From contig NZ_JAUNLS010000009.1 of NCBI RefSeq assembly GCF_030532325.1, forward strand, positions 29,207-93,206: a stretch of 64,000 nt of DNA. The letters run 5' to 3'. Below the pieces are notes generated by a model. It did no database searches, had not been told where the DNA came from, and was given only the letters and a program-made list of their open reading frames with translations. Positions 1-64,000 of the stretch are shown piece by piece. How positions within the stretch are numbered: position 1 is the stretch's first letter; every line of letters begins with the position of its first letter. The position numbers were made by a program, and so were the translations under genes. Origin of the DNA: Corynebacterium sp. Its GTDB lineage: Bacteria > Actinomycetota > Actinomycetes > Mycobacteriales > Mycobacteriaceae.

Positions 1-25
1 GCTCGAGGTCATCAACTACATTCAT
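1..25 (-). CDS. 5' end of next fol-cluster gene, possibly panC (partial)
   Basis: Only the first eight codons (M-N-V-V-D-D-L-E) lie inside the window. The ATG overlaps the TGA of the upstream Rossmann-protein gene in an ATGA arrangement, so it is translationally coupled to it. In Mycobacterium tuberculosis the same series of genes (folE, folP, folB, folK, two membrane proteins, Rossmann protein) is followed by panC, pantoate-beta-alanine ligase. That synteny is the only reason for the suggestion, because the visible residues are not diagnostic. Confidence 0.35.
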
Positions 26-708
26 CGGTTCTCCTCCTGCAGTGCCCACAGCTCAAGATCGTGCATCTGAAAAACTTCGCCCACCCGGCGTGCCACGTCG
101 CGGTAGGCGCGCCGCAAGCCTGGCTCCTCGATGCCGCGGAAGGCGGCGATGATATCGGCGCTGTCTCCCCACAGATGCGGGAAGGGCACCGCCGGATCCT
201 CATCGAGACCGGTTTCGCGCACCGCGATGACGCTAAGCCGCAGCAGCATCGCTGCGTAGTAGATGCGCGCGGCGTGGGCGGGACGGGCGGCGTCGGCAAG
301 CATGACGGCGGTGGCCTGGTTCTCCCCCAGGATAAGCTCGGCGATGGTCTCCCCCAGCTCGTCGAGCGTGCTCACCAGCCAGGTCTCCGCCCCATTGGGA
401 GCAAAGCCCGTCGGGGCGGCGGCAATGACCACGCAGCCGCGGGTCTCCAGCGGGTCGAGTACCTGCACCCCGCGGGAAAGGCAGGTGTGAATAACGATGA
501 GCCTGTCGTGAACGTGTGGCTCCACCGCGGAGATGCTGCGCTCGAGCTGCTGCTCGCCGACGCCCAAAATCAGGGCCTGGTATCCGTCAAGCTGCTGCGG
601 ATCCTCCAGCTCCTCCACGGTGTGGCCAGCACACTCCATGAGCTGGGCGAGCCCCATGCCTCCCGGGGTAAGGCCCAGCAGGGCAACGCGCATGCGAGGC
701 GCTGGCAC
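22..708 (-). CDS. Rossmann-fold/DUF2520-type protein of the fol-pan cluster
   Basis: A 228-residue soluble protein. The N-terminus holds a dinucleotide-binding pattern (VALLGLTPGGMGLAQLM, about residues 8-24), followed by an all-helical C-terminal half with conserved-looking HAARIYYAAMLLRLS and FPHLWGDSADI segments. This matches the Rossmann-like plus DUF2520 architecture of M. tuberculosis Rv3603c, which sits at the same place before panC. The start is a GTG directly after the stop of the previous gene, with GGAAGGA ten bases upstream; an ATG at 693 is the alternative. A role as a dehydrogenase-like factor in pantothenate or folate metabolism is suggested only by position. Confidence 0.75.
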   Translation of the reverse strand: MPAPRMRVALLGLTPGGMGLAQLMECAGHTVEELEDPQQLDGYQALILGVGEQQLERSISAVEPHVHDRLIVIHTCLSRGVQVLDPLETRGCVVIAAAPTGFAPNGAETWLVSTLDELGETIAELILGENQATAVMLADAARPAHAARIYYAAMLLRLSVIAVRETGLDEDPAVPFPHLWGDSADIIAAFRGIEEPGLRRAYRDVARRVGEVFQMHDLELWALQEENR

Positions 709-1773
709 TTACTTGTTGTCCTTCCGCTTCTTCGCCTGCGCCAGAAGCTCCGCGACGGAAACAGCGCCCTCGCGCTTCTCGTCGCTGCGGCGGCGTCCCC
801 GGGCCTGCGGCTGGCGGGGCTCCTCCTCCGGCGCGCGGTGGCGGTGGTGCTTGATGGGGGTATCGATGCCGCCCTGGTCCCACTTGACCGTCTGGAAGGA
901 ATCGGTGCTGAAGCTCGGGGCCTCTGCCGGTTGCGGTGCCGGCTGGGGCGCTGGCTTAGCTGCCGGCTGGGGTGCTGGCTCCTGACGCGGTGTCGGTTGC
1001 GCTGCAGGTTGGGCAGACTGGGCGGGCTGTGGCGCAGGCTGCGGTGTGGGCTGCGGTGTGGGCTCGGGCCGGCCGAACGGGGAGGCAGGGCTCTGTTGTT
1101 GCGGCGGCCGCGGCTGCTGAGATTGCTGCGGTTGTGGCGGCCGCTGCTTGTACTGCTGCTTCTGTTGCTGTTGCTGCTCCTGCTGGCGCATCTTCTCACT
1201 GATGATGCTATCCAGCGGGTTGTGCTGGTTGGTGGGCTGGCTGCCCAGGCGCCCGGCAATCGCGTCCGCGCTCGGCGCGCCGCTGGACTGCTGGGTGAAG
1301 TTGACATCCGGCTCCTCGGCGGCGGTGGCGTGGGTGGCGCGCTCCAGTTCCTGGATGCGGCGGGCCTCAGCGCGCAGGGCGGCGGGCTCGTACACCCACT
1401 CGCGCCCGGAGAGCTCCTCCAGCTGGGAGCGAATGGAGGCCAGCTCGGTGCGGATCTGCGCCAGCACTTCGGCGTCAGCCACAGAACCGGAGGCCGCGGC
1501 GGTGGCGGCAGCAGCGCTGGCGTTGGCGGAAGCCGTTTCCTCCCAGTGCGCGCGCTCCACCTCGAGCATCTCCTGCGCCGACTGCGCCTGACGGCGGTAG
1601 CGCACCACGAGGAAGAAACCGAGCACCGCCGCCCACAGCGCAGCGATAAGCGCCAGCTTCAGCGCGCTGGCGGAGCCCGAAATAAGCATCACGATGCTGG
1701 CGATCACCGCCAGGATGACAAGGACGATAAGCCCAATGGATCCGGCGTCGGTCTTGTTCTCGGAGCTGGTCAT
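709..1773 (-). CDS. DUF6779-like membrane protein with Gln/Pro-rich tail
   Basis: A 354-residue protein in the position of M. tuberculosis Rv3604c. Two hydrophobic segments near the N-terminus (about residues 13-36 and 40-60) are followed by a coiled-coil-like Ala/Glu-rich stretch and a WVYEPAALRAEARRIQELE segment. A long low-complexity region comes next, with poly-Gln runs (EQQQQQKQQ) and Pro/Gln repeats at about residues 195-290. The C-terminus is very basic (RGRRRSDEKR). It is presumably anchored in the inner membrane with a cytoplasmic tail. Function is unknown. The Gln-repeat region is expected to vary in length between strains. Confidence 0.7.
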   Translation of the reverse strand: MTSSENKTDAGSIGLIVLVILAVIASIVMLISGSASALKLALIAALWAAVLGFFLVVRYRRQAQSAQEMLEVERAHWEETASANASAAAATAAASGSVADAEVLAQIRTELASIRSQLEELSGREWVYEPAALRAEARRIQELERATHATAAEEPDVNFTQQSSGAPSADAIAGRLGSQPTNQHNPLDSIISEKMRQQEQQQQQKQQYKQRPPQPQQSQQPRPPQQQSPASPFGRPEPTPQPTPQPAPQPAQSAQPAAQPTPRQEPAPQPAAKPAPQPAPQPAEAPSFSTDSFQTVKWDQGGIDTPIKHHRHRAPEEEPRQPQARGRRRSDEKREGAVSVAELLAQAKKRKDNK

Positions 1774-1778
1774 GTTCC

Positions 1779-2252
1779 CTAACTTACCGCCTGGGAGCCG
1801 TCAGATGGAGGTGGGACCTCGCAGTGTCGCTCGAGCACCACGCCCGCAATGGCCATGGCCAGCCCGCCCAGCGCGGAGGTCACCACGCCGGTGAGGTCAC
1901 TGGCCGCGGCCACCAGCTCGCTGGCCTTGGGCACCACGTAGACGGCCATGCCCGCGTAGGCGCCGCCCACGATGGTGCCCGTCCACGCCGAGGCCTTGCC
2001 CACCAGCATGAACTGCGCAATGGTCATGGGGTTCAGCTGCGAGGAATCCAGGCCGATGCCGTGCCCGTCCTCCTTGGCGGAGCGCACCTTGATGGTGAGG
2101 AAGACGCACACCACGGTCACCGCCCACAGGGAGACCGACACGGTGGCCGGGATGGCGATCATGGAGCCATAAAAGCGCGTGGTGAGGATGGCCGCGGCCG
2201 CCGCCACGAAGAGCCCGGTGGACACCAGCCAGCCAATCGAGGTCCGAGTCAT
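1779..2252 (-). CDS. DUF3180 family membrane protein
   Basis: A 157-residue protein with four predicted membrane spans: about residues 5-22, 33-53, 85-110 and 123-145. The start ATG at 2252 overlaps the folK stop (ATGA), which is the expected coupling in this operon; an upstream in-frame extension would run over folK and is not real. The family is found between folK and the next membrane-protein gene in actinobacteria (Rv3605c position). No biochemical role is known. Confidence 0.8.
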   Translation of the reverse strand: MTRTSIGWLVSTGLFVAAAAAILTTRFYGSMIAIPATVSVSLWAVTVVCVFLTIKVRSAKEDGHGIGLDSSQLNPMTIAQFMLVGKASAWTGTIVGGAYAGMAVYVVPKASELVAAASDLTGVVTSALGGLAMAIAGVVLERHCEVPPPSDGSQAVS

Positions 2253-2716
2253 AGCTGCCGCACCCCTTCGACGTCCTCCGGAGCAAGGGCGGCCACCAGC
2301 GTGGCAACCGGGGTTCCAGCCAGCTCCGCCTGCGGATCCGCGGCCAGCCAGGGCACCAGCACAAAGGCGCGTTCGGCGGCGTAGGGGTGCGGCACGGTCA
2401 GCTGCGGGTCGGCGGAGGTGTAGCCCTCGATGTCCACGATGTCGACGTCCAGAGTGCGCGGACCCCAGTGCCGGGCGCGCACGCGCTCCGCGGCGTTCTC
2501 CAGGGCCTGGCCCCGCTTGAGCAGCTCCAGCGGGGTGCACTCCACGTCCACGATGAGCACGGCGTTGAGGAACTCCTCTTGGTCCTCCACACCCCAGGGC
2601 TCGGTGGCGTAGATGGGCGAGGCCGCGACGGTCTCGGCGGCGAACTCGTCAAAGACGGTCTGCAGCAGCGCTCGGCGATCCTCCATGTTGGATCCGATGG
2701 AAAGTACCGCGCGCAT
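2249..2716 (-). CDS. folK: 2-amino-4-hydroxy-6-hydroxymethyldihydropteridine diphosphokinase
   Basis: This cytoplasmic enzyme transfers pyrophosphate from ATP to 6-hydroxymethyl-7,8-dihydropterin, the step before dihydropteroate synthase. The 155 residues begin with the family signature LSIGSNMEDR. The substrate and metal loop (LDVDIVDIEG, about residues 93-102) and the following LTVPHP segment are present, and the length is normal for the family. It lies two bases downstream of folB on the minus strand and is coupled to the DUF3180 gene by a 4-base overlap. Confidence 0.95.
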   Translation of the reverse strand: MRAVLSIGSNMEDRRALLQTVFDEFAAETVAASPIYATEPWGVEDQEEFLNAVLIVDVECTPLELLKRGQALENAAERVRARHWGPRTLDVDIVDIEGYTSADPQLTVPHPYAAERAFVLVPWLAADPQAELAGTPVATLVAALAPEDVEGVRQL

Positions 2717-2718
2717 GC

Positions 2719-3087
2719 CTAGCCCATGCGCTTTCGGGAGCGGCGGGCCACAACGGCCACGTCGTGGAAGGTGCGCGGGATGGGCGCCTGCGGTTTGTGG
2801 ATGCGCACCTCGACGGCATGTAGGAGGTCAAAGCGCTGCATGGCGGCCTCCGCCACCTCGTTGGCCACCGTCTCGATGAGGTCGCGGCCGGGGCCCTCGA
2901 CGATGCCCGCGGCCAGCTCCGCCAGCTCGGCGTAGTTGACCGTCTTGTTCAGGTCATCGCCGGAGTCCTGAAAGTCCAGCCAGCAGGTCACGTCGACGAT
3001 GAAAGGCTGGCCCTCGCGCTTTTCCTCGGCAAAGACGCCGTGGTAGCCAAAGCACTCCAGCCCGGTCAGTTCGATGCGATCAGCCAT
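2719..3087 (-). CDS. folB: Dihydroneopterin aldolase
   Basis: A 122-residue enzyme converting 7,8-dihydroneopterin to 6-hydroxymethyldihydropterin and glycolaldehyde. It shows the typical start (ADRIELTGLECFGYHGVFAEE), in which the YHGVF-type segment contributes to the pterin pocket. A later LIETVANEVA helix follows, and KPQAPIPRTFHDVAVVARR contains the catalytic-lysine neighbourhood. It overlaps folP by 8 bases, so the two are co-translated. Length and order (folE-folP-folB-folK) are standard for corynebacteria and mycobacteria. Confidence 0.95.
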   Translation of the reverse strand: MADRIELTGLECFGYHGVFAEEKREGQPFIVDVTCWLDFQDSGDDLNKTVNYAELAELAAGIVEGPGRDLIETVANEVAEAAMQRFDLLHAVEVRIHKPQAPIPRTFHDVAVVARRSRKRMG

Positions 3088-4102
3088 GGTCTTCTCCTTC
3101 TGCAGCGGGTGTTGCCTGAGCGGGTGTTGCGTGGGAGGGCGTTGCGTGAGGGGCTGCTGCGTGTGCGCGGCCCAGCGCCGTGGAGGCCACCGTGCCGCCG
3201 TCGGCGCCGTTGGCGTAGCTGCCGGAGGCCTTCTCCCCGCCGCGGTAGTTAGCCCCGGCGTTCCAGGCCGCGGCCACGTCGACGGCGTCGCGGGAGACCC
3301 CCACCTCGTGCACGCGCACGCCCCACGCGCCCATCTGGGCGGAAATGGCGGTCACGGCCGCGGTGGCGGGATCCGCCAGCAACGGGCTGGACTCCGCCCC
3401 GCGGTCGGAGCGGATGGCGGCCAAGAAGCGTTTGCGGGAGGCACCTACCAGCAGCGGGAATTCGCCTGCCAGGAACTCCGGCAGCGCCTTGAGCAGCGCC
3501 CAGTTATCCTGCGGGGTCTTGGCAAAGCCCAGGCCCGGGTCCACCACGATGTTCTCGTGGCGCACGCCCGCCTGCAGGGCGGAATCGGCCAGGCGAGCCA
3601 GGGCCTCGTGGACGTCGCGCACCACGTCGCCGCCGTGGTCGGCGGCGCCGGCCGCACTGCCAAACTGCACGGTGCGCCAGTGCATGAGGCACACGGGTAC
3701 GCCTGCTTGGGCCATCGTGGAATACATCTGGGGATCCGCCAGGCCGCCGGAGACGTCGTTGATCATGTCCACGCCGGCCTCGGCCGCGGCGGCGGCCACG
3801 GAGGCGCGCATGGTGTCCACGGAGGTGCGGATGCCTTCCTCTTTCAGCGCCTTGATCACCGGCACCACGCGCTGGGCCTCGAGCTCGGCTGCGACGCGCA
3901 CCGCACCCGGGCGGGTGGACTCGCCGCCGACGTCGATCATGTCCGCGCCGGCGGCCACCAGCTCGCGGGCGTGGGCGAGGGCATCGTCGACGTTGATCCA
4001 GCGCCCGCCGTCGGAGAAGGAATCCTCGGTGACGTTGACGATTCCCATCACCAGCGTGCGCCCCGGCACGGTCAGTTCACTGAGCGTGCGTGCTTGCATC
4101 AC
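3080..4102 (-). CDS. folP: Dihydropteroate synthase with low-complexity tail
   Basis: This enzyme joins p-aminobenzoate to hydroxymethyldihydropterin pyrophosphate and is the sulfonamide target. Visible motifs are VMGIVNVTEDSFSDGG near residue 20, DMIDVGGESTRPGA near residue 57, INDVSGG, the DPGLGFAKT loop and GASRKRFL. The protein is 340 residues, longer than the usual 270-290, because of a C-terminal tail after the VHEVG segment that is rich in Ala, His, Thr and Pro and contains repeated HATP-type units. A GTG at 4102 touches the folE stop; ATG at 4099 is equally possible. The tail overlaps folB and is probably dispensable. Confidence 0.93.
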   Translation of the reverse strand: MMQARTLSELTVPGRTLVMGIVNVTEDSFSDGGRWINVDDALAHARELVAAGADMIDVGGESTRPGAVRVAAELEAQRVVPVIKALKEEGIRTSVDTMRASVAAAAAEAGVDMINDVSGGLADPQMYSTMAQAGVPVCLMHWRTVQFGSAAGAADHGGDVVRDVHEALARLADSALQAGVRHENIVVDPGLGFAKTPQDNWALLKALPEFLAGEFPLLVGASRKRFLAAIRSDRGAESSPLLADPATAAVTAISAQMGAWGVRVHEVGVSRDAVDVAAAWNAGANYRGGEKASGSYANGADGGTVASTALGRAHAAAPHATPSHATPAQATPAAEGEDHG

Positions 4103-4707
4103 TAGCTCCTAATCAGACTCATGACCTCGGCGCGGGAGGCGGCGTTCTTCTTGAAGCCGCCGCGCACGGCTGAGGTGGTGGTGGTTGCGCCCGGCTTGCG
4201 GATGCCGCGCATGGCCATGCACAGGTGCTCGCACTCGATGACCACGATCACCGACTGCGCGTGGAGCACCTCCACGAGGGCGTCGGCGATCTGGGAGGTC
4301 AGGCGCTCCTGCACCTGCGGGCGCTTGGCGTACATGTCCGCGAGGCGGGCCAGCTTGGACAGCCCGGTGACGTGCCCGTCGGCGCCCGGAATGTAGCCGA
4401 TGTGCGCGACGCCGTAGAAGGGCACCAGGTGGTGCTCGCAGGTGGAGTAAATCGGAATATCACGCACCAAGACCAGCTCCTGGTGCTCCTCGGCGAAGGT
4501 CTTGTGCAGCACCTCCGTGGGATCGGAGTGCAGGCCGGCGAAGACCTCCTTGTAGGCGCGCGCCACGCGGGCAGGTGTTTCGCGCAGGCCTTCGCGGTCA
4601 GGGTCCTCCCCCACCGCGATGAGCAGCTCACGCACGGCGGCCTCGGCGCGATCTTGGTCGAACTCGCGCTGGGCGGGGACGTGGTTGAGAGGGAATTTAT
4701 CGCTCAT
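4102..4707 (-). CDS. folE: GTP cyclohydrolase I
   Basis: This enzyme catalyses GTP to 7,8-dihydroneopterin triphosphate, the first folate step. The protein is 201 residues with the zinc and active-site signatures [16 protein letters not shown] and [19 protein letters not shown], which supply the Cys/His/Cys zinc ligands, and a C-terminal [11 protein letters not shown]. The start chosen (ATG at 4707, MSDKFPLNH) lies inside the 3' end of ftsH with an 11-base overlap; a longer in-frame extension would run deep into ftsH and is rejected. Confidence 0.96.
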
Positions 4708-7102
4708 TGGTGCCCCTTCCGGAGTACGGATTGTTCTGGTGCTCGTGCTCGCCCCAGCCGGGTGCTCCCCACTGGTAGTCATCCGGCTTGGAGTGGCGCC
4801 CACGCCGCTCCTGCGGAGTGGGATCGGCCGGGTAGGCGGCCTCGCCCGGGTGCGCGGAGGTGGACTCCGACTCAGCCTCGGCATCCTGTGCTGAAGTGCC
4901 ACGGGCCACGGGAATCTCCTGAGTGGACTCGGTGCTCGGGCTGTTGTTTTTATCCTGGGAGCCCTTATCTTGTGCGCCCTTATCCTGCGCGCGCTGCTCC
5001 TGCGAGCCCTCGCCGAAGAAGGTGTTGCCCTTGCCGGAGTCCACGATGTCACCGGCGTGCTGGCCAAAGTTGAAGCCAATCTCGCGGCCGTTGTTATCCT
5101 CGCCGGCCAGGCGGCGCTCGCGGGCGGCACGGGAGGCGTCGAGAAGCGTCATGCGCTTCGGTAGCTCCTCGCCGCGCTCCTTGGCCAGCTCCACCGGGGT
5201 CTTCACCGGCTCGCGGCCGGCCTGGCGCGGGAAGCGATCATCCTCGCCCGGGAAGACCTCAAAGGCCTCGCGCGGAGTGATGCCGTCGAAGATGGCCTCC
5301 AGGTCCGGGCGGCGCAGGGTCTCCTTCTCCAACAGGGCCTCCGCCAGCTTGTCCAGGTAATCGCGGTGATCCGCCAGGATGTCGTAGGCCTGCTGGTGGG
5401 CGCGGTCGAGCAGGTAGTGCATCTGCTCGTCGATGCGCGCGGCCACCGCGTCGGAGTACTCGATGCTGCCGCCGCCCATGCCGTAGCCGAAGGGATCGCC
5501 CTGCTCCTTGCCGTACTTGATGGTGCCCAGCTGCGGGCTGAAGCCGTACTCGGTGAGCATGGAGCGCGCGATCTTGGTGGCGTTTTCGATATCGGAGGAT
5601 GCGCCGGTAGTGGGGGCGCCAAAGACCAGCTCCTCCGCCGCACGCCCGCCCATGGCAAAGACGAGGCGGGAGAAGAGCTCGTCGCGGGTGTACATGCCCT
5701 TGTCATCTTCCTGCGCGGTCATGGCGTGGCCGCCGGTGCGCCCGCGAGCCAGGATGGTGACCTTGTACACGCGCTCGATGTCCTTGAGCGCCCACGCGGC
5801 CAGGGTGTGGCCGCCCTCGTGGTAGGCGGTGACCTTCTTCTCGTGCTCGGAGATGATCTTGCCCTGGCGGCGCGGGCCGCCCACGACGCGGTCGGTGGCC
5901 TCCTCGAGGGCGTCGTAGGTAATGACGTTGCCGCCGATGCGGGCGGTGAGCAGGGCGGCCTCGTTGAGCACGTTGGCCAGGTCCGCGCCGGACATGCCGG
6001 CGGTGCGCTTGGCCAGTTGCGCCACGTCCACTTCCTTGGCCAGCGGCTTGTCCTTGGCGTGCACGCGCAGGATCTGCTCGCGGCCGGCCAGGTCCGGGTT
6101 GGTCACTGGGATCTGGCGGTCGAAGCGGCCCGGGCGCAGCAGGGCCGGGTCGAGGATGTCGGGGCGGTTGGTCGCCGCGATGAGGATGACGCCCTCGCGG
6201 TCGCCAAAGCCATCCATCTCCACGAGCAGCTGGTTGAGCGTTTGCTCGCGCTCGTCGTGCCCGCCGCCGGTGCCGGAGCCGCGCTGGCGGCCGACGGCAT
6301 CGATCTCATCGATGAAGATGATGCAGGGGCTGTTCTCTTTGGCCTGCTTGAAGAGATCACGCACGCGGGAGGCACCCACGCCGACGAACATCTCCACGAA
6401 GTCCGAGCCGGAGATGGAGTAGAAGGGCACGCCGGCCTCGCCGGCCACGGCGCGCGCCAGCAGGGTCTTACCGGTGCCAGGCGGGCCGTAGAGCAGCACG
6501 CCGCGCGGGATCTTCGCGCCGAGGGCGTGGTAGCGCTCCGGATCATCGAGGAAGTCCTTGATCTCCTGCAGCTCGTCCACGGCCTCGTCCGCGCCGGCGA
6601 CGTCAGCAAAGGTGTTGGTGGGCATATCCTTGGTCAGCTCCTTGGCCTTGGAGCCGCCGATGCCGAACATGCCGCCGCCGGTCTGCATGCGTGTCATGAG
6701 CCAGAAGAGGAAGCCGAAGAGCAGGATCATCGGCAGCAGGAAGCTGATCAAGGAGCCCAGGAAGGATTCCTGGGTGACCTTAGTCTGGAACTTCTCCGCC
6801 CCGGAGTCCTTGACGGAGTTGAAGATCTGCTCGGAGGCACGCCCCGGATACTTGGCGATGATTTCCTCAACGCCCTCCTGCTTTTCCACCGTCACGGGCT
6901 TCTTCAGAGTCAGGCGCAGCTGCTGCTCGCGGTCGTCGATCTGCGCCTCGGCGACGTTCTTATCCGCCAGCTGCTCGAGCGCCACGGAGGTGTCCACGTT
7001 CTTGAAGCTGCGGGCGTCGTTGCTAAAAAACGTGAAGGCATAAAGCCCGATGAGCACCAGGGCTGCAAGCGAGCCGTAACGAAGGAGGTTTTTGTTTTTC
7101 AT
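4697..7102 (-). CDS. ftsH: ATP-dependent membrane zinc metalloprotease FtsH
   Basis: An inner-membrane quality-control protease of about 801 residues. Two membrane spans (about residues 11-28 and 117-139) flank an extracytoplasmic domain. The AAA module has Walker A GPPGTGKT at about 206, Walker [10 protein letters not shown] and an RPGRFDR second-region motif. The peptidase domain carries the zinc motif HEGGH at about 430. After about residue 645 comes an acidic, Ser/Gln/Asp-rich tail of roughly 150 residues with [14 protein letters not shown] repeats, longer than in E. coli but common in corynebacteria. The ATG at 7102 follows a TTG that could also initiate. It heads the fol genes. Confidence 0.96.
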
Positions 7103-7223
7103 CAATTACCTAGTTGGGATCCCTGTTGGTATTCCTATGTAGTCCTATGGCTGTAGTCCGGTGGCTGAATTCCTGTACCTGGACGTGCGTGAAGGTGGGA
7201 ACACCTTGAAAGCCAATTACACC

Positions 7224-7811
7224 TTAATCGGTGCTGTAGACAGCCGGGCGCAGCGTTCCCACGTACGGAAGGGCGCGGTAGTGCTCCGCGTAATCCAGGC
7301 CGTAGCCCACGACGAACTCGTTGGGGATGTCAAAGCCGACGTCAAAGAGATCGATCTCAGCCTTGATGACCTCCGGCTTGCGCAGAAGGGTGACCACCTC
7401 CAGGGAGCGGGGGCGGCGGCCGTGCAGGTTGCGGATGAGCCAGGACAGGGTCAGGCCGGAGTCAATGATGTCCTCGACGATGAGGACGTCGCGGCCCTCA
7501 ATGTCGCGGTCCAAGTCCTTCAGGATGCGCACCACGCCGGAAGACGAGGTGGCGTTGCCGTAGGAGGAGACCGCCATGAACTCCAGCTGGGAGGGGATGG
7601 ACAGCTTGCGGGCGAAGTCCGTCAGGAAGAACACGGCGCCCTTGAGGACGCAGACCAGGATCAGCTCGTCCTCGGCGTCCTTGTACTTCTCGGAGACGCG
7701 GTCCGCCATCTCCTGGATGCGGGCCTGCAGCTCCTCCTCAGTGATAAGGACGGCTTCGAGGTCGTCGCCGTAGGGGTTAGTTGGGACGGTGAAATCTTTC
7801 TTATCGTGCAC
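7224..7811 (-). CDS. hpt: Hypoxanthine phosphoribosyltransferase
   Basis: A purine-salvage enzyme making IMP/GMP from hypoxanthine/guanine and PRPP. The 195-residue protein carries the PRPP-binding signature [14 protein letters not shown] at about 111-124 and the downstream [14 protein letters not shown] segment typical of HPRT. A GTG start at 7811 is supported by AAGGAG seven bases upstream. It lies downstream of tilS with a 12-base gap, as in mycobacteria (tilS-hpt-ftsH). Confidence 0.95.
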
Positions 7812-7823
7812 GAGTGCGCTCCT

Positions 7824-8801
7824 TTAGTGGCCGGGCAATAGTGCCAGTTTGCCACCAACCCTGCATACTTCCAACCTTTGACCTAGGCCACGCGGCCCCG
7901 CCACCGCCACTGGGCCCTGGCCGTGCCAGTCGACGCAGAGTTTTTCCACCCCGCGGATGCTCTCCCGGCTGACCTCCACGCCGTGCTCGCGCAGCCAGGC
8001 CGCCAGCGCTCGCCGACGCCGCGGCTCCGGCATGGCCGCCAGCTCGGCGCAGTCATCGCAGGCCGCGGTGGTGAGGAAGGCGTTGTCCTGGGCGGCATCG
8101 GCAGCCGCCTGCGCCAGCGCCGGGACGGCATCGCCGCCGAGGATCTCCCCCAGCCGGGGCAGGATCTCCTGGCGCAGCGCCACCCGCCGGAAGCCGGGAT
8201 CGGCGTTGTGGGGATCCTGCCAGGGCTTAAGGCCAAGCTCAGCGCAGGCGCCGAGGGTCTGGGCGCGGCGCACCTCCAGCAGCGGCCGCAGCACCCGCGT
8301 GCCCTCCACCTCGGTGACGGGCAGCATGCCGGTCACCTGCCCGCGCAGGGCGGAGAGCAGCAGGGTCTCGGCCTGGTCCTCGGCGGTGTGCGCCACGGCA
8401 ACCTCCCTCAGTACGCCGTTATCAGGGCCGCTATCAGCACCACTGAGAAAGCACGCGAAGGCCCGGTAGCGCGCCCGCCGGGCGGCGGCCTCCAGGGACT
8501 CGCCCGCCCGGGCGTCCACCTCGACTCTCAGCACTCGCGCGCCAGCACCCAGGCTGCGGGCCTGCTCGGCGGCGCGCTCCGCCTGGGCGGCGGACCCCTC
8601 CTGCAGGCCGTGATCCACGCACAGCGCGGTCACCTCGATGCCCTCTGCCACCAGGGCCGCGGTCAGCGCCAGGGAGTCCGCCCCGCCGGACAACCCCACG
8701 GCCACACAGCCGAGATCGCGGGCAGAACAGAACTCGCGCACCGCCACCCGGCAGGCCAGAAAGTTGGGGGATACCCGCGGCCAGAAGGGTCTCACCATCA
8801 T
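7824..8801 (-). CDS. tilS: tRNA(Ile)-lysidine synthase
   Basis: This enzyme ligates lysine to C34 of the AUA-reading tRNA-Ile using ATP. The 325-residue protein has the N-type ATP-pyrophosphatase P-loop SGGADSLAL at about residues 39-47, a VDHGLQ motif and the conserved AVAHTAEDQAETLLL segment. It is short compared with E. coli TilS because the C-terminal domain is reduced, as is usual in actinobacteria. Two consecutive ATG codons are available (8801 and 8798). It sits 9 bases downstream of dacB. Confidence 0.93.
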   Translation of the reverse strand: MMVRPFWPRVSPNFLACRVAVREFCSARDLGCVAVGLSGGADSLALTAALVAEGIEVTALCVDHGLQEGSAAQAERAAEQARSLGAGARVLRVEVDARAGESLEAAARRARYRAFACFLSGADSGPDNGVLREVAVAHTAEDQAETLLLSALRGQVTGMLPVTEVEGTRVLRPLLEVRRAQTLGACAELGLKPWQDPHNADPGFRRVALRQEILPRLGEILGGDAVPALAQAAADAAQDNAFLTTAACDDCAELAAMPEPRRRRALAAWLREHGVEVSRESIRGVEKLCVDWHGQGPVAVAGPRGLGQRLEVCRVGGKLALLPGH

Positions 8802-8810
8802 TGCGCCTGC

Positions 8811-10100
8811 CTAGAACTCGTGGAGGGCGGCGGCCAGGGCGTCCTGCGCCGCGCGCGCGGAGTTGATCTCGCCGCCGTTGACCAGGAAGGTAAAGGCGTA
8901 GACCCGCCCGGAGGTGCCCTGCGCGGTGCCGGTCAGCGCCGAGACCCCCGTGAGCGTGCCCGTCTTGGCCTTGACAAAGCCGCGGGCGGGCGAGCCGGTG
9001 TAGCGCGTGTAGAGGGTGCCCTCGCCTCCGGCCAGCGGCAGGTAGCCCAGCAGCGGGCGCAGCGCATCCTGCTCGGCGGCCTGGACCATGATCTGGGTCA
9101 GCAGCGCCGGGGGAATGCGGTTGTCCACGGAGAGCCCGGAGTTATCGTGCAGGGTTACCCCACTGACGTCGAGACCGTGCTCGGTGAGAACCTCCAGGGT
9201 GGCCTGGGCGGCGCCGGTGAAGCTGGCCTCCTTGCCGCGGGCGATGGCCAGCTCGCGGCCGATGGCCTCAGCCATGACGTTATCGGAATCCTTCGCCGCC
9301 TCCTGGGCGCGCAGGGCCAGCGGCTCGGACTCCGTGCTGGCGATGACCTCCCCGCCCTTGGGCGCGGCGCCGGCCTCGGCCCGGGCACCAAGGCGCGCGG
9401 CCAGGGACTGTGCCGCGTCCACGGCCGGGGTGTGGGAACGAGGGACGTCACCAGTGGTCTGCCCGATGCGCCCGCCGTAGAGCATGAGCGGCTCCATGGG
9501 AGCCACGTAGCCGCCGTCGACGTTATCCGGCTCCCAGCCCGTGGCCTGGGCGGGCCCGGCCCACGCGCTGGTGTCCAGCAGAACCTTCTTCACCCCGGGC
9601 ATGGCCTGCTTGATGTCCGCGGCGAAGGCGTCGAGGCGCTTCTCATCCATCCACACGTCCCCGCTGGCTTTGATGGCCACGGTGTCCTCGCTGGCGCGCA
9701 TGGCCTCGGTGCGCAGGCGCTCGCCCTCGTCCAGGGCGTAGGTGGCCGCGGCCAGGGTAAGCACCTTAGTGGAGGATGCCGGGGTCAGCGGCTTAGTGGG
9801 CTGGCGCTCCCACAGGCTCTCCCCGGTGCTAGTGTCTGCCACTTGCGCGCCGAGGGTGGCCAAGTCCTTGGACTTCTCCTTGGCCACTGCGTCGAGGCGT
9901 GCTTTCAGCGCCTGCTTGTTCAGCTCGCCTTCCTCCGTTACCGGCACCACCGGGGTGGCGGGCTGGGCCGCAGCATAAGGCTGGCCGTGGTCCAGGCCCT
10001 CGTAGGCGCGTTGAACGGAAATGCCCAGGCCTGCGGCCGCCGCCACCGCGGCGGCGGTGACCACGGCTGCGGAGGTCCACCACACGTGCTTTGCTTTCAT
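8811..10100 (-). CDS. dacB: D-alanyl-D-alanine carboxypeptidase/endopeptidase, S13 (PBP4) family
   Basis: A 429-residue secreted or membrane-anchored penicillin-binding protein that trims peptidoglycan peptides. An N-terminal hydrophobic segment (about residues 8-27) acts as a signal anchor. The catalytic triad motifs are visible: SSTK (Ser109/Lys112), SDN (in [16 protein letters not shown]) and KTGTL near the C-terminus ([11 protein letters not shown]). A domain between the first two motifs is in the place expected for S13 enzymes. It is divergent from ppa and is the first gene of the dacB-tilS-hpt run. Confidence 0.92.
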
Positions 10101-10183
10101 CGCCTATCACCCTAGCGCGGCCGGCAAGCGCTGTAGACTATGGGCGGCAATTGATCATTTACTTCCCATTGGAGGACATCGCT

Positions 10184-10657
10184 GTGAGCGTTGAAGTAAC
10201 CATCGAGATCCCGAAGGGCTCCCGCAACAAGTACGAGGTGGACCACGAGACCGGCAAGGTCTACCTGGACCGCTACCTGTTCACCCCGATGGCCTATCCG
10301 GCTGATTACGGCTTCATCGACCACACCCTGGGTGAGGACGGCGATCCGCTCGACGCCCTCGTCATTCTCCCGGAGCCGGTCTTCCCGGGCGTGGTGGTTG
10401 AGGCTCGCATCCTCGGCGTGTTCAAGATGACCGACGAGGCCGGTGGCGACGACAAGCTGCTCGCCGTCATCGACGACCCGCGCTGGGAGCGCTACCAGGA
10501 CATCGACGATGTGGAGCAGCACATCAAGGACGAGATCGAGCACTTCTTTGTCCACTACAAGGACCTGGAGCCGAACAAGGAAGTCACCGGCTCCGGCTGG
10601 GGCGACAAGGCCGAGGCCGAGAAGATCTTGGAGGAAGCCAAGGCTCGCTTCAAGTAA
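10184..10657 (+). CDS. ppa: Inorganic pyrophosphatase
   Basis: A soluble family I pyrophosphatase of 157 residues that hydrolyses PPi and pulls biosynthetic reactions forward. The signature [10 protein letters not shown] and the surrounding [15 protein letters not shown] and KDLEPNKEV segments supply the metal- and substrate-binding Asp, Glu, Lys and Tyr residues. The GTG start at 10184 has a GGAGGA ribosome-binding site eight bases upstream; an extension upstream lacks family similarity. A TAGACT box at 10134-10139 is a candidate -10, which would give a leader of about 40 nt. It is divergent from dacB, as in mycobacteria. Confidence 0.96.
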
Positions 10658-10664
10658 GCCAGCG

Positions 10665-10995
10665 CTAGCTGGCGCAGGCCTGGCCCAGCCAGGCCTCCAG
10701 CTCTTCTAGGCGCGCGTCCGGTTCGATGGGGTCCTCTGCGAACTCCTCGCCGGTACGCGCCTTATCTTTTGCCGTGGTGAGCATGAGCGAGCGCCCGTCG
10801 GGGTAGTCGATGACCATGTTCGCCGAGGCATAGCCCGCGGTGGGCCCGCCGAAGCTGCGGGCTCACCCCGGCCACCATGGGGCCCATGTCCCCGCCGTCG
10901 TTGCCGCGCAGATCCACCACCGCGGCGCAGGCCTGTGGGTGGGAGGTCAGGCCATGGGCCACCAGCACGCCGAGGACCTGCAGCACGCGTTTCAT
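10665..10995 (-). pseudogene. Remnant of an S41 (tail-specific) protease gene
   Basis: Two reading frames together look like pieces of one S41 peptidase. From the ATG at 10995 the first frame reads CAAVVDLRGNDGGDMGPMVAGVSP and then runs out. In a second frame the downstream DNA reads FGGPTAGYASANMVIDYP, then LMLTTAKDKARTGEEF, then AEDPIEPD, to a stop at 10665-10667. In intact relatives these blocks are separated by the segment bearing the catalytic Ser, which is missing here, and most of the N-terminal part is missing too. A good ribosome-binding site (GGAAGGA) still precedes the ATG. It lies 19 bases after the ABC permease gene. The call rests on family recall, not on alignment. Confidence 0.72.
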
Positions 10996-11014
10996 TGGTT
11001 CTCTAATCCTTCCT

Positions 11015-12421
11015 CTATTCTTTTCTTCTTCCATCCCGCAGCACATACCCGCGCAGCGGCTCCACGGCCAGCAGCGCCAGCAGCGTGGTGATCCACCCGG
11101 CGGCCAGGAACCCCAGGGCCAGGAGGATACGGCCCAGGACGTCCACCTCCGCGCCCTCGGCACCGGCGAACATGACCATGCCCTGAAGCGCGCCCACCAT
11201 GAAGCCCACGAGGCTCAGCGCCACCGCCGGGCCCAGGATTTCCAGCACGTTCACCTTGAGCATGAAGCGGCGGGAGATACCCATGAGATCTAGGGAGCGC
11301 AGCAGCTCGCCGTCCTCGAAGACGCCGCTGACCTGGCCCAGGAAGATGGACACCGCCACCACGATAAACCCGAAGGCGAGCGTGAGCAGCGCGCCCACGG
11401 AGAGATCGTGGAAGAGGGTAAACACGTAGTCCTCCTCGCGCATCGCCCGGGTCAGGCCGTCACTGCCCAGGGGCGCGCCCACCAGGTAGCCGGCCAGGAA
11501 GCCAAAGAAGGCGATGGCCGCCACGCGGCGCCACACCCGCCTGGAGTTCGCCGCCACCCGCTGGCAGGCCACCAGGTGCGCAGTGCCCGGGAAGTTCGCG
11601 GCCACCAGGGCGCCGGCCTGCAGGACGTACGGCCCCACCAGGTTGATGCTCATCACGATGACAAAGATGATGCCCACGAAGACGATCATCACGCCCATGC
11701 TGGCGCTGAAGCTGAAGGTGGTAAGCACCGCGGTGCCCAGCACCAGCACGCCGAGGAAGAGCCACAGGCGCCAGCGCTTGAGCGCCGAAGGCACCTCGCG
11801 TCGCGCCACGCCCAGGGGGCTGACCCGCACGCGCTGCATGCCCGCGAAGGCGGCGAGCAGCGCGACAGCAAAGAGCACCGCCGCCACCAGCAGGTAGCCC
11901 CACCAGGGCAGGAGGATCTCCTGTAGCTGGATCCGGCGCTCCTGGAAGCTCAGGTGCGTGAGCGCCGGGGCCACGAGCACGCTGAGCAGCCCGCCCAGCA
12001 CGATGCCCATGAGCGCTTGCACGCCGGTTTCCAACACCGTCATGCGCACCACGTCCCGCGAGCTCAGGCCCAAAAAGCGCAGCGTGGCCAGGCGGCGCTC
12101 GCGGCCGGAGGCCCCCAGCACCGCGGACTGCGCGGTGAGGCTAAACAGTGCTGGCAGCAGGAAGGCGCAGGCAAACAGCGCCAGGTAGAACCAGATATAG
12201 AGGAAGCCCTCGATGTCGTTGTACAGCGCGGCCAGCCCGGGGTCGGCGTCCGCGGGGTGCTGGGCGCGGTTGAAGAACATCCACGTGCCGCCGGCCACGA
12301 GGAAGGCGATGGTCGAGCCCACCGTCAGGCTCACGATGGCCAGCAGGCTCACCAGCCCGGTGCCCGAGCGCGCGCGGATGGACTCACGGTGCAGATCCAA
12401 GGTCAACACGGAGGTTCGCAT
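11015..12421 (-). CDS. ABC transporter permease, FtsX/MacB-like
   Basis: A 468-residue integral membrane protein with about ten hydrophobic segments in two halves. Each half carries the FtsX-like pattern in which a large soluble loop is followed by three spans; RRLATLRFLGLSSRDVVRMT and GELLRSLDLMGISRRFMLKV are the coupling-type segments. It is co-transcribed with the ATP-binding subunit 15 bases upstream. Together they should form an exporter or mechanotransmitter, for example for heme, lipids or antimicrobial peptides. The divergent two-component system suggests ligand-induced expression. Substrate is unknown. Confidence 0.85.
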   Translation of the reverse strand: MRTSVLTLDLHRESIRARSGTGLVSLLAIVSLTVGSTIAFLVAGGTWMFFNRAQHPADADPGLAALYNDIEGFLYIWFYLALFACAFLLPALFSLTAQSAVLGASGRERRLATLRFLGLSSRDVVRMTVLETGVQALMGIVLGGLLSVLVAPALTHLSFQERRIQLQEILLPWWGYLLVAAVLFAVALLAAFAGMQRVRVSPLGVARREVPSALKRWRLWLFLGVLVLGTAVLTTFSFSASMGVMIVFVGIIFVIVMSINLVGPYVLQAGALVAANFPGTAHLVACQRVAANSRRVWRRVAAIAFFGFLAGYLVGAPLGSDGLTRAMREEDYVFTLFHDLSVGALLTLAFGFIVVAVSIFLGQVSGVFEDGELLRSLDLMGISRRFMLKVNVLEILGPAVALSLVGFMVGALQGMVMFAGAEGAEVDVLGRILLALGFLAAGWITTLLALLAVEPLRGYVLRDGRRKE

Positions 12422-12436
12422 ACTCTCACTCCTCCC

Positions 12437-13132
12437 CTAGCCCTGCGCGTGCAGGCGCACGTCGTCGTGAATGATGCCGTCGCGGATCTCCACCCGGCGC
12501 TGCATCCAGTCCGCGACCTTCGGATCGTGGGTGACCATGACCAGGCTGGCGTCATTGTGGCGCACCACGGTGGTGAGCATCTGCATCACCTCGTGGCCGG
12601 TGGTCTGGTCGAGGGCGCCAGTGGGCTCGTCCGCGAAGACCACGGCCGGGTCCGCCGCCAGGGCGCGGGCGATGGCCACGCGCTGGGCCTGGCCGCCGGA
12701 GACCTCGCCGGGGCGCCTATCCGCCAGGGCTCCCAGCCCCAGCTGATCCAGCAGTTCCATGGCCTTGCGGCGGGCCTGCTTGCGGCCGCTGCCGGTGAGC
12801 ATCGCGGGCAGGGCCACGTTGTCCAGGTTGCTCAGCTCCGGCAGCAGCTGGCCGTCCTGGAAGACAAAACCGAAGTGCTGCAGGCGGGTGCGGGAGCGGG
12901 CGGCGTCGCCAAGCGCGGAAAGCTCGGTATCCCCAAAGAAGACGCGGCCGTGGGTGGGCTGGAGAACCCCGGACATGCAGTGCAGCAGGGTGGACTTGCC
13001 GGAGCCGGAGGGCCCCATGACCGCGACCATCTCGCCGGGGGCGATCTCCAGCGAGATTCCCGCCAGGACGGGCCCGGCGCCAAAGTCTTTGGTGATGTCA
13101 TGCAATGAGAGTGTCGTGTTCATGGTTCTCAT
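12437..13132 (-). CDS. ABC transporter ATP-binding protein (LolD/MacB type)
   Basis: A 231-residue ATPase with Walker A GPSGSGKST at about 41-49, Q-loop FVFQDGQLLPELSN, signature VSGGQAQRVAIARAL, Walker B VVFADEPTGALD and the H-loop MVTHDPKVAD. The EPTGALD form is typical of the MacB/LolD/HrtA exporter group that pairs with FtsX-type permeases. ATG at 13132 or 13123 are both possible, with only weak upstream ribosome-binding sequence. It is divergent from the histidine-kinase gene, with an 18-bp palindrome between them. Confidence 0.93.
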   Translation of the reverse strand: MRTMNTTLSLHDITKDFGAGPVLAGISLEIAPGEMVAVMGPSGSGKSTLLHCMSGVLQPTHGRVFFGDTELSALGDAARSRTRLQHFGFVFQDGQLLPELSNLDNVALPAMLTGSGRKQARRKAMELLDQLGLGALADRRPGEVSGGQAQRVAIARALAADPAVVFADEPTGALDQTTGHEVMQMLTTVVRHNDASLVMVTHDPKVADWMQRRVEIRDGIIHDDVRLHAQG

Positions 13133-13181
13133 TTCACGCTACCGCGCCCCGCAGCAACACAGCGCTGGCGATGCTCTTTGA

Positions 13182-13199
13182 GGTAGTGCTGGCACTACC
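13182..13199. promoter_or_regulatory. Perfect palindrome GGTAGTGC-TG-GCACTACC between ABC and two-component genes
   Basis: Two perfect 8-bp arms are separated by TG. The site ends 22 bp before the TAAGGT -10 box of the kinase gene, so it lies around its -35 region, and about 50 bp upstream of the ABC ATPase start. This is a likely dimeric regulator site serving one or both divergent promoters. The neighbouring LuxR-type response regulator is the obvious candidate ligand (inference). Confidence 0.5.
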
Positions 13200-13220
13200 C
13201 TCGCGGAAGGGCTCGCCGGT

Positions 13221-13226
13221 TAAGGT
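13221..13226 (+). promoter_or_regulatory. -10 box TAAGGT of a leaderless histidine-kinase gene
   Basis: TAAGGT lies six bases before the GTG start, the spacing seen for leaderless transcripts in this window. The intervening GAAGGA could alternatively serve as a ribosome-binding sequence, although it would be too close to the GTG. Confidence 0.4.
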
Positions 13227-13232
13227 GAAGGA

Positions 13233-13937
13233 GTGTTCTTTAAAAAGTCGCGCCCCACCACCAACCACGAGGAGCAGCAGGCGCAGATCATCGCCCAGCT
13301 CACCGCCTCCCGGCGCGCCATCGCAGATGCCTACGAGGTCGAGCGCGCCCGCATCGAACGCGACCTGCACGACGGCTGCCAGCAATACCTGGTAGCGGCC
13401 AGCATCAAGCTGGGCGAGGCCTCCCTCGACGCCACCGGCACCACCGCCGAGCTCATCGCCGCGGCCAAGGCGGATCTGGACGCCGGCCTGGCCTCCCTGC
13501 GCGCCACGGTGCACGGCATCCACCCGCAGGTGCTGCAGGATCACGGCCTGGTGGCCGCGCTGGCCGATACCGCCTCCTCCCTCAGCCCCCTCATCAATGT
13601 GCATGCGCCCCACCCGCTGCCCGAGCTCTCCCCCAGCGTGCTGGCCGCCGGGTACTTCTTTGGCGTGGAGACCATGACCAACGCGCTCAAGCACGCGCCG
13701 GGCGCGCCGGTGAGCGTGCTGCTCTCCACCGATGCCTCGCTGCACATCTCGGTGGTGGACGAGGGCCCCGGCGGCGCCACCATCGTGCCCGGCCACGGAC
13801 TGGCCGGCATGGTGGAGAGGCTCGACGCCTTCGGCGGTAGCGTGGAGGTCTCCTCGCCGCCGGGCGGGCCCACGCGGGTGAGCTGTTCAATTCCCCTACT
13901 ACTGGAGCGCGGCCAATCGGGAGTAGCACATGACTAA
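13233..13937 (+). CDS. Soluble sensor histidine kinase (HisKA_3, NarL-type partner)
   Basis: A 234-residue kinase without any membrane span. The phospho-acceptor motif ERARIERDLHDG places His46 as the modified residue. A degenerate HATPase_c domain follows, with the N-box FFGVETMTNALKHA, a D-x-G-x-G-like VVDEGPGGA and GHGLAGMVERL. The lack of a sensor domain means that the signal must come from the cytoplasm or through a partner such as the divergent FtsX-type ABC transporter (inference). It overlaps the response-regulator gene by 8 bases. Confidence 0.9.
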   Translation: MFFKKSRPTTNHEEQQAQIIAQLTASRRAIADAYEVERARIERDLHDGCQQYLVAASIKLGEASLDATGTTAELIAAAKADLDAGLASLRATVHGIHPQVLQDHGLVAALADTASSLSPLINVHAPHPLPELSPSVLAAGYFFGVETMTNALKHAPGAPVSVLLSTDASLHISVVDEGPGGATIVPGHGLAGMVERLDAFGGSVEVSSPPGGPTRVSCSIPLLLERGQSGVAHD

Positions 13938-14595
13938 CTTGGACATCGTTATCGCTGATGACTCCGCCTTGCTGCGCGAGGGCGTGGCCGGGCTGCTGGA
14001 GCGCCGCGGGCACAACATCGTGGGGCATGCGGCCTCCGCCCCGGAGCTCATCGAGCTGGTCTCCACGCTAGGTGAGGCCGGCCAGCTTCCCGACGTCCTC
14101 ATCACCGACGTGCGCATGCCGCCCGGCATGAGCGACGACGGCCTCAAGGCCGCCGTGACCCTGCGCGATGCCTACCCGGACCTGGCCATCATGGTGCTCT
14201 CCCAGTACGTCGCCCCGGCCTACGCGGTGGAGCTCTTCGATTCCGCCGAGGCCGGCACCGGCTACCTGCTCAAGGACCGCGTCTCCGAGGTGGTGGACTT
14301 CCTGGGCAGCCTCGCCATGGTGGCCCAGGGCGGCACGGTCATCGATCCCAGCGTGGCCCAGGCGCTCATGCGCTCCGGGCGCAGCGGCCTGGGCGAGCTC
14401 ACCCCGCGGGAAAAAGAGGTGCTCGAGCTCATGTCGCGCGGGCAGTCCAACAAGGAGATCGCCGCCAACCTGGTCCTTTCCGCCGCGGCGGTGGCCAAGC
14501 ACGTCTCCAACATCTTTGCCAAGCTGCGGCTGGATCCCAGCGAGGACAACCGGCGGGTGAAGGCCATCTTGGAGTATCTGTCCGCCCGGCGCTAG
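13930..14595 (+). CDS. Response regulator, NarL/LuxR family
   Basis: A 221-residue protein. The receiver domain has the acidic pair Asp10/Asp11, the phospho-acceptor Asp60 in LITDVRMPPG, and the conserved Lys in GYLLKDRV. The C-terminal LuxR-type helix-turn-helix covers about residues 150-215, with LTPREKEVLELMSRGQSNKEIA followed by AVAKHVSNIFAKLRL. It is partner to the upstream soluble kinase. The GGTAGTGC palindrome between the kinase and ABC genes is the plausible target. Confidence 0.94.
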   Translation: MTNLDIVIADDSALLREGVAGLLERRGHNIVGHAASAPELIELVSTLGEAGQLPDVLITDVRMPPGMSDDGLKAAVTLRDAYPDLAIMVLSQYVAPAYAVELFDSAEAGTGYLLKDRVSEVVDFLGSLAMVAQGGTVIDPSVAQALMRSGRSGLGELTPREKEVLELMSRGQSNKEIAANLVLSAAAVAKHVSNIFAKLRLDPSEDNRRVKAILEYLSARR

Positions 14596-14651
14596 CTCTT
14601 GTGCGGCTTTGAGGCCGCTGGCGGCAGCACACGCCAGCACCACACACCGCG

Positions 14652-14657
14652 TACCCT
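14652..14657 (+). promoter_or_regulatory. -10 box TACCCT of leaderless rhodanese gene
   Basis: TACCCT is followed by seven bases and then the ATG at 14665. There is no ribosome-binding sequence, so a leaderless mRNA is the simplest reading. Confidence 0.45.
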
Positions 14658-14664
14658 TGACCCC

Positions 14665-14967
14665 ATGAAGAACGTAGAACCCACCCACGTCCCCGAGGGC
14701 GCCCAGCTCATCGACGTCCGTGAAGACCACGAATGGAACACCGAGCACGCCCAAGGCGCCACCCACATCCCCATGCACCAGGTCGCTGACCGCCTCGACG
14801 AGATCGATCCGAGCAAGGACATCTACGTCATCTGCCTCGGCGGCGGGCGCAGCGCGAAGGTCTGCGAATACCTGGAGCTGACCCAAGGTTGGGAGACCAA
14901 CAACGTCACCGGCGGCACGCAGGCGTGGAAAGACCAAGGTCTTCCCATGGTTTATCCGCAGCAGTAG
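14665..14967 (+). CDS. Rhodanese-like sulfurtransferase
   Basis: A 100-residue single-domain rhodanese. The active-site loop is CLGGGRS with Cys57 as the persulfide-carrying residue, preceded by LIDVREDHEW (the usual DVRE motif) and followed by the NVTGGTQAWKDQGLP end motif. It probably carries sulfane sulfur in the cytoplasm. The ATG at 14665 fits the domain start; a longer form would only add non-conserved residues. It is a single gene between the two-component system and the MarR-Pls pair. Confidence 0.92.
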   Translation: MKNVEPTHVPEGAQLIDVREDHEWNTEHAQGATHIPMHQVADRLDEIDPSKDIYVICLGGGRSAKVCEYLELTQGWETNNVTGGTQAWKDQGLPMVYPQQ

Positions 14968-15016
14968 CCAATTAGTGGGAAGCCACCCATAATTTACTTT
15001 TCTTACTGTGGGCGCG

Positions 15017-15022
15017 TAACCT
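15017..15022 (+). promoter_or_regulatory. -10 box TAACCT of leaderless marR-pls transcript
   Basis: TAACCT lies seven bases before the ATG of the MarR gene, and no Shine-Dalgarno sequence is visible. It is the only obvious promoter for the MarR-NRPS pair. Confidence 0.45.
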
Positions 15023-15029
15023 ACTACGC

Positions 15030-15527
15030 ATGGCTTCTGCACACACTCATATCATTCCGACGGCGCTGCTCGAGTCGCCGTCCTTCCAACTCGAGCGCCT
15101 CCGCCGCCGCACCCGCGACGGCGTCGAGGCCGCCTTGGCCACCCGTCAGACCACCATCCGCGAGTACTGGGTGCTCACCTGCCTGGTGGCTGACCAAGCC
15201 GCCTCCCAGACCGCACTGTCCTCCACCCTGGCCATTGACGCCTCCGACATGGTCCGGCTCATCGACTCCCTGGAGAACCGCTCCTGGGTCAAGCGCGAGC
15301 GCGATCCCAAGGATCGCCGCCGCCAGATAGTCGCCTCCACCAAGAAGGGCGTCAAGGCCCACAAGGAACTGGCCGGGCTCGTCGCGCAGGCAGAGGACGC
15401 CGCGCTGGATGAGTCCACCTCCAAGCAGCTCAAGCACCTGCGCAAGCTGGCCACCGCCATCATCGATGCCGATACGCCCGCCGACCCGGACAACCCCGGC
15501 GAGAGCTCGGAGGCCCACGCGTCATGA
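15030..15527 (+). CDS. MarR-family transcriptional regulator
   Basis: A 165-residue winged-helix protein. The helix-turn-helix region reads SQTALSSTLAIDASDMVRLIDSLE, followed by the wing WVKRERDPKDRRRQIVASTKKG, the classic D-x-R-D-R-R-x pattern of MarR proteins. A C-terminal helix supports dimerisation. Its stop overlaps the start of the NRPS gene in an ATGA, so the two are co-translated. It is a strong candidate for controlling its own transcript and the NRPS. Confidence 0.9.
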   Translation: MASAHTHIIPTALLESPSFQLERLRRRTRDGVEAALATRQTTIREYWVLTCLVADQAASQTALSSTLAIDASDMVRLIDSLENRSWVKRERDPKDRRRQIVASTKKGVKAHKELAGLVAQAEDAALDESTSKQLKHLRKLATAIIDADTPADPDNPGESSEAHAS

Positions 15528-18500
15528 GCGACGAAGAAGCACTTACTACGGTCCCGCCGCAGTACCTGCTCGGCCACGCCGCCCCGCCCACGCGCACACT
15601 GTGGGACATCATCACCACCACGGCGCAGACCTACCCCGATGCCGCCGCGCTTGACGACGGCGAAATCCTCACCTATTCAGAACTGATCACCGAGGTCAGC
15701 GCCCTGGCCGCCGAGCTGCGCCACAACGGCATCCGCCGCGGCGACAAGATCGGTGTGCGCATGACCTCCGGTAAGCGCGAGCTCTACCTGGCCATTCTGG
15801 CCACCCTCGCCGCCGGCGCGGCCTACGTGCCGGTCGATGCCGACGATCCCGACGAGCGCGCCGAGATGGTCTTCGGCGAGGCCGAGATCGACGCCGTCTT
15901 TACCGACGAGGGCTTCCGCATGCTGCGCAGCTCCGAGCGCGCTGAGAACCCGGCGGACGCCGACATCGAGGGCCCACTGCCCGAGGACACCGCCTGGATC
16001 ATCTTCACCTCCGGCTCCACCGGCAAGCCCAAGGGCGTGGCCGTCAGCCACCGCTCCGCGGCCGCCTTCGTGGACGCCGAGGCCGCCCTCTTCCTGGCGG
16101 ATCACCCGCACGGCCCGCTGGGACCCGAGGACCGCGTGCTGGCCGGGCTTTCCGTGGCTTTCGACGCCTCCTGCGAGGAAATGTGGCTGGCCTGGGGCCA
16201 CGGCGCCTGCCTGGTGCCCGCCCCGCGCTCGCTGGTGCGCTCCGGCATGGACTTGGGCCCCTGGCTCATCCGCCGCGACATCACGGTGGTCTCCACCGTG
16301 CCGACCTTGGCCGGCCTGTGGCCAGCCGAGGCCCTGGACAACATCCGCCTGCTCATCGTCGGCGGCGAGGCCTGCTCGCAGGAGCTGGTTGACCGCCTCG
16401 CCACCGAGGAGCGCGAAATGTGGAACACGTACGGGCCCACCGAGGCCACCGTGGTGGCCTGCGCCCAGCACCTCAAGCCCGGCCACCCCGTCTCCATCGG
16501 CCTGCCGCTCAATGGGTGGGACCTGGTGGTCGTGGACAAGCAGGGTATCCCCGTGGCCCCCGGCGAGGTAGGCGAGCTGGTGATCGGCGGCGTGGGCCTG
16601 GCCCGCTACCTCGACCCGGCCAAGGACGCCGAGAAGTACGCGCCGCTGGAGTCGATGGGCTGGCAGCGCGCCTACCGCACCGGCGACCACGTGCGCCTGG
16701 AAGAGGACGGCCTCTACTTCGTGGGGCGCGTGGACGATCAGGTAAAGATCGGCGGCCGCCGCATCGAGCTCGGCGAGGTGGAAGCCAACGTCGCCGCGCT
16801 GCCCAACGTGTACAACTCCGCCGTGGCCGTGCAGAAGACCCCCGGCGGCGAGTCCGTACTGGTGGGCTACGTCTCCCTCGATGACCCCGAGGCCGGCTTC
16901 GACCACGAGGCCGCCCACGCCCGCCTGGCCGATACCATGCCGGCCGCCCTCGTGCCGCGCATCTGCGTCATGGAGGAGCTGCCCGTGCGCACCTCCGGCA
17001 AGGTGGATAAGAAGGCGCTGCCCTGGCCGCTGCCGGGCGTGGGCGTGGACGCCGCTGGCCTGAGCCCCACTGAGCAGTGGCTGGCGGAGCTGTGGGTGGA
17101 AACCCTCGGTGTCTCCGTGAGCGACGAAAACGCGGACTTCTTCTCCCTGGGCGGCACCTCCCTGGCCGCCGCGACCCTGGTGGGCCGCATCCGCGAGCGC
17201 TACCCCACCGTGGCCGTGCGCGATCTCTACGATCACCCGCGCCTGGGCTCCTTTGCGGAGCTCATCGGCGGTGCGGAGGAGCGCCCGGCCACCAACGAGG
17301 CCCCCGCCCGTGAGGTCCGCAAGGTCTCCGGCGGCACCCGCCTGGCGCAGACGCTCATCCAGATCCCGACGATGACGCTGGCCGCCACCTCCTGGCTGGC
17401 CTGGCTGCTGCTGGGCTCCAACCTGGCCGCACTGGCGGGCATCGACTGGGCCCTGCACACGCCGTGGTGGGTGGTCATTGTCATGCTCCTCATCTTTGCC
17501 ACCCCGATTGGCCGCATCCCCATCGGCGGCTTCGGCGCGCGGCTTATCACCGCCGGCATCACACCCGGCGAGTACCCGCGCGGCGGCGCGGTGCACCTAC
17601 GCATCTGGGCCGCCGAGCGCTGGGCGGATGCCTCCGGCTCGCGCTCCATCGCCGGGGCAACATGGGTGAACAACTACGCGCGTGCGCTCGGCGTGAAGAT
17701 CGGCCGCGGCGTGGATCTGCACTCCCTGCCGCCGGTGACCGGCTTGCTCAAGCTGGGTGATCATGTGGCCATCGAGCCCGAGGTAGATCTCAGCGGCTAC
17801 TGGCTCGACGGCGACATCCTGCGCGTGGGCCAGATCAAGATCGACGAGGGCGCGCGCATCGGTGCGCGCTCCACGCTGCTGCCGGGCACCCATGTGGGCA
17901 AGGACGCGCACGTCGAGGCCGGCTCCACGGTGACCGGCACCAAGAAGACCAAGGACCGCGCTCGCTGGTCTGGCTCCCCGGCCAAGAAGATTGGCCGCTC
18001 CAAGCACCGCTTCCCGGACACCCCGCCGAAGCGCCGCCCGTGGTGGGTGGCCATTTATGGCGCGACCTCCGTGCTCCTAGCCATCCAGCCCATCGTGGCG
18101 CTGGGCCTGGCTGCCCTGGTGGTCATTGCGCTCATCCAGGCCACCGGCGGCAACCCGCTGGTGGGCGCCATCTTCTTCGCCCCGCTGGGCGCGCTCGTGG
18201 CCTTTGCCTTCTACATGCTGCAGACCTGGCTGGGCGTGCGGATCCTCTCCCTGGGCGTGAAGCCGGGCGTGTTCCCGGTGCGCTCGGCGGCGGGCTGGCG
18301 CCTGTGGGCCATCGAGCGCCTCATGGACGAGGCCCGCACCCAGCTCTTCCCGCTCTACGCCTCCCAGCTCACCCCGGCGTGGTTCCGCTCGCTGGGCGCG
18401 AAGATTGGCAAGAACGCGGAGATTTCCACCGCGGTCATGGTGCCCAAGCTGGCGGAGGTCAAGGAGGGCGCGTTCCTGGCCGATGACACCCTCATCGGCG

Positions 18501-19432
18501 GCTACGAGCTCGGCGGCGGCTGGATGCTCACCGGGGAGACCAAGGTGGGCAAGCGCTCCTTCGTGGGCAACTCCGGCATTACCGGCCCCGGGCGCAAGCT
18601 TTCCAAGAACTCGCTGGTGGCGGTGCTCTCCTCCACCCCGAAGAAGACCAAGTCCGGCGCGAACTGGTGGGGTTCCCCGCCGGAGCGCATGCGCCGCGTG
18701 GAGGCGCACGTTGACGGCGTGGAGGGCGAGTCCCTGACCTACAACCCGGGCTTCAAAGTCAAGGCCGCCCGCGGCGTGGTGGAGACCATGCGCCTGCTGG
18801 CGCCCATGACCTCCGCCATGCTGCTGGCCGGGACCCTTGGGGTGCTCTTCCTGCTTGTCGACGCCCTCGGGCTCGGCCTCGCCTGGCTGCTTTCCGGCCT
18901 GGTCCTCATGGCCACCGGCGCGGTGGCGATGGGCATCACGGTGCTGGTGAAGTGGATCTGCGTGGGCAAGCACGTGCCGGGGGATCACCCGCTGTGGTCT
19001 TCCTTCGTGTGGCTCAACGAGCTGCAGGACACCTTTGTGGAGGCCGTGGCCGCGCCGTGGTTCTTCACCCACAAGCTGGGCACGGGTGAGATCAACCTGG
19101 GCCTGCGCGCGCTGGGCGTGCGTATTGGCGGCGGCGCGTGGATTGATTCCTACTGGTTCCCGGAGACCGACCTCTGCGCGGTGGGCACCGGCGCCACGGT
19201 GGGCCCGGGCACGGTGGTGCAAACGCACCTCTTCCAGGACCGCGTGATGAGCCTGGACACGGTCACCATCAGCGACGGCGCCACGCTGGCCGCGCACTCG
19301 GTGGCGCTGCCGGCCTCGCTCATCGGCTCCACCGCCACGGTGGGCCCGGGCTCGCTGGTCATGCGCGGTGACCGCGTGCCGCACGACTCGCTGTGGCAGG
19401 GCAACCCGATTGAGCCGTGGACACTGCCTTAG
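15524..19432 (+). CDS. Pls/PosA-type membrane non-ribosomal peptide synthetase
   Basis: A 1302-residue protein of the epsilon-poly-L-lysine synthetase type. An adenylation domain (about residues 20-500) has A3 FTSGSTGKPKG, the amino-group-binding Asp in AFDASCEEMW, A5 NTYGPTEA, A7 YRTGDHVRLEEDGLYFVGR and A10 RTSGKVDKKALP. A carrier domain follows with the phosphopantetheine Ser546 in LGGTSL. The rest holds three membrane-span pairs (about 620-670, 845-905, 1085-1150), each followed by a domain containing left-handed beta-helix-like repeats, for example IDEGARIGARSTLLPGTHVG. There is no thioesterase. By family knowledge it builds a cationic isopeptide homopolymer or short isopeptide from one basic amino acid. 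The actual substrate cannot be read here. Confidence 0.93.
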   Translation: MSDEEALTTVPPQYLLGHAAPPTRTLWDIITTTAQTYPDAAALDDGEILTYSELITEVSALAAELRHNGIRRGDKIGVRMTSGKRELYLAILATLAAGAAYVPVDADDPDERAEMVFGEAEIDAVFTDEGFRMLRSSERAENPADADIEGPLPEDTAWIIFTSGSTGKPKGVAVSHRSAAAFVDAEAALFLADHPHGPLGPEDRVLAGLSVAFDASCEEMWLAWGHGACLVPAPRSLVRSGMDLGPWLIRRDITVVSTVPTLAGLWPAEALDNIRLLIVGGEACSQELVDRLATEEREMWNTYGPTEATVVACAQHLKPGHPVSIGLPLNGWDLVVVDKQGIPVAPGEVGELVIGGVGLARYLDPAKDAEKYAPLESMGWQRAYRTGDHVRLEEDGLYFVGRVDDQVKIGGRRIELGEVEANVAALPNVYNSAVAVQKTPGGESVLVGYVSLDDPEAGFDHEAAHARLADTMPAALVPRICVMEELPVRTSGKVDKKALPWPLPGVGVDAAGLSPTEQWLAELWVETLGVSVSDENADFFSLGGTSLAAATLVGRIRERYPTVAVRDLYDHPRLGSFAELIGGAEERPATNEAPAREVRKVSGGTRLAQTLIQIPTMTLAATSWLAWLLLGSNLAALAGIDWALHTPWWVVIVMLLIFATPIGRIPIGGFGARLITAGITPGEYPRGGAVHLRIWAAERWADASGSRSIAGATWVNNYARALGVKIGRGVDLHSLPPVTGLLKLGDHVAIEPEVDLSGYWLDGDILRVGQIKIDEGARIGARSTLLPGTHVGKDAHVEAGSTVTGTKKTKDRARWSGSPAKKIGRSKHRFPDTPPKRRPWWVAIYGATSVLLAIQPIVALGLAALVVIALIQATGGNPLVGAIFFAPLGALVAFAFYMLQTWLGVRILSLGVKPGVFPVRSAAGWRLWAIERLMDEARTQLFPLYASQLTPAWFRSLGAKIGKNAEISTAVMVPKLAEVKEGAFLADDTLIGGYELGGGWMLTGETKVGKRSFVGNSGITGPGRKLSKNSLVAVLSSTPKKTKSGANWWGSPPERMRRVEAHVDGVEGESLTYNPGFKVKAARGVVETMRLLAPMTSAMLLAGTLGVLFLLVDALGLGLAWLLSGLVLMATGAVAMGITVLVKWICVGKHVPGDHPLWSSFVWLNELQDTFVEAVAAPWFFTHKLGTGEINLGLRALGVRIGGGAWIDSYWFPETDLCAVGTGATVGPGTVVQTHLFQDRVMSLDTVTISDGATLAAHSVALPASLIGSTATVGPGSLVMRGDRVPHDSLWQGNPIEPWTLP

Positions 19433-19470
19433 GCCCCCGCGTCCCGGCCTACCGCGGCACAGTCGCCAGC

Positions 19471-19514
19471 ACCCCTGTTATGCATGTCAGATTACGCACA
19501 TGCATCACGGGGGT
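19471..19514 (+). terminator. Long stem-loop after the pls gene
   Basis: Two 17-base arms (ACCCCTGTTATGCATGT and ACATGCATCACGGGGGT) pair with two mismatches around a 10-base loop. The stem is followed by TTACCCGTTTT. It lies 39 bases after the NRPS stop and is probably the terminator of marR-pls, although the T-tract is broken. Confidence 0.5.
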
Positions 19515-19653
19515 TTACCCGTTTTCCAGTCCTACCCCCGAATTTTGGTAGCTGGATAACTTGCCGCGAAAACCGTTTTCAGCCGTGTTAGCTTGGCCGG
19601 GAAACTTTGAACCGTTTCTCTTGTATTCACGTCCCACTAAGGAGCCGATTCAC

Positions 19654-19764
19654 ATGATCAGCTTGGCATTCTCCTCCTACGGCCTCTACAACGTCCTGCT
19701 GCGCCTGGGCCAGATTGCGCCGATTGCTCAGATCGACGACTTCATCCACTCCATCCACTTCTAA
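19654..19764 (+). CDS. Small hydrophobic peptide 1 (36 residues)
   Basis: A 36-codon ORF starting at an ATG ten bases after an AAGGAG ribosome-binding sequence. The product has no signal peptide. It begins MISLAFSSYGLYNVLLRLG and continues with QIAPIAQIDDFIHSIHF, an amphipathic helix-like pattern. It shares SS-aromatic-G-x-Y...LL...G...APIA.I with the next small ORF, so the pair arose by duplication or co-evolved. The size and lack of a signal sequence resemble corynebacterial PorA/PorH-type and mycoloylated small envelope proteins, but there is no direct similarity to porA/porH at 23.4 kb. Function is unknown; a two-component channel, peptide toxin or envelope peptide are all possible. Confidence 0.6.
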   Translation: MISLAFSSYGLYNVLLRLGQIAPIAQIDDFIHSIHF

Positions 19765-19806
19765 ACCCCGCACACTCTCTCACAACAGCACTCAAGGAGC
19801 ATTAAC

Positions 19807-19956
19807 ATGGCAGCTTCCGCAGGAGCCATCATCGGCTACATCACCGCCACCATCTCCAGCCTGGTAAGCCTGGGACTTTCTTCCTTCGGCGTCTACTCCT
19901 TCCTCTTGGAGACCGGCCACATGGCCCCGATTGCCTCCATCGAGGGCCTGTTCTAA
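19807..19956 (+). CDS. Small hydrophobic peptide 2 (49 residues)
   Basis: A 49-codon ORF 42 bases after peptide 1, with its own AAGGAG seven bases before the ATG. The N-terminal part (MAASAGAIIGYITATISSLV) is Ala/Gly/Ile-rich and hydrophobic. The C-terminal half repeats the motif of peptide 1: LSSFGVYSFLLETGH then MAPIASIEGLF. A strong terminator follows 20 bases after the stop, so the two ORFs make a compact bicistronic unit between pls and a convergent phosphoesterase gene. The two good ribosome-binding sites and the conserved motif are the evidence that this is a gene. Function is unknown. Confidence 0.6.
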   Translation: MAASAGAIIGYITATISSLVSLGLSSFGVYSFLLETGHMAPIASIEGLF

Positions 19957-19976
19957 TTGGCCTAAAAAATCGTCGA

Positions 19977-20005
19977 AGAGCGCTCCGCGTTATGCGGGGC
20001 GCTCT
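19977..20005. terminator. Bidirectional terminator between small-peptide genes and phosphoesterase
   Basis: AGAGCGCTCCGC and GCGGGGCGCTCT form a 12-bp stem with one G-T pair and a 5-base loop. It is followed by CTTTATGTT on the plus strand; on the minus strand a run of six T lies beyond the other arm. It sits between convergent genes. Confidence 0.75.
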
Positions 20006-20043
20006 CTTTATGTTCTTGAGTTTGGGGCGGGCCGGGACAATTT

Positions 20044-21738
20044 CTAGCGGCGGAAGTCCTGGTATTTCAGCATGGAGTGTGCCTTGAAGTCCCAGGCCTC
20101 GACGCGGATGCGGTCGGCAAAGACTTTGACGCGCAGGCCGGTGGCGGCGTCGTCAGGCAGCGTCTCCTCGTCGTGGTCGCCATCCGGCAGGTAGGCGTTA
20201 AGGATGGCGCCCGTGTTCACCACCGGGAACCCGGCCTTGCCCGCGGCACCGGTGCCGTCGAAGCGGTAGCGGCCCCACCAGTTGTTCTGCTCCAGCGAGG
20301 AGTGGCTGTGGCTGGTGAACATGATGAGGTTGGTGTACTTGCTCACCACGCGGGAAAGCGCCTCCAGATCCTCGAAGTCGTTCTGGTACCAGGCGGAGTG
20401 GGACATCGACACCGTCTGCGGCAGCAGCGGGTGGGTAAAGACCAGCGCGGTCACGCCCTTGCTTTCCCAGTAGGCCAGGCGCGCATCGAGCCAGCTCAGC
20501 TGCTCTTCGGACAGGCGCTGGAAGGGCTCTTTGCCTTCGCGGTCCACATCCGAGTAGTACTCGGTATTCACCGAAATGAGCGGCACGCCATCAACGATTA
20601 CCTCCTTCCACGGCTTGTCCTGCGGGCCATCCTGGCCGGCATTCTCAAGGAAGCGCTTGAGATAGGTCTCGGAGCCCTCGGGCCCGTACATCTCGTGGTT
20701 GCCGATGGTCCACAGCTCCGTGCCGGAGACATGCGGGACCTCAGCGTGGGCCGCCAGGAAGTCATCCCACTGCTGTTGGCTGCCGTTATCCACCAAGTCA
20801 CCGTTGAGCACCAACGCGCCTGCGGGCTCCTCCATGGCGTTGAGCTGGCGCAGGGCCAGCGTGTAGTCCTCCGGATCCCCCTGGATATCGGAGAGCACAT
20901 CGACGATGGCGCTAGGTTTGCCGCTCAGCTCCGGCAGCGGCTCGGTAACCTCGACGTTATCGACGGCCCACCACCAGTCCTTGTTGGAATCGAGGTACTC
21001 GAAGCTCACCTTCATCTCCCGCGCACCGGCAGGAACCTCCACCTCGAGGGCCTCGTGCTTGCTGAAGACGTCCTGGGAAAGCTCGAGCAGGGGGCGGCGC
21101 TCGCCGGTGTCGAACTCCGCGACGACCTCCGCGCGCTGGCCGGGCTTGCCCTGCCGGTAGTGGTGATCGAACTCGACGGTGAGGGTGTCGGTGGTGCGCG
21201 AGGAGACGTCGATAAGCGGAGTGCTCATGCGGGCATCCATGGAGTCGGTGCCGTTAAGCCGCTGGTGATTGCTCTCGATGATGGCGACGTTATCGTGGGC
21301 CTGGGTGAACCAGTGGCGCATGTCGGTGCCCACCGCCCACGTCCACTCGCGGATGGTGGACAGAGTCCAGCCCTTCCAGCGGGCCTCGCCGGAGGTCACG
21401 CCCTCGGTGGTGGAATCCCAGCCCTGGGGCAGCGCGTGGGTGAAACCGGTGGGGTTCTCCACGCCGTCAAAGTCCTCCGCAAACAGGACATGGCTGTGCG
21501 GGGACTCCGGCTGCTCCTCGCCCGGGCCCGGCCGGGAGGAGGCGTCATCGGAGCTGCCGTGCGTGCTGCCCTGCGAACTGTTCTGGGAGCTGCCGTGCGA
21601 GGAGAGCGCCGGGAGCGAGGAAGAGAAAGAGGAACCAAAGGTTAAAGACGACTGTGCGCTAGCGCCGGCCACGCCCGCTACCTGGGTAGCAAGGACCGCG
21701 CCGAGCACCAGCGCACACATACGAGAATTTTTTGCCAT
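20044..21738 (-). CDS. Secreted metallophosphoesterase
   Basis: A 564-residue exported protein. A signal peptide (MCALVLGAVLATQVAGVAGASA, cleavage near residue 28) is followed by a Ser/His/Gly-rich linker with SSQGSTHGSS-like repeats, a beta-rich domain of about 170 residues, and then the calcineurin-like phosphoesterase domain. Metal-binding motifs are VLSDIQGD, LVLNGDLVDNG, WTIGNHEMYG, VFTHPLL and FTSHSHSS, the order expected for this superfamily. It acts outside the cytoplasmic membrane on an unknown phosphate ester. It is separated from ppk2 by 79 bp on the same strand and may share phosphate-related physiology (inference). Confidence 0.9.
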   Translation of the reverse strand: MAKNSRMCALVLGAVLATQVAGVAGASAQSSLTFGSSFSSSLPALSSHGSSQNSSQGSTHGSSDDASSRPGPGEEQPESPHSHVLFAEDFDGVENPTGFTHALPQGWDSTTEGVTSGEARWKGWTLSTIREWTWAVGTDMRHWFTQAHDNVAIIESNHQRLNGTDSMDARMSTPLIDVSSRTTDTLTVEFDHHYRQGKPGQRAEVVAEFDTGERRPLLELSQDVFSKHEALEVEVPAGAREMKVSFEYLDSNKDWWWAVDNVEVTEPLPELSGKPSAIVDVLSDIQGDPEDYTLALRQLNAMEEPAGALVLNGDLVDNGSQQQWDDFLAAHAEVPHVSGTELWTIGNHEMYGPEGSETYLKRFLENAGQDGPQDKPWKEVIVDGVPLISVNTEYYSDVDREGKEPFQRLSEEQLSWLDARLAYWESKGVTALVFTHPLLPQTVSMSHSAWYQNDFEDLEALSRVVSKYTNLIMFTSHSHSSLEQNNWWGRYRFDGTGAAGKAGFPVVNTGAILNAYLPDGDHDEETLPDDAATGLRVKVFADRIRVEAWDFKAHSMLKYQDFRR

Positions 21739-21817
21739 ACAGACATTGCAGAGGATCCACTGGTCACGCCAGTGACGCTGATATTAATTCTCGTTGAACA
21801 ATCTGAGCTTAAGGGAA

Positions 21818-22717
21818 CTAGTCCCCAATCTGGTCACGGCCGCGCTTGACGATGTTCTCATCCGGCACGCCGACGACCTCATGATCCTTGTTGGTGTACT
21901 CAAACTTGGAGAGCACGTAGCGCATCGCGTTAATGCGGGCGCGCTTCTTGTCATTCGACTTAATGGTGATCCAGGGGGATTCCTCGGTGTCCGTGTAGCG
22001 GAACTGCTCCTCCTTGGCACGAGTGTAGTCATCCCACTTGTCCAGGGAGGCCAGGTCCATCGGGGAAAGCTTCCACTGGCGTACCGGGTCGATCTGGCGG
22101 ATGGCGAAGCGGGTGCGCTGCTCCTTGCGGGTCACGGAGAACCACAGCTTGGTCAGCGAGATTCCGGAGCCCAGAATCATGTTCTCCAGCATTGGAACCT
22201 CACGCAGGAACTCCGCGTGCTGGGACTCGGTGCAAAAACCCATAACGCGCTCAACACCGGAGCGGTTGTACCAGGAGCGGTCGAAGAAGACGATCTCACC
22301 GCCGGCCGGGAAGTGCTGAATGTAGCGCTGGAAGTACCACGACGTGGACTCGCGCGGGGAGGGCTTCTCCAACGCCACGGTGCGTGCACCGCGCGGGTTA
22401 AGGTGCTCGTTGAAGCGCTTGATGGTGCCGCCCTTGCCTGCGGCGTCACGGCCCTCGAAGAGAATAATGTGGCGCTGGCCAGTCTCCTTGGTCCAGTTCT
22501 GCCACTTCAGGAGCTCGATCTGCAGGGCGCGCTTGGTGGACTCGTACTCGTCGCGCGTCATGCGCTCCTCATAAGGGTAGTTCTCACGCCAGGTCTCGAT
22601 GGGAGAACCATCCGGCATGATGAGCGCGGGGTCGTCCTCGTCGGAATCGTCGACGACGTAGCCGTCGGTCTTAGCAAGGTCGATCTCAGGAAGTTCGTCG
22701 TCTTTGATGTTAGCCAT
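21818..22717 (-). CDS. ppk2: Polyphosphate kinase 2
   Basis: A 299-residue cytoplasmic kinase that transfers phosphate between polyphosphate and nucleoside diphosphates. Walker A is GRDAAGKGGT at about 89-98. The lid and Walker B region contains GEIVFFDRSWYNRSGVERV, and the following QHAEFLREVPMLE is typical of PPK2. The chosen ATG at 22717 gives MANIKDDELPEID; a GTG eight codons upstream is less likely because a TAAACT -10 box sits between them. C. glutamicum has a PPK2 gene in the same place near porHA and groEL. Confidence 0.94.
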   Translation of the reverse strand: MANIKDDELPEIDLAKTDGYVVDDSDEDDPALIMPDGSPIETWRENYPYEERMTRDEYESTKRALQIELLKWQNWTKETGQRHIILFEGRDAAGKGGTIKRFNEHLNPRGARTVALEKPSPRESTSWYFQRYIQHFPAGGEIVFFDRSWYNRSGVERVMGFCTESQHAEFLREVPMLENMILGSGISLTKLWFSVTRKEQRTRFAIRQIDPVRQWKLSPMDLASLDKWDDYTRAKEEQFRYTDTEESPWITIKSNDKKRARINAMRYVLSKFEYTNKDHEVVGVPDENIVKRGRDQIGD

Positions 22718-22724
22718 GGGGATA

Positions 22725-22730
22725 AGTTTA
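22725..22730 (-). promoter_or_regulatory. -10 box TAAACT of leaderless ppk2
   Basis: On the minus strand TAAACT is followed by seven bases and the ATG at 22717. No ribosome-binding sequence is present, and this supports the internal ATG as the start. Confidence 0.45.
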
Positions 22731-22854
22731 CTTGTGAACACTCACTCTGGCGGGGCAATAGCGCCCGCTTGCACGCAATTACCCCCGGTTTTTCCCACCC
22801 CATCGCACACCCGCTGCGCCCGCACGGCTAGTTCATCATCACAACTCCGGGTGA

Positions 22855-22920
22855 GTCTCCCAGCTTCAGAATCCACTCCGGATCTCCGCAATTACGGCGG
22901 GGATTGTGGAGCTGGGAGAC
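22855..22920. repeat. Palindromic element A (CTCCCAGCT family)
   Basis: The 11-base ends GTCTCCCAGCT and AGCTGGGAGAC are perfect inverted repeats 66 bp apart, and pairing extends imperfectly inward (AGAATCC against GGATTGT). It shares its end sequence CTCCCAGCT and the following CAgAATCC with the element at 23121-23197. The 560-bp gap between ppk2 and the porA terminator consists largely of three such palindromes; I see no gene in it. Confidence 0.6.
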
Positions 22921-23009
22921 GCTCCCCGAGTTTTCCGGCTGCCGCAAGACTCCTCGCCCACCGCACGACGCACCTCAGCACAGCTGCACGCGGCGACCGC
23001 CCACACTCA

Positions 23010-23077
23010 CGGTACGTTTTGACGGCTAAGCCTCCAAAAGTCACGCTTTTTGAGGGCTTATATGCAAAAACGTACCG
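23010..23077. repeat. 68-bp palindromic repeat, copy 1
   Basis: The element begins CGGTACGTTTT and ends AAAACGTACCG, a perfect 11-base inverted repeat. It has an inner stem (AAGCCTCCAAAAG with CTTTTTGAGGGCTT). Two further elements of exactly the same length and ends lie at 45674-45741 and 45798-45865. It looks like a REP- or MITE-like palindromic unit. Confidence 0.75.
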
Positions 23078-23120
23078 CCAGCCCTCCCACTACGCGGCGG
23101 CGCAGGCTTCCCTCCCTGCT

Positions 23121-23197
23121 GTGTGGGCTCCCAGCTGCAAAATCCCCCTCGAAAACGCCCTCCGGGAGCCATCATTTTGCAGCTGGGAGCCCCACAC
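23121..23197. repeat. Palindromic element B (CTCCCAGCT family)
   Basis: The left arm, from GTGTGGG through CTCCCAGCTGCAAAAT, pairs with a right arm starting ATTTTGCAGCTGGGAG and ending CCCCACAC. The arms are about 23 bp with one single-base bulge around a 30-base centre. It is related in its ends to element A 266 bp upstream. Confidence 0.6.
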
Positions 23198-23276
23198 TGA
23201 GATTCAGGCGGCTCAGCTCTCGAAGAGAAGGAGGACTAACCACCAAGAAGTCGCCGACTGCACTAAAACGAAAGAA

Positions 23277-23298
23277 CCCCGCTCCACGTGGAGCGGGG
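23277..23298 (-). terminator. Terminator of porH-porA
   Basis: A perfect 22-base palindrome (CCCCGCTCCAC/GTGGAGCGGGG) lies 31 bases beyond the porA stop. Reading on the minus strand it is followed by TTCTTTCGTTTT. Confidence 0.8.
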
Positions 23299-23329
23299 TC
23301 AAGCAGTTCTGCTTAGTGCAGCGTGCTTC

Positions 23330-23434
23330 TTAGAGCAGGCCGATCAGGTCAGCAGCGCCGCCGGCCATATCGCCGAGAGCGTAGAAGATGTTGAGCAGAG
23401 TGCCGATGATGCCGGAGGAAGACAGGGTTGCCAT
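23330..23434 (-). CDS. porA: Outer-membrane channel peptide PorA (34 residues)
   Basis: A 34-codon gene with a clear ribosome-binding site (AAGGAG, seven bases before the ATG). The peptide has no signal sequence, and its end GGAADLIGLL matches the AVADLIGLL end remembered for C. glutamicum PorA. PorA and PorH together form the main cation-selective channel of the mycolic-acid outer membrane, and both are O-mycoloylated in C. glutamicum. Here it follows porH at 52 bp and precedes a strong terminator, with ppk2 on one side and groEL on the other, the same order as C. glutamicum. It is shorter than the 45 residues of C. glutamicum. Confidence 0.82.
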   Translation of the reverse strand: MATLSSSGIIGTLLNIFYALGDMAGGAADLIGLL

Positions 23435-23486
23435 TATATTTTCTCCTTAAAGGATGGTGGTCTTATTAGCTACGCAGAACGCGTAA

Positions 23487-23666
23487 TTAGTTGTTGGAGG
23501 ACAGGTGAGCGAAGCCGGAAACGTTCGGCTTGACACCAGACTCGCCGGCCTGAACGGCACCGTCGATGGTGTCAAAGAGGCTAGCGAAGCCCTTGAAGAT
23601 GTCCTTGAGGCCACCGACGAAGGTGGAGAAGTTGTCGAGCTGGTCGCCGATGAAAGACAGATCCAT
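23487..23666 (-). CDS. porH: Outer-membrane channel peptide PorH (59 residues)
   Basis: A 59-codon gene beginning MDLSFIGDQLDNFSTFVGGL, close to the MDLSLLKETLGNYETFGGN start of C. glutamicum PorH, with an amphipathic helix and a polar Ser/Asn end. There is no signal peptide, as expected for this family. TAGGAG precedes the ATG by six bases. It is transcribed with porA (52-bp gap) from a promoter about 90 bp upstream. It is the partner of PorA in the mycomembrane channel. Confidence 0.82.
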   Translation of the reverse strand: MDLSFIGDQLDNFSTFVGGLKDIFKGFASLFDTIDGAVQAGESGVKPNVSGFAHLSSNN

Positions 23667-23754
23667 GGTGATCTCCTACTTGTGAAGTCCGGGAAATTTC
23701 TTGCCCAGAAGGTTTGCGATTTTGCAGACACCCTCAGCGGGCGTCACACGGAAC

Positions 23755-23782
23755 ATTGTGGCACACCCACGGAGAGTTTCAA
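23755..23782 (-). promoter_or_regulatory. Candidate porH-porA promoter
   Basis: On the minus strand TTGAAA (23782-23777) and CACAAT (23760-23755) are separated by 16 bp, a reasonable -35/-10 pair. It would give a 5' leader of about 80 nt before porH. Upstream to 23941 I see only AT-richer DNA and no gene. Confidence 0.4.
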
Positions 23783-23941
23783 ACGGTATTTGTCATGAAT
23801 TTTTCAAGGCTCGTCACCGAACCGTGACCCGATTGAAACCGCGTGGTGATGTGATTCAGAACATGTTTGACGGCTGCGCTATGCCGTTTACCTGCAAAAA
23901 TAAAATGTGTGGCTGCAGCCAAGAGGTTAAGACTAAATGAA

Positions 23942-24244
23942 CTACGTAACGAGCACATGGCACTTAGCGATTTTCACGGCCTCGATGCGAGGAAATGGAA
24001 CCGAAAGTTTTTCGAATCCAGGCTGATTTTTGCCCCCATCGGAGGGTGAAATGAGGCCTTCTGACGCCTTGACGTCCAGCACCCGGTCAGATGAAAGACA
24101 GACCTCGGCCAGAGGCCGGATAGCAAGCGTGGCGCCCTCAACACGCATATTTTCAGAAACCGGCAGGCCTGCGACACAGGGCATGACGGCCGCCACGCGC
24201 CCCCTCCTGAACGCCTTGCGAATGCGCGTGACGAGTCTGTACAC
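23942..24244 (-). CDS. Hypothetical 100-residue protein (doubtful)
   Basis: An open frame with a GTG start between groEL and porH on the same strand. The product is basic at the N-terminus (MYRLVTRIRKAFRRGR), then contains VEGATLAIRPLAEVCLSSD and ends in VKIAKCHVLVT. No domain is recognised. Its base composition is lower in GC at third positions than the neighbours, and no good ribosome-binding site precedes it, so it may be a decayed or horizontally acquired gene, or no gene. A small hypothetical gene occupies the same position in C. glutamicum as far as I recall. Confidence 0.3.
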   Translation of the reverse strand: MYRLVTRIRKAFRRGRVAAVMPCVAGLPVSENMRVEGATLAIRPLAEVCLSSDRVLDVKASEGLISPSDGGKNQPGFEKLSVPFPRIEAVKIAKCHVLVT

Positions 24245-24397
24245 GAACCTCGACGAGAAGCGCCAGTAGCGCGCTGGCGTGCAGGTTTAGTCCAGCGGGC
24301 GCTTAAGACCATGTAGGGACGAGTTAAAAGAAAGACACTCGCCGAGAGCACGAGTGGGGCGCGATGTGTGCCCGCAGTCGGGGTGTTTAGAAGGCGG

Positions 24398-24469
24398 AGG
24401 CGCCCCCAGGCACGCACAAGGCGCCTCCCCTGACAGTCAGCGTATGACTGCGCAAGGAAGGCGCCTGTG
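24398..24469. repeat. Alternative inverted repeats with GGCGCC cores downstream of groEL
   Basis: GGAGGCGCC, AAGGCGCCTCC and AAGGCGCCTGTG can pair in alternative ways. The outer arms of 24415-24426 and 24458-24469 enclose a second hairpin (CAGTCA/TGACTG). It lies about 115 bp beyond the groEL stop and may terminate groEL transcription, although there is no T-tract. I see no gene in 24245-24584. Confidence 0.35.
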
Positions 24470-24584
24470 CACCAAAGTAACAGCCTACCCGCACGCAGCG
24501 GGGCGTGGGGCGGGCTGCGGCTAGCCACGGGCCACCCGTGACAACGAGGGCCACGCGGCAGCCAGGGCCAGCGATGAAGTGGAC

Positions 24585-26376
<1,792 letters not shown>

Positions 26377-26463
26377 TGACCATCTTGGCACCGGCCGGTG
26401 GCGAGTGCAAGATGTGACGCGCACGCCTAAAGCGATCAGGGGGCCGACCGTGCGTCCCCACAG

Positions 26464-26561
26464 TGTGCAGCAAACTGCACAGATCCCGGAACAACGGTCC
26501 GAGTTTGCAGTTTTCTGCAAAGATTCTTCCGCTTTCCGCCATCTTTGCATTAAAGTGCAAA
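26464..26561. promoter_or_regulatory. Three TTTGCA-N6-TGCAAA operators at 40-bp spacing
   Basis: Site 1 (26464-26481) is TGTGCA-N6-TGCACA. Sites 2 (26504-26521) and 3 (26544-26561) are TTTGCA-N6-TGCAAA. All arms are perfect and centres are exactly 40 bp apart. Site 3 covers a TAAAGT -10 box (26551-26556) that lies eight bases before the ATG of the ATPase gene, so binding would block initiation of a leaderless transcript. Confidence 0.7.
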
Positions 26562-26564
26562 GAC

Positions 26565-27779
26565 ATGAAGCTTGTGAGCCGCCAGCACCTCCTTGCCCAG
26601 CTCCACGCCTGGGATAGCGACCCCGCGCTTGACGATGCCATTCGGGTCATCACCGGAGTCCGCCGCTGCGGAAAGTCAAGCCTCCTGCGCCTCTACGAGG
26701 ACTCCCTCGACGGAGCGCACGTTCTCTCACTCAACTTCGAGCTGCTCTCCACGCAATCGCTGCGCGAGAGCAGCGCTTTCCACGCCGTCGTCATGCAGGC
26801 TTACCGCGAGGAAGGCATCACCCATCTACTGATCGACGAAGTCCAGGAACTGGAAGATTGGGCGCGCACGGTCAACTCCCTGCGGGCAGAAACCGATCTC
26901 CGCATCCTGGTGACCGGTTCTAACGCCTCCATGTTTGCCGGCGAGGGAATGACCTACCTGGCCGGACGCTACGTCGAACTCGAGGTGCTACCGCTCAGCC
27001 TGGCGGAATTTCAGCGTTTTCGCGGCGAGGAGCTGCCCGCGGAGAGCGCCTATGCGCAGTGGATGAAGGGCACACTGCCCGCCGCCGCGCTCGCCACGGA
27101 GTCCTCCCACCCACAGCTGAACAATGCTGTCTTTGACTCCATTTTCACCCGGGACATCGCCATGCGCGGGGCCATTCAGGAACCCGCGGTGTTCCTGCGC
27201 GTAGCTCGCTTTGTCTTCGATAACGCGGGCTCGCCGCTGTCAGTTAATCGCATTGCTGGCACGCTCACCTCAGCGGGATTCAAAACGTCCAACCACACCA
27301 TTGAGCGCTATCTTCAGCTCATGGTGGACGCACACATGTTCTACGCGTGCCGCCCCTACGATCTGCGCGGCAGGGAGCACCTGCGCAGCCGCGGAAAGTT
27401 CTATTTTGTTGATCCCGGGCTGCGCGACGCCCTCCTCGGGGAACGCACCAGCAACAGCGGCCACGACCTGGAGAACATGGTCTATCTAGAACTGCGCCGC
27501 CGCGGTTACGCGGTCAGCGTCGCCCGCAGCGGGAACCAAGAAATTGACTTCATGGCCACCAAGGAGCAGCACACCACCTATATCCAGGTAGCACTCAGCG
27601 CGCTCGATGAGGACACCTTGAAGCGGGAGCTTTCCGCTTTTGCTGGTGCGCCCACCGGAGCGCGCTGTGTGCTGATCACGTTCGACCGCCTGCCGCTCAA
27701 CACCGGAGCGGTGGAACACCTCAACGCCGGAGATTTTCTCCTCGGCGCTGATTTGTTGCGTTCCTCGGCAGGCCTCTAG
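26565..27779 (+). CDS. AAA_14/DUF4143-type ATPase
   Basis: A 404-residue protein of the AAA-type ATPase group with a C-terminal DUF4143 region. Walker A is GVRRCGKSSLL at about 31-41, Walker B is LLIDEVQEL at about 88-96, and the sensor segment is ILVTGSNAS. The C-terminal third (LENMVYLELRRRGYAVSVAR, then GNQEIDFM) resembles a restriction-endonuclease-like fold with a D/E-x-D core. The family is widespread and patchy in bacteria and archaea, and its role is not established. The ATG at 26565 is chosen because the operator and -10 box lie just upstream, and the 34 extra in-frame codons are low-quality. It is a single gene. Confidence 0.88.
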   Translation: MKLVSRQHLLAQLHAWDSDPALDDAIRVITGVRRCGKSSLLRLYEDSLDGAHVLSLNFELLSTQSLRESSAFHAVVMQAYREEGITHLLIDEVQELEDWARTVNSLRAETDLRILVTGSNASMFAGEGMTYLAGRYVELEVLPLSLAEFQRFRGEELPAESAYAQWMKGTLPAAALATESSHPQLNNAVFDSIFTRDIAMRGAIQEPAVFLRVARFVFDNAGSPLSVNRIAGTLTSAGFKTSNHTIERYLQLMVDAHMFYACRPYDLRGREHLRSRGKFYFVDPGLRDALLGERTSNSGHDLENMVYLELRRRGYAVSVARSGNQEIDFMATKEQHTTYIQVALSALDEDTLKRELSAFAGAPTGARCVLITFDRLPLNTGAVEHLNAGDFLLGADLLRSSAGL

Positions 27780-27802
27780 CCCGCCGAGCTTGAGTGTCTG
27801 GG

Positions 27803-29794
27803 CTAAGCCGCCGCCTCCTGCGGCTCGCTGGCCTTGCGGGTACGCGAGCGCGTCCAGCGGTAGACAAAGGCCACGCCGGCCACGAAGAGAACAATGCCCA
27901 GCACGTTGGCGCTGGTGCCGCCCTCGAAGATCTCCAGCGGGTTCTCGCCACCGGAGGCCGCGATGATGGCGGCGTTGACCACACCGAAGAGCGATTCACC
28001 CACCACCAGGCCGGTGGCCAGGAGGGTGCCCATGCGCTTGGCAAAGTCCGGGCTGGCCTGCTTGGCGGCCCACTTGTTGTAGAGGAAGCCCAGGAATGCG
28101 CCGATCGGAATGATGATGGTCAGCGAGGCCGGCAGGTACATACCCATGCCCACCGCCAGCGGGGAGAGCGAGTACTTGTCGGTGTACTTCTGCAGCAGCT
28201 CGTCGATGACGATGAGCACCGCGCCGATGCCAGCGCCGGTAAAGATCAGACCCCAGTCCAGGGAGCTATCAAAAATGCCCTGAGCCACCGAGGACATCAG
28301 CGCGGCCTGCGGGGCGGCCAGGGCGTCCTCGCCGGCGCCCTCCATGCCAGCAAAGCCGAAGCCCTCGAGCATGACCTGCAGGATGGGCGGGATGACGATG
28401 GAGCCAAAGAGCACGCCGATGATGAGTGCGACCTGCTGCTTCCACGGGGTCGCACCCACCAGCTGGCCGGTCTTGAGGTCCTGCAGGTTGTCGTTGGAGA
28501 TGGTGGCAATACCGAAGACGATGGCCGCGGTGAACAGGGTGTAGGCCACTAGGGAGAGCGGGTCGGCGTCGCTGCCGCGGGTCACGGCGGCGATGAGCAG
28601 CGAGGCGGCCAGCACCGCGATGATGCCCACGGAGGAAATCGGCGAGTTGGAGGCACCGATGAGGCCGGCCATGTAGCCGCACACCGAGGCGATGATGAGG
28701 CCCACCAGCAGGGTGAAGATCACGGAGACAGCGATGAGCACGCCCATGTGCTGGTGGATGTCCGTGCCGGAGACGAAGTCCCACAGCAGCCAGGCAATCG
28801 GCAGCATGAGCAGGACGATGGTGCCGATGACGTAGGGGAAGGGGATGTCGCGCTCGGTGATGTCGACTTCCTGGCCGGCCTTGCGCTGGCGGGAAGAGGC
28901 CAGGGACTCCTTGATGCCCTTGGCAATGGGGCCGGCGATCTTGAGCAGCGTCCAGATGGCGGCAATCGCCATGGTGCCCACGCCGATGAAGCGGATCTCG
29001 CTGGAGAAGACGGAGTCGACGGTGTCGGCCATGGTGGCGGCGTCGCCAATGAGCCCGGAGGTGTGCATCGGCAGCAGGAAGAAGTAGGAGATGATAACGC
29101 CCACCAGCATGGCGATACCCACCGGCAGGCCCACGAGGTGGCCCACGCCCACCAGCGCCATGGACAGCGAGGTGCCCAGGGTGGTCGCACCCGAGCCGAG
29201 CTTGAAGTAGGCGGACACCGAGGAGGCGGCGGCCTTCATCGCGGCCAGCAGGGCCATCACCGCGGAGACGATGCCGCCGGCCAGGATGACGCGCAGGCCC
29301 TGGGCGTTCTCCTCGTGGCCTACGCCCTCCTCGCCGTTATCGTCGCCCACGCGCAGCACCTCGGCGGCGGCCACGCCCTCGGGGTACGGGAGATCGGAGC
29401 CGGTAATCAGCGCGCGGCGCAGCGGGATGGAGTACATCACGCCGAGGATGCCGCCGATGGCGCACACCGCGGCGGTCTCCAGGAAGGAAAAACCCTGCCA
29501 GTAGCCCACCATCACCAGGCCGGGGAGGACAAAGATGATGGCGGAGAGGGTACCGGCGGCAGACGCGATGGTCTGCACGATGTTGTTTTCTTTGATGTTG
29601 TGCCCGGAGAACTTGCGCAGCACCGCCATGGAGATGACTGCTGCCGGGATCGAGGTGGCAAAGGTCAGGCCCACCTTGAGGCCGAGGTAGACGTTTGCCG
29701 CGGTAAAGACCAAGGTAATCAGGCCACCGATGGCAACGCCCCGGAGGGTAAGTTCGCGCAGGTTGGCCGTGGAACCTGAGGCGGTATTCGCCAT
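27803..29794 (-). CDS. Oligopeptide transporter, OPT family
   Basis: A 663-residue integral membrane protein with about 15-16 hydrophobic segments along its whole length. Typical OPT segments include ELTLRGVAIGGLITLVFTAA at the N-terminus, VYLGLKVGLTFATSIPAAVI, DLPYPEGVAAAEVL (the conserved PEG motif) and NDNLQDLKTGQLVGATPWKQQ. It probably takes up small peptides or metal chelates using the proton gradient. A GAAAGGA ribosome-binding site precedes the ATG. The neighbouring divergent M20 dipeptidase could process imported peptides (inference). Confidence 0.92.
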   Translation of the reverse strand: MANTASGSTANLRELTLRGVAIGGLITLVFTAANVYLGLKVGLTFATSIPAAVISMAVLRKFSGHNIKENNIVQTIASAAGTLSAIIFVLPGLVMVGYWQGFSFLETAAVCAIGGILGVMYSIPLRRALITGSDLPYPEGVAAAEVLRVGDDNGEEGVGHEENAQGLRVILAGGIVSAVMALLAAMKAAASSVSAYFKLGSGATTLGTSLSMALVGVGHLVGLPVGIAMLVGVIISYFFLLPMHTSGLIGDAATMADTVDSVFSSEIRFIGVGTMAIAAIWTLLKIAGPIAKGIKESLASSRQRKAGQEVDITERDIPFPYVIGTIVLLMLPIAWLLWDFVSGTDIHQHMGVLIAVSVIFTLLVGLIIASVCGYMAGLIGASNSPISSVGIIAVLAASLLIAAVTRGSDADPLSLVAYTLFTAAIVFGIATISNDNLQDLKTGQLVGATPWKQQVALIIGVLFGSIVIPPILQVMLEGFGFAGMEGAGEDALAAPQAALMSSVAQGIFDSSLDWGLIFTGAGIGAVLIVIDELLQKYTDKYSLSPLAVGMGMYLPASLTIIIPIGAFLGFLYNKWAAKQASPDFAKRMGTLLATGLVVGESLFGVVNAAIIAASGGENPLEIFEGGTSANVLGIVLFVAGVAFVYRWTRSRTRKASEPQEAAA

Positions 29795-29947
29795 GTCAGG
29801 TCCTTTCTATTTTCTATTCGGAGAACATGAAAGCTGGCTATGCCCCGTATCGGGGATCACATGAATTCTATTCTTCGCACGGTAAATTACATAGTTTTAC
29901 CCGCATTCTCAGTGCCCCGTGGGCCACGTCACGCCCAGCCCAACGGG

Positions 29948-29953
29948 TAAGTT
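29948..29953 (+). promoter_or_regulatory. -10 box TAAGTT of leaderless M20 peptidase gene
   Basis: TAAGTT lies seven bases before the ATG at 29961 with no ribosome-binding sequence. It decides between this ATG and the in-frame codons further upstream. Confidence 0.45.
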
Positions 29954-29960
29954 GGTGGGC

Positions 29961-31343
29961 ATGACTGCGATTTCTGATTTCATTTCCGCTGACCGCGATA
30001 CCATCTTCCAGCAGCTCAAAGAGCTGGTCTCCTTCAACTCCGTGCACAACGAGCCGGGCCTGGAGGAAGAAACCGCCAAGGCCGCCCGCTGGGTCGAGTC
30101 CGCGCTCACCGAGGCCGGGCTGGAGACCCAGGCCATCGAGACCGCCGATGGCTCTACGGCCATCATCGGCACCCGCGCGGGCAAGGAGGGCGCCAAGACG
30201 GTGCTGCTCTACTCGCACTACGACGTGGTCCCGGCCGGCAACCCCGAGGCCTGGGATTCCGATCCCTTTACGCTGACCGAGCGCACCGACGCCGAAGGCA
30301 CCACCCGCTGGTACGGCCGCGGCGCGGCGGACTGCAAGGGCAACGTGGCCATGCACCTGGCCGCCCTGCGCGCCCTGGAGGCCAACGGCGGCACGGACCT
30401 CAACCTCACCGTGCTCATCGAGGGCTCCGAGGAGCGCGGCGGCGAGGGCCTGTCCGCCCTCATCGAGGAGCGCCCGGAGCTCTTTGCTGCCGACGCCATC
30501 CTCATCGCCGACGCCGGCAACGCCGCGGTGGGCGTGCCCACGCTGACCACCTCCCTGCGCGGCGGCGCGCAGATCTACGTGCAGGTGGATACCCTGCGCG
30601 CCGGCGTGCACTCCGGCCAGTTCGGCGGCGCGGCTCCCGACGCCGTCAAGGCCCTCATGCGCACCCTGGATTCGCTGACGGACGAGTACGGCCGCACCAC
30701 CATCGACGGTGTGGACTGCACCGGAACCTGGCCGCTGGCCGCCGGCCAGGACGCCGCCTACCCGGTGGAGACCTTCCGCCAAGACGCGCAGATGCTCGAG
30801 GGCACCGAAATCATGGGTGAGAAGGACCCGGCCGGCGCCACCGCCATCGCCGACATGATCTGGGCCCGCCCGGCCGTGACCGTCACCGGCTTTACCTCCA
30901 CCCCGGTAGCCGAGGCCGTCAACGCCGTGCCGGCCACCGCCTGCGCCAACATCAACCTGCGCACCCCGGCCACCATGGATCCGCGCAGCACCGCCGAGGC
31001 GCTGGCGGAGCACCTCAAGAAGCACGTCCCCTGGGGCGCGCAGATCACCGTGGAGATCCTGGAGGCCAACCGCGGCTTCGAGACGGACCCGGCCAAGCCG
31101 GCCGCGGCCCTGCTGGGCGAGTGCCTGGGCGAGGCCTTCGGCGCGGAGACCGCCTCCCAGGGCATGGGCGGCTCCATCCCGCTGACCGTGGAGCTGCAGG
31201 AGGCCCACCCCCAGGCGGAGATCGCGCTCTTCGGCGTAGAGGAGCCCAAGTGCACCATCCACTCCGCCAACGAGTCCGTGGATCCCACCGAGATCCAGAA
31301 GATTGCCGCAGCTGAAGCACTGTTCCTGCAGCGCTACGCCTAG
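29961..31343 (+). CDS. M20 family dipeptidase
   Basis: A 460-residue zinc peptidase. Metal and catalytic motifs are YSHYDVVPAG (His and catalytic Asp), YGRGAADCKGNVA (bridging Asp), IEGSEERGGEG (general-base Glu and zinc Glu) and a late CTIHSANES (final His). The dimerisation domain lies at about 200-330. By family it splits dipeptides or removes acyl groups from amino acids in the cytoplasm. Its position next to an OPT transporter on the opposite strand fits peptide utilisation. Length is normal. Confidence 0.92.
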   Translation: MTAISDFISADRDTIFQQLKELVSFNSVHNEPGLEEETAKAARWVESALTEAGLETQAIETADGSTAIIGTRAGKEGAKTVLLYSHYDVVPAGNPEAWDSDPFTLTERTDAEGTTRWYGRGAADCKGNVAMHLAALRALEANGGTDLNLTVLIEGSEERGGEGLSALIEERPELFAADAILIADAGNAAVGVPTLTTSLRGGAQIYVQVDTLRAGVHSGQFGGAAPDAVKALMRTLDSLTDEYGRTTIDGVDCTGTWPLAAGQDAAYPVETFRQDAQMLEGTEIMGEKDPAGATAIADMIWARPAVTVTGFTSTPVAEAVNAVPATACANINLRTPATMDPRSTAEALAEHLKKHVPWGAQITVEILEANRGFETDPAKPAAALLGECLGEAFGAETASQGMGGSIPLTVELQEAHPQAEIALFGVEEPKCTIHSANESVDPTEIQKIAAAEALFLQRYA

Positions 31344-31426
31344 TTCGGGCCCGGCGGCGCGGGCGGGAAAATCCGGCCTTTCGGATGACTGCATTTTATG
31401 AAAAAGGTATGGTGACACCTATCCCG

Positions 31427-31486
31427 CCTGCGCAATGACCGCCTGCGCACCGAGCCCCTGCGCCTTGAGCCCCTGCGCGGTCACAG
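31427..31486 (+). repeat. Four tandem 15-bp repeats in the mrp leader
   Basis: Units starting at 31427, 31442, 31457 and 31472 each begin CCTGCGC, with an exact 15-bp period. The second and third are the closest (CCTGCGCACCGAGCC and CCTGCGCCTTGAGCC). The repeats encode the C-A-x-S-P pentapeptide units of the small ORF that overlaps them. Confidence 0.7.
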
Positions 31487-31509
31487 AAAATCGGAAAGGA
31501 CGCGACTAG
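31435..31509 (+). CDS. Possible Cys-rich leader peptide of the mrp operon (24 residues)
   Basis: An ATG at 31435 opens a 24-codon frame with the pattern MTA-CAPSP-CALSP-CAVTE followed by a basic end. It stops six bases before the GTG of mrpA. The only ribosome-binding sequence for mrpA (GAAAGGA at 31492-31498) lies within this ORF, so its translation could gate mrpA translation. A TATGGT -10-like box at 31408-31413 would put the transcript start about 15 nt before the ATG. No Shine-Dalgarno precedes the small ORF. Plausible but unproven. Confidence 0.35.
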   Translation: MTACAPSPCALSPCAVTENRKGRD

Positions 31510-31515
31510 CCCACC

Positions 31516-34500
31516 GTGCTGATTCTGCTTAGTGCCCTCGTGCTCGCCACCCTCGCCGCGCCTTTCCTCATTTTCTTCCTCGGCAGGCCCGCCTTTGGTC
31601 TGCTGGCGCTGGTGCCCACCGCGGGCTTCGTGTGGATCCTGCAGCAATTCTTCACCGGGACCTTCCGCGGCGGCGGCGAGCTGCGCCGCCACATTGGCTG
31701 GATGTCGGAGGCCAACCTCGACCTCACCTTCCGCATGGACGCGCTCTCCGGCCTGTTCAGCCTCATCATCCTGGGCGTGGGCACGCTGGTGCTGATGTAT
31801 TGCTGGGGGTATTTCAACCACTCGCCGCGGCGCCTGGCCATCTTCGGCGCGCAGATGGTGGGCTTTGCCGCCGCCATGTTTGGCCTGGTGGTGGCGGATA
31901 ACTTCCTGCTGCTCTACGTCTTCTGGGAGATCACCTCGCTGCTCTCCTTCCTCCTGGTGAGCTACTACGGCGAGCGCGCCTCCTCCCGCCGCTCCGCGCA
32001 GCAGGCCCTCATGGTCACCGTGCTCGGCGGCCTCATCATGCTCATGGGCATCATCCTGCTGGGACGCCAGACCGGCGCGTGGACGCTCTCCGCGCTTGCC
32101 GATGTCCCGCACCTGGCCCAAGTCCCCCACGTCACCGTGGCCATCGTGCTCATCCTCTGCGGAGCGATGTCCAAGTCCGCCATCGCCCCGGCACACTTCT
32201 GGCTGCCGGGTGCCATGGCCGCCCCCACCCCGGTCTCGGCCTACCTGCACTCCGCGGCCATGGTCAAGGCCGGCATCTACCTTGTGGCCCGCCTGGCACC
32301 CTACGTCCACGAGGTCACCACCTGGCACCTCGTGGTGCTACCGCTGGGCACCTTCACCATGCTTCTGGGCGGCTGGATGGCGCTCAAGCAGCGCGACCTC
32401 AAGCTCATCCTGGCCTACGGCACCGTCTCCCAGCTGGGCTTCATCACCGCCAACGTGGCCGTGGGCTCGCGGGAGGCGCTGCAGGCCGGCCTGGCGCTGA
32501 CCTTTGCGCACTCGCTGTTTAAGGCAGCGCTCTTCATGATCGTCGGCGCGATTGATCGCACGACGGGAACGAGGGACATCGCCAAGCTGGCAGGCCTCAA
32601 GCGCGCCCGGCCCGGGCTCTACGTGCTGGCCGTCATCGCCGGAATGTCCATGGCGGGCGTGCCGCCGCTCTTCGGTTTTGTGGCCAAGGAGGCCGCGCTC
32701 ACCGCCATCCTGCACGAGGATCTGCTGGTAGGCATGCCGCAGCAGATGCTGCTGGTGGCCTGGGTGGCCGGCTCGGCGCTGACCATGGCCTACACCCTGC
32801 GCTTCCTGTGGGGTGCTTTTGCCGATAAGGGCCAGGACGAGCCCTCGGAGGCCGTGGCGAAGATGCAGCCGGTCAACACCCTGCTGTGGCTGCCGCCGGC
32901 ACTACTCACCGCCCTGACCATGCTCTTCGGCGTGTGGCCGGCGGGGCTCTCGGCGGCCATCAGCCAGCACCTGGACAACGTCTTCGGGGCCAGCCCCGCC
33001 GGCGCCCACGGGGAGCTTGCTCTCTGGCACGGCTGGGGCCTGCCGCTGCTGCTCACCGCGGTGATCATCGGCGCCGGTGTGTTGCTGCACTGGCAGCGCG
33101 AGCCGCTGGCCCGGGCGCAGTTTACCTACCCCGCGCTGGGCTCGGCGGACGCGGCGTACGACGCCATCATCGCCTACCTGCGCCGCCTGTCCATGCTCAC
33201 CACCGCCTCGACGCAGCGCGGCTCCCTGCAGTTCAACCTCTCCACCATCTTCGCCGTGCTCATGGTGCTGCCGGTGATCATGCTCATCGCCGGCGACCTC
33301 ACCGACGTGCGCCTCATCGTGGCGGAGAACCCCTGGCAGGCCATTGCCGCCTTCATCATCATCGTTGCCGCGCTGGCCGCCACGGTGATGGATAACCGCC
33401 TCTCCGGCATCATCATCGTGGGCATTACCGGCTACGCCATCGCCTTCATCTTTGCCCTGCACGGCGCGCCGGATCTGGCGCTGACCCAGCTGCTGGTGGA
33501 GACCATCGTCATGGTGCTTTTTATGCTGGTGCTGCGCCGCATGCCGGCCAACACCGAGTGGAAGCAGGACCCCAAGATGGGCCGCCTGCGCGCCTGGCTC
33601 TCCGTGGGCGTCGGCGTCACGGTCACCCTGGTGGCGATGTTTGCCATCAACGCCCGCCGCGCCGAGCCCATCTCCCAGTTCATGCCCCGGCTGGCCCAGG
33701 AGATCGGCCACGGCGCCAACACAGTCAACGTGCTGCTGGTGGATATCCGCGCCTGGGACACCTTCGGGGAAATCACCGTGCTCATCATCGCGGCCACCGG
33801 TATTGCCTCGCTCATCTTCCGCACCCAATCCTTCAGCCGCCAGTCCCGCCGCCCCACCCTGCGGGTCACGGGGCGGCGCTGGCTGGCCGCGGACATTGAG
33901 ACCGAGCAGGCGCTCAACCGCTCGCTCATGGTGGACGTGACCACCCGCATGCTCTTCCCCTTCATGGTGGCGCTGTCCCTCTACTTCTTCTTCTCCGGCC
34001 ACAACGCCCCGGGCGGCGGCTTCGCCGGCGGCCTGGTGGCCGCTCTGGCGCTGACCCTGCGCTACCTGGCCGGCGGCCGCGCGGAATTGGAGGAGGCCCT
34101 GCCTGTCGACGGCGGCCGCACCATGGGCGCCGGGCTGGTTTTGGCCTCCACCGCGGTGATTGTCCCGCTCTTCTTCAACCACCCGCCGCTGACCAGCGGC
34201 TACACCAAGGTCTCTGTGCCGCTGGTGGGCGATGTCTCGCTGCCCTCCGCGCTGGTCTTCGACGCCGGCGTCTACCTCATCGTGGTGGGCCTGGCGCTCT
34301 ACGTGCTGCACTCGCTGGGCAGCAAGCTGGACATCGACGAGGAAGTGCGTAAGCAGCGCGCCCGCGACCGCGCCCGCTCGCTGGCCCGGCGCCAGCAGCG
34401 CGCCCGTGGTCAGCAGGTGGCCAACCCCCGGCCGGCCGCACAGACCGCCGCGACACAAAAACAATCAACACCCACGACACCCACGACCCCCACGACCCCC

Positions 34501-34533
34501 ACGACACCCACGACGCAGAAGGGAGACAACTGA
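31516..34533 (+). CDS. mrpA: Na+/H+ antiporter subunit A (MrpA/MnhA) fused to an MrpB domain
   Basis: A 1005-residue membrane subunit of the multisubunit cation/proton antiporter. The NuoL-like core contains the conserved Lys in MSKSAIAPAHFWLPGAMAAPTPVSAYLHSAAMVKAG-type segments and about 18-20 spans. The C-terminal quarter (FMVALSLYFFFSGHNAPGG, then GFAGGLVAALALTLRYLAGG) is an MrpB domain, which explains the absence of a separate mrpB. A GTG start follows GAAAGGA. The end is a hydrophilic tail with RARDRARSLARRQQRARGQQ and Thr-Pro repeats. It is first of six overlapping genes. Confidence 0.93.
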   Translation: MLILLSALVLATLAAPFLIFFLGRPAFGLLALVPTAGFVWILQQFFTGTFRGGGELRRHIGWMSEANLDLTFRMDALSGLFSLIILGVGTLVLMYCWGYFNHSPRRLAIFGAQMVGFAAAMFGLVVADNFLLLYVFWEITSLLSFLLVSYYGERASSRRSAQQALMVTVLGGLIMLMGIILLGRQTGAWTLSALADVPHLAQVPHVTVAIVLILCGAMSKSAIAPAHFWLPGAMAAPTPVSAYLHSAAMVKAGIYLVARLAPYVHEVTTWHLVVLPLGTFTMLLGGWMALKQRDLKLILAYGTVSQLGFITANVAVGSREALQAGLALTFAHSLFKAALFMIVGAIDRTTGTRDIAKLAGLKRARPGLYVLAVIAGMSMAGVPPLFGFVAKEAALTAILHEDLLVGMPQQMLLVAWVAGSALTMAYTLRFLWGAFADKGQDEPSEAVAKMQPVNTLLWLPPALLTALTMLFGVWPAGLSAAISQHLDNVFGASPAGAHGELALWHGWGLPLLLTAVIIGAGVLLHWQREPLARAQFTYPALGSADAAYDAIIAYLRRLSMLTTASTQRGSLQFNLSTIFAVLMVLPVIMLIAGDLTDVRLIVAENPWQAIAAFIIIVAALAATVMDNRLSGIIIVGITGYAIAFIFALHGAPDLALTQLLVETIVMVLFMLVLRRMPANTEWKQDPKMGRLRAWLSVGVGVTVTLVAMFAINARRAEPISQFMPRLAQEIGHGANTVNVLLVDIRAWDTFGEITVLIIAATGIASLIFRTQSFSRQSRRPTLRVTGRRWLAADIETEQALNRSLMVDVTTRMLFPFMVALSLYFFFSGHNAPGGGFAGGLVAALALTLRYLAGGRAELEEALPVDGGRTMGAGLVLASTAVIVPLFFNHPPLTSGYTKVSVPLVGDVSLPSALVFDAGVYLIVVGLALYVLHSLGSKLDIDEEVRKQRARDRARSLARRQQRARGQQVANPRPAAQTAATQKQSTPTTPTTPTTPTTPTTQKGDN
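34468..34512 (+). repeat. 9-bp tandem repeat (5 units) at the end of mrpA
   Basis: Five units of ACACCCACG/ACCCCCACG encode the TPT-TPT-TPT stretch of the MrpA tail. A copy-number change would stay in frame. Confidence 0.85.
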
Positions 34534-35048
34534 TGGAAGCCAACCTGGTCCTCCTCCTCGCCGCCGGTGTGCTCTGCGGCGCGGGCGTCTACCTGCTGCT
34601 GGACCGCGCCATGACCAAGATGCTGCTGGGCATCTTGCTGCTGGGCAACGGTGCAAACCTCATCATGTTGCAGGCCGGCGGCGCCGCGGGCTCGCCGCCC
34701 ATCGCTGGCCGCGCCACGGCCAACCACGGCGAACAGATGGCGGATCCGCTGGCCCAGGCCATGATCCTCACCGCGATTGTCATCTCCATGGCGCTCACCG
34801 GCTTCGTGCTCACCCTGGCCTACCGCCAGTACCGCTACCGCTCCGCGGATGTCATCGAGGACGATACCGAGGATGCAGCAATTGCCAAGATTGCCGCCCG
34901 CCCCGGCAACGCCTCGGCCGCCCCGGACCACGATGCCTCCAATGATCCCACCACCGGCCGCACCACCAAGCAGGGCGATGCCTTCGGCCCCGCCTTCTTT
35001 GAGGAACCCCTCAAGGAGGCCAACAGCGAGGGAGGCACGCGCCAGTGA
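34533..35048 (+). CDS. mrpC: Na+/H+ antiporter subunit C
   Basis: A 171-residue NuoK-like membrane subunit with three spans (about residues 3-20, 26-46, 72-98). Motifs include LLLGNGANLIMLQAGG and DPLAQAMILTAIVISMALTGFVLTLAYR, the family core. The ATG shares a base with the mrpA stop. A hydrophilic tail of about 60 residues extends beyond the usual MrpC end. It works in the membrane arm of the complex with MrpA and MrpD. Confidence 0.93.
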   Translation: MEANLVLLLAAGVLCGAGVYLLLDRAMTKMLLGILLLGNGANLIMLQAGGAAGSPPIAGRATANHGEQMADPLAQAMILTAIVISMALTGFVLTLAYRQYRYRSADVIEDDTEDAAIAKIAARPGNASAAPDHDASNDPTTGRTTKQGDAFGPAFFEEPLKEANSEGGTRQ

Positions 35049-36760
35049 CCGACGCCCTGCGCCCCTTTGTGGACTTCATCCTGCCCTACATGGGCCTTAT
35101 CATCCCGCTGCCCATCATCATCCCGGCCCTGGCCGCCGCCCTGGCGATGCTCTGGGCCCGCCACCCCGGCGTGCAGCGCCGCGTGGTCTTCTTCTCGCTC
35201 CTGCTGGTGGCCGCGGTCAACGCCGCGCTCATCGTGGTGGCCGACGGTGCCGGCATCCAAGTACTGCAGGTCGGCGGCTGGGACGCCCCGGTGGGCATCA
35301 CGCTGGTGGCCGATCGCCTTTCCACGGTGATGCTTTTTACCTCCTCCGTCGTGCTCTTCACGGTGATGTGGTACGCCATCTCCCAGGGTGTGCACGACGG
35401 CTCTGAGGAGGACCCCGTGGCGGTCTTCTTCCCCACCTACATGCTGCTGACCATGGGCGTGAACGTCTCCTTCCTGGCCGGCGATCTCTTCAACCTCTAC
35501 GTCGGCTTTGAGATCTTCCTCGTGGCCTCCTACGTGCTGCTCACGCTGGGCGCCTCGCCCGCCCGCGTGCGCGCCGGCGTGGGCTACGTCATGGTTTCGA
35601 TGGCCTCCTCGATGATCTTCGTGCTGGCGCTGGCCTTCATCTACGCCTCGGTGGGCACCATGAACATGGCGCAGATCGGCCTGCGCATGGAGGACGTCCC
35701 GGTAGGCACGCGCACCGCGGTCTTCTCCGTGCTGCTCATCGCCTTTGGTATCAAGGCGGCCATCTTCCCGCTCGATGCCTGGCTGCCGGACTCCTACCCC
35801 ACCGCCCCCTCGCTGGTCACCGCGGTCTTCGCGGGCCTGCTCACCAAGGTGGGTGTCTACGCCATCATCCGCGCGCGCACCTCGATCTTCACCGGCGGCG
35901 GGCTGGACACCCTGCTCATGTGGGTGGCCCTGGCCACCATGCTGGTGGGCATCCTGGGCGCAATTGCGCAATCGGACATCAAGCGTCTTCTCTCCTTCAC
36001 CCTGGTCAGCCACATCGGTTACATGATCTTCGGCGTGGCGCTGGGCACCGCGCAGGGGCTCTCCGGCGCCATCTTCTACGCCATCCACCACATTCTGGTG
36101 CAGACCGCCCTCTTCCTCGTGGTGGGCCTGGTGGAACGCCAGGCGGGCACCTCCTCGCTGCGCAGGCTGGGTTCGCTGCTCTACACCGCGCCCTTCATTG
36201 CCATTCTTTACTTCATCCCGGCGGTCAACCTGGGCGGCATCCCGCCCTTCTCCGGCTTCCTGGGCAAGATCATGCTCCTGCAGGCAGGTGCCAATGAGGG
36301 CTCCTGGCTGTCCTGGGTGCTCATCGGCGGCGCGGTGGTGACCTCCCTGCTCACCCTCTACGTCATGGTCCTGGTGTGGGCCAAGGGCTTCCAGCGCGAC
36401 CGCGCCGACGCCCCCGAGGGCAACCTGGCCATCGCCCGGCCCTCCCCGCTGGGTGTGGTCACGGACGTCGTCGAGCTGGAGGAACGCGCGGACGTGGGCC
36501 GGGTGCCCTTCGGCATGCTGGCTTCCACCACCACGCTGGTGGCGGCCTCGGTGGCCATCACCTTCCTGGCCGGCCCCATCGCCGGTGTGACGGGGCGCGC
36601 AGCCGAGTCTGCGCACGATGACACCATCTACCGCTCCGCGGTGCTGGGCACGAGCGCCCAGGATCCGGGCCGCCAGCTCGATCCGCGGATGCGCTACAAC
36701 GACGGCGTGGATTCCTACCTGCAGCGCCACGCCGCCGACGTCGCGGAAGGAGGACGCTAA
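35045..36760 (+). CDS. mrpD: Na+/H+ antiporter subunit D
   Basis: A 571-residue NuoM/N-like proton-pumping subunit with about 14 spans. The conserved Glu is in LFNLYVGFEIFLVASYVLL, and the Lys segments are IKAAIFPLDAWLPDSYPTAPS and LLTKVGVYAIIRA. It overlaps mrpC by 4 bases and touches mrpE. The end is a hydrophilic segment of about 60 residues not needed for the core fold. It couples cation export to proton entry and supports growth under alkaline and salt stress. Confidence 0.95.
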   Translation: MTDALRPFVDFILPYMGLIIPLPIIIPALAAALAMLWARHPGVQRRVVFFSLLLVAAVNAALIVVADGAGIQVLQVGGWDAPVGITLVADRLSTVMLFTSSVVLFTVMWYAISQGVHDGSEEDPVAVFFPTYMLLTMGVNVSFLAGDLFNLYVGFEIFLVASYVLLTLGASPARVRAGVGYVMVSMASSMIFVLALAFIYASVGTMNMAQIGLRMEDVPVGTRTAVFSVLLIAFGIKAAIFPLDAWLPDSYPTAPSLVTAVFAGLLTKVGVYAIIRARTSIFTGGGLDTLLMWVALATMLVGILGAIAQSDIKRLLSFTLVSHIGYMIFGVALGTAQGLSGAIFYAIHHILVQTALFLVVGLVERQAGTSSLRRLGSLLYTAPFIAILYFIPAVNLGGIPPFSGFLGKIMLLQAGANEGSWLSWVLIGGAVVTSLLTLYVMVLVWAKGFQRDRADAPEGNLAIARPSPLGVVTDVVELEERADVGRVPFGMLASTTTLVAASVAITFLAGPIAGVTGRAAESAHDDTIYRSAVLGTSAQDPGRQLDPRMRYNDGVDSYLQRHAADVAEGGR

Positions 36761-37275
36761 TGCTCAGCGGTTTCAAGCACCGTTTCCGCCCGTGGTTCAT
36801 GGTGGGCACCGTGCTCATGTGGTGCCTGCTCATGGGCGAGTTTTCCGTGGCCAACCTGGTGGGTGGGCTCTTGGTCAGCCTCTTCGTGGTCTTCGCCCTG
36901 CCGCTACCGGCCATGCCCATCTCCGGCATCTCGGTGAGCTGGGGCAAGCTCGTGGTCTTTGCCGTGCAGTGGTGCATCCAGCTTTTGCAGGCCTCCGTCA
37001 AGGTCTCCTGGCTGGCCATCCGCCCACAGGAGCCGCCGAAGAGCGCCATCGTGGTACTGCCCATGCGCCTGGACAGCGAGTTCATCCTCGCCACCGCCGT
37101 GGGGCTGTATAACCTGCAGCCGGGCGGCACCGTGACCGAGATTGACATTGCCAACCGCATGCTCACCATCCACCTGCTTAGTGCGGACACGGAGGAGGAA
37201 CTCCAGCGCGAGATCGACGCGGTGGCCAAGCTGGAAGCAGACATGATCGCCATCTTTGAAAGGAACCACCGCTGA
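36760..37275 (+). CDS. mrpE: Na+/H+ antiporter subunit E
   Basis: A 171-residue subunit with an N-terminal membrane part (about residues 15-55, plus an amphipathic segment near 65-85) and a cytoplasmic domain containing VVLPMRLDSEFILATAVGLYNLQPGGTV, typical of MrpE. The start overlaps the mrpD stop by one base and the stop overlaps mrpF by one base. Confidence 0.93.
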   Translation: MLSGFKHRFRPWFMVGTVLMWCLLMGEFSVANLVGGLLVSLFVVFALPLPAMPISGISVSWGKLVVFAVQWCIQLLQASVKVSWLAIRPQEPPKSAIVVLPMRLDSEFILATAVGLYNLQPGGTVTEIDIANRMLTIHLLSADTEEELQREIDAVAKLEADMIAIFERNHR

Positions 37276-37547
37276 TGGATGATTCCCCCTACACCTTCTT
37301 TCTCACCATTGCGGCCGGGATCTTCGTGGTGGCCTTCCTCATCACCACCTGGCGCATCGTGGTGGGCCCCAACTCGCTGGACAGGCTCATCGGCCTCGAC
37401 GGCCTGGTGGCCATGTTCCAGTGCGCCATGGCCACCTACATCTGCTGGACGCTGGACACCACGGTCTCCAACGCCATGCTCGTCGTAGCGCTGCTGGGCT
37501 TCATCTCCACCGTCTCCGTCACCCGTTTCCGAAGGAGGGACGCATGA
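37275..37547 (+). CDS. mrpF: Na+/H+ antiporter subunit F
   Basis: A 90-residue protein with three spans (about 8-28, 40-57, 64-80). The pattern RIVVGPNSLDRLIGLDGLVA is the family signature. Its end overlaps mrpG in an ATGA. It is a small structural subunit of the Mrp complex. Confidence 0.93.
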   Translation: MDDSPYTFFLTIAAGIFVVAFLITTWRIVVGPNSLDRLIGLDGLVAMFQCAMATYICWTLDTTVSNAMLVVALLGFISTVSVTRFRRRDA

Positions 37548-37927
37548 GCCTGACACTCGTGGCCGATATCGTCTCCTTGGTCCTCATCATCTCCGGCGCG
37601 CTGTTTACCCTAGCCGCTGCGATTGGCATCGCCCGCTTCGGCGACGCCATGTCCCGCGTGCACGCCATTACCAAGCCGCAGACGGTGGGACTCATCTTCA
37701 CCATCCTGGGCTCCATCATCCGGGTGGTTGGATCGGAGGATTTCAGCGTGGCTGAGCGTGGCGATCTAGGAATCCTCATCCTGCTGGTACTCTTTGCCAT
37801 GATTACCAGTCCGGTGACCGCGCAGAGAACCTCCCGTATTGCACGCCGTGAGGGCCTCTACGCCCCCGCGAAAAAGATGTCCCGCAACGACAGGCCCGCC
37901 GCGCGCCCGCTGCGACGGCCCAAATAA
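37544..37927 (+). CDS. mrpG: Na+/H+ antiporter subunit G
   Basis: A 127-residue last subunit of the operon with three spans and the signature FGDAMSRVHAITKPQTVGLI. The ATG at 37544 has AAGGAGG five bases upstream and overlaps the mrpF stop; longer in-frame forms read back through mrpF and are rejected. The tail is basic (RNDRPAARPLRRPK). Confidence 0.94.
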   Translation: MSLTLVADIVSLVLIISGALFTLAAAIGIARFGDAMSRVHAITKPQTVGLIFTILGSIIRVVGSEDFSVAERGDLGILILLVLFAMITSPVTAQRTSRIARREGLYAPAKKMSRNDRPAARPLRRPK

Positions 37928-38009
37928 GCTGCGGCGAACTACACAAGGCGAAAACACACCCCATCACAAGGCACAAGTACATCACCAGCAGTTCAGGAGG
38001 AAGCCGCCC

Positions 38010-39260
38010 GTGACCAAGAAGCTCTACGGCATCTCCACGTTGCTGGTGACCATGGCCGCGCTCTTTGCGGTGATTGTCTACCGTTTCCACATCTTCGACG
38101 GGCTCAACGCCTTCACCTACATCATGCCCTTTGACCTGCGCATCTATCAGCTCGCGGGCGAGGACCTGCTGGCCGGGGGCAATCTCTACGACAACCCTTA
38201 CATTGCCAACTTCCCCTTCACCTATCCCCCCTTCGCCGGCCTGGTGTTTATGCTCCTGCCCGCGCTGGGCGATTCCCTCATCATCGCCTGGCCTGCGGCC
38301 ATCTACGCCGCCCTGCTGGCCATCATCATCATGATCCTGCGCGAGCGCGGCGTGAGGATCACCCCGGCGGTGCTGCTGGTGGCCGTGGCGCTCACCGCGC
38401 TGACCCCGGCCAACGAGTCCATCCACGGCACCCAGTACTACGGGCAGATCAACGTCTTCCTCATGCTCTTGGTGGCCTTCGACCTGCTGCCGCTCAAGTG
38501 GCGCCTGCCTGGCGTGGGCACCGGCCTGGCCGCCGGCCTCAAGCTCACCCCGGCCTACATGGGTCTGGCTCTGCTCTTTGAGCGCCGCTGGTGGGCCGCC
38601 CTCGGGTCAATCATCACCTTCCTAGTCACCGTGATCATCGGCTTCATGTTCGTGCCGGACGCCAAGGTCTTCTGGACCGATGCCATGTTCAACTCCTCGC
38701 GCGTGGGCGAGCACGCCAACCCCGGCGCGAAGTCCCTACGCTCCCTGATGTACCGAGTCTTCGGCATCGACGGCGGCGTGTGGTGGATCCTGGCCGTGCT
38801 GGCGGTCTTCGCGCTCACCTGCCTGGCGCTGCGCACCGCCTACAAGCACGGCAACCGCAGCGCGGCCCTGGCCATGACGGGCCTGTCCGCCTGCTTGGTC
38901 TCCCCCTTCTCCTGGTACCACCACTTCATCTGGACCGTGCCCTTTGGCATCGTGGTCTTTGTGGCCACCAACCAGGCGCTGGGCACGCGGCTGACCGGAC
39001 GCTTCGGTGCGCAGCTCGCCGGCCTGCTCAGCGTGCTAGCGCTCGTGGTGGTGGAGTTGCCCTTCATGTCCGCCCCCGTGTGGTTCGCGGCATCCTCGGG
39101 CAACCTGGACCACATCGAGTCCTTCCAGCCCTGGGCGATGTCCCTGTGGACCATGTCCTGCGTCATCTACATCGCGGCCTACGCCGCCTGGGGTTTCATC
39201 AGCCCGAAGAGCTCGACGGCCTCCACGGCCTCGACGCAGGGCCGCCACGCTGCTGCTTAA
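38010..39260 (+). CDS. Glycosyltransferase family 87 (DUF2029) membrane protein
   Basis: A 416-residue GT-C-type membrane enzyme with about nine to ten spans. The first periplasmic loop carries the acidic motif FDLRIYQLAGEDLLAGGNLYD, followed by FPFTYPPFAGLVFMLLP, the pattern of polyprenyl-phosphomannose-dependent alpha-mannosyltransferases that decorate lipomannan/lipoarabinomannan in corynebacteria. The GTG at 38010 is preceded by AGGAGG nine bases upstream. It follows mrpG after 82 bases. The exact sugar acceptor is not predictable. Confidence 0.88.
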   Translation: MTKKLYGISTLLVTMAALFAVIVYRFHIFDGLNAFTYIMPFDLRIYQLAGEDLLAGGNLYDNPYIANFPFTYPPFAGLVFMLLPALGDSLIIAWPAAIYAALLAIIIMILRERGVRITPAVLLVAVALTALTPANESIHGTQYYGQINVFLMLLVAFDLLPLKWRLPGVGTGLAAGLKLTPAYMGLALLFERRWWAALGSIITFLVTVIIGFMFVPDAKVFWTDAMFNSSRVGEHANPGAKSLRSLMYRVFGIDGGVWWILAVLAVFALTCLALRTAYKHGNRSAALAMTGLSACLVSPFSWYHHFIWTVPFGIVVFVATNQALGTRLTGRFGAQLAGLLSVLALVVVELPFMSAPVWFAASSGNLDHIESFQPWAMSLWTMSCVIYIAAYAAWGFISPKSSTASTASTQGRHAAA

Positions 39261-39282
39261 GTGAGCGTGCTTACGTGACTGC

Positions 39283-40422
39283 TTAAGTGAGCGGACGCAG
39301 CGCGTCCATCTCCTCGCTCGTGGCCTTGACCACCTCGGCCCAACTGCCGGTGGCCTGGTACAGGGCGCGCTGGCGCTCGTAGGCCGCACCGCCCTCGATG
39401 ATCTCGTGGATGAGGTTGAGCTCGCGGGCGCATCCGAGCTCTTCCGCCAGCGGCGCCAGCTCCACCAGGAGATCCTGCAACTCCTCTTTGACCCAGCGCT
39501 CGTCGGTCTCGCGGGAGGTAATCACCAGCGCGTCCATGCCGTAGCGCGCGCCGCGCCACTTGTTTTCCGCCACGTGCCAGGGCTGCAGGATGGGCAGCTC
39601 CTCGCCGCGGTCGATCATGCGGTCATAGTGCACCACCAGGCAGTGGGTCAGGGCCACGATGGCGGAGAGCTCGCGGAGGTTGGAGGTGGCGTCGGAAATG
39701 CGCACCTCGATGGTGCCCCACTTGGAGGCCGGGCGGACGTCGAAGTGCATCGAGCCGGTGTGGTTGATCACCCCGGAGATGGACTGGTCCTTGATGTAGG
39801 ACTGCCACTCCTGCCAGTCGCGGAACTGGTAGGGCATGCCGGCGGTGGGCAGCTGCTGGTAGAGCATGGTGCGCTGGGAGGCGTAGCCGGTGTCCTGGCC
39901 CTCCCAGCCGGGCGAGGAGGCGGAAATGGCCAGCAGGTGCGGGTACTTGGTCATCAGAGCATTGATGATGGGCCACACACGGTCCTCGTGGCGGATGCCC
40001 ACGTGCACGTGGGTGCCCCACAGCAGCATGCGCTTGCCCCAGTACTGGGTGCGGTTGATGATCTCGGAGTAGTTGGGCTTTTCAGATACCGGGTTGTTGC
40101 ACACCTCGGAGAAGGGATGCCCGCCGGAGGACCACAGGCGCACGCCCAGGGCCTCGGCGCCCTCGCGCACGTGGCCGAGGGAGACGCTGAGCTCCTCGAT
40201 GGCCTCCGGAACCGTACCGCACACCCCGGTGACGAGCTCCACGGTGTTTTGCAGGAACTCCTGCTCCAGGTGGGTCTCGGGGTGGGTGGCTCGGACGGCG
40301 TCGATAAGCTCCTGCCCACGGGGAACAAGATCCCAGGTGACTGGGTCCACGAGCGCCACTTCCCATTCCACGCCCAGCGTGGGGCGCGGGGAACGGGCAA
40401 AGGTTTCTTCCGGGATGTTCAC
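39283..40422 (-). CDS. Carboxylate-amine ligase, glutamate-cysteine ligase type 2 family
   Basis: A 379-residue GCS2/YbdK-type enzyme. Motifs are [11 protein letters not shown] at the N-terminus (metal-binding Glu), [11 protein letters not shown], the [21 protein letters not shown] segment, and [18 protein letters not shown]. By family it joins glutamate or another carboxylate to an amine using ATP; YbdK proteins have weak glutamate-cysteine ligase activity. Corynebacteria use mycothiol, so a true glutathione role is doubtful. It is a single gene, convergent with the GT87 gene. Confidence 0.88.
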
Positions 40423-40484
40423 CCGTCCATCCTAACTGCCGCAGAACAGAAATTCCCCATGCGTGGAGAGTTTATATTCAGCTT

Positions 40485-41306
40485 CTAGGCCTGCGGGACG
40501 GCGAGCACGACGACCACCGCGTTGTCCTTGGTGTACTCCGCGCTGAGCTCCTGCGGGTAGGCGGCCACGGCCTCGGCCGGGACGTTGGCGCCGTAGTAGC
40601 GTGCGGCGACCTCCTTGGCCAGGTTCTCGGCGTTGGCGTCGCCCGCCGGGAAGTAGACCGTGGTGCGCGGGACCACCATGACCTGATCACTGATGTTGCC
40701 CACCTCGGCCACCTTGAAGTGGGCATCCTTGAGCTTCTCGCTCTCCTCGGCGGCGTAGTTGGCCTGGCCGGAGTTGTTAAAGACGTTCACCGGGATCTCC
40801 GCCTGCGGGCGAGCGGCGCCGGTGTTCGCGCCGTTCTCCCCCGGCTTGGCCTCTGGCTTCTCCTCCGGCTTGTCACCGGGCTTCTCCCCTGGATTGTCAC
40901 CGGGCTTGTCCCCTTCGGCGTTGGCCTCCCCCGGCTTCTCGCCGTTCTGTTCATCGGGCTTCGCGCCCGGCTGCGCCTGGCCCGCGCCGTTTTCGCCCTC
41001 CACGGGTGCGTTGATGGTGGCGTCAGTGCCGGTGCCGGCGGCGTTCTGGCTATCCCCGGAGTCATCGGAGCCGGAGGTCAGGGCGTAGAGCCCCCACATG
41101 CCCAGCATGATGGCCACGGCAATGAGCACCATGGCCAGCCCGCGCAGGGGCAGGCCGGACTTCGCCGCCGGTGCAGCGCCGGCGCCAGTGCCAGCAGCAG
41201 CGCTCTCAGGTGCGGCGTGCGCGGCCTGGTGATCGCCGGCGCGGCGGGTATCCTCAGCGCCCTCGTGGGAAGAGTTGACAGAGTTTTCCGGATTCACATT
41301 AGTCAC
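40485..41306 (-). CDS. LytR_C-domain membrane protein with Lys/Pro/Glu repeat linker
   Basis: A 273-residue protein with one span (about residues 55-77) and a linker of repeats such as GDNPGEKPGDKPEEKPEAKPG. The C-terminal LytR/CpsA-associated domain begins near PVNVFNNSGQANYAAEESEKL. The LytR_C domain faces outside and is thought to contact the cell-wall ligase machinery. The start is a GTG that follows a TAGAGT box by seven bases. The repeat linker probably spans the peptidoglycan. Confidence 0.85.
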   Translation of the reverse strand: MTNVNPENSVNSSHEGAEDTRRAGDHQAAHAAPESAAAGTGAGAAPAAKSGLPLRGLAMVLIAVAIMLGMWGLYALTSGSDDSGDSQNAAGTGTDATINAPVEGENGAGQAQPGAKPDEQNGEKPGEANAEGDKPGDNPGEKPGDKPEEKPEAKPGENGANTGAARPQAEIPVNVFNNSGQANYAAEESEKLKDAHFKVAEVGNISDQVMVVPRTTVYFPAGDANAENLAKEVAARYYGANVPAEAVAAYPQELSAEYTKDNAVVVVLAVPQA

Positions 41307-41313
41307 AGCAGCA

Positions 41314-41319
41314 ACTCTA
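41314..41319 (-). promoter_or_regulatory. -10 box TAGAGT of leaderless LytR_C gene
   Basis: TAGAGT on the minus strand is followed by seven bases and a GTG start at 41306, with no ribosome-binding sequence. It would be a leaderless GTG transcript. Confidence 0.4.
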
Positions 41320-41332
41320 GCCTGCGGGCGTA

Positions 41333-41587
41333 TCAGTGCGCGGGATTTTCCCGCGCGGCGCGCCGCACCTCTTCGCGCTGCTCACGCACTCGCCGCAGGC
41401 GAGCCACCAAGACGGGATAGGACTCGGCGGCCGCGGGGGCATCGAGAAGCACATTTAAGCGCTGGTGATAGCGCACCGGGGAGATGTCCAGCTCCTTAAT
41501 GATGGCCTCCTCCTTCGCGCCCACCCCGCGCGGGGCGCGCGATTCGAACTCTAAGATGGCCGCGTCTAGGTCTGACAAGGACTGCAT
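41333..41587 (-). CDS. DUF3263 family small protein
   Basis: An 84-residue helical protein. DLDAAILEFESRAPRGVGAKEEAI, followed by IKELDISPVRYHQRLNVLLD, is the family core and resembles a small helix-turn-helix DNA-binding fold (K-E-x-A-I...S-x-x-x-Y-x-x-x-L). It is found divergent from def in corynebacteria and mycobacteria. The ATG at 41587 is set by the shared divergent promoter; a longer frame would cross it into def. Function is unknown. Confidence 0.85.
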   Translation of the reverse strand: MQSLSDLDAAILEFESRAPRGVGAKEEAIIKELDISPVRYHQRLNVLLDAPAAAESYPVLVARLRRVREQREEVRRAARENPAH

Positions 41588-41589
41588 GC

Positions 41590-41600
41590 CTACACTGTAG
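41590..41600. promoter_or_regulatory. Palindromic double -10 element shared by def and the DUF3263 gene
   Basis: CTACACTGTAG holds TACACT on the plus strand (41591-41596, seven bases before the def ATG) and TACAGT on the minus strand (41599-41594, six bases before the DUF3263 ATG). Neither gene has a ribosome-binding site. The two initiation sites must compete because the boxes overlap by three bases. Confidence 0.55.
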
Positions 41601-41603
41601 GGC

Positions 41604-42224
41604 ATGACTATTCGCCCCATTGTGATCCACGGCGACCCGGTACTGCACAACCCCACCGAGCCCGTGACCGAACCCATTGACTCCCCTGAGCTGCAGGAAC
41701 TCATCCGGGACATGTATGAAACCATGGACGCCGCCAACGGCGTTGGCCTGGCCGCCAACCAGGTGGGCGTGAACAAGCGCCTCTTTGTCTACCACTGCCC
41801 GGATACCGACGGCCCCAACGGCAGCGAGCTACCCGCGGATCAGGGCGGCATGCGCAAGGGCTGCGTGATCAACCCCGTGCTGGAGACCTCCGAAATCCCG
41901 GAAACCATGCCGGCTGACGACGGCTCCGAGGACGAAGGCTGCCTCTCCGTGCCGGGCGAGGGCTTCCCCACCGGCCGAGCCGACTGGGCCCGCGTCACCG
42001 GCAAGGACGAGCATGGCAACGATATTTCCATCGAGGGCTACGGCTTCTTCGCCCGCATGCTGCAGCACGAGACCGGCCACCTCGACGGCTTTGTCTACAC
42101 CGACGTGCTCACGGGCCGCTTCAAGCGCCAGGCCAAGAAGACCATCAAGCGCAACGGGTGGACCGAGGCCGGCCTGACCTGGCTGCCGGGCGAGGACGAA
42201 GACCCCTTCGGCCACGACGCCTAA
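41604..42224 (+). CDS. def: Peptide deformylase
   Basis: A 206-residue enzyme that removes the formyl group from nascent proteins. The three motifs are present: [19 protein letters not shown] (metal Cys) and QHETGHLDG (HExxH) near residues 154-159. An insertion between the first two motifs ([19 protein letters not shown]) is typical of actinobacterial deformylases. The transcript is leaderless. It is followed after 9 bases by the GNAT gene. Confidence 0.96.
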
Positions 42225-42233
42225 GCGCCCGCT

Positions 42234-43262
42234 ATGAGTTACATCTTCCGCTCCGATAACGTCGCCCCCGGCGAACGGGTGGTGGCTAGGCGCCAGTACA
42301 CCACCGTTGGCGAGGACGGCCGGCCACACACCGTCTACAGCGACGTCATCGGCCACGTGCTGAGCACCTCCCCGCTGGTCATCCGCCCGCAGGAGGTGGG
42401 CGGCTACCCCTCGGCGCGCGAGGCCGTGGAGATCGCGCCCGAGGAGCTGAAGATCATCAAACGGCTCTCCCCGCGCACGGTGCGCAACTCCGACATCCGC
42501 GCCATCGAGGTAGCCACCGCCGCGGCCTTCCCCGGCACCGAGCACACCTGGACCAGCGACGGCCAATGGCTCATGCGCGCCGGCGACGGCATCACCGGCC
42601 GCTCCAATTCCGCCGTGCCGCTGGGCCCCTCCGCCGGTTTTAGCCCGGTGCCCATGGAGGAGATCGAGGCCTTCTACGCCCGCCACGGGCTGCCGGTGTG
42701 CCTGGAGATCCCCGAGCGCATTGGCAAGCCCGCCGAAAAACTCGTAGCCGCCGCCCCGCAGGCCTGGGAGCTGGAGCCGGAGATCCTGGTCATGGCCCGA
42801 GATCTCCCCGCCGAGGTCACCCCGCAGGCCCAGGAGGGAATCAGCTTCCGCATCGACGAGCAGCCCGACCGCGCCTGGCTGGATCTCTACCACTTCCGCG
42901 GCCAGGCCCTGCCCGAGAAAGCCCTGTTCTACCTGCGCAGCGCCATCGAGGGCCGCATGGGCTTTGGCCGGCTTCTCAGCGCCGACGGGGAGACCGTCGC
43001 GATTACCCGGGGCACGCTCACCGAATCCGGGGACGGGAGCGTCTGGCTGGGCTACTCCGCCGTCGAAGTGGCCGAGCCCTGGCGCCGCCGCGGCCTGGGC
43101 ACACTGCTGGGCGCACACATGCTGCGCTGGGGCGCCGAGCACGGTGCGCAGCGGGCCTACCTGCAGGTCGTCGCCAGCAACGCGGCAGGCATCCGCCTCT
43201 ATGAAAAGCTGGGCTTCATCGAGCACCACCGCCACCGCTACGCCCGCCGCCTGGTCCGCTGA
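42234..43262 (+). CDS. GNAT acetyltransferase, candidate N-acetylglutamate synthase (Cg3035-like)
   Basis: A 342-residue protein. The N-terminal part (MSYIFRSDNVAPGERVVARR, then GHVLSTSPLVIRP) looks like a small beta-barrel domain. The C-terminal GNAT domain contains the acetyl-CoA motif VAEPWRRRGLGTLLGAHML and ASNAAGIRLYEKLGF. It lies between def and xthA, where C. glutamicum cg3035 encodes an unusual N-acetylglutamate synthase starting arginine synthesis. That is inference from position and architecture; it could instead acetylate proteins or another amine. Confidence 0.8.
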   Translation: MSYIFRSDNVAPGERVVARRQYTTVGEDGRPHTVYSDVIGHVLSTSPLVIRPQEVGGYPSAREAVEIAPEELKIIKRLSPRTVRNSDIRAIEVATAAAFPGTEHTWTSDGQWLMRAGDGITGRSNSAVPLGPSAGFSPVPMEEIEAFYARHGLPVCLEIPERIGKPAEKLVAAAPQAWELEPEILVMARDLPAEVTPQAQEGISFRIDEQPDRAWLDLYHFRGQALPEKALFYLRSAIEGRMGFGRLLSADGETVAITRGTLTESGDGSVWLGYSAVEVAEPWRRRGLGTLLGAHMLRWGAEHGAQRAYLQVVASNAAGIRLYEKLGFIEHHRHRYARRLVR

Positions 43263-43284
43263 GCCCGCGCACTGAAAAGTCCAG

Positions 43285-43290
43285 TACTCT
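43285..43290 (+). promoter_or_regulatory. -10 box TACTCT of leaderless xthA
   Basis: TACTCT is followed by seven bases and the ATG at 43298. No ribosome-binding sequence is present. Confidence 0.4.
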
Positions 43291-43297
43291 GAACGGC

Positions 43298-44107
43298 ATG
43301 CGCATCGCCACCTGGAACATCAACTCCGTCCGCACCCGCGCCCAGCGCGCGGTGGATCTTTTGGCCAAGCACGACATCGACGTGCTCTGCCTGCAGGAGA
43401 CCAAGGTGGCGGACGATAAGTTCCCGGTCAGCGTGTTCGAGGAAGCCGGCTACCACGTCACCTGCCACGGGCTTAACCAGTGGAACGGGGTGGCCATCAT
43501 CTCCAAGGAGCAGCCGGAGGAGGTGCAGACCTCTTTCCCCGGACAGCCCGGCTTCAACAAGGACGAATCCAAGCCCCAGGAGCTGGAGGCCCGCGCGCTC
43601 TCCGCGCGCATCCGCGGGGTGGAAATCTGGTCCCTCTACGTGCCCAATGGGCGCGAGATCACCGACCGCCACTACGACTACAAACTGCAGTTCCTCTACT
43701 CCCTGGCGCGCTACGCGGAGACCCGCGCTCAGTCCAAGCTGCTGCTCACCGGGGACTTCAACATCGCCCCGCGGGATGAGGACGTGTGGGACATCTCCGT
43801 CTTCCGCGGCAAGACCCACGTCACCGAGCCTGAGCGCGCCGCCTTCCAGATGCTGCTCGAGGCCGGCCTGGAGGAGGTCACCCGCCGCTACACCGCCGAG
43901 CAGCGCTGGACCTACTTTGACTACAAGTCCCTGCGCTTCCAAAAGAACGAGGGCATGCGCATCGACTTCCAGCTAGCCAGCCACCCCCTGGCCAGCCTGG
44001 TCACCGGCGCCCAGGTAGACATGGTGGAGCGCGCCGGCGATAAGACCTCAGACCACGTGCCGCTGCTGGCGGATTTTGACCTGCCGGACTTCGATTCCGT
44101 ACGTTAG
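43298..44107 (+). CDS. xthA: Exodeoxyribonuclease III
   Basis: A 269-residue AP endonuclease/3' exonuclease of base-excision repair. Motifs are IATWNINSVRTR, CLQETKVADDKFP (metal Glu), YVPNGREI, LLTGDFNIAPRDEDV and the C-terminal KTSDHVPLLADF (catalytic His). Length is normal. The gene precedes cls by 25 bases. Confidence 0.95.
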   Translation: MRIATWNINSVRTRAQRAVDLLAKHDIDVLCLQETKVADDKFPVSVFEEAGYHVTCHGLNQWNGVAIISKEQPEEVQTSFPGQPGFNKDESKPQELEARALSARIRGVEIWSLYVPNGREITDRHYDYKLQFLYSLARYAETRAQSKLLLTGDFNIAPRDEDVWDISVFRGKTHVTEPERAAFQMLLEAGLEEVTRRYTAEQRWTYFDYKSLRFQKNEGMRIDFQLASHPLASLVTGAQVDMVERAGDKTSDHVPLLADFDLPDFDSVR

Positions 44108-44132
44108 GCGGAATGGGAGAACTTCACATCCG

Positions 44133-45596
44133 ATGAACCTCAGCATTGACTTGAGCTGGTGGCAGCTGTTTTTCCTCTTCGTGGACTACGGCATCAAGAT
44201 CCTGGCCATCGGCGTTGTACCCGAGGGCCGCCGCCCCTCCAGCTCCACCGCCTGGCTGCTGGCCATTTTGCTGCTGCCCATCGTGGGCCTGCCGCTCTTC
44301 CTGCTCATGGGCTCGCCCTACATCAACCGGCGCCGCCACCGCATCCAGCAGGAAGCCAACGAGCTCATCGATGACATCAACGCCAACACTCCCGATCACC
44401 CCAGCGGGCGGCTCACCCCGGAGGTCGAATCCCTCATCAGACTCAACCGCAACCTCACCGGCTTCCCCGCCCTGGTGGGCCACAACAAGGGTCTGCACGC
44501 CGACTACAACGGCGCCATCCGCGCCATTGCGGCGGCCATCGACCGCGCCGAGAAGTACGTCTACATCGAGATTTACATCCAGTCCTGGGATGAGACCACC
44601 GACGTCTTCTACCAATCCCTCCGGCGCGCCCGCGAGCGCGGCGTGGAGGTCAAGCTGCTGCTCGATCAGATTGGCAGCTTCAAGTACAAGGGCTACTGGT
44701 CCCTGGGCCGGCGCCTCACGGACATCGGCGTGGACTGGCGCCTCACCCTGCCGCTGCAGCTGCACAAGGGCCGCTTCCGCCGCCCCGATCTGCGCAATCA
44801 CCGCAAGATCGTGGTGGTGGACGGCGAGACCGGCTTCCTCGGCTCGGCCAACATGATTGACCGCGCCTACAACACGCAGAACCGCTACTGGGTGGACTAC
44901 ATGGTGGAGCTCACCGGCCCGGTGGTCACCTCGCTCACGGCGGTCTTCGCGGTGGACTGGTACATCGAATCCGACGAGGCCCTCTCCCTCGACGCCCTGC
45001 CTTACGACGACGCCGCAACCGACGACGCCAACCACCTCCAGCTCATCCCCTCCGGGCCGGGCTACACCAGCGAGCCGAACCTGCGCATGTTCAACTCGGT
45101 GGTCCACCACGCCAAGCAGCGGCTGGTGATGTGCTCGCCCTACTTCGTGCCGGACGAGTCCCTCCTGGAGGCGGTGACCACGGCCTGCTACCGCGACGTC
45201 GAGGTGGAGCTCTTCGTCTCCGCCAAGGCGGACCAGTTCATGGTCAACCACGCGCAGTCCTCCTACTACCAGGCACTTTTGGAGGCCGGCGTGCGCATCT
45301 ACCTCTTCCCGGAGCCCTTTGTGCTGCACTCGAAGTTCATCGTGGCTGACCCCGACTACGCCGGCAACCAGCCGCTGTGTATGTTCGGCTCCTCCAACAT
45401 GGACATGCGCTCCTTTGGCCTCAACTACGAGTCCACGATGCTGGTGGCCAAGGGAGACCTCATCCGCGACTTCACCCAGCTGGCCGATAACTACCGCGCC
45501 GTGTGCCACGAGCTGACCCTCGAGGAGTGGAACAAGCGCGGCTTCCTGCGCCGCTACGTGGACAACGTGATGCGCCTGACCTCCGCGCTGCAATAG
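44133..45596 (+). CDS. cls: Cardiolipin synthase
   Basis: A 487-residue phospholipase-D-family enzyme that condenses phosphatidylglycerol to cardiolipin. Two N-terminal spans (about residues 7-28 and 38-58) are followed by two HKD motifs: NHRKIVVVDGETGFLGSANM and LHSKFIVADPDYAGNQPLCM. GGGAGA lies before the ATG at 44133; a longer in-frame form overlaps xthA and is not supported. The first span contains the EGRRPSSSTAWLLAILLLP segment typical of bacterial Cls. Confidence 0.95.
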   Translation: MNLSIDLSWWQLFFLFVDYGIKILAIGVVPEGRRPSSSTAWLLAILLLPIVGLPLFLLMGSPYINRRRHRIQQEANELIDDINANTPDHPSGRLTPEVESLIRLNRNLTGFPALVGHNKGLHADYNGAIRAIAAAIDRAEKYVYIEIYIQSWDETTDVFYQSLRRARERGVEVKLLLDQIGSFKYKGYWSLGRRLTDIGVDWRLTLPLQLHKGRFRRPDLRNHRKIVVVDGETGFLGSANMIDRAYNTQNRYWVDYMVELTGPVVTSLTAVFAVDWYIESDEALSLDALPYDDAATDDANHLQLIPSGPGYTSEPNLRMFNSVVHHAKQRLVMCSPYFVPDESLLEAVTTACYRDVEVELFVSAKADQFMVNHAQSSYYQALLEAGVRIYLFPEPFVLHSKFIVADPDYAGNQPLCMFGSSNMDMRSFGLNYESTMLVAKGDLIRDFTQLADNYRAVCHELTLEEWNKRGFLRRYVDNVMRLTSALQ

Positions 45597-45673
45597 GCCC
45601 CGCCCTCGCCGCGCCCGCGCCCCGCGTCACCCCGCCCTCGCCGCGCCTGCGCCCCGCATCACCCCGCGCCCCG

Positions 45674-45741
45674 CGGTACGTTTTGACGGGAAAGCCCCGA
45701 AAACCGGGTGGCTTTCCGGCCTTGCGCGCGAAAACGTACCG
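45674..45741. repeat. 68-bp palindromic repeat, copy 2
   Basis: It begins CGGTACGTTTTGACGGG and ends GAAAACGTACCG, with an inner stem (AAAGCCCCG... with ...GTGGCTTT). It has the same length and ends as copy 1 (23010-23077) and copy 3. It lies in the 335-bp gap after cls, which otherwise has no gene. Confidence 0.8.
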
Positions 45742-45797
45742 TCAGCTCCCACCCGTGCCAAGGCCACGCCGCCCGACGCGACAGGCTTGGCAACCCG

Positions 45798-45865
45798 CGG
45801 TACGTTTTAACGGGAAAGCCCCCAAAACCGGGTGGTTTTCCAGCACTTCTCGCACAAACGTACCG
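45798..45865. repeat. 68-bp palindromic repeat, copy 3
   Basis: It begins CGGTACGTTTTAACGGG and ends CAAACGTACCG. It is close to copy 2 over most of its length and lies 56 bp after it in the same orientation. Confidence 0.8.
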
Positions 45866-45890
45866 CGGCCCTCGTGAGCGAGCCGCGCAC

Positions 45891-45912
45891 ACAAGCACAA
45901 GCACAAGCACAG
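45891..45912 (+). repeat. Hexanucleotide microsatellite (ACAAGC)3 plus ACAG
   Basis: Three exact ACAAGC units lie 20-41 bases before the start of the nuclease-like gene. Copy-number change would shift promoter or leader spacing. Confidence 0.7.
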
Positions 45913-45931
45913 ACAGTTTCGGGGGAAACGC

Positions 45932-46759
45932 ATGCACGCCTACTTCGGGAGGGACGCCGCGCGCCAAGCCGTGCGCGACGGCGCTATCAAGATTGCCAAT
46001 GGATTCTTCGTCTCCGAGCAGCCCACGCCGCATCAGCTCGCGCAGCTGATCACGCAGCGCTGGCCGGGCTCCGCGCTGGACGCGTACTCCGCTGCCCGCC
46101 TGCACCTCGGCAGGAAGCTAGAGTTCCCGCTACACTTCCTGCGGGCAAGCTCCATGCCTGCCAGCGAGTTCTTTCATCACCGCCGTGTCCAGCCCAAGGG
46201 CGTGCACAGTATCGAGGGCATCAACGTGTGCAATCCGCTGCAGGCAGTCGAGGCGCTGACGCATGACGAGGCCGTGTGGTTCCTGGAGAGTTTGTTGGCA
46301 GGAAGGGGTGCGTTTCAGCGCGTCGCTAAGCTCAAGCAGGACTTTCCCAAGCTGCCCACGCACACCCAGCGGGTGCTGGAGAAGGCCATCATCGGCGCGG
46401 ATAGCAAGGTCGAGCGCATGCTCACCAACGCTCTGCGCGAGTACGTCGAGGTGCGCAACAACGTCAAGATTGGGCCCTATTTTTGGGATCTGTATCTGCC
46501 CAAGTACGGCATCGTCATCGACATCGACGGATACGCCTACCACAACGGCGAGGACCGGCAGACCTTCGAGGTGGATCGGCACAAGCTTAATGACGCCACC
46601 CAGCGCAAGCTGCGGCCCCTGCACTACACGGCCACCACGATTCTTCACCATCTGGACTTCGCCGTGACGCAGGTGCGCAGGACCGCCGAGGGGCGACGAC
46701 CCACCGCTAGCCCGCCGTGGGAGTGGCACTGGCTGTGGCATGACCCCCTGGGTGGTTAG
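45932..46759 (+). CDS. Nuclease-fold protein (DUF559/Vsr-like C-terminus)
   Basis: A 275-residue protein of uncertain role. The C-terminal half has a PD-(D/E)XK-like pattern: SKVERMLTNALREYVEV, then IGPYFWDLYLPKYGIVIDID (core Asp-x-Asp) and GYAYHNGEDRQTFEVDRHKLND, similar to Vsr/DUF559-type endonucleases. The N-terminal part (FGRDAARQAVRDGAIKI, then NGFFVSEQPT) resembles the winged-helix region that often precedes DUF559 in actinobacteria and in AbiEi-like antitoxins. GGGGGA precedes the ATG by six bases. It stands alone, beside two 68-bp repeats. Confidence 0.65.
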   Translation: MHAYFGRDAARQAVRDGAIKIANGFFVSEQPTPHQLAQLITQRWPGSALDAYSAARLHLGRKLEFPLHFLRASSMPASEFFHHRRVQPKGVHSIEGINVCNPLQAVEALTHDEAVWFLESLLAGRGAFQRVAKLKQDFPKLPTHTQRVLEKAIIGADSKVERMLTNALREYVEVRNNVKIGPYFWDLYLPKYGIVIDIDGYAYHNGEDRQTFEVDRHKLNDATQRKLRPLHYTATTILHHLDFAVTQVRRTAEGRRPTASPPWEWHWLWHDPLGG

Positions 46760-46779
46760 CGCTGGTCAGCGCTGGGTGG

Positions 46780-47955
46780 CTAGCGCTGGGGCTGCGGCCG
46801 CGTGGTGGCGTAGAGCATGCCGCACACCGCGATGGCCGCGCAGGCCACCATGCCCACGGACATCGTCAGTGCGGGATTGGAGCCCAGGCCCATCATCGGG
46901 CTGATGACCGAGCTGAGCAGTGCCTGGCCAAAGCCCATGACCGCGGAGACCGAGCCGGCCTTCTCCCGCATGAGGCCCGTGGCCAGGGCGATGGAATTAC
47001 CCATAATGAAGCCGGTGGGACCCACGCAGAAGAAGAGCACGATGAGGCTCAGCCACACCGGCGCGCCCAGCACGATCGTCAGCAGCAGCGCGGAGCAGCT
47101 GCCCAGGGAGAGGAAGACGCCCGCGCGCAGCATGGTGGCCGGGGAGACCGTGTTGAGCAGCTTGGAATTGATGAGCGTGGCGAGGAAAATGCCCAGGGCG
47201 TTGAGGCCAAAGATGAGCGAGTAGGCCGTGGGGCTAAATCCCCACTGCTGCTGGATGACAAAGGCCGAGCCAGCGATGTAGCTAAACATCGCGCAGAAGC
47301 CGAAGGCCATGGTGACCATGAAGCCCCACACGTGCGGATTGCGCAGCACCGCGGCGTAGTTGCCGGCCACCCGGCGCAGCAGCTGATCGCGCGCGCGGCC
47401 GCCGGCGGTCTCCGGAACCAGCGCCCAGGCCAGCACCATCTGCGCCGCGTGCAGGACGGCCAGCACCCAGAAGATGCCCCGCCAACCCACCGGGCCCACC
47501 AGCAGGCCGCCGACCACCGGGGCCAACGCCGGGGCGATGCCCTGCAGGGCCATGAGCAGGGAGAAGGCCTTGGCCGCGGACTTTCCGCTCAGCAGGTCGG
47601 AGACCACCGAGCGGGCCAGCACCACGCAGGCCCCGCCGCCTAAGCCCTGGAGCACGCGGGCGGCGATGAGCACGCCGATGCTGGGAGAGAGCGCGGCCAT
47701 AACGCAGGCGGCAAAGGCCAGGGCGGTGCCGGAGATGAGCAGGGGTTTGCGCCCGATGGCGTCGGAAAGCGGGCCGATGATCAGCTGGCCCAGGCCCATG
47801 CCGATAAAGAAGCCGGACATGGTCAGCTGCACGCCCGAGCGGGTGGCGCCGAGGTCCTCGAGGATCATCGGCATCGAGGGCAGGTACATATCAATGGCGA
47901 AAGGCCCTGTTGCGGACAACAGGGCCAGGACGCCAAACAGGGGGCCGGAGATCAT
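46780..47955 (-). CDS. MFS multidrug transporter, Bcr/CflA type
   Basis: A 391-residue twelve-span transporter. TGPFAIDMYLPSMPMI at the N-terminus and GPLSDAIGRKPLLISG (loop 2-3 motif A) are typical of the Bcr/CflA drug-resistance subfamily. RVLQGLGGGACVVLARSVVSD is motif B-like. The ATG at 47955 overlaps the ABC permease stop in an ATGA, so it is coupled to the ABC exporter genes upstream; a 13-codon extension is rejected. Likely exports small drugs using the proton gradient. Confidence 0.9.
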   Translation of the reverse strand: MISGPLFGVLALLSATGPFAIDMYLPSMPMILEDLGATRSGVQLTMSGFFIGMGLGQLIIGPLSDAIGRKPLLISGTALAFAACVMAALSPSIGVLIAARVLQGLGGGACVVLARSVVSDLLSGKSAAKAFSLLMALQGIAPALAPVVGGLLVGPVGWRGIFWVLAVLHAAQMVLAWALVPETAGGRARDQLLRRVAGNYAAVLRNPHVWGFMVTMAFGFCAMFSYIAGSAFVIQQQWGFSPTAYSLIFGLNALGIFLATLINSKLLNTVSPATMLRAGVFLSLGSCSALLLTIVLGAPVWLSLIVLFFCVGPTGFIMGNSIALATGLMREKAGSVSAVMGFGQALLSSVISPMMGLGSNPALTMSVGMVACAAIAVCGMLYATTRPQPQR

Positions 47956-48716
47956 GCGTCGCGCTTTTCTAGGGCAACGACTCCGATGACCCACAGGGCC
48001 ACGGCCCAGATGAAGAAGATGACTCCGCCCATGGCCACGTTGTCCCAGGGGGCATTCGGGTCAACCGTGTTGTTGGTCCACTGGTAGAAGCCCTCGAAGG
48101 GCATGAAGTGGATGATCTTATCGCCCACCTTGGGCAGCAGGCGCACCACGCTCTCCAGGCCCAGGTAGAGGATAAGGGAGACCGCCACGGTGCCCGCGGT
48201 CTGGCGCATGATCCAGCCCAGGCCCTGCACGAAGAGCACGATGCCCACCGCGCCCAGCGGGTAGACCCACAGCAGGCGCTGCCCGGCCTCATCGCTAAAG
48301 GGGGTGAAGGCCTCCGCCGCCGAGGGGTTGGTGGTGAGATCCGCCAGCACGAAGATGAGCACCAGGTTGAGGAACATGATCACCGCGGCAAGGAAGGCGT
48401 ACATCACCAGCTTGGCCAGGGCCACCATCCAGCGGTTGGGGTTGGCCATGTAGACGGTGGCTGGCAGCTTGTAGCGGTACTCGGTGGTCACCACCATCGC
48501 GCCCTGGATCATGAGCACCGGCACGCCCATGAGCAGCATGATGGAGCCCAGCCCGTCGGGGGTCAGCGGGCTCATGCCCAGCATGGCCTCCGGGGCGTTG
48601 AGGGAGTTGAGCAGCGTCCAGCCCACGGAGATGAACAGGATGATGCCGGTGGTCCACCAGAAGGAGGCGGTGGTGCGCAGCTTGGTCCACTCGGCCAGCA
48701 AGGTATTGACAAACAT
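47952..48716 (-). CDS. ABC-2 type transporter permease
   Basis: A 254-residue membrane protein with six spans (about 20-36, 65-85, 112-135, 155-180, 185-200, 225-245). The opening MFVNTLLAEWTKLRTTASFWW is the amphipathic start common to ABC-2 permeases. It overlaps the ATPase gene by one base and the MFS gene by four. The three genes look like one export operon for a toxic compound. Confidence 0.9.
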   Translation of the reverse strand: MFVNTLLAEWTKLRTTASFWWTTGIILFISVGWTLLNSLNAPEAMLGMSPLTPDGLGSIMLLMGVPVLMIQGAMVVTTEYRYKLPATVYMANPNRWMVALAKLVMYAFLAAVIMFLNLVLIFVLADLTTNPSAAEAFTPFSDEAGQRLLWVYPLGAVGIVLFVQGLGWIMRQTAGTVAVSLILYLGLESVVRLLPKVGDKIIHFMPFEGFYQWTNNTVDPNAPWDNVAMGGVIFFIWAVALWVIGVVALEKRDA

Positions 48717-49666
48717 TAGTTCTTCTCCTCCTGGGTGCTCGGCGCGGCGGGCGCCTCGGCGTGGTACTGCACGGTATCGCCGGTCATCTGCATGAAGGCA
48801 TCCTCCAGGGAGGCGCGCTGCAGGGTCAGCTCGTTGAGCGGCACGCCGGTGGAGTAGGCCAGTTGGCCAATGAAGTCCGTGGTCTGATCCGGGATCACCA
48901 GCATGTCGCGGCCTTCGGCGTCGGTGCTCTCGGTGTAGTCAATGCCGGCCTCGCGCAGCGCGCCGCCGAACTCCGGCAGGTGCTCCGAGCGCACGTGCAC
49001 GGAGGAGGCCGAGTGCTCCTTGACAAAGTCGTAGGTGGACTGGTTGGCCACCAGGCGGCCGCGGCCGATGACCACGAGGTGATCCGCGGTCATGGACATC
49101 TCAGACAGCAGGTGGGAGGAGATGAGCACGGTGCGGCCTTCCTCCGCCAGCGCGCGCACCAGGGAGCGCACCCAGCGGATGCCCTCCGGGTCGAGGCCGT
49201 TGACGGGCTCGTCTAGGATGAGCACGCCCGGATCCCCCAGCAGGGCGCCGGCCAGGCCCAGGCGCTGGCCCATGCCGAGGGAGAAGCCGCCGGCTTTCTT
49301 CCCGGCGACGTCGGCAAGCCCCACCAGCCCCAGGACCTCGTCGACGCGCGAGACCGGGATGCCGTTGGACTGCGCCATCCACTTCAGGTGGTTGGCCGCC
49401 GAGCGGTTGGTGTGCACCGCTTTGGCGTCGAGCAGGGCGCCGACCTCACGCAGCGGGTTCTTGATATCCCGGTAGAACTTGCCGTTGATCGTGGCGGTTC
49501 CTGCCGTGGGGCGGTCGAGGCCCAGGATCATGCGCATGGTGGTCGACTTACCTGCACCGTTGGGCCCCAGGAACCCGGTAACCTGACCGGGTTCCACCGT
49601 GAAGCTGAGATCATCAACGGCGCGGACTGCCTTGTACTGTTTGGTGAGTCCGGCTACTTCAATCAT
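48716..49666 (-). CDS. ABC-2 type transporter ATP-binding protein
   Basis: A 316-residue ATPase of the DrrA/CcmA-like group. Walker A is GPNGAGKST, the signature is FSLGMGQRLGLAGALLG, Walker B is VLILDEPVNGLDPEG and the switch is LISSHLLSEM. A C-terminal extension of about 80 residues (ASSVHVRSEHLPEFGGALRE) is usual in this group. A CACTCT box seven bases before the ATG suggests a leaderless start. It partners the downstream permease. Confidence 0.93.
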   Translation of the reverse strand: MIEVAGLTKQYKAVRAVDDLSFTVEPGQVTGFLGPNGAGKSTTMRMILGLDRPTAGTATINGKFYRDIKNPLREVGALLDAKAVHTNRSAANHLKWMAQSNGIPVSRVDEVLGLVGLADVAGKKAGGFSLGMGQRLGLAGALLGDPGVLILDEPVNGLDPEGIRWVRSLVRALAEEGRTVLISSHLLSEMSMTADHLVVIGRGRLVANQSTYDFVKEHSASSVHVRSEHLPEFGGALREAGIDYTESTDAEGRDMLVIPDQTTDFIGQLAYSTGVPLNELTLQRASLEDAFMQMTGDTVQYHAEAPAAPSTQEEKN

Positions 49667-49696
49667 GCGTTCCAGAGTGCCACAGGTTTCCGCGCT

Positions 49697-50221
49697 TTAC
49701 CTGAGTAGGGTCTCTAAACGCTGCCGCAGGCCACCCAACGCGGCCTGAAACGGCGGCAGCAGGGGAAGCTGCTCCATTTCCTCGAGGGGAACCCAGCGCA
49801 GCTCCTCGGATTCCTCGTTGGCCTGGGTGGGCAGCTCCCGCCCGCTGCGGGTGCGCGCAAGCACCGTGGTGTAGGTCCACTCCCCGGGCAGATCCTCCGC
49901 CGCCGGGAAGGGCCCTGCGGTGACCAGGGCATCGAGCACCTCGACGTCCGCGGGGTCGATGCCGGTTTCCTCCTGGGTCTCGCGCAGCGCGGCCTGCGTG
50001 GGGGTCTCGTGCCTATCGCGCGCCCCGCCGGGGATGCCCCAGGTTCCGCCCTGGTTGGTCCACACGGCGCGGTGCTGCAGCAGCACGCGCTGCCCGGCCA
50101 GCAGGAACAGTCCCGCCGCGCCGAACTTGCCCCACACGGGGATACCCTGCGGGCCTGCCGCCCAGCCATCGCCAGAGTGATCACCTGAAAGCGGGCCAGT
50201 GTGTTCGCTGCGTGAGTTCAT
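49697..50221 (-). CDS. NUDIX hydrolase (MutT3 position)
   Basis: A 174-residue pyrophosphohydrolase with a full Nudix box from GGARDRHETPT to ALRETQEETGI (about residues 65-88). The ATG at 50221 is chosen because a TACTAT -10 box ends seven bases upstream; in-frame codons further upstream lie inside that box. In M. tuberculosis mutT3 (Rv0413) is likewise divergent from glnX-glnH-pknG. Substrate may be an oxidised nucleotide. Confidence 0.88.
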   Translation of the reverse strand: MNSRSEHTGPLSGDHSGDGWAAGPQGIPVWGKFGAAGLFLLAGQRVLLQHRAVWTNQGGTWGIPGGARDRHETPTQAALRETQEETGIDPADVEVLDALVTAGPFPAAEDLPGEWTYTTVLARTRSGRELPTQANEESEELRWVPLEEMEQLPLLPPFQAALGGLRQRLETLLR

Positions 50222-50228
50222 GCTGCCC

Positions 50229-50234
50229 ATAGTA
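50229..50234 (-). promoter_or_regulatory. -10 box TACTAT of leaderless NUDIX gene
   Basis: TACTAT on the minus strand is followed by seven bases and the ATG at 50221. It excludes the upstream ATG at 50230 as a start, because that codon overlaps the box. Confidence 0.45.
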
Positions 50235-50319
50235 GGCACTAATCTGCCCGCGTAAGCCCCACGTGCGCCCGAGGCAGCAAACACACCCCCAAAGAGACTC
50301 ACCCCACATCATCGGGCGC

Positions 50320-50325
50320 TATTCT
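50320..50325 (+). promoter_or_regulatory. -10 box TATTCT of the glnX-glnH-pknG operon
   Basis: TATTCT is followed by AGGGGA and the ATG at 50332. The transcript is probably leaderless. Confidence 0.45.
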
Positions 50326-50331
50326 AGGGGA

Positions 50332-51776
50332 ATGACCGATCCGGGTGAGAAGGTGCGGGAGTCAGACGCGCACGCCGCCGATTCCTGGGGCGATCATTGG
50401 CTCGATGAGGTCACCGAGCCCGCCGCGCCCGCCTTTGCCCGGCCCACCCAGCTGGCCATGAACTCCTTCGCCGGCCCGGCGCGCCTCATCCGCCGCATCT
50501 ATGGTTTTGCCGCCACCACCCCGGGCAAGCTCTTTAGCGTCACCCTCATCCTCACCGTGGCGCTGGCGGCGGCTGGCTTTTCGATGTCCAGCTCCTCCGC
50601 CAGCCGCCACGACGATCTCGATGCCCTCCTTTCCTCCACCGAGCCGATGTCTAACTCGGCGCACCACCTCTACACCAACCTCTCGCTGGCCGATACCGTG
50701 GCCTCGACGGGCTTCGTGCAGGCGGGCGTGGAGTCCCGCGCCAACCGGGACCGCTACAACGAGGCCATCGACGCCGCCTCCGTGGCCGCCACCCAGTCCG
50801 TGCTGGGCACTACGGCTGACGACGCCCGCGTGCGCGAGCTGGTCACCTTCATCCAGCGGGAGTTGCCCGTCTACACCGCGCTGGTGGAAAAGGCGCGCGC
50901 CAACCACCGCGCGGGCAACCCGGTGGCCACCTCCTACATGTCGAGTGCTTCCTCGCTCATGCGCTCTCAGATCCTGCCCGCGGCCTCGGAGCTGTTCTCG
51001 CTGACCTCGGAGAAGGTCTCCGCCCAGCAGCAGCGGCTGACCCGCCCGCAGTGGGTGCCGCTTTCCGGCCTGGTGGCCGCGCTGCTGTTCTTGGGCATTG
51101 CCCAGTGGTGGCTGTGGCGGCTGACCCGCCGCCGCTTCAACCGGGGTTTCCTCACCGCCAGCTTCCTACTGTTCATCGCCCTGGCGTGGGCCTCGGGCGC
51201 GAATTTTGCCACGTGGGCCTCGGGCCACCAGGGTTTCGAGACGGTCTCGCGCCCCTGGGATTCGCTCACGGCCTCCCGCATTGAGGCCCAGCAGATGCGC
51301 ACCTCGGAGACGCTGGCGCTGGTGCGCCGTTCCTCACAGGAGGACATGACGGTGCAGTTTAGCTCCACCACCTATTCCATCAACGCGGCGCTGCGGGACT
51401 TTGAAGCCGCGTTGGAGGATGAAGACATCCTCATCCCCGATCCTTCCCTGCTCCCCCAGGCGCACCAGGCCCTGGAGGAGTGGGACGCCAGCCACCACCA
51501 GCTCATGGAGGATCTGGCCGGCGGCGATTACGACGACGCCGAGTACCAGGCCACCGTCATCGACCCGCAGGGGGATCCCACCGCGGCCAGCGCCTTCAAC
51601 GAGGTGGACCGCACCCTGGCCGGGCTCATCGACCAAGCACGCGACGCCATGCGCGAGTACCTGGCCGACGGCCTGCGCGCCATGACCATGGTCTCCTCGG
51701 CGGTGCTCCTGCTCACCCTCGGCGCCATCGTGGCGGTATGGTTGGGTATCCGCCCGCGGCTTCAGGAGTACCTGTG

Positions 51777-51777
<1 letters not shown>
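50332..51777 (+). CDS. glnX: GlnX, membrane partner of PknG
   Basis: A 481-residue membrane protein with four spans (about residues 62-82, 240-262, 270-290, 455-478). A large extracytoplasmic helical domain lies between the first two spans and another between spans three and four. It is the first gene of the glnX-glnH-pknG operon conserved in corynebacteria and mycobacteria, where GlnX links the extracellular sensor GlnH to the kinase PknG. The ATG is preceded by a TATTCT box. Its stop overlaps the glnH start by one base. Confidence 0.92.
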
Positions 51778-55411
<3,634 letters not shown>

Positions 55412-55780
55412 CTAAGAAGGCCCTGGCTCAGAGCGTTCGGCCCCAGAATGCTCGGGCTCAGAGTTCTTTGCCTTGGCTCCACGGATCGTCGGACGAGGCG
55501 GCCGGCGACGTAGGCGTTGAGCAGGCTGGCTTCCGACCGTTGCGTCATGGGCGTCACCTCCCTTCCCTACATCAACGGTGAGCTCTAAGTTGAGCGCTCC
55601 CAGGGCATCGAGCACAGGCAGCAACTCAACGGTGGTCTTGCCGCTTTCCAGATCACTGATCCACTTTCGGCTCCGGCCGATGCGCGCGCCAAGTTCGGAC
55701 TGCGTCAAACCCAACTCTTTTCGGCGCGTACGAATCTCCGTGGCGAGCTGCATCACGGTCGTGATCGTGCGTTGTGCCAT
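55412..55780 (-). CDS. XRE-family regulator, HipB-like
   Basis: A 122-residue protein. The helix-turn-helix lies at about residues 12-65: IRTRRKELGLTQSELGARIG, then RSRKWISDLESGKTTVELL, a HipB-like pattern. The C-terminal 45 residues are basic and low in complexity. There is no hipA next to it, so it is an orphan. GAGGAGGAG lies before the ATG. Three operator-like sequences lie 43-110 bases upstream of the start, which suggests autoregulation. It converges with pknG with no gap between the two stops. Confidence 0.85.
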   Translation of the reverse strand: MAQRTITTVMQLATEIRTRRKELGLTQSELGARIGRSRKWISDLESGKTTVELLPVLDALGALNLELTVDVGKGGDAHDATVGSQPAQRLRRRPPRPTIRGAKAKNSEPEHSGAERSEPGPS

Positions 55781-55822
55781 GATGTCTCCTCCTCACCCAT
55801 CTCTCCACGACGCCCATCAAGC

Positions 55823-55890
55823 GTCACCGTACGGTTACATAAAGAAAAGTCACCGCTCGGTTACATCTTCCAAAGTAACCGAGCGGTGAC
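55823..55890. promoter_or_regulatory. Three 16-bp operators at 26-bp spacing upstream of the HipB-like gene
   Basis: GTCACCGTACGGTTAC (55823-55838), GTCACCGCTCGGTTAC (55849-55864) and GTAACCGAGCGGTGAC (55875-55890) have starts exactly 26 bp apart. Each is itself a near-palindrome, GTnACCG-NN-CGGTnAC. The second and third are perfect inverted copies of each other. Confidence 0.75.
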
Positions 55891-55954
55891 ATCAAGGCAA
55901 GAGCCGCAAAACGAATATCACCGAAAGGCGCGCGCCGCGTCGACGGATGCGGGC

Positions 55955-57175
55955 TTAGTACAGCCCCGCCTCACGCGCCATGTCCGCAATCACCACGGAC
56001 TTCTGCGCAATCGCCAGCTCCTCGTTGGTGGGCACCACGAAGACCTTCACCGGGGAATCCGCGGTGGAGATCATGCGCGGCTCCTTGGAGCGCACGAGGT
56101 TGGCTTCCTTATCAAAGTGGATGCCGTACATGTCCAGGTTGTAGAGCGAGTCCTGGCGCACCTCGGTGTCGTTCTCACCCACGCCGGCGGTGAAGGTGAT
56201 GGCGTCCACGCGGCCCAGGGCAATCATGTAGGCGCCGATGAATCGGCGCAGCTGGTGAATGTAGATGTTGTAGGCCAGCCAGGCGTCCTGGTCCTCAGCG
56301 ATGATGCGCTCGCGCAGCACGCGGAAGTCGTTGACGCCGGCGATGCCCTTGACACCGGACTTCTTGTTGAGCAGCTCGTCGATCTCATCCACGGTCATTC
56401 CCGCCTCACGCACGAGGTGGAAGATGATACCCGGGTCGATGTCGCCGGAGCGGGTACCCATGGCCAGGCCGGCCAGCGGGGTCAGGCCCATGGAGGTATC
56501 AATCGGGCGGCCGTTGCGGATGGCCGCGGCCGAGGCACCGTTGCCCAGGTGCAGGGTGATCTGGTGGACGTGATCCGGGTCGCGCCCCAGCAGCTTCGGC
56601 ACCTGCTGGGAGACAAACTCGTGGGAGGTGCCGTGGAAACCGTAGCGGCGGATGTCGTACTTGGAGGCCACGTCGTTGTTGATGGCGTAGAGCGCGGCGG
56701 CCGGCGGGATGTGGTTGAAGAAGGCGGTATCGAAGACCGCCACGTGCGGGATATCCGGCAGCAGCTGGCGGGCCACGCGGATGCCGTCCAGGTTGGCGGG
56801 GTTGTGCAGCGGGGCCAGCGGGATGAGGTCCTCGATCATGGACTCGATCTGGTCCACGATGAGCTGCGGCTCACTAAACAGGCGCCCGCCGTGCACCACG
56901 CGGTGGCCCACGGCGACGACCTCGACGTCCTTCGGGCCCACGCCATGTTCGTGCATGATGGCAAAGGCGCGGTCAAGGCCAAAAGAGTGGGTGGGGATTT
57001 CCAGCTCTTCTTTGTACTCTTCGCCGCCGGTCTTGACGGTGACAGCGCCCATGGGCTCGCCCACCTGCTCCACCAGGCCGGAGACCAAGGGGGTATCGGT
57101 GGCCGAGCTAGTGGGGTCTACCAGCTGAAACTTGACTGAGGATGAGCCTGAGTTGAGAACCAGTACGTATGCCAT
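55955..57175 (-). CDS. ackA: Acetate kinase
   Basis: A 406-residue enzyme converting acetyl phosphate and ADP to acetate and ATP, reversibly. Motifs are [15 protein letters not shown] at the start, [46 protein letters not shown] and [16 protein letters not shown], which cover the acetokinase signatures. The ATG abuts the pta stop without a gap, so they are one operon as in C. glutamicum. Confidence 0.97.
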
Positions 57176-58534
57176 CTACTTTGCTCCTGCCTGAATTGCG
57201 GTGATCGCCACGGTGTTGATGATGTCCGGAACGGTCGCGCCGCGGGAGAGATCGTTAACCGGCTTGTTCAGCCCCTGCAGAATCGGGCCCACCGCCAGGG
57301 CACCGCCGGTGCGCTGCGCGGTCTTGTACCCAATGTTGCCCGCCTCCAGGTCCGGGAAGATGAAGACGTTGGCCTGGCCGGCCACCGCGGATTCCGGGGC
57401 CTTCTTGGCCGCCACACCTGGGTCGCAGGCGGCGTCAAACTGCAGCGGGCCGTCCACCTTCACGCTGGAATCGGCCGCCTTGGCTGCCTCCACTGCGGCC
57501 ACGGCGCGCTCGACGTCCGGGCCGGCGCCCGAGGTGCCCGTGGAGTAGGAGAGCATAGCCACGCGCGGATCGATGCCGAACTGTGCTGCGGTCTTGGCGG
57601 AGACCACGGCGATTTCCCCGAGCTGCTCCGGGGTGGGGTTGGGGTTGACCGCACAGTCACCGAAGGCCCACAGGCGGCCTGGCATCACCATGAGGAAGAT
57701 GGAGGAGACCACGGAGGCCCCCGGCGCGGTCTTGATGATCTGGAAGGAGGGCTTGATGGTGTGCGCGGTGGTATGCGCGGCACCGGAGACCATGCCGTCT
57801 GCCAGGCCCTTGTACACCATCATGGTGGCAAAGTAGGAGACATCCTTCATGGTCTCGCGGGCCTGCTCGAGGGTCACCCCCTTCTTCTTGCGCAGCTCTG
57901 CAAAGTCGGCGGCGAACTCCTCCGCCAGCGGGGAGGTGAGGTGGTCAATGATCTCCACCCCCTCCAGGGAGACGCCGAGCTTTTCTGCCCGCTTGGCGAT
58001 GTCCTCCGCATCACCCAGGATGGTCAGCTGGGCCACCTTGCCGGCCACCAGCTCGCCGGCGGCGGCGAGGATGCGGTCATCCTCGCCCTCGGGCAGGACG
58101 ATGTGCGCGCCGATGGCGCGGGCCTGGTCCAGCAGATTCTTCTGGAAGAGCTCCGCGCTCATGTAGGGCTCGATCTCGGCAACGTCCTTGAGCGCACCGG
58201 GCACCGAGGAGATATCAGTAAAGGCGCCCACCACGGTGGCGCCGACGGAACGTGCGTGGTTGAGCGCCAGCTCGGAGGTTCGCTCCGGGGCGTTGGAAAT
58301 GAGGATGAAGGGAAGGCCCAGCGCTGCGGCAGCCTTGGCGTCGAAGTCCATCACGCCGGTGCCCTGGATCACCAGGTCCCCCTCCGGCGCGTTGACGAGT
58401 ACTTCCCCGAGTTCGGTACCCAGGTCATCCACGAGCGCATAGGTGGCGCCGAGTTCCTGAGCTAGGGATTCAATGTTGAGGCCGTCGAATCCACAGCCAA
58501 TGACGCTGATGAACGCTGAGTTATGTGCGGTCAT
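57176..58534 (-). CDS. pta: Phosphate acetyltransferase
   Basis: A 452-residue enzyme that interconverts acetyl-CoA and acetyl phosphate. The N-terminal about 110 residues form a reduced P-loop-like DRTGG-linked region. The C-terminal PTA_PTB domain begins near LFQKNLLDQARAIGAHIVLPEG and contains GLADGMVSGAAHTTAHTIKP and SYSTGTSGAGPDVE. AGGAGAGG precedes the ATG. Upstream control sites for acetate or cAMP regulators were looked for and not confirmed. Confidence 0.96.
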   Translation of the reverse strand: MTAHNSAFISVIGCGFDGLNIESLAQELGATYALVDDLGTELGEVLVNAPEGDLVIQGTGVMDFDAKAAAALGLPFILISNAPERTSELALNHARSVGATVVGAFTDISSVPGALKDVAEIEPYMSAELFQKNLLDQARAIGAHIVLPEGEDDRILAAAGELVAGKVAQLTILGDAEDIAKRAEKLGVSLEGVEIIDHLTSPLAEEFAADFAELRKKKGVTLEQARETMKDVSYFATMMVYKGLADGMVSGAAHTTAHTIKPSFQIIKTAPGASVVSSIFLMVMPGRLWAFGDCAVNPNPTPEQLGEIAVVSAKTAAQFGIDPRVAMLSYSTGTSGAGPDVERAVAAVEAAKAADSSVKVDGPLQFDAACDPGVAAKKAPESAVAGQANVFIFPDLEAGNIGYKTAQRTGGALAVGPILQGLNKPVNDLSRGATVPDIINTVAITAIQAGAK

Positions 58535-58697
58535 GAAGCACCTCTCCTAGTAGTTATGTTCCAGCTCACAGGTGGAAAACTAAGTGACTACTCAACCCTA
58601 CTGTAGCGTTGCTTTTTGTGCCCTTTTCCACGGCTATGTGCGTTGTAAAACACAGTTTTTGCCCGATTACGCCCGTTTAGGCCCTGATTTTCACATT

Positions 58698-58751
58698 GAT
58701 AAGTGAACAACAGCACACCGATAAGTGAATCACGGCACAGCACTAGGTGAA
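58698..58751 (+). repeat. Three direct repeats at exact 22-bp spacing upstream of the PTS gene
   Basis: GATAAGTGAA at 58698-58707 and 58720-58729 and ACTAGGTGAA at 58742-58751 are followed by partly conserved ACAGCACA/ACGGCACA tails. The 22-bp period is about two helical turns, so a regulator could bind on one face. They lie in the 521-bp gap between pta and the PTS gene, about 50-100 bp before the RNA antiterminator. Confidence 0.6.
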
Positions 58752-58803
58752 TGATCACACAACGATTGCTTCTTTATGAGCCCCATGAGTAACATCAGGT
58801 ACA

Positions 58804-58864
58804 GGATTGTTACTTCGGGTAAGACTTCCGGCTAAGGCTGCTGAGACTCCTGAGGGCAAGACCT
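58804..58864 (+). promoter_or_regulatory. RAT-like antiterminator in the PTS leader
   Basis: GGATTGTTAC at the 5' side and GGCAAGACCT at the 3' side match the two conserved halves of ribonucleic antiterminators recognised by BglG/LicT proteins. CTTCGGG and CCTGAGG next to them can pair with G-U wobble and close a larger loop than usual. The 3' half overlaps the left arm of the terminator at 58858. Confidence 0.7.
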
Positions 58865-58941
58865 AGACCGTGCGCCATCTCGGCACACCGCCACACTTGT
58901 GCTGGCGCACCGCCACGCATCTGGCGCACGGTCTAGGTCTT
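58858..58941 (+). terminator. Conditional terminator in the PTS leader
   Basis: AAGACCTAGACCGTGCGCCA (58858-58877) and its exact complement at 58922-58941 form a perfect 20-bp stem around a 44-base loop. It is followed by TTTGTGGTTTTT. Formation of the RAT structure would sequester its left arm. Confidence 0.75.
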
Positions 58942-59055
58942 TTGTGGTTTTTACGTCCACTGGCCCTGACGCTGCCACCCCGCCGGGGCGCACCCTCAGA
59001 GCAAACAAGCCGCACTGAAATCAAGTCGCACTGAAAGAACACGAAAGGAACTCTC

Positions 59056-61191
59056 ATGTCGACAGAGACTCGCTCGGCAGCCGAGGCCATCCTTGATGGC
59101 ATCGGCGGGGCGGATAACATCGTCTCCTTCACACACTGCGCCACCCGCCTGCGCTTCGAGCTGGCTGACGCCTCCAAGGCCAACAAGGACGCGCTTGAGG
59201 CCATCCCCAAGGTCATGGGCGCTGTCCCGCAGGGCGGCAGCAACTATCAGGTGGTCATCGGCGGTGACGTGGCCACCGTCTACGACGAGATGCTCGCCCT
59301 TCCGTCCATGAAGAACTTCGGCAACACCGACGCCGACGTCAAGGCCGCCGCTCGCGCCAAGGCCAAGGGCAAGCTGCCCTGGATGGACGCCTTCTTTGAA
59401 TACCTCTCAGACTCCTTCCGCCCGATCCTGGGCGTGCTGCTGGGTGCGTCCCTGGTCATCGCCTTCGCCGCGGTGCTCGACGCCCTCGGCGTGGTGGACT
59501 TCCGCGCTGAGGATAAGCCGGCCGCCTGGATCTTCGTCGACGCCATGTGGCGCTCCGTCTTCTTCTTCCTGCCGGTGATGGTGGCCTACAACGCCGGCAA
59601 GAAGCTGCGCATCGACCCCTGGGTGCCCGCCGCCATCATGGCCGCGCTGTTCACCCCGGAGTTCACCGGCCTCAAGGACAACCCGGCCGTGCAGTGCATC
59701 ACCAATGACACCCTGGGCACGGAGCAGTGCTCCATCGATATCTTCGGACTGCCGATGCAGCTGCAGGATTACGGCGGAAACGTCTTCGTCCCGCTGATCA
59801 TGGCCGCTGTGGCCGCGCTGTTCTACAAGGGTTTTCAGAAGATCATCCCCTCTGCGGTGCACATGGTCTTTGTCCCCTTCCTCACCCTGGTCTTTGTCAT
59901 CCCGCTGACCGCCTTCCTCATCGGCCCCTTCGGCGTGTGGGCCGGTAACGGCATCGGCGCTGGCCTGTCCTGGCTCAACAGCAACGCGCCTTTCGTCTTC
60001 GCGCTGGCCATCCCGATGCTCTACCCCTTCCTCGTCCCGCTGGGCCTGCACTGGCCGCTCAACGCCCTCATGCTGGTCAACATCCAGACCCTGGGCTACG
60101 ACTTCATCCAGGGCCCCATGGGCGCATGGAACTTCGCCTGCTTCGGCGCCACCGCCGGTGTGCTTGCTCTGTCCATCCGTGACCGCGACACCGTGATGCG
60201 CCAGACCTCCGCCTCCGCACTCATGGCCGGTCTCTTCGGCGGCATTTCTGAGCCTTCCCTGTACGGTATTCACCTCCGCTACAAGCGCATCTACCCGCGC
60301 ATGCTGGTGGGCTGCTTCGCCGGCGGCCTGACCATTGCCCTGCTGACCATCGGCACCAACGGCATCACCACCAACGCCTTCGTGTTCACCTCGCTGCTGA
60401 CCATCCCGGTCTTTGACCCGATGCTCAAGTACGTCATCGCCATCGCAGTGGCCTTCTTTGTGGCCTTCCTGCTTATCTTCTTCACCGATTACCGCACCCC
60501 GGAGGAGCGCGCCGAGGCCCTGGCTGCCCGCGACGCCGCCGAGGCCGCCGGCATCGATCCTTCCGAGGCTGCGCTGCTTGACGATGCCTCCCTCGCCGCC
60601 GCCAGCGCCACCACCGGCGCTGCTGCCGGTAGCGCTGGTGCCGCCACCGCCGTGGCCACCAAGCCCGAGACCAGCACCGCTGCAGCCGACTCCGCCACCG
60701 ACGCCGACGCACACACCGCCGCCGGTACCACAACGGGCACCGTAGAGATCACCTCTCCGGCCACCGGTGAGGTTGTCCCCATGGCTGAGATCGATGATCC
60801 GGTCTTCTCCGCCGGCACGCTGGGCGATGGCGTGGGCGTCATCCCCGCCACCAACGAGGTCCACTCCCCCGTCTCCGGCACCATCGTCAGCGCCATGAAG
60901 TCCGGCCACGCCTACGGCATCAAGACGGACTCCGGCGTTGAGGTCCTCGTCCACATCGGCATCAACACCGTGAAGATGAAGGGCGAAGGCTTCACCCAGG
61001 CCGTCAAGAAGGGCGACACCGTCGCCGCCGGTGACCTGCTGGCCACTGTGGACTTTGACAAGGTCCGTGAGGCTGGCTACGACACCACCATCGTCGTGGC
61101 CGTGACCAACACCAAGTCCCTGGGCTCGGTCACCCCGGCCGGCCTCAAGCACGCCAGCGTGGGTGACACCATCATCACCGCCACCCGCTAG
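59056..61191 (+). CDS. PTS permease EIIBCA, glucose/beta-glucoside family
   Basis: A 711-residue sugar-phosphotransferase permease with domain order B-C-A. EIIB has the phospho-Cys28 in SFTHCATRLRF. EIIC (about 110-480, ten spans) contains FIQGPMGAWNFACFGAT and the substrate motif GGISEPSLYGIHLRYKR. An Ala/Thr-rich linker (about 500-565) leads to EIIA, with the phospho-His633 in VEVLVHIGINTVKMKGEGF. It is close in design to corynebacterial PtsG, but the RAT/terminator leader and downstream BglG-type regulator point to a glucoside-inducible system. AAAGGA precedes the ATG. Sugar specificity is not resolved. Confidence 0.93.
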   Translation: MSTETRSAAEAILDGIGGADNIVSFTHCATRLRFELADASKANKDALEAIPKVMGAVPQGGSNYQVVIGGDVATVYDEMLALPSMKNFGNTDADVKAAARAKAKGKLPWMDAFFEYLSDSFRPILGVLLGASLVIAFAAVLDALGVVDFRAEDKPAAWIFVDAMWRSVFFFLPVMVAYNAGKKLRIDPWVPAAIMAALFTPEFTGLKDNPAVQCITNDTLGTEQCSIDIFGLPMQLQDYGGNVFVPLIMAAVAALFYKGFQKIIPSAVHMVFVPFLTLVFVIPLTAFLIGPFGVWAGNGIGAGLSWLNSNAPFVFALAIPMLYPFLVPLGLHWPLNALMLVNIQTLGYDFIQGPMGAWNFACFGATAGVLALSIRDRDTVMRQTSASALMAGLFGGISEPSLYGIHLRYKRIYPRMLVGCFAGGLTIALLTIGTNGITTNAFVFTSLLTIPVFDPMLKYVIAIAVAFFVAFLLIFFTDYRTPEERAEALAARDAAEAAGIDPSEAALLDDASLAAASATTGAAAGSAGAATAVATKPETSTAAADSATDADAHTAAGTTTGTVEITSPATGEVVPMAEIDDPVFSAGTLGDGVGVIPATNEVHSPVSGTIVSAMKSGHAYGIKTDSGVEVLVHIGINTVKMKGEGFTQAVKKGDTVAAGDLLATVDFDKVREAGYDTTIVVAVTNTKSLGSVTPAGLKHASVGDTIITATR

Positions 61192-61219
61192 TAGCGCGCC
61201 ATAGACAAATCAGTCGCAG

Positions 61220-61297
61220 GCGGCCCGCCGAACACTTCCAGCGCGAACTCCAGCGCACACTCACCGCGAAGTGTTTAGCGGGCCGCTTCTTCGTATT
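61220..61297 (+). terminator. Terminator after the PTS gene
   Basis: GCGGCCCGCCGAACACTTC and GAAGTGTTTAGCGGGCCGC pair over 19 bases with mismatches only near one position. The hairpin is followed by TTCTTCGTATT. It separates the permease from the antiterminator gene. Confidence 0.65.
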
Positions 61298-61416
61298 AAG
61301 CTTGCTTAGCAGAATTCCCGCACCCTACAGTTCCCCGTCCCCGCAACTCATAGTCCCCGTCCCACTCCCACAGTTCCCATCGAGGCCCCTCGATAACTGA
61401 CTCCGAAAGGCAACCC

Positions 61417-62250
61417 GTGCAACTTCTTCGCGTCTTCAACAACAACGTCATCTTGGCGCGACGCGACGGCGAAGAAGTTATCGTCACCGGACGCGGCATC
61501 GGCTTTCAGGCCAAGCCCGGGGATCCGGTGGATCCGGAAAAGGTGGTTAAGATCTTCGTGCCCGCCTCCGGGCGGGACCCCGATCACTCCGCAGCCATGG
61601 TGGCGGCCATTCCCGGCGAGTACGTTCAGCTCATCATCGATGCCATGGGGCGGGTAGACATCCCCGAGGCCCTGCGCAGCAAGCTCACCCTCGTGGTTGC
61701 CCTGGCGGATCACGTGCATGGTGCGAACACCCGCGGAATCAGCGTGGCCTACCCCCTAGAGGCCGAGGTGCGCCACCTCTACGCCGAGGACTTCGCCCTG
61801 GCCACCGACCTCTTGACTGAGATCAACAAGGAGCTAACCACTCCCCTGGATTCCTCGGAGGCCGTCGCGCTCACCCTGCACCTGGTCAACGCCGGCTTCA
61901 CGGTGGGTGATCTCTCCGGCACCTACCGGATGACGGGCCTCATCCAGCAAATCCTGGACATCATCGGCTCGCACAACGGCATTGTCCTCAACAGCGAGGA
62001 CATCTCGGTAGCCCGCTTCATCACCCACTTGCGCTACCTCTTCGTGCGCATGGCTGAGCACAAGCAGCTGGACTCCGCGGATAGCAAGGTGGCCAGCGCC
62101 ATCAACTCCCAGTACCCGGAGGCTGACGAGTCCGCCCAGGTGGTGGCCAACCTCATCGAACTGCGTATGAATGACTCGCTGACCCCCGATGAGATCTCCT
62201 ACCTCACGCTGCACATCGCGCGCCTGCAGGAAACCGCTGCGAAGTCCTGA
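61417..62250 (+). CDS. BglG/LicT-family transcriptional antiterminator
   Basis: A 277-residue RNA-binding regulator. The N-terminal CAT domain (about 1-55) reads LLRVFNNNVILARRDGEEVI followed by VTGRGIGFQAKPGD. Two PRD domains follow, with the conserved His in LVVALADHVHGANTRG and LEAEVRHLYAEDF, then LTLHLVNAGF and FITHLRYLFVRM. PTS-dependent phosphorylation of the PRDs controls dimerisation and binding to a RAT. The leader of the adjacent PTS gene supplies such a target. The GTG start is preceded by GAAAGG. Confidence 0.94.
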   Translation: MQLLRVFNNNVILARRDGEEVIVTGRGIGFQAKPGDPVDPEKVVKIFVPASGRDPDHSAAMVAAIPGEYVQLIIDAMGRVDIPEALRSKLTLVVALADHVHGANTRGISVAYPLEAEVRHLYAEDFALATDLLTEINKELTTPLDSSEAVALTLHLVNAGFTVGDLSGTYRMTGLIQQILDIIGSHNGIVLNSEDISVARFITHLRYLFVRMAEHKQLDSADSKVASAINSQYPEADESAQVVANLIELRMNDSLTPDEISYLTLHIARLQETAAKS

Positions 62251-62274
62251 CAAGCAAGCCCTTACAGCACTGAG

Positions 62275-63624
62275 TTAGTCGTCTGCGGAGCGAATCAATG
62301 TCGGATCCACCTCGACCACCGGCTCCGGCTCTTCAAGGACCTCGATATCGGATTCCTCGGATTGCTCCACATCGATGGCCAGGGACTCCCCGTGCAGCTC
62401 CACGCCCGGGGTGGCGCACACACCGATCTTCCCGGCCGCCAAGGCCGCGCGGTCGCGAGCAGTCTCAATGTCCTCCGCGGTCGTGGTAACCAGACCCATG
62501 CGCCTCCCCACGTAGGCACTGGGCTTGCCAAAAAGCAACACGTCCGTCTCCTCGTAGGCCAGCGCCTCCGCGATGCCAGTAAACGCCACCTCTTCCAAGC
62601 CCTCCTCCGCGTGCACGAAGGCTCCCGCGCCCGGAGAGGTCAACGTGACATCGATGGGGAATCCCAGAATGGCGCGTGCGTGCAGCTCGAATTCAGAAAA
62701 ACGCTGCGTATAGGCGGTCAGCATCGCGGTATCAGAGGGCCGCGGTGAGACGGAAGAGAAGTACACGTCATCGCCGGCTACAAAGAGCTCGACGCCGTAC
62801 ACACCACGCCCGCCCAGCTCATTGGAGATTCTCGCCGCCACGGAGCGGGCGTTCTCGAGTGCCGCCGCACTCATAGGCATGGGCTGCCACATCTCCACTA
62901 GGTTTCCGCGCTCGTGGCGGTGGCCGATGGGCTCACTGAACCACGTGCTGAGCATGCCGGTTGCCGGGTCCACGGAACGCACAGCAAGCAGTGTTACCTC
63001 GTAGTCAAAGTCCACGAAGCGCTCCGCCACCACACGGTCACCGGTCGAAGAAAACCTGTGCACGACCTCCCACGCTGCATCGATGTCCTCTTCGTCCTTG
63101 ACCACCATGTGCCCGCGCCCGGAGGTGGTCACGTCAGGCTTCACGATGCACGGCAGGCCCAGTTCCGCGATAGCTTCCTTGAGTTCTTCCTCGTTGTTGG
63201 CCATGCGGTAGGCGGACACCGGCAAACCGATGTTTTCTGCCACCTGGCGCACGCTCTCGCGCGTCTGGGTGAGCTCACATGCCCGGGCGGTGGGCACGAC
63301 GATCGCGTCTGTCTCCTCCTCCAGGCGGGAGAGCGCCCCCACAGCGATGGTTTCTACCTCGGGCACAACGTAGTCCGGCTTGATGCGCTCGGCGAGCTCC
63401 CACACCTTGTCTTCGTCGTGGATGTCTGCGATGTAGCTAAAATGCGCCAGCTGCTGGGCCGGTGCGCCTGCGTAGCGGTCGACAGCGTGGACCTCCATGC
63501 CAAGGTTCTGGAAGGCGATGACGAGTTGCTTTCCCAGTTCCCCCGCTCCGAGCAACAGCACTTTGGTGGCGTTGCCGGTCAGTGGTGTTCCGATGTGACC
63601 TGCGATTTCGCCTGAATTGTTCAT
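62275..63624 (-). CDS. purT: Formate-dependent phosphoribosylglycinamide formyltransferase
   Basis: A 449-residue ATP-grasp enzyme that makes formyl-GAR in purine synthesis from formate, without folate. VLLLGAGELGKQLVIAFQNLG starts the domain, PEVETIAVGAL and GLPCIVKPDVTTSGRGHMVV are the nucleotide and grasp segments, and VAGDDVYFSSVSPRPSDTAM follows. It is about 55 residues longer than E. coli PurT because of an acidic C-terminal tail. ATG at 63624 is chosen by homology; an AATAAT box lies six bases upstream. Confidence 0.94.
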   Translation of the reverse strand: MNNSGEIAGHIGTPLTGNATKVLLLGAGELGKQLVIAFQNLGMEVHAVDRYAGAPAQQLAHFSYIADIHDEDKVWELAERIKPDYVVPEVETIAVGALSRLEEETDAIVVPTARACELTQTRESVRQVAENIGLPVSAYRMANNEEELKEAIAELGLPCIVKPDVTTSGRGHMVVKDEEDIDAAWEVVHRFSSTGDRVVAERFVDFDYEVTLLAVRSVDPATGMLSTWFSEPIGHRHERGNLVEMWQPMPMSAAALENARSVAARISNELGGRGVYGVELFVAGDDVYFSSVSPRPSDTAMLTAYTQRFSEFELHARAILGFPIDVTLTSPGAGAFVHAEEGLEEVAFTGIAEALAYEETDVLLFGKPSAYVGRRMGLVTTTAEDIETARDRAALAAGKIGVCATPGVELHGESLAIDVEQSEESDIEVLEEPEPVVEVDPTLIRSADD

Positions 63625-63630
63625 TCCCAA

Positions 63631-63636
63631 ATTATT
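63631..63636 (-). promoter_or_regulatory. -10 box AATAAT of purT
   Basis: AATAAT on the minus strand is six bases before the ATG at 63624. The intervening TTGGGA has a weak GGGA that could be a ribosome-binding sequence. Confidence 0.35.
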
Positions 63637-63698
63637 GCACAAATAATAAGAAAAGCCGCGATGAACAGGCACGAACTCTGGCTAGCACGCAGATCACC

Positions 63699-63741
63699 AA
63701 CGCCCGCCGCCACCCCAGTGAAGGGGAGGACGACGGGCGTC
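63699..63741. terminator. Strong GC-rich stem-loop between purT and the next gene
   Basis: AACGCCCGCCGCCACCCC and GGGGAGGACGACGGGCGTC pair around a short loop (AGTGAA). On the minus strand it lies 110 bases after the stop at 63852. There is no T-tract, so termination is uncertain. A second imperfect cruciform (CCGTGGCAA/TTGCCACGG with an inner CTAGCT hairpin) lies at about 63757-63818. Confidence 0.4.
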
Positions 63742-63851
63742 ATGCTTGGTGGAATTGCCGTGGCAACCAGCCGGTGACTAGCTGGGAGCTAGCCACCAAC
63801 CAGCGTCCTTGCCACGGACTCTGTATTCCTAGGAGCTATACCTCGAAAGGA

Positions 63852-64000
63852 TTACTCCTGGGTGTCGGTGTCCTCAGCGGGAGCCTCAGCGTCCTCGGAA
63901 GGAGTTGCATCCTCGGTCGGAGCGGTCTGCGCTTCAGAGGAGGAACCATTCTCATCCTTGGAGGAAGAACCCTCAGTGGAGGAAGACTCATCCTTGGAAG
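63852..64000 (-). CDS. C-terminal end of an acidic Ser/Glu-rich protein (partial)
   Basis: The last 48 codons of a gene that starts outside the window. The visible end is rich in Ser, Asp, Glu and Thr, with repeated SSKDE/SSTEG units, and ends in ATPSEDAEAPAEDTDTQE. Such tails occur on secreted proteins and lipoproteins and on membrane proteins of corynebacteria. The function cannot be read. Confidence 0.55.
   Translation of the reverse strand, partial: SKDESSSTEGSSSKDENGSSSEAQTAPTEDATPSEDAEAPAEDTDTQE

Follow-up and report, generated by a model that had tools for sequence, protein, structure and literature searches.

Three palindromes at 40-bp spacing precede an ATPase gene

The stretch of Corynebacterium DNA that we analyzed (64 kb in length, hereafter the window) contains an ATPase gene, whose product we call P0001, and three palindromic sites immediately in front of it (Table 1). 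The sites are evenly placed, with start-to-start distances of 40 bp between sites 1 and 2 and 40 bp between sites 2 and 3, and the arms of sites 1 and 2 are 7 bp long. An initial annotation of this DNA had described three TTTGCA sites at exact 40-bp spacing; the spacing and the palindromes were borne out, but site 1 has TGTGCA/TGCACA arms instead. It had also placed the last site over a TAAAGT eight bases from the ATG, and the coordinates confirm this.

Table 1. Features of the ATPase locus, in window coordinates.
Feature	Position	Strand	Remarks
Segment with array and ATPase gene, between groEL2 and OPT-like transporter gene	26392..27870	+	Absent in 5/6 near relatives; edges approximate
Operator site 1, TGTGCAG-N4-CTGCACA, TGTGCAGCAAACTGCACA	26464..26481	+	Centre 26472.5
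Operator site 2, TTTGCAG-N4-CTGCAAA, TTTGCAGTTTTCTGCAAA	26504..26521	+	Centre 26512.5
Operator site 3, TTTGCA-N6-TGCAAA, TTTGCATTAAAGTGCAAA	26544..26561	+	Centre 26552.5, ~12 nt 5' of ATG; overlies -10-like box
TAAAGT, -10-like hexamer within site 3	26551..26556	+	Eight bases 5' of ATG at 26565
AAA_14/DUF4143 ATPase gene, 404 aa (protein P0001)	26565..27779	+	Pfam domains; PADLOC PDC-S01
Predicted winged helix-turn-helix (HTH), residues ~200-262	27162..27350	+	Weak matches; bounds by eye
Codon of His244, residue co-varying with half-site position 5	27294..27296	+	
PD-(D/E)XK-like motif region: E303, D328, Q341-V-A343; Ala in place of catalytic Lys	27471..27599	+	

Palindromes that are 18 bp wide and have perfect 6-bp arms occur 41 times in the window. 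They form a single equally spaced triple (spacing 20-80 bp), the array in front of the ATPase gene, and none of 200 shuffled windows (dinucleotide-preserving, 2-kb blocks) contained such a triple. Across the whole 2.49-Mb genome, TKTGCA-N6-TGCAMA was found at five exact places, comprising the three array sites and two isolated ones, and a genome-wide search for a 40-bp partner of the isolated sites found none, even at one mismatch. An isolated exact TTTGCA-N6-TGCACA (L386, G000:C33:130068) lies close to the 5' terminus of a reading frame that looks aldose-epimerase-like by eye.

As would be expected of an autoregulated protein, the palindromic operators lie over the -10/start region of the gene's own promoter. 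The position of the TAAAGT hexamer, under site 3 and eight bases from the ATG, suggests that the ATPase mRNA would be leaderless. A sigma-70 scan at the ATPase promoter gave no full promoter match, and an Rfam search of the window and of the leader returned no match. A separate inverted repeat, CTAGCACTTGGCCAATGCGAGTGCTAG, lies at window positions 26350-26376, upstream of groEL2; in appearance, it resembles a CIRCE/HrcA operator.

P0001 matched PF13173 (AAA_14) at 95.9 bits and PF13635 (DUF4143) at 73.0 bits (cut-offs 27 and 28.1), and it matched PDLC04787, the PADLOC model for PDC-S01, with an E value of 5.5e-118, its residues 1-394 aligning to positions 6-408 of the 412 in the model. The predicted HTH rests on weak matches to HTH_12 (residues 219-255, E 0.13) and to the RpoN HTH (residues 228-259, E 0.15). 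The P0001 sequence had no match in the PDB, a family profile had weak matches there, and searches of NCBIfam and PHROGs with P0001 produced no informative match.

The C-terminus had initially been annotated as nuclease-like. The domain is present, but its catalytic Lys has been lost in clade C, the window's clade in the protein tree described below: E303 and D328 are retained and Q341 is present, and 0 of the 127 clade-C proteins have Lys at position 343. The Lys is found in all 31 proteins of clade A, all 20 of clade B and 68 of the remaining 71, and in none of the 15 of clade B2. Because it is missing throughout clade C, the domain in the window's ATPase is probably not an active nuclease. 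PDC-S01 is described as a family with a nuclease-superfamily domain (PMC12988326). The window protein departs from the PD-(D/E)XK catalytic residues at the Lys, though the PADLOC model itself may not demand them.

The array and the gene are present or absent together

No ATPase gene stands beside groEL2 in any of six near relatives, and in five of the six the groEL2 upstream region directly adjoins the OPT-like transporter gene. Whether by insertion in the window's host or by loss in the relatives, the array and the ATPase gene are one unit, present or absent as a whole. Because they behave as one unit, the binder of the array should be either the ATPase or a host factor. We looked for an adjacent regulator of the RptR, BrxR or CapW kind at this locus; no gene other than that of the ATPase accompanies the array in the segment absent from the five relatives, which lends no support to the XRE-type regulator suggested in the initial annotation.

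Array spacing follows the protein tree

We gathered 303 HMM hits and retained 285 genes after dropping 18 without a Walker A motif, a start or 300 amino acids; removal of near-identical proteins and short upstream regions left 264. Seven loci gave no HMM hit. Additional loci were taken as parts of larger lists (40 from the DUF4143 list of the window's phylum, and 60 each from the lists of P0001-like genes in the family and in the class of an Eggerthellaceae locus), and 14 plasmid loci were used. The thresholds (13/18, 9/10 and score 33) were set after first looks, and the same ones were applied to controls where controls were run.

In the first set of P0001-like genes (n = 38), 66% had an 18-nt direct repeat with at least 13 identities at 40 bp and 21% had one at 39 bp; the corresponding values for control segments (n = 1695) were 0.2% and 1.0%. 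Other DUF4143 genes (n = 70) had spacing peaks at 22-23, 32-33 and 46 bp. A later set (L124-L207; 71 genes from Bacteroidota, archaeal and Eggerthellaceae loci and two Corynebacterium genomes) showed the first-set spacings in 30/71 genes, compared with 48/1176 controls, and six other spacings in 5/71.

On the tree, 79 of the 127 clade-C genes had a spacing of 39-41 bp (controls 89/3637), none had 22-23 bp and one had 32-34 bp. Spacings of 22-23 bp were found in 22/31 genes of clade A (controls 30/3637) and spacings of 32-34 bp in 27/35 genes of clade B and the mainly archaeal B2 (B 17/20, B2 10/15; controls 84/3637), the limits of clades A and B having been drawn with spacings in view, after first looks. 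The remaining 71 tree genes were less clear, with 16 at 32-34 bp, 5 at 22-23 bp and 2 at 39-41 bp. When changes of spacing class were counted on the tree, a test that is independent of where clades A and B were drawn, there were 7 changes among 151 labelled genes; 500 shuffles of the labels gave a mean of 60.1 and a minimum of 51. Spacing is a clade trait that follows the protein tree.

A direct or inverted repeat of some kind was present upstream of 119/127 clade-C genes, 62/74 held-out genes, 24/31 genes of clade A, 31/35 of B and B2 and 49/71 of the rest, and in 19-29% of controls overall (24% of 951 for the clade-C comparison). The held-out set consisted of 76 genes from 75 loci (L318 twice), 74 of them with enough upstream DNA for this count; a 40-bp palindrome pair was found in 17/76 and neither kind of repeat in 12/74. 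At L349, L355, L360, L316, L319, L362, L364 and L369, among 25 looked at by eye, the 40-bp pair gives way to a long inverted repeat that lies across the promoter region. Upstream of its start, the second DUF4143 gene of the window's host (L001, G000:C17:22435-25899) has direct repeats (CTGCAGAATGACG/A) 22 bp apart, about six in number and some of them degenerate.

Operator letters differ between relatives and between paralogs of one host

The initial annotation had also expected TTTGCA-type arrays in front of actinobacterial DUF4143 relatives, an expectation that did not survive the upstream search: no TGCA-N4-10-TGCA site was found in the 350 bp upstream of nine relatives, and in L003 and L004 a TGCA-type site lies within coding sequence instead. 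The seven actinobacterial members of these nine carry other palindromes at the same place, 39-40 bp apart; the palindrome pairs of L005 and L006 score no higher than the best shuffles. Palindromes of the types TGTCGA, TTTCAGG, TTACGA, TTTCCGA and AAGTTAA occur in Corynebacterium. We discarded the TTTGCA motif as a family-wide search key, which is misleading because relatives carry different palindromes.

A single Corynebacterium genome (G352) has five DUF4143 paralogs, each preceded by a different array. On a scale with a maximum of 10, operator similarity was 4.84 for same-genome paralogs (10 pairs) and 4.77-4.88 for distant proteins of different genomes (up to 60% identity), and it reached 7.0-7.5 above 60% protein identity (109 pairs). 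By this measure, the operator follows its own protein, not the host. Another genome (G342) has at least 23 DUF4143 matches, and the upstream repeats varied among the loci examined. In the literature searched, which was largely open-access and available in part, we found no description of operator arrays for the DUF4143/COG1373/PDC-S01 family.

A residue of the predicted recognition helix co-varies with an operator base

We tabulated residue 244 against the base at half-site position 5 in 79 clade-C genes; the palindrome score for this comparison was passed by 62/127 clade-C genes and 17/76 held-out genes, and by-eye readings in other clades were left out of the counts. Position 5 was C with Asp (18/18) and Glu (29/32), G with His (3/3), Lys (3/3), Ala (3/3) and Pro (2/2), and T with Asn (6/6). 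Thr (5 C, 1 A, 1 T), Gly (2 C, 1 A) and Ser (1 A, 1 T) were mixed. Among the residue-base pairs tested (positions 3-8; permutation with relatives collapsed), H244 and position 5 ranked first (z 5.9), followed by signals at L392 (z 5.8) and T30 (z 5.5); because these two come close, some of the H244 signal may be shared ancestry. A comparison of acidic with all other residues at 244 gave p 5e-5 (n = 38; relatives collapsed unless differing). In an entropy-matched MI ranking, H244 came sixth, behind five residues in the C-terminal tail, which aligns poorly, and the predicted HTH showed no enrichment (3 of the top 20, p 0.69). A prediction fixed before the new genes were viewed was right in 10 of 11 testable held-out cases, a test in which always guessing C would score 7/11 and in which some genes are closely related to members of the first set. 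These counts are suggestive of a residue-base code, short of proof.

At the level of sequence evidence, the dedicated array and autoregulation proposed at the outset are supported: the array is a family trait, comes and goes with its gene and varies in step with one residue of the ATPase's predicted HTH. A host-encoded regulator other than the ATPase could also be what binds the array, like RptR or BrxR/CapW. Separate small repressors with repeated sites are described for known defence islands (RptR; PMC12255303, in the text available). We find such a regulator improbable at the window locus. A host factor is argued against because arrays differ within one host, as with the five paralogs of G352, and the operators of the ten paralog pairs share nothing by host. 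The segment missing from the relatives contains no second gene, and one base of the operator changes in step with an ATPase residue.

The sites lie on the core promoter

Two copies of the site are present in 44 of the 62 clade-C arrays, three in 16, four in one and five in one. In 21 of these 62 genes the last site is centred 12 nt 5' of the assigned start; in the rest its distance is spread, with start codons assigned by script and some of them doubtful. Downstream of the arrays, we found 2 site copies in 16,230 nt. A TATA-like box is flanked by sites in several archaeal loci (by eye). In 92 gene pairs selected for a shared first site, the arms of the second site were 79% identical, compared with 36% for the DNA between sites; part of the former value follows from the selection of pairs, because the second site repeats the first.

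In the window's phylum, at least 51 of 149 genomes have a DUF4143 gene, as do 37/80 in the phylum of a Rhabdobacter locus and 30/81 in that of an archaeal locus. Within Corynebacterium, P0001-like genes occur in 24/201 genomes (E 1e-10) or 28/242 (E 1e-40); around an Eggerthellaceae locus, they occur in 70/138 of the family and at least 129/296 of the class, two samples that overlap. Relatives are present in 250 plasmid records, 173 of them from Acinetobacter, and in 21 of 50,697 phage records, and a pattern search of viral_contigs returned two matches, neither of them a relative. Several Corynebacterium genomes hold broken P0001-like fragments (L032, L038, L034, L035, L039 and L040), which suggests frequent gene loss.

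The arrays might instead belong to a mobile element, as iteron-, partition- or end-like sites that the ATPase would use for maintenance or movement and not for transcription control. The presence or absence of a single gene at the window locus, the sporadic spread through Corynebacterium, the plasmid records and the broken fragments all fit such an element. We nevertheless judge it unlikely, given that the sites overlap the core promoter at a recurrent distance from the start codon, flank the TATA-like box of several archaeal loci and are nearly absent downstream.

It is also conceivable, if very unlikely in our estimation, that the ATPase binds the array and activates its own promoter, or both represses and activates it. 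The two sites farther upstream, with centres ~52 and ~92 nt from the start, could act in activation, and the Thermus DUF4143 ATPase gene TT_P0211 is reported to be up 6.6-fold with plasmid DNA when Argonaute is present (PMC4406477, in the text available), but the last site of the window's array overlies the -10-like box itself. Chance palindromes or low-complexity promoter DNA can be set aside almost entirely: inverted repeats of 9/10 did occur in 16-24% of control segments, but the spacing-specific enrichment, the tree signal and the shuffled windows all stand against chance.

Discussion

We consider it likely that the ATPase represses its own promoter by binding a private operator that diverges fast. 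In the mechanism we propose, a two-fold ATPase unit would dock its putative winged-helix domain on each palindrome, where residues 242-244, at the N-terminus of the recognition helix, would read half-site positions ~4-6. Units at sites 40 bp apart would touch, probably via their AAA+ domains, leading to cooperative filling of the array. The filled array would cover the -10 box and the start point of a leaderless promoter, and the promoter would open once invading DNA, the ATPase's own nucleotide state or some other trigger had titrated or switched the protein.

We extend this proposal to the whole family only tentatively, with appreciably less confidence. The PDC-S01 genes (~39,500) may be private codes, that is, single-gene modules whose AAA+ product recognizes only its own array, so that many copies, such as those of G342, could share a cell without mutual silencing. 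The array would be both off-switch and sensor, the ATPase sitting on it and silencing the gene until invading DNA or another signal arrived, and pressure for non-interference would drive the fast joint divergence of operator and recognition helix. The family-wide array would name the DNA that each PDC-S01 protein should bind, and the proposed residue-base code, with a promoter reporter, would offer handles on PDC-S01 specificity and on the inducing signal. An effector-like ATPase would here be tied to transcription control without a separate regulator.

PDC-S01, which combines an ATPase with PD-(D/E)XK, is described as a PADLOC phage-defence candidate and as the fourth most common prokaryotic defence; the genomes analyzed there yielded 9986 systems in archaea and 29,494 in bacteria, and most PDCs still await validation (PMC12988326, in the text available). 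The portions of the PDC-S01 literature available mention no operator array and no tested mechanism. The window's ATPase resembles PDC-S01 in matching the model over nearly its whole length and differs from it in that its clade is without the PD-(D/E)XK catalytic Lys; a defence role would be consistent with the match and with the candidate status of the family. The reported induction of the Thermus DUF4143 ATPase gene with plasmid DNA fits a switchable promoter (PMC4406477, same text).

RptR is described as repressing a defence promoter via three direct repeats, with a short palindrome as its minimal site (PMC12255303, in the text available). The window's array shares with that island a putative defence promoter, three repeated sites and a short palindrome. 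RptR, as far as that text goes, is a separate small regulator with a highly conserved site, whereas at the window locus the ATPase itself probably does the binding, at a site that diverges fast.

BrxR and CapW are reportedly WYL-type regulators that control transcription of defence genes; they are encoded by separate regulator genes, whereas the window carries a single-gene module. Classical autorepressors bind palindromic operators over the -10 box, and the window's array has the same operator geometry and position. Unlike them, the regulator here would combine an AAA+ ATPase with a PD-(D/E)XK-like domain in one fusion protein, and the spacing of its sites is a trait of the clade, at 22-23, 32-34 or 39-41 bp.
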